A stretch of 30,795 bases of DNA from a virus. The notes under the pieces were generated by a model. That model did no database searches, was not told the DNA's origin, and saw only the letters and a list, made by a program, of their open reading frames with translations. Where the stretch lies: IMG/VR virus record IMGVR_UViG_3300045125_000011, positions 1 to 30,795 of that record; one strand, given 5' to 3'. How positions within the stretch are numbered: the first letter of the stretch is position 1; every line of letters starts with the position of its first letter. This document shows, in pieces, positions 1 through 30,795 of the stretch. The position numbers and the translations under genes were made by a program.

Positions 1-18
1 TATGTGCGTTGTTTGTAG

Positions 19-48
19 GCAAAATCACCCCCTACCGGGTCGTTTTGC
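19..48. other. 30-bp dyad, candidate cos/packaging-site element
   Basis: An interrupted inverted repeat: GCAAAA (19-24), TC, ACCC (27-30), a six-base centre CCTACC, GGGT (37-40), CG, TTTTGC (43-48). Ten base pairs thus enclose two symmetric 2-base mismatches. It lies in the gene-free stretch between the HNH endonuclease and, if the ends join, the terminase small subunit, which is where cos sites of HNH-associated terminases usually lie. It is also within the expected leader of the terminase transcript, so it could act as an RNA hairpin instead. Its role is inferred from position and symmetry. Confidence 0.4.
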
Positions 49-61
49 GTGGTTTCTAACG

Positions 62-69
62 CAAATATA
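62..69 (-). promoter_or_regulatory. Bacteroidota-type -7 element upstream of the packaging operon
   Basis: The minus strand reads TATATTTG, an exact match to the TAnnTTTG -7 element of Bacteroidota primary-sigma promoters. No good TTTG -33 box stands 19 bases upstream. Transcription would run leftward off the window and, if the genome is circular, into the terminase small subunit after roughly 90 bases of leader. It is the only such element I see in the HNH-TerS gap. Confidence 0.4.
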
Positions 70-97
70 GAACTTTGTTTACTTACTGAATGTTTTT

Positions 98-426
98 TCA
101 TTCACCGCCCTTCCCGTACTTCCTATTGCCCTCAGTTGCGCTCTTGCTGTTATGGCACTTGGTACACAATGGCTGCAAGTTGAACTCATCAAAGAACTTC
201 CCGCCGTCCGTTACCGGATGGATATGGTCAACAACCTTAGCCAGCTCCACACGCCCAGCATCACCACACGCCCGGCACAGCGGTTCACGCTCCAGTATCA
301 CCGACCTCAGCATCCGCCATTCCGATGTGTTGTACCTGGTATCGCGGCCATAAGTTGAACCAATCGCCGCCGCCTTCGGTTGCCTCCTGGTTCGTACTTC
401 CTTTTAGTGTGGATAATTTTTGCCAT
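98..426 (-). CDS. HNH endonuclease (frame-broken near the N-terminus)
   Basis: Small HNH nuclease of the type that accompanies large terminases and helps cut DNA at cos during packaging. The intact reading frame (start 313) holds CRAC, then VDHIHPV, then LCTKCHNSK: the paired Cys zinc ligands, the HNH catalytic His and the C-terminal CHN of the fold. It begins inside the domain, because the preceding stretch (YNTSEWRMLR) that normally opens this family continues upstream in frame without a start. A different frame offers ATG at 426 with a basic N-terminus; a one-base deletion in the GCGGCGGCG run near 363-372 would join the two. The exact start is therefore uncertain. Being the last minus-strand gene, it would precede TerS on a circular map. 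Confidence 0.75.
408..416 (-). promoter_or_regulatory. Perfect DnaA box TTATCCACA
   Basis: The minus strand carries the consensus DnaA-binding 9-mer TTATCCACA, overlapping the 5' part of the HNH gene. A second perfect copy lies at 863-871 and the iterons of 549-738 sit between them. The phage also encodes a protein with a DnaA domain IV (8138-8542). Confidence 0.45.
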
Positions 427-668
427 ACTTTTCTTTTGTTTTATCCTTTGCTTTGCTTATCATACGCGCACGCACACGCCTGCACGCACAATATCTTTCC
501 CTTTATATATGTAATACATTTCTTTTTTTATTTCCTTTAGCAACAAAAATCGGTACATCGGTACTCGGGCCACGTCCCCGTAGGGCCCAATCGCATTTAC
601 AATCGGGCACAATCGGGCACATCGGTACATCATTTCTTAAAAACATCTTAAAGGTCATAAACATTTAC
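427..668. other. Gene-poor AT-rich region, candidate replication origin
   Basis: A 242-base stretch between the primase stop and the HNH gene with no convincing gene. It has AT-rich flanks (about 480-545 and 635-700), a GC-rich centre (565-620) and short repeats. Two perfect DnaA boxes lie just outside, at 408-416 and 863-871. Very short minus-strand ORFs exist (for example a 19-codon ORF starting near 461), but none has a recognisable product. The arrangement next to the primase-helicase gene fits a replication origin; this is inference. Confidence 0.4.
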
Positions 669-738
669 TTATGATTTAGTGAATATGTATCCTTTATTTT
701 TATCCTTCCTAACCTTGGCCACATTAAATCGGTACATC
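549..738. repeat. Iteron-like short repeats
   Basis: The 11-mer ATCGGTACATC (minus strand GATGTACCGAT) occurs exactly three times, at 549-559, 621-631 and 728-738. Two tandem copies of AATCGGGCAC fill 601-610 and 611-620, directly abutting the second 11-mer, so three related units stand at 10-base spacing. The copy at 728-738 falls within the reconstructed 3' end of the primase gene. Repeats at helical spacing beside a replication gene suggest initiator or repressor binding sites. Confidence 0.5.
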
Positions 739-3147
739 GCTGCACCGGTTAGCACCGATTTTGCAAACTTTTTCTGCTCGTGTCCCGATCATCTACGGTG
801 TCCTCCACGCGGAATTCGTCCCACATTTCAGAGAATTTGTAAAATTCCTCCTTCATTAATCCTGTGGATAAAGTCGGCCCACCACTCCGCGAAGTCCACA
901 CCACATTCCACCCTTAACCGCTTCTTCAGCAGGGTTTCGCTGCTTTCCTGATAGTTGACACCCTTTGCGAGGTAAATCTCCACGCAATGCAACATGAAGT
1001 TGTAAAAGCGATTCCATTCGTCGCTGTCCCATTCGTTAAACAACATGTGACCAAAGTGCGCTTCAGGCGTCCTGTCTTTGCCAAAGAATGAACCAAATTC
1101 CAACATTCGCACGCGCCGAGCTCCGTGGTTCCCCTGAACGTTTACAGTATAGTTGGTCGAAAACCCGAACTTGGGCGCCCGCTTGTAATCCAAGTACACC
1201 TCTGGCTGGTTCTTCTTCTCTATGGTTACGCCTTCCGTTATCATGGAATAAAATCCCTCAAAGTCCATGTACTTCCGGCAATCTTCAACAAGCACCATCT
1301 GGGTATCCAATTCCACCCGCTGCATGGCAAACGACTTATCCATCTTAAAATTCTTCCCATCCAGAACCACCGTTCTTATTACATGACCAATAGCTTTAAA
1401 AACAACCCTTTACCAGTTCCCCGCCCTGATCTTCATCCTCCGTTTCTTCGCACAATACCACCGCCATACTCCGGGCCGGATGCTTATAACCGTGCAACAT
1501 ATACCCAATCAGCTGCATCGCATATTCCGTCCGCGCTGCATCATCAGCGCATACTGCCTTCACGAACTTGTAAAACACCGAATCAATATAACTAAACATC
1601 ACATTCGCGTCAGGGTCAAAACGATGGGGGATAATGTGTCGCTCCCAGATATGCCCCGGCGCTTCGTTATAGGGTATCATGCGCATCTCATCACCTTTAC
1701 GAACAACCGCCACCCGTTCTTAAAAGGGAAGTATGCCGTATCCACCTCATGAGCCAGCGCCGTCACATCGTGCCGCCCCAAATGTTCTATCATCAAGCCC
1801 CCGAACAACCGCCCCGTACTCTCCATAAACGCCCGTTCAATATCCGCCCGTAATACCTCACCCACCACTTCCGGCAATTCCGAAAGATAGCCGTTCACCG
1901 CTTTAATCATCATCTCGGTTGTTGCCTCGCGCATCACACGACTATTGACCTGGATGATGCGATACTCCTTTCCGTGGTCGCCATCCACCCAGTACAATCC
2001 AAAACCCTCCGACACATGTAGCCACCTATACAGCGCGTGCACATCAATGCGCACCTTTCCTTTGTCCGAAACAGTCCAAAACCCCGCCCCTGCATCCGCC
2101 CCGGCAATGGCATCACTCACAACCGCCTGCGCTGCCGCTGCATCCATGCCTGCTTTTTGTTGCACATGGCGCAACACGTCCAGCCCATCCAGTCCATCTT
2201 GTATCAGCTCCTGGCAATCTTCACTGCCCGATCGCGTTTCTCACTTCGCTTCTCGCCATACCCATCGTCCTGAAGCAGCCGGTAAGTTCGTTTCCAATCT
2301 CCACCTCCCACCAATACGTTAAACACCGCCGCCGGGGAATATCCCTTGCCAGCTTCAAACTCCGTGGATGTGGTGAACACGGAAAACAGGTTCAACTCCC
2401 GGTGATAGTCGCCGCTGGTCTTCGCGTCCGTGTTGCCGGGCCGTTTAAACACCACCTTCGGCCCTACCTCATACACCACCTGCCAACCGTGTTCCTGCAG
2501 AAGTTGCAACATATCATTCTACCCCCGACTCGTTGTAATGGTCAATAGGTGACTTCCTAAAATGTCCGGTATTTCCAAACTGTTCCACCTTCGCCCGCAC
2601 CGGCTCCAGATATTCATTGAACGACCGACACACTGCCAGCAACACCTCCCGCTCCGCTTCGGTCAATTCGCCAATCTCCCCGAAAGCACCCGATACCCCG
2701 GCGTAGGAGGGGCAGCCACATAGCCACCCTCCCCCTTGTTTCAATAAGCACCCGCACCTTATCCGAAGGGTTTCCGTTTGCTTCCGCTTCTGTCGTTGGC
2801 CGTTGCGCCAACTTCATGTTCCCGGCAATGGTTGCGCACCTATAATACAGGTGCCACCCGCCCGACCTCGTTTCCACAACCTGCAAGCGCTCGCGTATCG
2901 CCTCTGGTATGGCATCCATCAGGCCCGCGCGAACTTTGCCCTCGTGGTCGTATTTCAAGTCGCAGTCTATCACCTCAAGATTGCCGCTAACCGCCCCGCA
3001 GATGATTGCCTCGCCATGCGCGTTCGGATGCCGCCGCTGCTGTTCCAATTCCGCCGCCGTTACCTGCCGCTGTTGATAGGCTTTCCACGGCAGCACCGCG
3101 CGTTTGTTGGAATCGATTATGATTCGATTAAGATGTGTGTTTTCCAT
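669..3147 (-). CDS. Primase-polymerase / superfamily 3 helicase fusion (replicative primase-helicase)
   Basis: Large replication protein of about 826 residues, broken into some eight frame segments. The N-terminal part (3147 to about 2745) has the PrimPol domain, with IICGAVSGNLEVIDCDLKYD carrying the catalytic acidic pair and GGWHLYY carrying a His. The middle (2512-2204) has the RPGNTDAKTSGDY and VFTTSTEFE motifs common in phage bifunctional primases. The C-terminal part is an SF3 helicase: Walker A is readable as GGxTGKGLVFKAIG only if single bases are restored in the 1395-1425 stretch, then VLVEDCRKY (Walker B) and FGFSTNY (motif C). The frame continues after the apparent stop at 828 to FTKS and a stop at 669-671. 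ATG at 3147 was chosen because it opens a typical N-terminus and lies 10 bases after the methyltransferase stop. It would unwind and prime the phage genome. Confidence 0.8.
863..871 (-). promoter_or_regulatory. Perfect DnaA box TTATCCACA inside the primase gene
   Basis: Minus strand TTATCCACA, the second exact copy within 460 bases. It is embedded in the helicase C-terminal coding sequence, so coding constraint may explain it. With the copy at 408-416 it brackets the iterons. Confidence 0.35.
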
Positions 3148-3157
3148 AAAGTGTGTG

Positions 3158-3798
3158 TTAAAATTCGATGTGCAACTGCTTTCTAAATTCCGCAAACCTT
3201 TTTTCTTGCGCTGCAAAGTAATCCGCGTCAAGTTCGCACCCGACAAAGTTAAGCCCCGCTTTCCACGCTGCGATGCGGCTGCTTCCAGAGCCTAAGTGCG
3301 TGTCGAGTATGGTCTGCCCTGCTTGCGCGTATTTCTTAAAAATCCATTCGTAAAGTTTAACGGGCTTTTGCGTTGGGTGTATTCTTATGCTATCGGCATT
3401 TACAACCTCATTTTAAAAATTTTAGCAGGTGTATCAAAAGAAGTCCATGCAAATTCACACATTGCCATACTGAAATTTTCAGGTTGTATTTTATCCCAAA
3501 TTATATAACAAGGTGTCGGACTTAAAAAGTCAAGCATATAATTACCACCCCAAATTATTTGATTTTTTGAAACTCTTTTTAGTTCCGAGTAATAATTTAT
3601 ATCAGGTACAGCAGCATCATCGCCAGAAAATGATTTGTATTTATTTTTATCACCTCTTTTTTCGCTTCCTTTATGACCCATTGCCATATTTATCCCATAA
3701 GGCGGGTCAACAACTGCCAAATCGAAATACTTGTCAGGATAGCGGGCCATGACCTCCATGCAGTCGGCGTGGTATGTTTCTGAGGTGTGTTGTGTCAT
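3158..3798 (-). CDS. DNA adenine N6-methyltransferase, beta class (one frameshift)
   Basis: Site-specific DNA methyltransferase that would protect phage DNA or mark it. The N-terminal segment (3798-3400) has the catalytic DPPYGI (motif IV) after FDLAVV, followed by IIWGGNYML. The C-terminal segment, in another frame from about 3410 to the stop at 3158, has IHPTQKPVKLYEW, then the SAM-binding DTHLGSGSSRIAAW (motif I) and FVGCELDADYF. Motif IV before motif I gives the beta order. One indel near 3405-3415 separates the halves; joined they give about 213 residues, a normal length. The start overlaps the stop of the VRR-NUC gene (ATGA), so the two are translationally coupled. The middle of the gene is more AT-rich than its neighbours. 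Confidence 0.85.
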
Positions 3799-4070
3799 AA
3801 CCCCTTCACCCCCTCCGCATTATCCATAACCACTACCTCCGCGCCCTTGTGCCTCATCATCTTATGGCGAATTACCTGCACCCCGGACAACTGCCCGCCG
3901 GGCCGCTTCACCTCGATAAACACGACGCGCCCGCCCTTGATTGCCAATAGGTCAGGCCAGCCGTTTGTTGATGTGCTTTGCAGCTTCGTTACCATCCAGT
4001 CCGCCTCCTTCAGCGCCTTTACAACGCGCCGCTGTACCATTGCTTCGGTGATTTCCTTTATCTTCTTCAT
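3795..4070 (-). CDS. VRR-NUC domain nuclease
   Basis: Small intact protein of 91 residues matching the VRR-NUC fold, a PD-(D/E)XK variant found alone in many phages and in the FAN1 nucleases. The signature is NGWPDLLAIKGGRVVFIEVK, where D and the E-V-K triplet form the metal site, followed by RPGGQLSGVQ. It probably acts on branched or flapped DNA during replication or recombination, consistent with its place between a helicase and a methyltransferase. ATGA overlap with the methyltransferase. Its leader reads TCTAACACAC directly before ATG, with no Shine-Dalgarno sequence. Confidence 0.85.
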   Translation of the reverse strand: MKKIKEITEAMVQRRVVKALKEADWMVTKLQSTSTNGWPDLLAIKGGRVVFIEVKRPGGQLSGVQVIRHKMMRHKGAEVVVMDNAEGVKGL

Positions 4071-4075
4071 GTGTG

Positions 4076-4330
4076 TTAGAATAATGTTTTTTTCTTGGGC
4101 CGTAATCTATTCTGATTCAACTTATGATGTTCGTACCATTTATATAGAAGCTCACCCGCTTTATCCCAGCGGTATATCTGCTTCCACGGGCTGAGCAGAT
4201 AAGCTTCATGAAAGCCGCAACTGTTCGCCTTCACGTTGATGCGCTGGTTGATATTCAGGTCGTAGTACCGCGTGTGCTTCACTACCGGCTTTGGAAACAA
4301 GTCCAGACTAATTTGTGATTTGTCTTTCAT
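4076..4330 (-). CDS. Hypothetical protein, 84 aa
   Basis: Small basic, Tyr/Trp-rich soluble protein (KDKSQISLDLFPKP at the start, WYEHHKLNQNRLRPKKK at the end). I do not recognise a family. It sits between the helicase and the VRR-NUC nuclease, 7 bases after the helicase stop, and so belongs to the replication operon. An in-frame TTG lies 6 bases upstream, but ATG at 4330 is the better start. The basic C-terminal tail would allow DNA or RNA binding; that is only a guess. Confidence 0.65.
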   Translation of the reverse strand: MKDKSQISLDLFPKPVVKHTRYYDLNINQRINVKANSCGFHEAYLLSPWKQIYRWDKAGELLYKWYEHHKLNQNRLRPKKKTLF

Positions 4331-4339
4331 TTTCAATTT

Positions 4340-5586
4340 TCAAAACAACATCCGCTTATAATGCGCTGTTGTGTAGTCTTTTTTATCCATGACCGCCGCG
4401 TAAATCTGCTGCTCAATGCCGCCCTCGAACATGAGCCAAATTACCTGCGCAGGTTCGGCCCGGTCAAATGTCTGCATCCGCGCCCGAGCCTGCCAGTACG
4501 ACACCGCCGCAAAGTCGATGTTGTACATCACCAAGGCATCCGCCGTTGAAAGGTTCACCCCTTCGCGCCCGGACTGAATTTGCAGGAAAATCTGCGCCGG
4601 CCCATGTGTCTGGTTAAACTGCTCAGGCGTTTCGCACCCCGGCCCCAACACCTGCTCAAGCGCGATGCGTTCAGCGATGTACTTGTAAAACACAGCCACC
4701 CTCCGCCCGGCAAAGTTTGCCTTAATCCACTCCGCCTTCTGACACATCAAACACGATGCGCTCGCCTTCCTCTGTCTTAATGGTTCCCCCGCATAGCTGA
4801 TGTACCTTCTGCATCTCCTTTGCCGCCGTATCCGCCAGCACAACTCCGCCGCTCTTGGTGTTGATGTGCTTATACCTCCTGATTAGCCGCACTGAATGCG
4901 CAACCTTATCGGGCATGGGCAGCAGTTGGAACCGCTCCACAACCTTCCCCTCAAAGCCAGCCCTCAGCCTGAGTGAATGAAATTATGTAGGGCTGCATTG
5001 CCGCCATGACCTCCGCCTCCTTCACATCGCTGTAAATCTTCACCTCCCGCCCGGCAATCCATTGCGTTTTAGACTTTCCTAAATCCTTGTGCCATGCGTA
5101 AAATTCCTTCCACCCGTCCCACGGCCCCCTTCCGGTTGCCCAAGCCTGATGAAAGAACTGCGCGAAGCTCTCCGGGGTAGGTGTTCCCGATAGCAGCAGA
5201 CACCGCGCCCCGGTTCGCTCGACAATGCCGCGCACCTCCATCGCCCGCGCTGATGGTTTAGGATAAGCCCCGAGGCCGTGCGCCCTCATCCAATATAAGG
5301 AAATCCGCCGCGCCGTCGTACTTGTGCAGCGCCTCGTAATTTGTCACCTCCAGCTTAAAGGCCCCGCCGTGTATCTGTCCTTTATAATCAAATCGGATGC
5401 TCCAATGGCCTTCTTCTTCGTAACAAACAGCACCTCCCGCGACCTTAGCAGCGCCGCAACATGCAGCGCCGTCAGGGTCTTGCCCGTCCTTACCTCCATT
5501 GCAAGATACGCCCAGCCTAACTCGTTCACGATGTCCGCTGCGCGCTGCGCGATGTCCTGCTGGTATAGTCTGAGTGTGTTTCCCAT
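4340..5586 (-). CDS. SNF2-like DEAH-box helicase (at least four frameshifts)
   Basis: Superfamily 2 helicase/translocase of about 415 residues, reconstructed from at least five frame segments. Visible motifs in order: MEVRTGKTLTAL (motif I, ATP binding), FLILDE followed in the next frame by AHGLGAYPKPS (motif II, DEAH), LLLSGTPTPESF (motif III), SGREGVNLSTADALVMYNI (motif V) and YWQARARMQTFDR (motif VI arginine finger). The DEAH break is an extra G in GATGAGGGCGCAC near 5283, so here the window has an insertion rather than a deletion. Further breaks lie near 5345-5400, 4940-4955 and 4720-4745. Compact phage versions like this are usually found with nucleases and primase and probably remodel DNA at the fork or during recombination. 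Confidence 0.8.
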
Positions 5587-5590
5587 CTTT

Positions 5591-5615
5591 GCCCACCGCC
5601 GGGAATCGAACCCGG
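5591..5615 (-). tRNA. tRNA-like 3' end (T arm plus acceptor strand), 5' half not resolved
   Basis: The minus strand has a perfect T arm, CCGGG-TTCGATT-CCCGG (5615-5599), followed by CGGTGGG and a C, as at the 3' end of a tRNA. A run with D-loop character, GAGCGGTTGACG, lies about 45 bases upstream. I cannot fold a 5' acceptor strand or a 7-base anticodon loop from 5616-5700, so no amino acid is assigned. An indel may have destroyed the fold, or this may be a remnant. It lies between the nuclease stop (5725) and the helicase start (5586), a gap of about 140 bases otherwise without a gene. Confidence 0.4.
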
Positions 5616-5724
5616 TCTACCTCCATCAGGTCGGCAGCCGCTGAACGTCAACCGCTCAGCTTCGCGGCTGTGTTTCATGAGCGAAACACCCGCCATCGCA
5701 GGCCTCCTGCGCATCATGCAGCCG

Positions 5725-6466
5725 CTATTCTTTCTGGTGGCGCAGCTGATACGTCACCACTTTCGGCACTTTCTTTTCCGCCGATTGTTCCCATATTGCG
5801 CGCACAGAATTGAACAAGTCGAGTTTCTCAGAAATCACCGAAATATCCGTCTCGCTCAGGAATTGCCAGCCGATGCCCTGCCCAAGCCGCTCGGTTCTGG
5901 TCTTGGCGTTAAGCCAAAGGATTGCCACACCGTCAAGTTCCATCGCAAGGTTTGCTTCAGTTTCGCGATAAAGTGACGAATATGCCGCAAGCTGCAACCA
6001 GTAGGTATCGTAAATTCCATTGGATGTCTTTAAATCAATTAGGTACCTGCGCCCATCGTTCAATATGCCAACACGGTCAACCGTCCCCGCGTAATAGTTG
6101 CCGACAAACGCGCGTTCTATCATCTCCACTTCGGTTCGTAGCGCTTGCAAAAGTCAACGTACCTTTCAAACATTCCCCATTCCTCGAGTGTGCAGTTTGG
6201 TTTGCCATTTTCGCCAATCAGCTCCACCACTTCGCCACGGTCGTATGCCTCCGTCATCCGTGAACAGATGTCCCGCGCTCGCCTGCTGCCCTGATTACCT
6301 CATCGGACTTGCTGCCCATCTCCTTCATCCATTGCAATAGTGCGTAAGGTTTCGGGTATGCTTCCAGCACAGTTGTAACGCTCGGCACCCACTCGCCGCT
6401 CTGGTGTTGGTAAAACCTCCCGTCGGTAAATGTCAGCCGCCCGTCTTTGATGTGAATGTGCTTCAT
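5725..6466 (-). CDS. PD-(D/E)XK nuclease, RecB/Cas4-like (two frameshifts)
   Basis: Exonuclease-type protein of about 247 residues. The N-terminal segment (6466-6254) contains WVPSVTTVLEAYPKP and ERGTSVH, the helical region with an early His typical of RecB-like phage nucleases. The middle (about 6250-6135) reads GEVVELIGENGKP in another frame. The C-terminal segment has AGTVDRVGIL (motif D), RYLIDLKTS (D-x-K core) and YWLQLAAYS, the Q-x3-Y helix that completes the active site. Breaks lie near 6255 and near 6135. Related nucleases act with phage recombinases and helicases in DNA end processing. It starts 4 bases after the gene upstream. Confidence 0.8.
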
Positions 6467-6470
6467 TTCT

Positions 6471-6884
6471 TTACCCCCATTTCTTCGCCCAATACTCAGG
6501 CAGTTCGCCTGTGAATGGGGCGCAAAAATTCCAATGGCTATTTTCTTCCATGTCTACGAACATCGAACCAGAATTTTGTTCAAATCTGCGAACTCTTGGG
6601 CCATGGCCATAATCACCGTCATCCCAAAACCAACACACCTCCCCTTTTTTCGGCTTCCAAACTTCCACCTCAATAGCCTCACCGCTATCTATAAGGTTAT
6701 GGCAGTCGTATCCTTGCGCTGCCATGTCGCAGGTTGGTGCAGTGCCTTCTGGAAGTCGTTTTAGGTAGGGTTTGGCTATTCGTGACCAATAGTCATGATT
6801 AACGAGCGCAAATGATCCTTCATCATTAGTATCTGTGCCTGTCAATTTACCTTGCCCCTTATGCGTCCACACCTCGCACCCCAT
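6471..6884 (-). CDS. Hypothetical protein, about 137-150 aa
   Basis: Soluble, Trp- and Gly-rich protein with EVWKPKKGEVCWFWDDGD in the middle and FCAPFTGELPEYW near the end. The N-terminus MGCEVWTHKGQGKLTG resembles small phage proteins whose first residues read like AHxYxGCEV. In fact TFKQVAHHY is encoded immediately upstream in the same frame without a start, while an ATG near 6923 lies in another frame. The true N-terminus is therefore likely about 12 residues longer, behind a frameshift. No enzymatic motif is seen. It belongs to the early operon between the nuclease and SSB-like genes. Confidence 0.6.
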   Translation of the reverse strand: MGCEVWTHKGQGKLTGTDTNDEGSFALVNHDYWSRIAKPYLKRLPEGTAPTCDMAAQGYDCHNLIDSGEAIEVEVWKPKKGEVCWFWDDGDYGHGPRVRRFEQNSGSMFVDMEENSHWNFCAPFTGELPEYWAKKWG

Positions 6885-6917
6885 GTAGTGGTGTGCGACC
6901 TGTTTGAATGTGATGCC

Positions 6918-7046
6918 TCATCGCCCGCTCCTTTCCCGAAACCACTGCCCGATATATACGCATATCTCCCACAATGCACCGGCGCAATACGCCGCGCCGA
7001 TGCCTGCAAGAATGGCGAAGATGTACCTCAGCGCTTCAGTTTTCAA
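6918..7046 (-). CDS. Small membrane protein, 42 aa, TTG start
   Basis: Short ORF with one hydrophobic segment (YIFAILAGIGAAYCAGALW) after a charged start (KTEALR) and before a basic end (WFRERSGR), i.e. a single membrane span. TTG start at 7046-7044 overlaps the TGA of the SSB-like gene (7043-7045), so translation would be coupled. The stop lies about 30 bases before the next start. Non-ATG start and short length make this a moderate call. Function unknown. Confidence 0.5.
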   Translation of the reverse strand: MKTEALRYIFAILAGIGAAYCAGALWEICVYIGQWFRERSGR

Positions 7047-7660
7047 AACGGCGCCTCCTCCTCAGGTTCATTATTTTCGCCCATTGGTTCTGCTGCCTGC
7101 TGGCTGTTGAACTGCAATAATATTGCCTCCACTGCTTCATCCAACTCAGTTGAATCCCATACCATCTTCCCGGACACCTTCACCTGCTTGAGTTGTGGCA
7201 ACTGTTCAGCGCTGTCCCGTGTGTAAAACGGCTCTACCTTGTGCAGCTGCCCGTCTTCGCTGATTTGCGACAAACTCAGGCCGCTGCGCTTCTTGCCGCT
7301 GGCTTCGTCTGTCATCATCCAGGGCATCAGTCTGATAGGGTCAGCCGTCCGCAAATTTCGAAATCGCTTCGCCAGGTCGGTCGCATACCGGCTCCCGTAC
7401 GGCATTTGGATGATGTACTTTCCCGCTGGATGGAGCACGGTGAAACTCCAATCCCTTCCAAATTGACTCTCCCGGATTTCCGCCGATACAATGAGCCCTG
7501 TAAGTGCTTTGTATCGTTCCTCATGCACCTCTTGCCCGTTCTTGTTTGTCCGTGTCGTGCTGGCTTCGGTTGGCTCTTTGACGCGCTTCACGAATGCGCC
7601 GTCGCTGACGGTGAAATACTCGACCTGACCGCCGCTGTTGTTTGAAAATGATTCTTTCAT
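7043..7660 (-). CDS. Single-stranded-DNA-binding-like replication protein
   Basis: Intact protein of 205 residues. The body is rich in beta-type sequence (EYFTVSDGAFVKRV, WSFTVLHPAGKYIIQMPYG) and the last 20 residues are acidic, ending in EPEEEAPF. An acidic tail with a terminal Phe is the hallmark by which bacterial SSB and phage proteins such as T7 gp2.5 recruit replication partners. I do not see a standard SSB domain signature, so this is a functional analogue suggested by the tail and by the neighbourhood (DUF3310 and DnaA-like genes before it, nuclease and helicase after it). The leader is AT-rich with ACACACAACC before ATG. Confidence 0.6.
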   Translation of the reverse strand: MKESFSNNSGGQVEYFTVSDGAFVKRVKEPTEASTTRTNKNGQEVHEERYKALTGLIVSAEIRESQFGRDWSFTVLHPAGKYIIQMPYGSRYATDLAKRFRNLRTADPIRLMPWMMTDEASGKKRSGLSLSQISEDGQLHKVEPFYTRDSAEQLPQLKQVKVSGKMVWDSTELDEAVEAILLQFNSQQAAEPMGENNEPEEEAPF

Positions 7661-7676
7661 TTTGGTTGTGTGTTTA

Positions 7677-8141
7677 TTATAATTTTTGTTTAAGTTCCTG
7701 AATCTTCGCCTCGTACCACTTGGCTTTTTGAATGTCTTGGATGATGCTCGCGCCCTTTTTCAACCCGGCCCGCATCCGATACTTAAACGAATTGATCTTG
7801 CAAAAATCAATGTAAGCCTCCACGCCGAATACGCGAATCATCATCTCAGACACCTCTATGTCGTGCGCCATGTAATGCTTGGGATTTACCACGTCATCCT
7901 CGTGCATGGCCATGTTGTCCCGAAATTCCTCTACTGATTTACTCAAAGCCTCTACCCCGGTCAATGTTGGCGCAAAATGCGTGATGTTCCCGCGATGGTC
8001 AAGCATCACGCGAATGTCTGCATCCTGTGCCGGCCGCCATCCGTGCAAGGGCATGGGCAATGTTACATCGTTAACCGTTGCTGTGTTGGTGCGCACGTCG
8101 TACCGCGCCACCTGCCATTGTTCATATCGTAATCCGCTCAT
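7677..8141 (-). CDS. DUF3310 domain protein
   Basis: 154 residues. The C-terminal half carries the DUF3310 signature: VVNPKHYMAHDIEVSEMM, then VEAYIDFCKINSFKYRMRAG and a WYEAKI helix. This domain occurs widely in phage replication regions; it has been called nucleotide-kinase-like, but its biochemical role is not settled. The N-terminal 70 residues (YDVRTNTATVNDVTLPMP) form a separate, probably beta-rich part I do not recognise. The start overlaps the stop of the DnaA-like gene (8138-8141), giving a coupled pair. Confidence 0.75.
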   Translation of the reverse strand: MSGLRYEQWQVARYDVRTNTATVNDVTLPMPLHGWRPAQDADIRVMLDHRGNITHFAPTLTGVEALSKSVEEFRDNMAMHEDDVVNPKHYMAHDIEVSEMMIRVFGVEAYIDFCKINSFKYRMRAGLKKGASIIQDIQKAKWYEAKIQELKQKL

Positions 8142-8542
8142 AAAAATCCTTGGTTTTCGAATTGTCCCTGCTTAATATCCTTCTTTCCGAAAATCACCTG
8201 CACCGCGCCGTTTGCATGGTATCCGCTGGTGATTATTTCGCAAACTTTCTCGAGCTGCTTTACCTCGAGGTCAAATGTACGGTTAAACATCCTGTCATTC
8301 GTTACCCTGTTATAAGCGTGAATCATACTCGAATGATCGCGGTCGCAATACATGGCAAGTTCTGGATATGATAGCTTGTAAAACTCACGTGCCAAGAAGA
8401 TAAACACATGACGCGCTTTTACGGTACCTGCCACCCTCGACCGGTTCACATGGAAATCATTACCCACTCCGTAGCCAATTGCCACTTCGCGCCGTATCAG
8501 TTCAAGTTCTGCCGGGAAATCCTGCATGCGCTTCAACTTCAT
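8138..8542 (-). CDS. DnaA domain IV-like DNA-binding protein
   Basis: 134 residues from the ATG at 8542, which overlaps the preceding stop (ATGA) and is preceded by AGAAAGGAAAATGAA. The core KARHVFIFLAREFYKLSYPELA followed by CDRDHSSMIHAYNRV is a clear match to the helix-turn-helix and signature loop (RDHST-V-xHA) by which DnaA domain IV reads the DnaA box. There is no AAA+ domain. Such proteins may act as phage initiators or as competitors of host DnaA. The perfect DnaA boxes at 408-416 and 863-871 are obvious candidate targets. Confidence 0.8.
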   Translation of the reverse strand: MKLKRMQDFPAELELIRREVAIGYGVGNDFHVNRSRVAGTVKARHVFIFLAREFYKLSYPELAMYCDRDHSSMIHAYNRVTNDRMFNRTFDLEVKQLEKVCEIITSGYHANGAVQVIFGKKDIKQGQFENQGFL

Positions 8543-8826
8543 TTCATTTTCCTTTCTCTGATAAAGCGCCCTGGTACCCACTTGTCCTCGTGTCCGTGGA
8601 GTTGATACCACCAGCCTTTGCAGTTGTACTTCCACGCGCTGACGGTGGTCAGTTTGCCGCGATAAATCACCGCTGTACCGATTGGCATAAGCCCCTGCCT
8701 ATGTCGGCAAAATAGCCGCTTCAAACCACGCCGTCCACGTATCCAGTACGGCTCCAGCAGCACCATAGCCGTAAAAGTAACGGATATGATAAATATCACC
8801 GCAAATACTCGCTCTTCGTAGTTCAT
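8539..8826 (-). CDS. Small membrane protein with N-terminal anchor
   Basis: 95 residues. Residues about 7-28 (VFAVIFIISVTFTAMVLL) form a membrane segment. The rest is basic and aromatic (CKGWWYQLHGHEDKWVPGRFIRERKMK), looking like a small SH3-like beta domain on the cytoplasmic side. It overlaps both neighbours by four bases (ATGA). I do not recognise a family. Confidence 0.65.
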   Translation of the reverse strand: MNYEERVFAVIFIISVTFTAMVLLEPYWIRGRRGLKRLFCRHRQGLMPIGTAVIYRGKLTTVSAWKYNCKGWWYQLHGHEDKWVPGRFIRERKMK

Positions 8827-9146
8827 GGCTTCGCCTCCTTACTTTCGACCATCATGGCTATCGCATCAAAGTCTTTCTCAAGCATGCTTTGCGCCTGACC
8901 CATCGCCGCCGCAAACTCATACGGTGTAATGGTTTCGCCGCGCTCGAATGTTCCGCGAATGACTATTGTTGAAATCTCATGCAGCGTTTCGCTGTTGTCA
9001 ACCATTAGCCCTTCAAGGCTACCCGAAATACTCTCGCCATATACGGCCATGTATCGGCTCCCTGCTTTTCTGAACGCTGGCAGCTGTACTACCTCCTCCT
9101 GTTCATGCGTTGTAATAACGCGCCTAATTTTAATTGTTTTGTTCAT
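8823..9146 (-). CDS. Hypothetical protein, 107 aa
   Basis: Soluble protein with no recognised domain. It starts basic (NKTIKIRRVITTHEQEE), has a beta-rich middle (TIVIRGTFERGETIT) and a helical end (EFAAAMGQAQSMLEKDFDAIAMM). It is the first gene after the tRNA-like region, and its leader contains ACACACCACAATAACC before ATG without a Shine-Dalgarno sequence. Overlaps the next gene by ATGA. Confidence 0.6.
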   Translation of the reverse strand: MNKTIKIRRVITTHEQEEVVQLPAFRKAGSRYMAVYGESISGSLEGLMVDNSETLHEISTIVIRGTFERGETITPYEFAAAMGQAQSMLEKDFDAIAMMVESKEAKP

Positions 9147-9171
9147 GGTTATTGTGGTGTGTGTCGCCTTG

Positions 9172-9345
9172 TGGTCAGGACAGGATTCGAACCTGTATGT
9201 ATTGATTTTAGAGGAATATAACTTATCGGACTTTACCTCAATGATCTAACCGTTCCGTGGGTTAATCAATACTACATCTTAGCGTCTACCAATGTCTGCG
9301 GCCCCAGTTTTTATCCCAGCGCCATGACAATTCCGCCACCTGACC
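9172..9345 (-). tRNA. Interrupted tRNA-Leu-like sequence
   Basis: The minus strand opens with GGTCAGG (9345-9339) followed by TGGCGGAATTG and closes with CCTGACC-A (9179-9172), a perfect 7-bp acceptor stem. The T arm ACAGG-TTCGAAT-CCTGT is also perfect. The D arm is typical of tRNA-Leu (GGCGGAATTG ... GTAGACGC) but is split by 38 extra bases flanked by ATTG on both sides. A 9-bp anticodon-type stem GTATTGATT/AATCAATAC (9272-9264 and 9207-9199) encloses 56 bases instead of 7, with TAAAA at the 3' side, as expected for a UAA anticodon loop. No long variable arm is seen. CCA is not encoded. Possibly a tRNA with insertions or a mosaic of tRNA remnants. Confidence 0.5.
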
Positions 9346-9453
9346 AAGTGCCTTTTATCCGCTGAAGGCTAACAGCCGCGCCCTACGATGCGCCCAGAAT
9401 TTCGCAGCCTTCGCTGCTCCGGTGTTACGTTCCTACCGTCATAGGCAAAGATT
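9346..9453 (-). other. Non-coding GC-rich spacer with pairing potential
   Basis: Together with the tRNA-like sequence this makes a gap of about 300 bases without a convincing gene. It contains a 7-bp inverted pair (9364-9370 with 9406-9412; GAAGGCT/AGCCTTC on the minus strand) around a GC-rich loop. All frames contain stops. Nothing else recognisable. Confidence 0.3.
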
Positions 9454-9609
9454 TTAAAGAACTGTATTCGTATTCACTTTCGTTTCCCTCACTGGATGCT
9501 CAGTACCCGCGCCCATCCGCTCAAGTTTCAGTGCGCATCGCTTGCGCTGCAATCGCCACAACAGGTGCATGCGCCCGGCTGGATCCTTCACGTTAAGGTT
9601 AGTCTTCAT
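9454..9609 (-). CDS. Hypothetical basic protein, 51 aa
   Basis: Short ORF whose ATG (9609) lies inside the end of the preceding gene, an 11-base overlap typical of compact phage operons. The product is Arg/Lys-rich (WRLQRKRCALKLERMG) and has no recognised domain. Coding status rests on tight packing and continuous frame only. Confidence 0.4.
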   Translation of the reverse strand: MKTNLNVKDPAGRMHLLWRLQRKRCALKLERMGAGTEHPVRETKVNTNTVL

Positions 9610-9910
9610 CCTCTACCTCCATCCGTTCAGCTTTCGCATACACCGTGCCGCAAGTCATGGTAGGCTCTGAACCTTTATTGATTGTGCGGTAGTTTGTGGC
9701 AAACTGCGCATCGGATATGTCCTCCGCGCCGTTCAGTTCATAGTTGCGGTCGTTCATCCATTCGCGCGCTTCTTCGATGGTGTCGAACTCCATCTGCGCG
9801 ATAAATCGCCCGCCGTCGCTTTCAGCAGTCATACCCATAAGGGTTTCGCAGTCGCGCTTCTGATAGAATGATGGCGCGATGCAGGTCAGGCGGTAATAGT
9901 GTGTGTTCAT
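9599..9910 (-). CDS. Hypothetical acidic protein, 103 aa
   Basis: Small soluble protein with a pattern of beta strand, helix (IEEAREWMNDRNYELNG) and strand, ending in the acidic MEVEDED. Not recognised. The gene for an unrelated small protein at 11861-12085 also ends in EVEDDD, so acidic tails recur among these accessory proteins. It lies downstream of the promoter at 10190-10220 in the same operon as the 84-residue protein. Confidence 0.6.
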   Translation of the reverse strand: MNTHYYRLTCIAPSFYQKRDCETLMGMTAESDGGRFIAQMEFDTIEEAREWMNDRNYELNGAEDISDAQFATNYRTINKGSEPTMTCGTVYAKAERMEVEDED

Positions 9911-9930
9911 GGTTCGGGTCTCCTATAAAA

Positions 9931-10185
9931 TTAATCAGGAAGAATTGACTTTTGCATTGCAATCCAAGGTGTTACATCCAGGTAAACACTATCATTGTCG
10001 TTTACAAGCTTTACCTGTGATTTAGGGAACCATTCAGTGCGACAAGCGCCAAGGCCATTGTAGGTGTTCATTATTTCTACTTTGAACGCCTTTTCGGTTT
10101 CGCCCAAAATAGCGGTGAAGTAGTTTGCTTTTTCTTTGCCGCCAATTAGAAGGCTGGTGTATTGTGTTTTTGTTGCGTTTTCCAT
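9931..10185 (-). CDS. Hypothetical protein, 84 aa, possibly leaderless
   Basis: Small soluble protein (TSLLIGGKEKANYFTAILGE at the start, YLDVTPWIAMQKSILPD at the end), family unknown. The ATG at 10185 is only 4 bases downstream of a -7 element TATATTTG, so the transcript probably starts at or very near the start codon. No other ATG occurs before residue 39, so a leaderless mRNA is likely if the promoter is real. It is the first gene of the leftward early operon. Confidence 0.6.
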   Translation of the reverse strand: MENATKTQYTSLLIGGKEKANYFTAILGETEKAFKVEIMNTYNGLGACRTEWFPKSQVKLVNDNDSVYLDVTPWIAMQKSILPD

Positions 10186-10189
10186 GTAG

Positions 10190-10220
10190 CAAATATACGC
10201 CCGATTTCTATACTTGCAAA
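10190..10220 (-). promoter_or_regulatory. Consensus Bacteroidota promoter, early leftward operon
   Basis: Minus strand: TTTG (10220-10217), exactly 19 bases, then TATATTTG (10197-10190). This matches the TTTG-N19-TAnnTTTG consensus of Bacteroidota housekeeping promoters in every defined position. The start codon of the 84-residue protein follows 4 bases later. Confidence 0.7.
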
Positions 10221-10254
10221 CATTTTCTAAAACTTTTTCACAAAAAAATAGGCG

Positions 10255-10280
10255 TAACTTTGTAACGCGCTGATAATCAG
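10255..10280 (+). promoter_or_regulatory. Plus-strand -7-like element with adjacent palindrome
   Basis: The plus strand has TAACTTTG (10255-10262), a match to TAnnTTTG with a poor -33 region, followed at 10270-10280 by the perfect palindrome CTGATAATCAG, where an operator would lie. Transcription would run rightward, antisense to the spanin-like gene, toward the methyltransferase at 11008. It may be coincidental; together with the divergent promoter at 10190-10220 it fills the 116-base gap 10186-10301, which holds no gene. Confidence 0.3.
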
Positions 10281-10301
10281 GCAGTTAGGAAAGAAAATAA
10301 T

Positions 10302-10739
10302 TTACAAAGGCACGCGATTTCGCAGCCAAAAACCGAAGATAAACACAACAACGAGTAGCCACCATACTAATTTAGGTATGGTTTTTTCCCGCTGCACAGC
10401 ATTCACCACCTGGCGAACATACCTAATAACCGTGTCTTTGCATTCGCCCTGCACATAGATTTTGCCGCCTGGCAATCGTACCAGCTTAATCCTGACCTGC
10501 TCCCGACTTAGCACCAACGTATCATGCAGCCGCATCGAATCAAATTGCAGCAGTGTGTCGGTGATCGACCTCTCTATATATAATGAATCCCAGACCTGCA
10601 CCGTATCGCTCACCACACTGCACTTTAGTAGCGCACGGTTGCAGCGTTTCGGAGTCCAACATGAAGCAAGCAGCAGGGCTGTGATGATTGCCGCCGCGTA
10701 TCCAATATGAGCACCGCAGCCGTTATTTCGATTTTTCAT
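10302..10739 (-). CDS. Putative unimolecular spanin (lipoprotein with C-terminal membrane anchor)
   Basis: 145 residues. The N-terminus is a lipoprotein signal: a hydrophobic stretch ending in the lipobox LLLASC (Cys27). The periplasmic part (about 28-120) has beta-type repeats (DTVQVWDSLYIE, TDTLLQFDSMRLHDTLVLS). Residues about 122-139 (PKLVWWLLVVVFIFGFWL) form a C-terminal membrane span followed by a basic end. Outer-membrane lipidation plus an inner-membrane anchor in one chain is the layout of u-spanins such as T1 gp11, which fuse the two membranes at lysis. It lies about 3 kb from the holin and endolysin. Sequence similarity to known spanins was not tested. Confidence 0.6.
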   Translation of the reverse strand: MKNRNNGCGAHIGYAAAIITALLLASCWTPKRCNRALLKCSVVSDTVQVWDSLYIERSITDTLLQFDSMRLHDTLVLSREQVRIKLVRLPGGKIYVQGECKDTVIRYVRQVVNAVQREKTIPKLVWWLLVVVFIFGFWLRNRVPL

Positions 10740-10839
10740 GGAGTTGCTGAACAGCTAAAATTGCAGCTGCTTTGCTGCGTTCTACATCGTTGGCCGGAAC
10801 GAAGATGACTACCTTCTTTGCCTCATGTGGGTGAAACAT
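10723..10839 (-). CDS. Hypothetical protein, 38 aa
   Basis: Short ORF, MFHPHEAKKVVIFVP then a helix ERSKAAAILAVQQLHEK. The frame is open further upstream to a possible start at 10968, but the -7 element at 10877-10884 and the purine-rich AGGGGGCAGGAAG just before 10839 favour the short form. Its end overlaps the start of the spanin-like gene by 17 bases. Family unknown. Confidence 0.5.
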   Translation of the reverse strand: MFHPHEAKKVVIFVPANDVERSKAAAILAVQQLHEKSK

Positions 10840-10876
10840 TCGCTTCCTGCCCCCTGTCTTTTTCCTTGCATAGGTG

Positions 10877-10884
10877 CAAAGATA
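10877..10884 (-). promoter_or_regulatory. -7 element for the 38-aa protein / spanin pair
   Basis: Minus strand TATCTTTG, an exact TAnnTTTG, about 37 bases upstream of the ATG at 10839. No TTTG stands 19 bases further upstream. It would drive the spanin-like gene leftward and lies just outside the left boundary of the methyltransferase island. Confidence 0.45.
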
Positions 10885-11007
10885 GCACATTTGGAAAATA
10901 GATTCTAATGGTGTATGTTTGTTGCCGATAACGTATGGTGCTATGTACCGTTTGGGATTACGAAGCACCGAACTTTCAATTTACTAATAACTTAAATACG
11001 AGAACGA

Positions 11008-11808
11008 ATGATTAATTTACCACAAAACCCCAAATGGGATATAGCACGTGTTAGCCGCAGTACTTTATTCTTGGCTGATTGCTTTGATGTTTTTCCTTTT
11101 ATTGAGGATAATTCGATTGATGCTATTATTTGCGACTTACCTTATGGAACTACCGCTTGTAAATGGGATAGTATTTTGCCTTTGAATAAACTTTGGGAAC
11201 AATACAAACGTATTTTAAAAGATAACGGAGTTATAGTATTAACAAGCACAGAACCATTTACAAGCGTTTTGATAACAAGCAACATTGAAAATTATAAATA
11301 CTGTTGGTATTGGGATAGGTGTATAAAAAGCAATTTTTTAAATGCAAAACACCAACCTATAAGGCATATAGAAACGATACCTGTATTTTACAAAAACAAA
11401 CCAACTTATAATCCTATATTAAAACCTAAACGCAAAGACCAAATAAGATGGAACAATATACCATCAAAGCAAAAACAGACAGATACTTTAAGTACTGTTG
11501 GTTATTTAAAAAATAGGTTTGAAAGACGAGAAATACCACTTGATATGGATTACCCCACAGAGTTACTTACATTTTCATTACCAAGTGCAAATAAAGGTAG
11601 AAACCACCCAACAGAAAAACCAGTTGAACTTATGGAATACCTTGTAAAAACTTACACCAATGAAAACGAAATAGTTTTGGATAACACAATGGGTTCTGGA
11701 ACTACTGGACTTGCTTGTCTAAAAACAAATCGACAATTCATAGGGATTGAAAAGGAAAAACAATATTACGATGTCGCTGTTCGGAGGTTGTCCGAGTATT
11801 GCGGCTAA
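11008..11808 (+). CDS. DNA methyltransferase, beta-class N6-adenine/N4-cytosine type
   Basis: Intact 266-residue protein, the only clear plus-strand gene. Order of motifs: catalytic DLPYGTT (residues 43-49, a DPPY variant after IDAIIC), VIVLTSTEPF, then HPTEKPVELMEYL (from about 200) and the SAM-binding LDNTMGSGTTGLACL (about 224-238) with FIGIEKEKQYYDVA. Motif IV before motif I is the beta order. No restriction endonuclease is adjacent, so it looks like an orphan enzyme that masks phage DNA. The coding sequence is visibly AT-rich (about a third GC by eye), unlike the GC-richer surroundings, indicating recent transfer. It is unrelated in detail to the minus-strand methyltransferase at 3158-3798. 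Unlike its neighbours it has no frameshift. Confidence 0.9.
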   Translation: MINLPQNPKWDIARVSRSTLFLADCFDVFPFIEDNSIDAIICDLPYGTTACKWDSILPLNKLWEQYKRILKDNGVIVLTSTEPFTSVLITSNIENYKYCWYWDRCIKSNFLNAKHQPIRHIETIPVFYKNKPTYNPILKPKRKDQIRWNNIPSKQKQTDTLSTVGYLKNRFERREIPLDMDYPTELLTFSLPSANKGRNHPTEKPVELMEYLVKTYTNENEIVLDNTMGSGTTGLACLKTNRQFIGIEKEKQYYDVAVRRLSEYCG

Positions 11809-11852
11809 CTGCAGAGCTTGCGGCTGCGAAGTTGCTGCAAGCGGATGTTAGC
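11804..11852 (+). repeat. Two-part inverted repeat (attC-like hairpin)
   Basis: Outer arms GCTAAC (11804-11809) and GTTAGC (11847-11852); unpaired 6- and 4-base spacers; inner arms GCTTGCGGC (11816-11824) and GCTGCAAGC (11834-11842) with one G-T pair; 9-base loop. Outer RYYYAAC/GTTRRRY-like boxes, unequal central spacers and an inner stem are the architecture of attC, though each outer box departs from the consensus by about one base. It contains the stop codon of the methyltransferase. A simple bidirectional terminator is the alternative, but no T-run follows. Confidence 0.5.
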
Positions 11853-11860
11853 GATAACCG

Positions 11861-12085
11861 TTAATCATCATCTTCTACCTCCATCATTACATTGCCGCGA
11901 AACTCATCCAATAAATTCTCCATCGCATTCAGCAGGCTGTCTGAATGAAACCCCACTGCAATGGCCTGCGCAAAAAATGCCCTTACCACCTCATCAGCAA
12001 AGGCAGGGGCTTTGATTACCGCGCTTGCGCCGTGTCCTGCGTGGTTAATTGTAACGATTGCTTGTAATTCAGAAAATGCGTCCAT
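11861..12085 (-). CDS. Hypothetical protein, 74 aa
   Basis: Small, mostly helical, Ala-rich soluble protein (AFADEVVRAFFAQAIAVGF), ending in the acidic EVEDDD. Not recognised. It starts within the last 17 bases of the phosphoesterase gene and ends 2 bases beyond the right boundary of the methyltransferase island, so it was probably followed by the spanin genes before the island arrived. Confidence 0.55.
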   Translation of the reverse strand: MDAFSELQAIVTINHAGHGASAVIKAPAFADEVVRAFFAQAIAVGFHSDSLLNAMENLLDEFRGNVMMEVEDDD

Positions 12086-13082
12086 CTATTATCTCTTTAT
12101 TTTCCACGCTAAACGTCCCATCCGCGGCCACCGTTACATACGCGAAGCCGTGTTTCCACTTTGTAAAGGCATAAGGCCGATATTCAGGAGTAAGTGAACA
12201 GAGGCAGCCAGTTGACCACACACCGACCTTGTTCCCATTCAAATCCCCCTCGCTGTGGTGGGAACTCTGGTGGTAGTGGCCTATCATGGTGTTAGCTTTG
12301 GATTTCAGAAACCAACCCCGCGCTGGGTTGACTGGTGAAAATACGCTTTCGCCCATCTCATGACCGTGCAGAATGTTCAGTTTTCCTGCTTTAATAATCT
12401 GCTTGTCCACGCGCTCAATTTTCAATTCCTCAAAGTGCAGCAGGCTGTCAAATTCCAAAGCTTTGAGATTCCCAAATTCGGGCGCGTTCTTCAAAATATA
12501 CGCCCGCAATCGTTCCTCATGGTTGCCTAACTTGTAAATGATCCGCGCCGTTGGGAAGTGTTCCCGCAGCAATGTAAGGAACTCAACTCCCATCTGTATT
12601 TCATCTAAAATAGTGGGGCGGTCTTGCTCCTTTGTCCATCGGCTAATATCGTAACAATCCAGAATATCACCGTTAAGCAAAACGACATCCGGCTGCCTTT
12701 CCACGCCAAACTCCAGCGCCGTTGTGAGTGCTGGCAAGTCATGAAAGGGCAGGTGAATATCCGACAGAACAAGTATTTCACAATCGGTTAGGACAATCGG
12801 TTTATCCTGTGTTGCTTGGTAGGCTCGCAGCTTTGCCAGCCCTTCGGTTATCGTGCTCTTCATGGTTTGTGTTGGTATTCCAGAATAGGTTTTTTTAATA
12901 GTGCCATGCGCATTGTAAATGTATCGAATGAAGCAGCGCCCTGCCTCCACGTTCTTAAATAAATCGGGCCGCCTTTCGTGTAAAATGCGGCCCTGTGTGC
13001 GTTTTGGTAAGGGGTCAAGTTCGGCCCGGATGCTTTGAAAAAACTCAGCCTTGTGCCTGCCCTGTATTTCTACTTGATTCAT
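12069..13082 (-). CDS. Calcineurin-like metallophosphoesterase
   Basis: Intact 337-residue protein. All metal-site motifs of the family are present in order: DIH (108-110), GD (138-139) with D142, GNHE (186-189), HGHE (239-242) and GHYH (268-271). It should hydrolyse a phosphomonoester or diester with two metal ions; phage relatives may act on nucleic acid ends or nucleotides, and the substrate is unknown. Residues 1-65 form a separate N-terminal part with a pattern (RTQGRILHERRPDLF, VEAGRCFIRY) suggestive of a small helical DNA-binding domain. It follows the endolysin with an ATGA overlap (13079-13082). Confidence 0.85.
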   Translation of the reverse strand: MNQVEIQGRHKAEFFQSIRAELDPLPKRTQGRILHERRPDLFKNVEAGRCFIRYIYNAHGTIKKTYSGIPTQTMKSTITEGLAKLRAYQATQDKPIVLTDCEILVLSDIHLPFHDLPALTTALEFGVERQPDVVLLNGDILDCYDISRWTKEQDRPTILDEIQMGVEFLTLLREHFPTARIIYKLGNHEERLRAYILKNAPEFGNLKALEFDSLLHFEELKIERVDKQIIKAGKLNILHGHEMGESVFSPVNPARGWFLKSKANTMIGHYHQSSHHSEGDLNGNKVGVWSTGCLCSLTPEYRPYAFTKWKHGFAYVTVAADGTFSVENKEIIDGRIF

Positions 13083-13542
13083 ATCTCAGGATATTGCTTG
13101 CCGATGGCGCGAAGTTGCGCGATTGTTTTGCCAAACGTCTTTTGAACGTGTGGAGGGTCAACTCTTTTTTCCAGTAGTAACCGCTTTCCCACCCGTAGCT
13201 TTCAAAGATTTTAATCACTGCCAGCCATTCGGCTTTACCGTCTTTGTTTATGTCCTTTTTTGGATCCCAAATAGGCGCCCCGTTTGAAAGAATAACAAAG
13301 TCAATAGCGAGGCCATAATTGTGGTAACTTTCCCCGCCGCGCGCGTCCGTTACCGTTTGGCCCGGCTTGCTGCGTCCTATCGCGTAAAGCGCATCCTGTT
13401 CCGCGTTGGTGCGCAAGGTGTGAGTGAACCGGCACACAACACCTTCAGGCATGGCTCGGCAAATGTCCGCGTAAATCCGCCCCGCTTCTTCGCGAAGTGC
13501 GGGGTGCAGTAGCTTAATTCTTTCGAGCGTTATCTTGTCCAT
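13079..13542 (-). CDS. Endolysin, M15-family peptidase (L-Ala-D-Glu / VanY-like; one frameshift)
   Basis: Peptidoglycan peptidase of about 154 residues that would cleave the stem peptide. The core has THTLRTNAEQDALYAIGR, then SYHNYGLAIDFV, the S-x-H-x6-D zinc-binding signature, and DINKDGKAEW. The third zinc ligand lies in DPPHVQKTFGK, read only after restoring one A in the A6 run near 13165 (TGGAAAAAAGAG). The corrected frame ends at 13079, giving the usual family length and an ATGA overlap with the next gene; the uncorrected frame runs to 13045 with nonsense sequence. ATG at 13542 was preferred over upstream starts because it gives a normal N-terminus. It overlaps the holin gene by 29 bases. 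Confidence 0.85.
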
Positions 13543-14002
13543 CCTCGTCAACAAATGTACGCAACAATTTTTGAAGCCAGTTAAACACACGTTTCCGAAC
13601 CGCTGCCAGCACTGCACTCACCGCGTCATATTCCTCTTTCACCTCTTTCATATATGCGTTATGCGCGTTCGAAATTGCGCTGTATGCTTCGGCGATTAGC
13701 AAGATGGTCAAGTAACCGTTCACCAGCCCAGCCGCCTGTTGGTCAAGCGCCAAAAGCACGATAAATACGATTATCGCGGGAATGAGTGATGCGAATTTCT
13801 CCGTCAATCCAGCCTTCAATACCCGGCTTTTTATCTGCGAAGGGTCAACTCTCAGCCACATGATGACCGCCGTAACAATGTCCAGCAGCATAACCGCCGC
13901 TAAACCGTTAATGATGTTCAGGTTTATGCCGTGTCCGGTAAGGTACACAGCCAGCGGTGGCAGCCCGATGTATGCGATGACCTTCGCCTCGTTTACGTTC
14001 AT
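13514..14002 (-). CDS. Phage holin
   Basis: 162 residues with several hydrophobic segments: about 8-28 (VIAYIGLPPLAVYLTG), 33-52 (INGLAAVMLLDIVTAVIMWL) and 72-90 (ASLIPAIIVFIVLLALD), followed by a weaker one (GYLTILLIAEAYSAI) and a long charged C-terminus. The DIVTA motif in the second segment and the overall layout match the toxin-secretion/holin family often found in Firmicutes and Bacteroidota phages. It directly precedes and overlaps the endolysin gene, forming the lysis pair. Start overlaps the preceding stop (ATGA, 13999-14002). Confidence 0.8.
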   Translation of the reverse strand: MNVNEAKVIAYIGLPPLAVYLTGHGINLNIINGLAAVMLLDIVTAVIMWLRVDPSQIKSRVLKAGLTEKFASLIPAIIVFIVLLALDQQAAGLVNGYLTILLIAEAYSAISNAHNAYMKEVKEEYDAVSAVLAAVRKRVFNWLQKLLRTFVDEDGQDNARKN

Positions 14003-14255
14003 GCCTGTTGCGCTCCTAATTTAACCAATGCCCAATCTATCACTGGATTAAAGTCCAATGCCCACTCTTGCAATTTCTCCCGGGAACATCCAAGTTAATC
14101 GGGGTTACATTCAACTGCACTCCGTCCGCATTGTAGGCAAAACATCGGAGGGTTACATCGGGCGAATTCAGGTCGTAATCTACGTTAATGCGTAGCTGGG
14201 TAGCCGTTCCCAGACCAAGACCAAAGTCAATCGGAGTTATGTCTATTTTTGTCAT
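13999..14255 (-). CDS. Hypothetical protein, about 85 aa (one frameshift)
   Basis: Small beta-rich protein (ITPIDFGLGLGTATQLRINV, DVTLRCFAYNADGVQLNV). One indel near 14075-14090 moves the frame from VPG to EKLQEWALDFNPVIDW; the corrected frame ends at 13999 with an ATGA overlap onto the holin, supporting the correction. Proteins of this kind, often ending in W-x-x-x-x-LG, sit between fibre and lysis genes in related phages; the role is unknown, perhaps a small tail-associated protein. Confidence 0.6.
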
Positions 14256-14256
14256 T

Positions 14257-17070
14257 TTATTTCTGATAAGCAAATACGTTCATCTGAGCGATGTAATCCA
14301 TGTAACATATTCGAGCGGTAGTGCCTACTGTTTTTCGAAGTCCGCAATACACACCGAAGTCCCTGTTATTGCCGGGTATTCCACTTGCTAAAGAGGCCAC
14401 AAGTACGTTGTTTACATAGGCTTTCGCCGAACCATTAGAGTAGGCAACAATGCGGATGCGATACCATGTATCCGCCGCGATTGCGCTGGTGCTGTCATTA
14501 GTGGTAGCCGTGCTGTTATTGTAACCATTTAGCCTCCATTGACCGCTATTGATGTCATCGGAATACTCAAGGTAAAGGCCATCAATAGGGGTGGTGGTAT
14601 CGCTATCAAGCTCATCCAGCGCGAAAGATATACCTGTTGGTGGCATCACTCACCGCGCTGAATCGAACCGAAGTCTCATATACATGGTACTGATGGTTCG
14701 TTCCATCGTGGAAACTAATTGAGTTATTATCTGAATAAAATGCAGACCTGTTCGCATTGTCCACCGTCATGGAGACCAATCCTGTTCTACCTGAAAATCC
14801 TGTCTGCCCTACTACAACAACCGCCCTGCTGCCTGTGCCTGTCCAGTATATCGGCCATCCGTTTGCAGCGGATGAAATACCGCTTGTAGTTTGTGGCCAT
14901 CTCAACTCTACACGGTTCACGTATTGACACTGCTCAAAATTGATGTTGTAGGAACTTGACAATCTCCAACGGCTCGAAGTGCTGTCGTATTCCAGTTCAG
15001 CAGACCTTCCAGGCAGAATGATAATGTCCCGCCCGCCGAATGAAAAGCGGTTAGCCGCTGTGCTATTGCTGTCATCGTCCTGCAATCCGAAAGCGAATGA
15101 ACCCACGTTCAGGAATTTAACCCGATGCCCTCCCGTTGTTGCGGTCAGACCGGACAAAAAGTTATAGTTACTGTTGCTGTCAATTCGCAATGTCTGCACC
15201 CCACTGCCCCAGCTGGTGGGGTTGTAGTTATTTTGGAAGGCAGTGATTTGCGAAGGTGAAAGAACCGTTCCCCCGCTGCCTCCCCGCCTGCTGGTGCTGC
15301 CCATGTCCCGTCTGCGCGCAGGAAGTTAGTAGTTCCCCCGCCGCTGGCAGGTGCAAGCCCTTTCAGCGAACTTGTGAAGGTGTCGAGCAGGGCCGTTGCC
15401 TGTGTGCCTGTCAGGTCTTCTACGTTGCCCGTTCCTGCTGTGGTGCGCCCTTTAATGGTAGCCGTGGCAACTTGTGCCAGCTTCGCGTTAGTAACCGCGT
15501 TATTAGCCACCGTTGCCGCAAATGAACCTGTACCGCTACCCGTTACATCTCCCGTCAGGGTAATTGTCTGGTCACCGCTATTTGTCCCAGTAAGGCCAAG
15601 GTCAGTTTTTAGGGTCGCAAGTGTCTGAACTTCCGGCGCACCTGTTCCCGCTGTCTTGCGGTAAAATACAGAACCTGTTGCCACATTAGCCATTTTTGCA
15701 AGAGTTACCGCGCTTGTAGCTATTGTTGCCGCAAAACTTCCAGTACCGCTGCCAGTCACATCGCCTGTTAAAGTGATGGTCTGGTCACCTGTATTCGTGC
15801 CGCTCAGATTTGTCGCACTAATAGCCCCTGTGAATGTGTCCCCTGCTTTGTTGGCAGGTGTGTATCCCAGCGCCGTTACCACGTTGGTGATGTAGCCCTG
15901 TGCCTGTACCCAAGCCTGTGTTGCATAGCCTGTGAGCGCGCCCGTTGCAAGGTACAAGGTGTCGAAATAGGTCTTTAGTGTTGCCTTTGTGTTGGCCCAT
16001 GTGAGCCGTTTCCAAATTGAACTATCCGCGCTGTCCTGAAGCAGGAGCGCATCCGCATCTACGGGGGTGGCTTTGCTTTCAGTCAGGTCAACATCATGCA
16101 GTTCCTCCAATTCATAACCGTTGGAAATCTTCACATACACACTGCCTACCGTTGCGTGAACGCGCTCCACGGTGGCCAATACTACGATGTGGTCAGGTGC
16201 TTGCGGAGCAGTTGTGGTGTACGCCCCAGCCGTTGCCGCCGATAGGTATAGTGTCTGCCCTGCGGTCAGGCCAAAGGTGTTCAGTTGATATAGCGGCCCT
16301 TCTGTTATTACCATGCCTTCCGCTCCGGCTGCGATTGTTTCCACAACAAGGCCCAGTGTTCCCTTGCTCGTGGTTTCGCTGTCTGCCTTTGCCAGCTTTG
16401 CCGCAATTCGGTTGCCCTGAGCGCCGCTTATATACACCACCTGCCCTTTTGTGAAACTGCTGGCAGTGTCGTTATACACGCGGGCAAATTGCTGCATTCC
16501 TATTTTCTGAACACTGCCTCCTTTCATCTGAAGTTGCAAAGTGCCGTCCCCAGTGTCCCAGAACATAGAACCATCCGTGCCTGGTGTGTTGGTGGGGGTA
16601 TTGTCAAATTCTAAATTGCCGAGTTGTGCGCCCCATTCGCCGAGGTTCACGTCCTGAGTTGCGCCTGTGTATGGAACTAATGCCGATGCCTGCACACCGT
16701 CAACGGTGTCAGCATCAAGGCCTGAGCCTGCGCCGTCCACGGTGATAACCTTTGCAAGGATTTCAGAAGCGGTGTCGTTCACTTCCGCACCGGCTTCAAT
16801 ACCTGCCAGCTTCGTCTGCATGGCTGAGGTCATTACCCCGGCGTTGCTTCCGTCCGCTGCAGGTATGGTTGCATCGGTTCCAGTGCTGCTCACAACGGTT
16901 ACCGTTGTGCTGGTTCGTGTGGTGGTTAGGTCAGTGTTGCCACCGCCACCGCCACCGCCCGAACCTGTGAACCCGGCTGCGATGTCCACAAAGATTCGGT
17001 CAGCGCTGCTTACGCTGATTGCCGTCTGATTGTCCGGCGCCCCGATTGTTACGTTTATAAAATCACTCAT
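14257..17070 (-). CDS. Tail fibre / receptor-binding protein (two frameshifts)
   Basis: Long protein of about 938 residues. The N-terminal segment (17070 to about 15250, 600 residues) has a Gly-rich stretch GSGGGGGGG, then Ser/Thr-rich fibre sequence with two copies of a motif around GDQTITLTGDVTGSGTGSF, ending in NFLRADGTWAAP, a phrase typical of fibre shafts. The second segment (about 15290-14650) and third (14650-14257) look like beta-rich distal domains (GWPIYWTGTG, WRLNGYNNSTATT, WYRIRIVAYSNGSAKAYVN), the last resembling a lectin/laminin-G-like fold. Breaks lie in a G-run near 15280 and near 14640. It should carry host recognition at the tail tip. Placed after the tail-tip genes, before lysis. 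Confidence 0.75.
15511..15802. repeat. Imperfect direct repeat within the fibre gene
   Basis: Two copies of about 80 bases, 15511-15590 and 15723-15802, encode the repeated fibre motif GDQTITLTGDVTGSGTGSF. They differ mainly at third codon positions, so the protein repeat is under selection. It could permit expansion or contraction of the shaft. Confidence 0.6.
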
Positions 17071-17429
17071 GCGCTGATGTCGCTATCTATGATAAATTTA
17101 CCCTGTAGCCATGTCACCTTATTACCGCTTACGGTTGCCTGCAGGTCATAAGCATAGCTGCCAGCGGTTAGGGCCGCCATTGTCCCGGTGGACTTCGTGC
17201 AGCTCACTTCTCCAATATTCGCGTTGGTCAAGTCCCAATCCGCGCCGCTAATGGTTAGGATAGTAGCCCCGGCGCTGTCCTTCACGGTGAGCAGCAGTGT
17301 ATGGCTACTCAGGTCAATAGGTGCGCCGGTGTCGGCATTGGTGAACGTAAATTCCCGACTGAAGGTGTCCCCCTTCCGGCATTGGATTGTGCAAAGTGCG
17401 GCTACTGAGCTATTACTATTAGGGTTCAT
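17067..17429 (-). CDS. Putative baseplate/tail accessory protein, 120 aa
   Basis: Intact beta-rich protein with the layout CRKGDTFSREFTFTNADTGAPIDL ... LLTVKDSAGA, resembling the small Ig-like N-terminal domain of phage baseplate upper proteins (BppU-like), which attach fibres to the tail tip. It lies between the tail-tip protein and the fibre and overlaps the fibre start by ATGA, which supports a fibre-connector role. Family assignment is from pattern only. Confidence 0.5.
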   Translation of the reverse strand: MNPNSNSSVAALCTIQCRKGDTFSREFTFTNADTGAPIDLSSHTLLLTVKDSAGATILTISGADWDLTNANIGEVSCTKSTGTMAALTAGSYAYDLQATVSGNKVTWLQGKFIIDSDISA

Positions 17430-17432
17430 ATC

Positions 17433-19875
17433 TTAGGGTTGGATTAGCCAGGTGTTATTGTCGTATGCTATGAGTGTCCAGCCATCGTACTGAGTGCTGG
17501 TGGTCTTATTGCCTGTGCCGTTTATGGTGTCACCTGTTGCGGCTATAATCTTCACGCTGTTGCTTGCGTTAGTCTTAATGATGGTCAGTCGCTCGTAGGC
17601 GGGAAATGTGCTTGCATCGGGCAAGGTAATGTCCACGTTGCCTGAATCTGCGCTCGCGTAAACAAAACGCGCTGCATTGTCCAGGGTGGTGTTGCCGGTT
17701 ATGGTCTTAATCGTTTCGCCTGCCACTGCCACCCGTTGCAGTTGTGCCTTAAATCCGTCCGTGCTGTTGTACACAATTACCGGGCGCCATACATCGCCTC
17801 CGGTAGGTGTTCCAATATCCGAACCGCCGAGGTTCAGGAAGCCGTCAATGGCGCGGGTAACTACACCGCCTACCATGTTGCCCAGTTCAGATACGCGCTG
17901 TTTTAAGCTGAGAATATCCTTTAGCGTTGTACCTACCGTGTCGCGCTTGGTGGGCAGTTTAACCGCCGTACTGAATACTGTATCATCCCACTGGTACTTA
18001 ATCCATTCCCCGTTCCATCGAGCATCATTCGCGGTGAAGCTCACCGAGTTCGGAATGAATACCTCGCCGTCATGTACTACCGCGCTCACGAAGTCAAACA
18101 GGAAGCCGGGCATATCGCGGAAATCACCCCGGATAACCTTGCATGGTTTCCAGTGGTGGGCCATGATGTAATTCGCAGTAAGCTGCCCGAGGGCATTATT
18201 ACTGCCGGAATATCCGGAGTAAGGTTTCCAGGCTGTTGCTGCTTGCCATACTGAGGAGGTGGCGTTGTAGATCTCTACGCCGTTCACGTACTGGCTGCTG
18301 CCATCCATCAACGCATCCTCAATTGTTAGGTTGCTGCTCTGGTCTGAAAGGCTGCTGTTTGTTGCCGTGTATTCTACTGTGTCCGTCCATTCTTGATTAG
18401 CCTCGTCTGCCATTGCTTCGAATGCAAGCGAGCCTGTCCACTTAATCTCCTGCCATCCGGATGTAGTAGTGGGGGAATACTTGCCATTTTTCCACGCCTG
18501 CTCTACCATCTGAGCTTGAATGCGTATGCGAATATCAGAGCCGAGGTTTGTTGCCGTTGGCTTGATGGGAATGGCTACATCAATTGGAATGCGCCCGTTT
18601 ATGCCTCCGGTATAATTGTAGGGTACATGATACCCGAAACACATATCGTCTGGTATCGTGCTAATGGTCGGCGATAACGTCTGCCATTCCACATATTCAT
18701 CGCTTTCAAACTCATCCGCCGCCGATAGTGTTGGCTTTGAAACAATGTGCGAAACTTTGGAGGTGGCTACATCGTAGCGGTATAGGGTAATTTTTAGGCG
18801 GCTGTAGAATGTCGTATCCTCCAGCCATACCTTCCCGGTAATACGCCATTGCTTTGTAGTGTCTATGTCCCCAGCGTTCAATGCTACTATGCCCGTGGCA
18901 AAAGTTGCTTGGCTCAGCTCAAACATTCGGCGCCGCTCGCTGCTGACTGTGGCCGTCTTCAGCGCCGGGAAATATGTATAGCTGGCCCCGGCTGTCAGCT
19001 TCAGGTCGGAGGTCTGCCATGTTGCACCGCTGCGAGTGTTTATTGTAGCGCTGCTAAGATAGCCGCTTACATTTATTCCCGTCTTTGAGTAGCGATATTC
19101 TGTGTAAGTGCTTGCCCGATAGTTCTGATGCTGATAAATCCGGTAACTTCCCCGGCTAAATTCCATGCGAAGGCCAAGGCTGCGAAGCACCTTCTCAAGT
19201 GCTTCTTTGCAAGTAATCGGTTCCCATTGGCTCGAATTGTCTGCCTTGTCGTAGTTCTTCAGGAACGTGGCTCGCTTCGCCCGGATAACCTCAAGCGGTG
19301 AGCGGGCAACCGTGCCCATGCTTGCCTCGTAATATTCGAGCGCGGTTCTGAGATACACATCGGATGCGCCAAAAAACGCATCAAGTTTGCCTGGTTTCAG
19401 CGCTTCTGCGATGACCGTCCCCAATGTGATATTGTCAGGGTTCGCGGTGTTGGTGGCATAGGTAAAATCAAACCCTTCGAGCCTGCCCAGCCCGTCGGTG
19501 GCGGTCAGGTCAGAAGGCGTAAGGGTAGTACCGGTTCTCGAAATTGCAAAGGTCAGGGAGAGCAGTTCCGGCCCACCACAATGTCGGGGTAATTCCTTGG
19601 TAAATGAGTATGGTGTATTTCAGTTCGGATGAGGTGGCAAGGGTATCGAGGAAGCTCTCCTCAGTGCTGTTGCGAACCAGCCAGTGCACTACCGCCTTGC
19701 TGGCCCTGATTGGATTTTCGCCCACTTTCGAGCCGTCCCCTTCCCATGTTGCCGTAAACCCCGGCGCTGCCACGGTGAAGGTATTGATGCTTCCTGTGTA
19801 ACCAGCCTCGTCAATATCAATGCGCCAATCTACGGCGTTAATGTCCTGAAATTGTGCCCGGTATTTAACTCCCAT
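17433..19875 (-). CDS. Tail tip / minor tail protein (one frameshift)
   Basis: About 814 residues from the ATG at 19875, which abuts the stop of the tape measure gene (TAATG). The N-terminal segment (19875 to about 19515) begins VKYRAQFQDINAVDWRI, a distal-tail-like start common in Bacteroidota phages. After one indel near 19515-19525 the frame continues through TATDGLGRLEGFDF into the 663-residue open segment. That segment is beta-rich with many Tyr, Trp and Thr and ends in WTLIAYDNNTWLIQ, a carbohydrate-binding-like tail. The position after the tape measure indicates the Dit/Tal (tail hub and tip) role. Confidence 0.7.
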
Positions 19876-21998
19876 TATCGCACCCTCCCTCTACTTGTTT
19901 CGGCGCGGTCAAGCATAATCAATAAGTCTTGACCGGATATTCTTGCGGTAAGGTTGCCGCCCATGCCACCGCCTATCATGTCTTTAAGTTTGTTCAAAGG
20001 TGCTACTACTTCAGGGTTGCTTTTTGCACCCGGGTATTCTCCCATCAGGCCGACCGTTGGGCCGGATATTATGCCGCCGGAGGCAAAGCGCCGGATGCCT
20101 CCTGAATCTGCTGAACCGCCTTGAGCTGTTATAGAAGATCCTTCGCCAACGTTGCGGCTCATTAAACCTCGAACAATTCCGGCTGCTGCCACAAGTCCAA
20201 CACCTGCGGCAAGAGCCACGGCTGGATTTGTAAGGAGCGCTTTTTGAAAAGTATCTGAAGCTATGGCAGCCGCTATCATTGCTTTGCCTAATGTCTTCAT
20301 GAAATCAGTCACAGCAATAAGAATGTTTTTGCCAAAGTTGGATTTCCAATCTTTGTTTCTGGAAAAAATATCCTCCATCATTTGTCCTACCGCATCAGCC
20401 GCTCCCATTGTGACTTGCATTAAGCCTTGGTTAAATCCTTGCACCTGCGCCGCAGCAGTACGGGTAAAGCGCCCATGTTCATCAATCATCCGGTCAGTGT
20501 ACTTGCTGAAATCTTTATACTGGCGCTGCATGTCTTTAGGGTCGCTGAAGTACACTGTCATGGCCTTATCAGGCACTTGCTGTTTAAACTTCTTGATTCC
20601 CTGACGTTGTAAACCTTGCGCCGCTTTTAGATTGTCTTCAAGAGCCTTTATGTCAATGGCGCCGGGCATACCAAGATTGCCTCCTTTAAAGGCATCCATG
20701 GCGTTGACATTATCTTTCGCCCAGTTCCTTTGCGCCTCTTTCATGGCCCCGGCGCCGTCAATTTCTACATTGACTTTCAGCTTTGCAGGCTTCTTTGCGC
20801 TTTCGTCTTTCATCGCTGTGTTCAGCGCATCGACAAAATCAGAACCTGCTTCTTTGGCTATCTTTGTCAGCTCTGAAGATTGCGCCTGAATCTTTACAAT
20901 TTCGGTCGCAAGGGTGGCAACTCTTTGTTTAGCTTTTTGCCATTCTGTTTCACCTTTTTTAAGGTCGAAAGTATCAACTTCGCGTTGTGCTTGCCTGTAC
21001 TCAATTTGCTTTTTTATCAGCTCGTTGGACAGCTCAAGCATCCTTTGCTCGACTGCCATTGCCATGGCCCGCTTCTTCATGGAATCGGTCGCAAGGTCAA
21101 TGGCCTGCTTAATTTCTTCGTTTTTGCTTTTCTCTAAATCAAGCCCTTTGAAGTAGGTAGGATAGAGCGCTTGTAAATTTTGAAGCGCCGCTTTCTTCAT
21201 GTCCATGCTCGCGGCATTGTTGCGAAGAATGCCGGTGAGCATATTGAATTTACCCATGCTTTCCTCCGTAGTTTTGGCAAGGGTTTGATTAAGTTCTTTA
21301 AGGGTAAAGTATTTAGTGTTTACTTTTTCAACTGCTTTCTCCTGGCTCTTCAAAATCAAAGCCAAAGCAGCAACCGCTGCTCCAATGGCAAGCACCGGGC
21401 CTGGCATGAGCAATGCGCGAACCGCTGTCATGACCGTGGCAAACCCGCTCGAAGAAAGAGTAAGCGCTTTAATTGCATCGTTCAGCGCTATCATGGAACC
21501 TATGCCCTGGCTCATGGCCATTAGGCTTTGCAGTTTAGCGGTAACATTTGCCGCGTCTTCTGTTTTGATGCCCAACATCTGCATAGCGCCTTCAGCCCCG
21601 GCAATAATACCGATTGTGCTTTGCATGGCGTTGCCAAATACTTTTATCCTGCCTTCTAAATGCCCAGCCTCAACCGCCATCTGAAGGTCGCCCATCCGGT
21701 CGCGGAGCTGCCCAGCCTGCTGCAAAGTTTGGCGGAACGCCTTTGAGCCTGCCGCGCCCATATCCTCGTAAGAGGCAGCGAGGTTAAACAATGCGCGGCT
21801 CTGGCTGCGTAGAGTGCCGGCGTTGGTAGCCTGGCTGGTAAACTTTGAGGCAGCATCAGCAAGGCGCTTTTGGTCAGCCTGTGCCGCGTCTGCTGTTTTG
21901 CTCAGCGCTGCCCGCGCTTCTGCAAGTCCCTGCTTGAGCTGGTTTGCGTCCGCTGTCAGAACAATGTTTATACCTCCGCCTTTGCCGCCTCTTGCCAT
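19875..21998 (-). CDS. Tail tape measure protein
   Basis: Intact 707-residue protein, the longest unbroken frame. It begins INIVLTADANQLKQGL, followed by long Ala/Gln/Lys-rich helices (ARAALSKTADAAQADQKRLADAAS), hydrophobic stretches near 200 (PVLAIGAAVAALALIL) and near 600 (PAVALAAGVGLVAAAGIV), and a Gly-rich C-terminus. This is the usual architecture of tape measure proteins. At about 1.5 angstrom per residue it predicts a tail of roughly 100 nm, i.e. a siphovirus. It follows the chaperone genes as expected. Confidence 0.9.
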   Translation of the reverse strand: MARGGKGGGINIVLTADANQLKQGLAEARAALSKTADAAQADQKRLADAASKFTSQATNAGTLRSQSRALFNLAASYEDMGAAGSKAFRQTLQQAGQLRDRMGDLQMAVEAGHLEGRIKVFGNAMQSTIGIIAGAEGAMQMLGIKTEDAANVTAKLQSLMAMSQGIGSMIALNDAIKALTLSSSGFATVMTAVRALLMPGPVLAIGAAVAALALILKSQEKAVEKVNTKYFTLKELNQTLAKTTEESMGKFNMLTGILRNNAASMDMKKAALQNLQALYPTYFKGLDLEKSKNEEIKQAIDLATDSMKKRAMAMAVEQRMLELSNELIKKQIEYRQAQREVDTFDLKKGETEWQKAKQRVATLATEIVKIQAQSSELTKIAKEAGSDFVDALNTAMKDESAKKPAKLKVNVEIDGAGAMKEAQRNWAKDNVNAMDAFKGGNLGMPGAIDIKALEDNLKAAQGLQRQGIKKFKQQVPDKAMTVYFSDPKDMQRQYKDFSKYTDRMIDEHGRFTRTAAAQVQGFNQGLMQVTMGAADAVGQMMEDIFSRNKDWKSNFGKNILIAVTDFMKTLGKAMIAAAIASDTFQKALLTNPAVALAAGVGLVAAAGIVRGLMSRNVGEGSSITAQGGSADSGGIRRFASGGIISGPTVGLMGEYPGAKSNPEVVAPLNKLKDMIGGGMGGNLTARISGQDLLIMLDRAETSRGRVR

Positions 21999-22001
21999 GT
22001 T

Positions 22002-22406
22002 TTACCGGTGGTAATTTACCTCAAACTCGGATACAATGTAGTAAACTTGGTCATTTTCTGCTTCGTCTTCCGGCAGGTGTGATTCGCCGAGGTACTCAAT
22101 TTGAGCAACCGCCGTCCCGTTGTATGTTCCCGGGGTCTTGCGGTCAAGCGCTGTGCGCACCGCCTCCATAATATCTTGCGCCTGCGTAGCGGTCATGGCG
22201 TAGATATTGATTTGCACTGTGCCAAAATCGAAGCGGCTTGGGCCGTCGTGTGTGGATACGGGCCTGTTGCTCAGAAACTGGTGGGCAATGTATGGATAGG
22301 TTGCGCCCTGCAATGCTCGCACAGGGTAAATGTTCTGACCTACAATTGAGGTCACGCCAGGCGTATTTCGCAAAATGTAGTCAACTGCTTTTATCGCTTT
22401 GTTCAT
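22002..22406 (-). CDS. DUF3168-like tail terminator / tail completion protein
   Basis: 134 residues. It starts AIKAVDYILRNTPGVTSIVGQNIYPVRA, has IAHQFLSNRP, and FDFGTVQINIYAMTATQAQDIMEAVRTAL, ending with a beta strand (YYIVSEFEVNYHR). This pattern is that of the DUF3168 family, small proteins that cap the tail tube and join it to the neck. In most siphoviruses this gene precedes the major tail protein; here it lies between the chaperones and the tape measure gene. Confidence in the family is good, in the role moderate. Confidence 0.75.
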   Translation of the reverse strand: MNKAIKAVDYILRNTPGVTSIVGQNIYPVRALQGATYPYIAHQFLSNRPVSTHDGPSRFDFGTVQINIYAMTATQAQDIMEAVRTALDRKTPGTYNGTAVAQIEYLGESHLPEDEAENDQVYYIVSEFEVNYHR

Positions 22407-22412
22407 ATCTTA

Positions 22413-22691
22413 TCAGTTTGGCAACACCTTTGGAAATCTCGGGTCGTTGCGCATTTGTTTTGCTTTTTCTATTGTTTCCCGGCGCTGTGCTTCTACCTCG
22501 TCCGGGAACATCAGCAGGTCAAACGGTCGCACCGTCTTCTTGCTGTATGGCTGTATTAGAACGGCGGTCATCCACCTGGTTCTATTCCATGCCGCCCGCT
22601 CGGTATCGAACTGAAGCTTTCGCCATCCCTTCAGCTTGTGCTGCCAGTACTCCGGGCTGGCTCCCATCAGCTCGGCCTCGGTCATGTTCAT
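22413..22691 (-). CDS. Tail assembly chaperone, T-like part (probably expressed by frameshift)
   Basis: The frame reads TWGDLLETAYGQ from about 22729 and then NMTEAELMGASPEYWQHKLKGW. The start at 22691 is internal to this motif, which in related phages is continuous with the preceding chaperone through -1 frameshifting. The stop of the G-like gene (22727-22729) lies at the beginning of the motif, and the T frame is -1 to it there. The product GT fusion binds the tape measure protein during tail assembly. I see no canonical slippery heptamer, and nearby sequencing indels make the site uncertain. Confidence 0.6.
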   Translation of the reverse strand: MNMTEAELMGASPEYWQHKLKGWRKLQFDTERAAWNRTRWMTAVLIQPYSKKTVRPFDLLMFPDEVEAQRRETIEKAKQMRNDPRFPKVLPN

Positions 22692-22726
22692 TTGACCATA
22701 GGCTGTTTCCAGCAGATCGCCCCAGG

Positions 22727-23098
22727 TTAGCTTTCTGCCTCCGGGGCCTCCACGTTTCCCTCGGGCTGCTCCTGTTCGGATAGGCCCAAGGTTTTCAAGA
22801 AAGCATCGGTGAAAGCTTTTGTACTTTCGGCCAAATCAGCGACGCTCTCAAGCTCATCTATGAGCGCGTCCGGCGAATCGAATTGAACCTTTTTGCCAGC
22901 ATCCTTGCCAGCCTCTTTAGGCCATGCCACGCTATCACCGCGCCTAATTCAATAATATCGGTAGGCTCGGTTGACTGCATCTTCTGAAGCAGTTGCGTTG
23001 GTTCAGCTTTAAAGTGCTTTGCAATCCTAGTAGACGGTTCCAAATTTGAAAAGAACGGGTAATTTTTTCCCGGCAATGGTGATGTGTGTGTTACTCAT
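22727..23098 (-). CDS. Tail assembly chaperone, G-like part (two frameshifts)
   Basis: About 124 residues. ATG at 23098 gives SNTHITIAGKKLPVLFKFGTVY, then in another frame RIAKHFKAEPTQLLQKMQ ... AVIAWHG, then in a third frame AWPKEAGKDAGKKVQFDSPDAL ... LSEQEQPEGNVEAP. The corrected protein has the small helical layout of tail-tube chaperones, which follow the major tail protein and precede the tape measure gene. Breaks lie near 23030 and near 22925. Starts 11 bases after the tail tube gene. Confidence 0.65.
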
Positions 23099-23109
23099 TC
23101 TTGGTTCGA

Positions 23110-23547
23110 TTACGCTACTACAACCTGAGTGATTGTGCCAGTCATCTGCAAAGAGCAGGTGAAGGTTGTTTCGGCGTTGTTTGGCGCGCTAAAGTTCACG
23201 TTGCTGATGAACGCGGAAGATTCATAATACACATCTCCTGTTACCTGACTTGACCAGCGCACCGTGATAGCAGTTCCTGCCAGTGCATCAGTTACCAAGT
23301 CTTTCGGGCTAACCAAAGAACCGCCAACACTGCCGTCTTCTTCGAGCAGTCCTTCAAATTCAAAAGTGCCGCCCTTCTCGCCTGGCAGATATTCTTTGTA
23401 GCCAGCGCTGTCTTTGGTGGTGATGTCAATCATGTCTATGGATATGTCCACAGAGGTAGAGCGACCGTTTGCGATTTTAGTCTTGGTTCCGGTGATGTCT
23501 TTGTACAGACCTATCAGCGAACCATTAACGATTCCAGTAGTTGCCAT
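23110..23547 (-). CDS. Major tail tube protein
   Basis: Intact 145-residue beta-rich protein (GIVNGSLIGLYKDITGTKTK, SVDISIDMIDITTKDSAGYKEYLPG, FTCSLQMTGTITQVVV). The DISIDMIDITTKDS-x-GYKE segment is characteristic of TP901-1/HK97-type tail tube proteins, whose hexameric rings stack to form the tail. The position between neck proteins and chaperones is canonical. Confidence 0.85.
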   Translation of the reverse strand: MATTGIVNGSLIGLYKDITGTKTKIANGRSTSVDISIDMIDITTKDSAGYKEYLPGEKGGTFEFEGLLEEDGSVGGSLVSPKDLVTDALAGTAITVRWSSQVTGDVYYESSAFISNVNFSAPNNAETTFTCSLQMTGTITQVVVA

Positions 23548-23566
23548 GTTTATTTATTTTTCGTGA

Positions 23567-23974
23567 TTAAGTTGAGTAGTCCTTTTTTATGCCCTCAGTT
23601 ACGGCGTTCTGATTTATCTCAAGCGCCATCTGCATGAATTTAACCGCCCGGCGCTTGGTGCTGATGCTGTCAGCTTGCAAGATGTTGCCGTATATGGCTG
23701 GATTGTTTTGACGGTTTTTCTTCGCCTGACCTTCGCGGATACCAATAAGCGCGCTATTGCGGAACTGCTTGTCTTTCTTAATTACCCATCCAATAGACTT
23801 GCGCAGTTTGCCTGTACCGCGCTTGTGCGGGGCAAGGTTGCGTGCGCTATCAATAATGCGTTGGCCATTGGTTTTTAAAACCGCCTGAACTTGACCGCTG
23901 TCAAGCTGCTTTTCGATGTTGGTCAGTTTGGCAAGTTCCTGTTCCACGCCTTCGAGTTTGTTTAGCCGTATCAT
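23567..23974 (-). CDS. HK97 gp10-like neck/tail component
   Basis: 135 residues. A helical start (GVEQELAKLTNIEKQL) is followed by INGQRIIDSARNLAP-type sequence (NGQRIIDSARNLAPHKRGTGKLRKSI) with the A-P-x-x-x-G-x-L-R-x-S-I pattern of the HK97 gp10 family, then IYGNILQADS. These proteins link the connector to the tail. Overlaps the head closure gene (ATGA). Confidence 0.85.
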   Translation of the reverse strand: MIRLNKLEGVEQELAKLTNIEKQLDSGQVQAVLKTNGQRIIDSARNLAPHKRGTGKLRKSIGWVIKKDKQFRNSALIGIREGQAKKNRQNNPAIYGNILQADSISTKRRAVKFMQMALEINQNAVTEGIKKDYST

Positions 23975-24285
23975 TCCTGCCTCCTTGTTTTGATTTCCAG
24001 ATAGGCCTTGCGGCTGATTTCAGTTATGGCCAATATGTTGTAAACCTCGCCCTGGTATTTAAGCCTGTCTTTTGGGGTAAGGTTCGGGTAATAGCGGATA
24101 GTAAAGTTCACAGGGCGCTCGGCCTCGCGCTTATCGCCGTTCACGGATTCGTTTCCGGGGTCGGCCTTGTACATGGCAGGGCAAGTGATGACAGCCGTCC
24201 ACGTCTTCACCGCTTCGCCTATGGCGTTTTGAGTAGTCGTAAAACGCTCGATTGTTATTTGCCTGTCCATCCGTCCCGGGTTCAT
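23971..24285 (-). CDS. Head closure / head-tail joining protein
   Basis: 104 residues: RMDRQITIERFTTTQNAIGEAVKTWT, then EAERPVNFTIRYYPNLTPKDRLKYQG and VYNILAITEISRKAYLEI. This is the SPP1 gp16 / HK97 gp7-type stopper, a small beta barrel that seals the portal after packaging. It overlaps both neighbours by ATGA. Confidence 0.85.
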   Translation of the reverse strand: MNPGRMDRQITIERFTTTQNAIGEAVKTWTAVITCPAMYKADPGNESVNGDKREAERPVNFTIRYYPNLTPKDRLKYQGEVYNILAITEISRKAYLEIKTRRQE

Positions 24286-24854
24286 ACAAACTCTGTTATT
24301 TGGTAAGGTTTTAACAGGTACTCTGTGCCACGGGCCAGCGTTGTTTCAGCAGCTCCAATTACCTCGTTCTTTCGCTCTTCGTATAGGTCGCCGCAAATAA
24401 GCAGAATTGCCGCTTTGATTGCTCCGGGTAAGTTTCCGGGCAGCCAGCCCATCTGCGCGGTAAAAATAACACCATCAAGCCTGTCATCGTTTACGCTCGG
24501 GGTAGTGGTGTGAAGATATAGGCGGATGCGGTCGCGCTGCAATTGCGCGGAATAATTAGCCGTGGGCCAAGTGGTCAGCACATCGCTATCCGTGTAATAC
24601 TTGATGTGCGTCAGGCTTTGCGGCTTTCCGTGCAAATCCACAAGGTCAGCGGGCCATCCGGCGCTTTCCCATTGTACATTTGCCGTGCGGATGGTGTACC
24701 CTATAAAGTTTTCAGCTATGTCAAAAGCAGCATCAAGCACACCGGCTATATAGCCGTCTTCATCGGTGTTGATGGTGCGCAGGTGGTCTTTCACATCTTG
24801 AATTGAGATGTAGGATTGCGAGCTGTGTATCTGCTTTACGACTTTGCTTATCAC
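24282..24854 (-). CDS. Head-tail connector protein (gp6-like adaptor)
   Basis: 190 residues. It contains ISIQDVKDHLRTINTDEDGYIAGVLDAAFDIAENFIGYTI, the helical start of the HK97 gp6 / gp15 adaptor family, and later LPGAIKAAILLICGDLYEERKNE, the second helical pair. The adaptor ring binds beneath the portal. The middle (about residues 60-130) is longer than in minimal adaptors. Overlaps both neighbours by ATGA. Confidence 0.85.
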   Translation of the reverse strand: MISKVVKQIHSSQSYISIQDVKDHLRTINTDEDGYIAGVLDAAFDIAENFIGYTIRTANVQWESAGWPADLVDLHGKPQSLTHIKYYTDSDVLTTWPTANYSAQLQRDRIRLYLHTTTPSVNDDRLDGVIFTAQMGWLPGNLPGAIKAAILLICGDLYEERKNEVIGAAETTLARGTEYLLKPYQITEFV

Positions 24855-25051
24855 TTCTTCGGACGGCGGTTACGGGTAGCTGTTTCGGTTGTGGTTTGCG
24901 CGGTGGCTGCTTCAATTGTTTCGCCAATAACCTCGACGATGGCCAATTCAAGCAGCCGCTTTGTAAATTCCGGCGATGCGTCTATTACATCGCCTAATGA
25001 GTAGGCCATGTTTTGCGACGCAGGGTTTTTAATAAATTTTACCTTTGCCAT
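24851..25051 (-). CDS. Small head-tail region protein, 66 aa
   Basis: AKVKFIKNPASQNMAYSLGDVID followed by a helix ending the fold at IVEVIGE, then a Thr-rich basic tail (TTTETATRNRRPKK). The short beta-hairpin-plus-helix pattern resembles small Mu gp41-like phage proteins found between capsid and adaptor genes. The role is unknown. It is the first gene after the structured element at 25068-25118. Confidence 0.65.
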   Translation of the reverse strand: MAKVKFIKNPASQNMAYSLGDVIDASPEFTKRLLELAIVEVIGETIEAATAQTTTETATRNRRPKK

Positions 25052-25067
25052 TGCTTTAGGTTTTGGC

Positions 25068-25118
25068 GGATGCGGGTCACATCGGTGTGGCCCTTATGCC
25101 CGTCCCTCGGGCGCATCC
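25068..25118. ncRNA. Compact three-way-junction RNA/DNA element in the capsid-connector gap
   Basis: Plus strand: GGATGC (25068-25073) pairs with GCATCC (25113-25118). Inside, GGGTCACA-TCGG-TGTGGCCC (25074-25093) is an 8-bp hairpin with a four-base loop, then TTAT, then GCCCG-TCCCT-CGGGC (25098-25112). The helices abut with only four unpaired junction bases: 19 pairs in 51 bases. The one imperfect pair is G-T on the plus strand but C-A on the minus (mRNA) strand. It fills most of the 113-base gap between the capsid stop and the next gene; the rest (25119-25164) is CA-rich. Could stabilise or terminate the capsid message. Confidence 0.5.
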
Positions 25119-25164
25119 ACAACACACACACCACCATTAACAGGAGGTGTGCAGTTGGTTATGA

Positions 25165-26506
25165 TTAGGCAGGGGTAGTCGCGTCGATGTCCTTACAAAC
25201 AGCGAAGGCTTTCGGCTGCAATACCAGCGCATCAACGAAGTTGATGAAGTGGAAGCGGTTCAGGCCGTTAATCTTCTGAGTGTACGGATCCATCTCGAGG
25301 ATTGGGTTACCCCAGCTGCCAAGGGCAAGCTGGCTAAAATCGCCAAAAATCAGGGCGCTCAGGTCGCTGCTGGTACCTTTGGTCAAGGTGCTTGGCACGT
25401 TAGTGCTGGCAAGAACAGGGAAGCCAAGGGGAGATACACCAGCCTGGCTCACGATGAAGTTACCTTCAACACCGCTTGACTGCTTCGGGCGAATCATCGC
25501 ATCTGCATGCACCTGAGGGAGGTGATGTAGGCAAGGTTCTGCATGGTGGCATTGTTCACCATCGCAGCCTTATACAGGTTCACCCAGTCTGCGTACACCT
25601 GGTTGGCGCCGTTGGCGTTGGTGCCTACTACGGCAGCGTTTCCAGCAAAAGTCACCGTTACGTCGGTGTTGGCGATGATACCGGTAGGCTCGTTTGAACC
25701 TCCGCCATTGATGGCTGCACGCTCGAGGAGGTAGCACCGGCGCGAAGCAGGTAGTCCATCACCCAAGCTTCCAGGGGTTGCTTGACTGAAGGAGAATTTG
25801 ATCGCTCACGTCGATGTAAGCACCAAGACGTTTCGCGCTCAGGGTACGGTTGGCCCATGTCTGAGTGCTTTCAGCGGCTGCATCGGTTTCACCTTCCCAA
25901 GTAGCTATAGGTGCGGTAGTGTTGGCAGGGAAGCGAAGGTTGCCTACCAGTCCGTCAAACATCTGCACACCAAGCTGGCTCAGAATCATGTAGGATTGCA
26001 AAGCGTTCAGAATACCTCCTACATTGGTGGCCACGTTTCCGCCGCCTTCAGTGATCAGAGCTGCCACCGGTTGCGGTAATGTCGCGCCTTTCAGCACCAC
26101 GGCTACGGCGGTTAATGAGCCATGAAGGCAGGGTTACTCCGGTTGTGCTGTGGGTCAAGCCGGCGCGCATGTTCTGCTCTTTGGCTTCGTCTGCCAGTTC
26201 TTTTTCAAGACCTGTTACGGCAGAGCGGCTGCTCAGCTCGGTCATGGTCTTAATCATACTGAAGCGCTTGCTCAGTTTCTCCTGTTCTTTGGCTTCGCCT
26301 GAACCGGTAGAGTGAACCACGGCAGCGGCAGTGCGCTGTGCGATTTCCAGTGTTTCAATTTCTTTAGAGAGGGTATTAACCTCGTCTGTGATTTCACCGC
26401 TGCGGGTGATTTGCTCTGCGCTCAGGCTATCAGCAGCCAGCAAGCCAGCAAGCTCCGTACGGAGGGTGGCGAGCTTTTCGCGCTTTTCTTTCAGAATTTT
26501 TGACAT
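25165..26506 (-). CDS. Major capsid protein, HK97 fold with N-terminal delta domain (about four frameshifts)
   Basis: About 447 residues. The first 60 or so residues (KILKEKREKLATLRTELAGL ... EVNTLSKEIETLEI) are the coiled-coil delta domain, the internal scaffold removed by the prohead protease. The body is spread over five frame segments: about 26506-26105, 26100-25790 (ATLPQPVAALITEGGGNVAT, AYIDVSDQILLQSS), about 25785-25730 (LEAWVMDYLLRAGA), 25720-25512 (INGGGSNEPTGIIAN, YADWVNLYKAAMVNNA) and 25512-25165 (DAMIRPKQSSGVEG, GFPVLASTNVP). DQILLQSS, EPTGI and G-P-V-x-S-x-x-P motifs are standard in HK97-like capsids. Four indels in an essential gene argue for sequencing error. Confidence 0.9.
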
Positions 26507-26509
26507 TGT

Positions 26510-27145
26510 TTATCGGATTGAATTGATTAGGGTTTCTTTGATTTGAATTTTTGCATCAGCCTGGCGTTGCGCTTCCTGTTTCTGTGCTTCAGCTTCAGCG
26601 GTTAGGGTGGCGCGCTCCTGCTTTATTGCCTCCATGTCGCGTGCGCCGACCGAAGTGTTTTGATAAGCGGGATAAGTCACCGGGGAAACATCGAACAGCT
26701 CCCGGATTTCTTTGATTACCCGGAGGCCCATGTCACCATACTTATCGGATGTGCGCCATTCGCTTACCGATACAGTGAAAGCAAAACTGCTTTGGGTGAT
26801 GTCGCCGCGCTGAATGGAGCGCACCCAGCTCACGTGAGTAGGGTTATTCTGGTCAGGAGTGTAGCGGTAGGCAAGCTGCCCGGCTTCGTTCACCCATACT
26901 TCCGCGGTTTTCGCGGTAGTGCGGCCCAGTATAATGTTAGGGTCGTGATTGCCAAGAACGCGGATGTCGGATGAACGCAGTGCGCTATCAAATGCGCCCG
27001 GGGCTATCTGTTCTTCAAACCATCCGAGGTCTGTCGTGTCGTTCACAACGGCTGCGATGCCTTCAACATATTCCGGCCAATCCTGACCTTCTGCCATGCG
27101 CAACGATACGCTGCCAGTTATACTCCTTCTTTCAATTGTTTCCAT
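26510..27145 (-). CDS. HK97-family prohead protease (S78)
   Basis: Intact; 212 residues from the ATG at 27145, chosen because METIERRSITG is a typical start and avoids overlap with the portal gene, although the frame is open to 27205. Catalytic His lies in VLGNHDPN (H67) and catalytic Ser in ITQSSFAFTV (S119/S120), with VSPVTYPAYQNT near the end of the domain as in the family. The last 50 residues form a coiled coil (ATLTAEAEAQKQEAQRQADA). It matures the capsid by cutting the delta domain. Lies directly before the capsid gene. Confidence 0.9.
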   Translation of the reverse strand: METIERRSITGSVSLRMAEGQDWPEYVEGIAAVVNDTTDLGWFEEQIAPGAFDSALRSSDIRVLGNHDPNIILGRTTAKTAEVWVNEAGQLAYRYTPDQNNPTHVSWVRSIQRGDITQSSFAFTVSVSEWRTSDKYGDMGLRVIKEIRELFDVSPVTYPAYQNTSVGARDMEAIKQERATLTAEAEAQKQEAQRQADAKIQIKETLINSIR

Positions 27146-27150
27146 TAGGG

Positions 27151-28417
27151 TTATTGGTTTGAGTTTGCAGCTGTTGGGGCTGCGTCTATTTTTGATTGAA
27201 TCCACGGGCGGGCCATATCGGCAGGAACCAGGTTAGACTCCATAAAGGTCATATCGCCCTCGGCGATAATGTCCATATCCTCGAACTTCCGGGCATCATT
27301 TGGTGAAAGCCAGCCGCCACGGATGCCCATATTGTAGAACTCTGCCCGGCTTTTTGAATCGGCCCGGAGTAGTGAGTTAAACTGAAATTTAAAATAATAG
27401 AATGGCTTTTCATCTTCGCGCAACAGCTTGCGCGCAAGCTCCTGTTCTATCATTACCACAAGGGGCATAATTGTTTGAACATAGAAATCCTGAGCCTGCT
27501 GTTCCACGGATGACTTTACACCGCCATCGTCTGCACCAATCATGTAGGCAGGCACGCCAAACATCCTCGCGATGTCTTTTGCTCCGTATTGCCGGGTGGC
27601 AATGTACTCCGCCTCCTGTGGTGAAAGGTTCAGCTGCTTTAATTCGCTGCCATGAGGAAGCACTGTTGCCGGGTCGGAACCGTCAAGGACTTTATTAAAG
27701 CTGTCTTTAAGTTTTTTGCTGCCTTCGTTATCAGGCTGCTTCGGGCCGTAAGTGATAACCCATTTTAGGGAAGCGTTTTTGCCGTAAAACTGCGCGCTGG
27801 CTTTTCCGCGTTTAGGTTAATCCCCAGTGATGTCGCATGCAGTTCAATAGGGAAACGCCTAAGGCTGAGTTATTGTAAGTCAGGCCTTTGAAGTGCAGTA
27901 TATCGTAACTACTAATAGGTTCGGTTTCGTCTTCTCCTTGAATAAAATAGTAAGGGACTTCATCCACTACTTTGAGCGAAACACGACCGTGGAATATCGG
28001 CTCAAGTTCATTCGGATAGCCGCTTATAGGGTCGCGGTAAATCTTTACGAAGGCGTTTCCGGAAAGGTCAAGCTGCGTGGATACCCACTTGATCAAATCG
28101 AACTTACTCTGAATCTCGTTCGGCTCCTGAAGCAAGGTGTGTAACGGGTGGTCGTATGCTACTCGGCGGCCCTGCTCGTTTATCCGATAAAGTTTCAGCG
28201 GCATTGTTGCCAGGCTGTCTGCCTTAACCCTAATGCAGGAATGCACGGGCGCTAATCTCAACGCCGTGTTGGGGTTTGTAGCAATGCCACCGCCTCCGAA
28301 CAAGCCGCGCACGGCGTCGTAAGCGGTTCTAATCAACTGGTCATAATACCCACTCCTGCGCTCGGATATGGTTTTTCCAATCCGGTTTCGGGTAATTTCG
28401 AAGCCAGCTATTCGCAC
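27151..28417 (-). CDS. Portal protein, HK97 family (one frameshift)
   Basis: About 422 residues. The N-terminal segment (28417 to about 27825) contains APVHSCIRVKADSLATMPLKLY, HPLHTLLQEPNE and LSGNAFVKIYRD, all typical of HK97-like portals. One indel near 27825 shifts the frame; the sequence continues KASAQFYGKNASLKWV and NLSPQEAEYIATRQYGAKDIARMFGVPAYMIG. The start is GTG at 28417; an in-frame stop lies just upstream. Twelve copies form the vertex channel through which TerL pumps DNA. Confidence 0.9.
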
Positions 28418-28451
28418 GGGTCAAAGATTACGCCGCGCAAATTGTTAAGCG

Positions 28452-28466
28452 GTAAACATTGTTTAC
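28452..28466. repeat. 15-bp perfect palindrome GTAAACATTGTTTAC
   Basis: A perfect inverted repeat overlapping the stop of the small Cys-rich gene, 35 bases upstream of the portal start. It could be an operator. On the plus strand it is followed by a T-run, so it also looks like a weak terminator against plus-strand transcription. Confidence 0.4.
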
Positions 28467-28676
28467 TTTTTTGAATTTTTCAAACTCCTGTAAAGCACCG
28501 TTTTGAACGAATAAAAATCACTGTATTTACACTGTCCACAATGCGCTTCGCACTCCTGCTCTGTCAGCTCGTAGGCTTCGCGCTGGTTTCCGGTGGTGCG
28601 CAGGTGTTCGTAAAAACGACTGAATGAAGTTTTCCCGAACCAAAAGGCACGGCGGATTAGAAGACAAAAAATCCAT
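28463..28676 (-). CDS. Small Cys-rich protein between TerL and portal (one frameshift)
   Basis: About 70 residues. ATG at 28676 follows AGCAGGAGG, one of the few good Shine-Dalgarno sequences here, and gives MDFLSSNPPC; after one indel around 28635-28655 the frame continues FGKTSFSRFYEHLRTTGNQ ... ELTEQECEAHCGQCKYSDFYS to the stop at 28463. C-x3-H-C-x2-C may bind zinc. It overlaps the TerL end by 20 bases. Family not recognised. It fills most of the otherwise empty 240-base gap between TerL and portal. Confidence 0.5.
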
Positions 28677-30313
28677 CCTCCTGCTGGCTCAGATTGTCTA
28701 TCATTTCGCCCAAGGCCATGACCAAGGCCACCACTCCGTCTACCTTATCGCCAGACTTTGCTTTGTCCACTTTCACGTTCCCGGCTGGGTCTTTTGTTAA
28801 CATAACGTTTGCCATCATCCACCTCAGCACCGGATTCCCGCCGTGGATGACAGCGCCTTTTTCGCAAGCCGTTCAAGCTCTTTCGTTGGCGCTGACATCG
28901 AACCATACCCCTGTCCGAAAGGTCGCATCTGATACCCAATGTCCTGAAGCTCAATAACCGGCTGTGTTGCGTTCCACCGGTCAAAGGCTATGCTGTTAAT
29001 CGGCTCGCGCTCAAGTAAGTTTCTGATGTACTGCACGATGTATTTATAATCGCTCACGTTGCCCGGAGTTGCGATGATGTGGCCCTGCTGAACCCATTCT
29101 CTTATTTGTGTCCCAGTAGCGTCCCTGCGGTTGGCTATTGTATCTTCGGGTAGCCAGAACGTAGGCTGCACATATATCTCATCGCCGCCGTTCCATACGC
29201 GCACGAATGCGTTAAGTCCGACGTGCTTCCAAGGTCAAGGCCGGCATAACATGGCATTTTTGCCAGCTCATGCGCGGCTGGTAATGGCTTATTCCCAAGC
29301 ATCCACTTTGCGTCCTGAATCCATGTTACGGCGCTGTCTGTCCAGATGTTCAGGTATTTTGTTTTGAACTCAACTTCCTTGTGCGCCATCTCTTGCGCTT
29401 CCCTGAAATCCTGGTGCAGCTTCTTTGGGTTTACTGATATTCCCCAATTTGGATTTGCCTTCTGCCAAACGCTTGGGTCTGTCCATTGGTCAGCCTGGTC
29501 AATTGTCCATATAGCCGCGAATGTGTTCGGGTCATGCACTTGCCCGAAGATAACCTTTTCACAGTAACGCTGATACTTCAGCGCCGGGCTGTTTTGTCCA
29601 AAGCCGGCTATGGTTACTGTAAACATCATCGGTTGCTTTCGGGCACCCATACCAGTCAGCAGCACGTTAAACGAATTATCATTACGGTGCGCATGGTATT
29701 CATCAAGTGCGACCGCATGGGGGTTCAGACCGTCCAAAGTTTTATCCTCGCTCACAAGGGGCTTGAGTTCGCTGCGCTCGAACTTAAGATACTTAATACG
29801 GTCGCTGTTGGCGTATTTTAATTCGTCACCAATTACCGGAGAATCCTGGGCCATGCGGTAGGCCTCTTCCCAGATAATCTTCGCCTGCTCCATCTTTGTC
29901 GCAACCGTGTAGCACTCAGCTGCCGCTTCGCCGTCGGCAATTAGGAAGTAAAGCATGATGGCCGCTGCCAATGTGGACTTTCCGTTCTTGCGAGGAACGG
30001 CAATGTATGCCTTGCTGAATCTGCGAAGGCCTTCGACATCAATCCATCCGAAAAGGTTTATGATGATCCACGCCTGCCAGGGCAAAAGGTAGAACTGCTC
30101 CCCGGCTGTGTGGCCCTTGGTATGCTTCAGGTGTTGGATAAATGCCAGCGCTTTGGCTGCATGCTGCCTGCTGAACTGGTACCCTTCTGGAGCTGTGTCC
30201 AATTCTTTTAAAAAATTGTGACATGCTTTCTTAATCTGCTCGCATGCCGGGGTATTCCCTGCAACAATATCGCGGGCGTAATTTATGCCAGTGCTTACGT
30301 TTGCCGGGTTCAT
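28657..30313 (-). CDS. terL: Terminase large subunit (Terminase_1 family; about two frameshifts)
   Basis: About 551 residues. ATPase domain: LLPWQAWIIINLFGW adenine-binding region, Walker A variant VPRKNGKST (106-114), Walker B VALDEYHAH (201-209), then coupling motif TIAGFG. The nuclease domain opens with AGLDLGSTSDLT, whose first Asp is a metal ligand. After an indel near 29200 the frame runs FWLPEDTIANRRD ... IAFDRWNATQP ... GSMSAPTKELERLAKK, and after another near 28850 GNPVLRWMMANV to the stop at 28657, with the late conserved H-G-x-x-P-V-L-x-W motif. Start overlaps the TerS stop (ATGA). It translocates and cuts DNA. Confidence 0.92.
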
Positions 30314-30760
30314 CCTTCTAAATCTTTAATGTCCATGCCTCCCAAAAGTTGCGCAAGTTTACCCTGCGGTGTTTTGTTTTTGTCAATCACGTAGGCCCGG
30401 GCGCGCGGTGTCATTCCAAAGTCGTTTAACATTTTGAAGTAGTGCGCACGCACCAACGCGAGCGCCCGGTACTTTGGATTCATGGAAGGCTCGCCCGTCT
30501 TACCGTGGTACACCACAATGTCCATGCTTCCATCAGGGTTTACTATTTCCTCCGCAACTGTTGCACCTCCTCCCAGGTGTTGCAAAGTTCAACGACCGAA
30601 TCCAGGTCAGTCCATGAATCAATGCCAAGCCCTTTCGCAATTTCCACCACGCGAAAAAGAAATCATGATAGCGTTGCGATTTATCCGCCGGAGGTTGTAA
30701 GCCTTCAGGCAGTTTAGTTTGCTTGCTTGGCGCTGGATTTTTGCGCCTACCTCTTGTCAT
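30310..30760 (-). CDS. terS: Terminase small subunit, P27 family (two frameshifts)
   Basis: About 151 residues in three frames. Frame 1 (30760 to about 30665): TRGRRKNPAPSKQTKLPEGL, the basic R-G-R-K start of P27-like subunits, to HDFFF. Frame 2: RVVEIAKGLGIDSWTDLDSV and CNTWEEVQQL. Frame 3 (about 30555-30310): IVNPDGSMDIVVYHGKTGE then PSMNPKYRALALVRAHYF and FGMTPRARAYV, the conserved end. Adding one T to a T5 run (near 30660) and one A to an A3 run (near 30550) restores a single frame. It recognises the packaging site and hands DNA to TerL. Confidence 0.88.
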
Positions 30761-30795
30761 TTTTCAAATTCCCAATTTACTTTCCGCGTCTTTCA
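30761..30795. other. Right terminal non-coding stretch
   Basis: 35 bases upstream of the TerS start. Joined to position 1 it forms a 132-base gap between HNH and TerS, with the -7 element (62-69) and dyad (19-48). No terminal repeat shared with the left end is visible. The minus strand is A-rich before the TerS ATG (GGGAATTTGAAAA). Confidence 0.45.

Follow-up and report, generated by a model that had tools for sequence, protein, structure and literature searches.

Several replicons place their origin of replication, or a candidate origin, directly downstream of the gene for an initiator helicase, as seen in SaPI/PICI elements, SCCmec with its Cch2 protein, and the plasmid pRN1 (PMC6092414, PMC7581432, PMC4234260). 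In SaPI Rep and Cch2, the origin is recognized by the C-terminal domain, and the isolated C-terminal domain of SCCmec Cch2 binds direct repeats directly downstream of its own gene (PMC7581432). The phage P4 alpha protein unites a primase, a helicase, and a C-terminal winged helix that binds the origin repeats; ORF904 of the Sulfolobus plasmid pRN1 joins a PrimPol, an SF3 helicase, and a winged helix, with the origin just downstream; and Bordetella phage BIP-1 has a candidate origin just downstream of such a gene (PMC4234260). The NrS-1 polymerase recognizes an 8-nt sequence that occurs only twice in its genome (PMC7102993). In the open-licence literature, we found no description of a phage origin type that combines a phage PrimPol with iterons.

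The DNA analyzed here, referred to as the window, is the whole 30,795-nt stretch of the IMG/VR virus record IMGVR_UViG_3300045125_000011. Its region from 489 to 738, on the minus strand, is probably a replication origin bound by the winged helix of the primase-helicase encoded upstream. How would such an origin work? We infer that the C-terminal winged helix of the primase-helicase binds short direct iterons, that the bound helicase assembles as rings, that these rings melt the adjacent AT-rich zone (489-548), and that the PrimPol domain then primes synthesis. The two TTATCCACA motifs would take no part. A scan with a helicase profile returned 80 loci, and the comparison of layouts covers 38 non-redundant gaps (37 relatives and the window). 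The features of the window are as follows.

98 to 424, minus strand: HNH endonuclease gene (tblastn, Pfam HNH), ATG at 424-422, apparent frame change at ~385
408 to 416, minus strand: "DnaA box" 1, codons ATT ATC CAC ACT (I-I-H-T) of the HNH gene
465 to 488: alternating GC/GT stretch, common to the window and its relative L001, in place of the inverted iteron pair of other relatives
489 to 548: AT-rich zone, 78% AT versus a contig mean of 50%, proposed melting region
549 to 564, minus strand: tandem iteron pair GTACCGATGTACCGAT, then a T-tract, aligning with the pair and T-tract of all relatives
567 to 588: central inverted repeat, GGGCC-12 nt-GGCCC (gap alignment)
601 to 620, minus strand: direct iterons 2 and 3, two tandem 10-bp units GTGCCCGATT (repeat search and gap alignment)
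621 to 628, minus strand: direct iteron 1, GTACCGAT (repeat search and gap alignment)
669 to 3147, minus strand: PrimPol and SF3 (DUF5906-type) helicase gene with C-terminal winged helix, proposed initiator (tblastn)
728 to 735, minus strand: embedded iteron GTACCGAT, coding M-Y-R-F, within the stretch of the helicase gene that encodes the winged helix
863 to 871, minus strand: "DnaA box" 2, codons TTT ATC CAC AGG (F-I-H-R) of the helicase gene
8138 to 8542, minus strand: stand-alone DnaA domain IV protein, 135 aa (Pfam Bac_DnaA_C, 1.2e-11)

L001 (contig IMGVR_UViG_3300045999_003382) is the closest relative found and has an unbroken gene for an 829-aa PrimPol-helicase with Pfam Prim-Pol and DUF5906 domains. 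The last 400 residues of this protein were modelled from 30 sequences (mean pLDDT 84), and the C-terminus is confidently predicted as helix-helix-strand-strand, a winged helix. By fold, the model matches ASFV PrimPol, SaPI5 Rep (7ola), poxvirus E5, and the NrS-1 CTR (6k9e) at TM scores of ~0.4-0.5. The SaPI5 Rep match has an E-value of 2.3e-10 and a TM score of ~0.5 at a sequence identity of only ~15%, and comparison of the helicase profile with solved structures by sequence alone gave no match.

By analogy, the best reading is that the present system would work like the SaPI/PICI rep-ori and phage P4 alpha. As in SaPI/PICI, the putative origin lies immediately 3' of a primase/SF3-type initiator gene, comprises short iterons and an AT-rich region, and is accompanied by an initiator that, judged by the domains and model of the L001 homologue, combines an SF3/D5-type helicase with a C-terminal DNA-binding domain. 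The origin recognition performed in SaPI/PICI by the C-terminal domain would fall here to the helicase winged helix. SaPI/PICI origins have two iteron sets, which many relatives match by means of an inverted pair, while only the first set is recognizable in the window and L001. Unlike SaPI/PICI, the elements here are phages that carry terminase and portal genes and resemble Bacteroidota phages; copies of the locus's own iteron lie within the initiator gene; a central palindrome, TTGATAATCAA, is conserved; and a DnaA domain IV gene often adjoins. The resemblance of these tailed phages is a similarity to Flavobacterium, Cellulophaga, and Bacteroides phages rather than a host assignment. Could the element itself be a PICI satellite, without structural genes and helper-dependent? 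Because the window encodes a terminase large subunit and a portal protein, it is not.

The likeness to P4 alpha lies in the union of primase, helicase, and C-terminal winged helix in one protein and is drawn at the level of domains rather than of sequence. P4 alpha has a bacterial-type (TOPRIM) primase, whereas the primase here is an archaeo-eukaryotic-type Prim-Pol, which places the protein outside the P4 family. The pRN1 and BIP-1 sites are large stem-loops without iterons, whereas iterons are found here. A pRN1-type origin with a ~100-nt stem-loop was considered and rejected: iterons are present, and the predicted fold of the gap has no single dominating 100-nt stem-loop. NrS-1 shares the PrimPol and helicase domains, and the fold matches listed above include its helicase region, but no iteron array is described for it in PMC7102993. 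SCCmec Cch2 differs in having separate primase/polymerase genes and only three 5-nt iterons, and SCCmec is a non-viral element.

Where does the gap between the genes begin and end? The preliminary description had placed its candidate origin in a gene-poor gap, a claim that fails once apparent frame changes are taken into account: positions 669-871 code for the helicase and 408-424 for the HNH protein, in both cases hidden by frame changes. With the L001 helicase homologue as the query, tblastn returns pieces in two frames, the last of which covers residues 583-824 and ends at 675; the true stop is at 669. The L001 protein ends in EFSEWWADFIADIREQQFYSF...FARKEAIK-stop, and the minus strand of the window gives DFAEWWADFIHRIN, two apparent compensating single-base frame changes, and then KFAKSVLTGAAMYRFNVAKVRKDKNKGYIFTKS-stop, ending at 669. 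We infer that the gene starts at the ATG preceding NRIIIDSNKRAV. The HNH gene is likewise recovered in two frames, residues 5-23 in frame -1 (441-385) and residues 24-113 in frame -3 (385-116); the L001 protein starts with MDTYKQQKVMPKIINKKRGYEPGRQPN, for which the window gives MAKIIHTKRKYEPG and then, past the frame change, RQPKAAAIGSTYG. The splitting of genes over frames suggests uncorrected indel errors in the contig. Both the 98-3147 region and many other genes of the window are broken by apparent single-base frame changes. Since the two "boxes" are codons of the flanking genes, the true gap is ~425-668. Frame errors in a contig can thus make ordinary codons pass for convincing DnaA boxes.

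The repeats themselves are as previously claimed, with three exact copies of ATCGGTACATC (549-559, 621-631, and 728-738) and two tandem AATCGGGCAC units (601-610 and 611-620). The core of ATCGGTACATC, ATCGGTAC, is also present at 557-564 and, reversed, at one further site at 8675. In the 240 nt past the helicase stop there are 18 same-strand 8-mer pairs versus a mean of 1.3 in dinucleotide shuffles, none of 200 shuffles reaches 18, and this stretch scores highest of all those scanned along the contig. The array begins 40 nt past the stop in the window and within ~60 nt of it in aligned relatives. As single-stranded DNA, the gap has a predicted fold somewhat more stable than those of shuffled sequences (z = -2.9), in which pairings overlap and do not follow the GGGCC/GGCCC arms exactly.

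Is this layout shared by other phages? More repeated 8-mers than in all 200 shuffles were found in 43 of 51 gaps, the window's included. Across the aligned gaps, iterons lie at ~0, +20, +31, and +42, with the direct iterons ~20 and 11 bp apart. Past these come, in order, the central inverted repeat, a tandem pair with 9-bp spacing that runs into a T-tract, and an AT-rich zone (73% AT versus a locus mean of 61%), to which most relatives add an inverted pair ~90 bp further on. The tandem pair is spaced by 8 bp in the window versus 9 bp in most relatives, and the inverted pair beyond the AT-rich zone is not recognizable in the gap alignment for the window or L001. The centre of the array is the palindrome TTGATAATCAA, in place of which L001, L078-L080, and the window have a GC-rich inverted repeat; in the gap alignment, that of the window occupies the TTGATAATCAA position of most relatives. 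The iteron sequence varies by lineage, with about eleven types: GGTACGCGAT, GTACACGAT, TTAACATCAT, TGTAGTCCAT, TGTAATCGAT, TGTAGCGGAT, GTTGCGCGAT, TGTACACGAA, GGTACCGAT, TGGACGTGG, and TGACACGG. The repeats of the preliminary description are conserved in their layout, while the iteron letters differ and the DnaA boxes are absent from relatives.

Two further observations concern the relatives. The TTGATAATCAA palindrome sits at a fixed place between iterons in most of them (for example, L083, L096, and L114). In L085, L092, L100, L111, and L114, many G/T repeats of the form GGGGTTTTTGG are found ~230-380 nt past the helicase stop, between the putative origin and the DnaA domain IV gene.

The array extends into the helicase gene. 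An exact copy of the locus's own iteron is present in the final ~130 nt of the helicase ORF in 22 of the 38 non-redundant loci, while each of the preceding six bins contains such a copy in 0-1 loci. Under synonymous recoding of the C-termini, 2.6 loci are expected, and none of 20,000 draws gave as many as 22. As the loci are related, neither these 22 nor the other counts over loci represent independent events, although the 22 comprise at least six different iteron sequences. The embedded copy is inverted in most relatives and codes for the start of the wing (I-A-Y, I-V-Y, M-D-Y, or I-D-Y); in the window, it is an exact match in direct orientation, 66 nt before the end of the stop, and corresponds to the third copy of the preliminary description.

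Do the iterons and the winged helix change together? The helicases of the sister loci L078 and L080 differ at 35 of ~840-850 aligned residues, mostly at the N-terminus, at residues ~160-200, and in the wing (FGLALSIAKSGAKRV versus FGWSAQVGKNGSKRV). The iterons change along with the wing, from GGACGTGG to GACACGG, and 22 of 67 site bases are changed versus 22 of 129 others (p = 0.018). One recombined block could account for this change. Over 34 loci, a partial Mantel test of iteron distance against winged-helix distance gave a partial r of 0.37 given the helicase core, and the same test with non-site gap sequence gave an equal 0.36, which does not single out the iterons. Given a control as strong as the iterons, we do not use the Mantel result in support of co-evolution; moreover, covariation of protein and iterons is partly built in because the embedded iterons are themselves winged-helix codons. 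Since the distance test fails to separate the iterons from neighbouring non-site DNA, the helicase remains the putative binder.

What else might bind this region? The window does encode the stand-alone DnaA domain IV protein that was claimed for it: the 8138-8542 product scores 44.9 bits to Bac_DnaA_C (cut-off 31.5), is without an AAA+ domain, and has a predicted structure matching the DnaA domain IV-DNA complexes 3pvp and 1j1v. Together with the two exact TTATCCACA boxes, 455 bp apart, this protein favours a scheme in which it or host DnaA binds the boxes and opens the DNA between them, which we nevertheless regard as very improbable. The motif occurs exactly at 408-416 and 863-871 on the minus strand and nowhere else in the window, but both sites are codons of conserved proteins; neither is present in L001, and no strict DnaA box occurs in 13 kb of related sequence (50 gaps of 260 nt), so we consider them a coincidence. 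The occurrence of two exact boxes, previously judged unlikely by chance, is mildly unusual by that description's own figure (~0.23 expected), and a search tolerating one mismatch gives 6 boxes in the window versus 5.9 expected. The spacers between putative origin and DnaA domain IV gene in relatives total 6.9 kb and have 2 strict boxes, confined to L141 and L144, and a relaxed motif likewise gives 2, versus 1.1 expected; there is no enrichment of DnaA boxes around the putative origin. An oriC-type origin, which requires a conserved box cluster, was rejected on the same grounds. Detrended cumulative GC skew, proposed as a check, shows no turning point at 408-871; it is lowest near 9.6 kb and highest near 30.5 kb, and it gives the proposed origin no support. 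Of the original candidate, the iterons beside the primase gene stand after comparison with 37 related loci, and the DnaA-box half does not. Alternatively, the site may be an origin whose iterons are bound by another protein, such as the DnaA domain IV protein, with the helicase loaded secondarily. Directly after the array, 35 relatives have a gene of the same family as the 8138-8542 protein (membership by an HMM built from hand-picked members; Bac_DnaA_C was found in 4 of 4 relatives checked, with L148 below the curated cut-off), and the DHTTV-type signature of DnaA domain IV is retained. A sequence scan found no close viral relatives of the window's protein. We regard this alternative binder as unlikely. 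An HNH gene comes next in the lineages of the window, L001, and L078-L080; the iterons are unlike DnaA boxes; and the array is invariably located past the helicase gene, into whose 3' end it extends. In Cch2 and SaPI Rep, moreover, arrays of this kind are bound by the C-terminal domain of the helicase itself (PMC7581432). As the DnaA domain IV gene adjoins the origin in most relatives, its product may take part, though not via the TTATCCACA boxes here.

The array might also be a regulatory site, for autorepression of the replication genes or termination of transcription, rather than an origin. Autoregulatory iterons are known in plasmids, the array lies between two co-directional genes, and its central inverted repeat and somewhat stable gap fold would suit such a function. 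We find this quite improbable: the array is 3' rather than 5' of the helicase gene, and its 4-8 copies, fixed geometry, AT-rich zone, and inverted sets exceed the needs of an operator. Furthermore, where such an arrangement is known from other elements, it is an origin (PMC6092414, PMC4234260). Least credible is a packaging (cos/pac) site, suggested by the HNH and terminase genes that come next and by contig ends near the array in the window and L001, since DnaA domain IV, not HNH or terminase, follows the array in most relatives and the conserved GACCCGGTAGGGGGTGA at 25-41 is a better cos candidate. The reading that we prefer is an origin served by the primase-helicase itself.

More tentatively, it is possible that these loci represent an origin type widespread among phages. 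Its initiator helicase would read a fast-changing iteron code, one of the sites would lie in the sequence coding for the helicase's own DNA-binding domain, and the DnaA domain IV protein would act as a second factor. If true, the presence of a site in the helicase's own codons would make initiator and origin physically one exchangeable specificity unit. Among cultured phages, the Bacteroides thetaiotaomicron phage BT-TP2 (L160, PQ571279) has 11 GTTAC/GTAAC copies at 3971-4221, where 1.5 are expected, in an unannotated noncoding stretch one gene past its DUF5906 helicase gene; the two leftmost copies are inverted and set off by an AT-rich stretch. From its sequence, this array is a probable origin, and BT-TP2 is a possible laboratory model. 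No clear array was found next to the helicase gene in Leef_1 (L161), MW202828 (L162), or MT835542 (L163).

Finally, the contigs of the window and L001 end at about the same place. The 17-bp GACCCGGTAGGGGGTGA is found on the minus strand at 25-41 of the window and at 7325-7341 of L001, between the HNH and small terminase genes, and its position near the contig end makes it a candidate cos/packaging element. The two ends of the L001/L007 contig, at the end of L001 (contig 30218) and the start of L007, have a short end repeat, GCGCGTGGGCC, in common.
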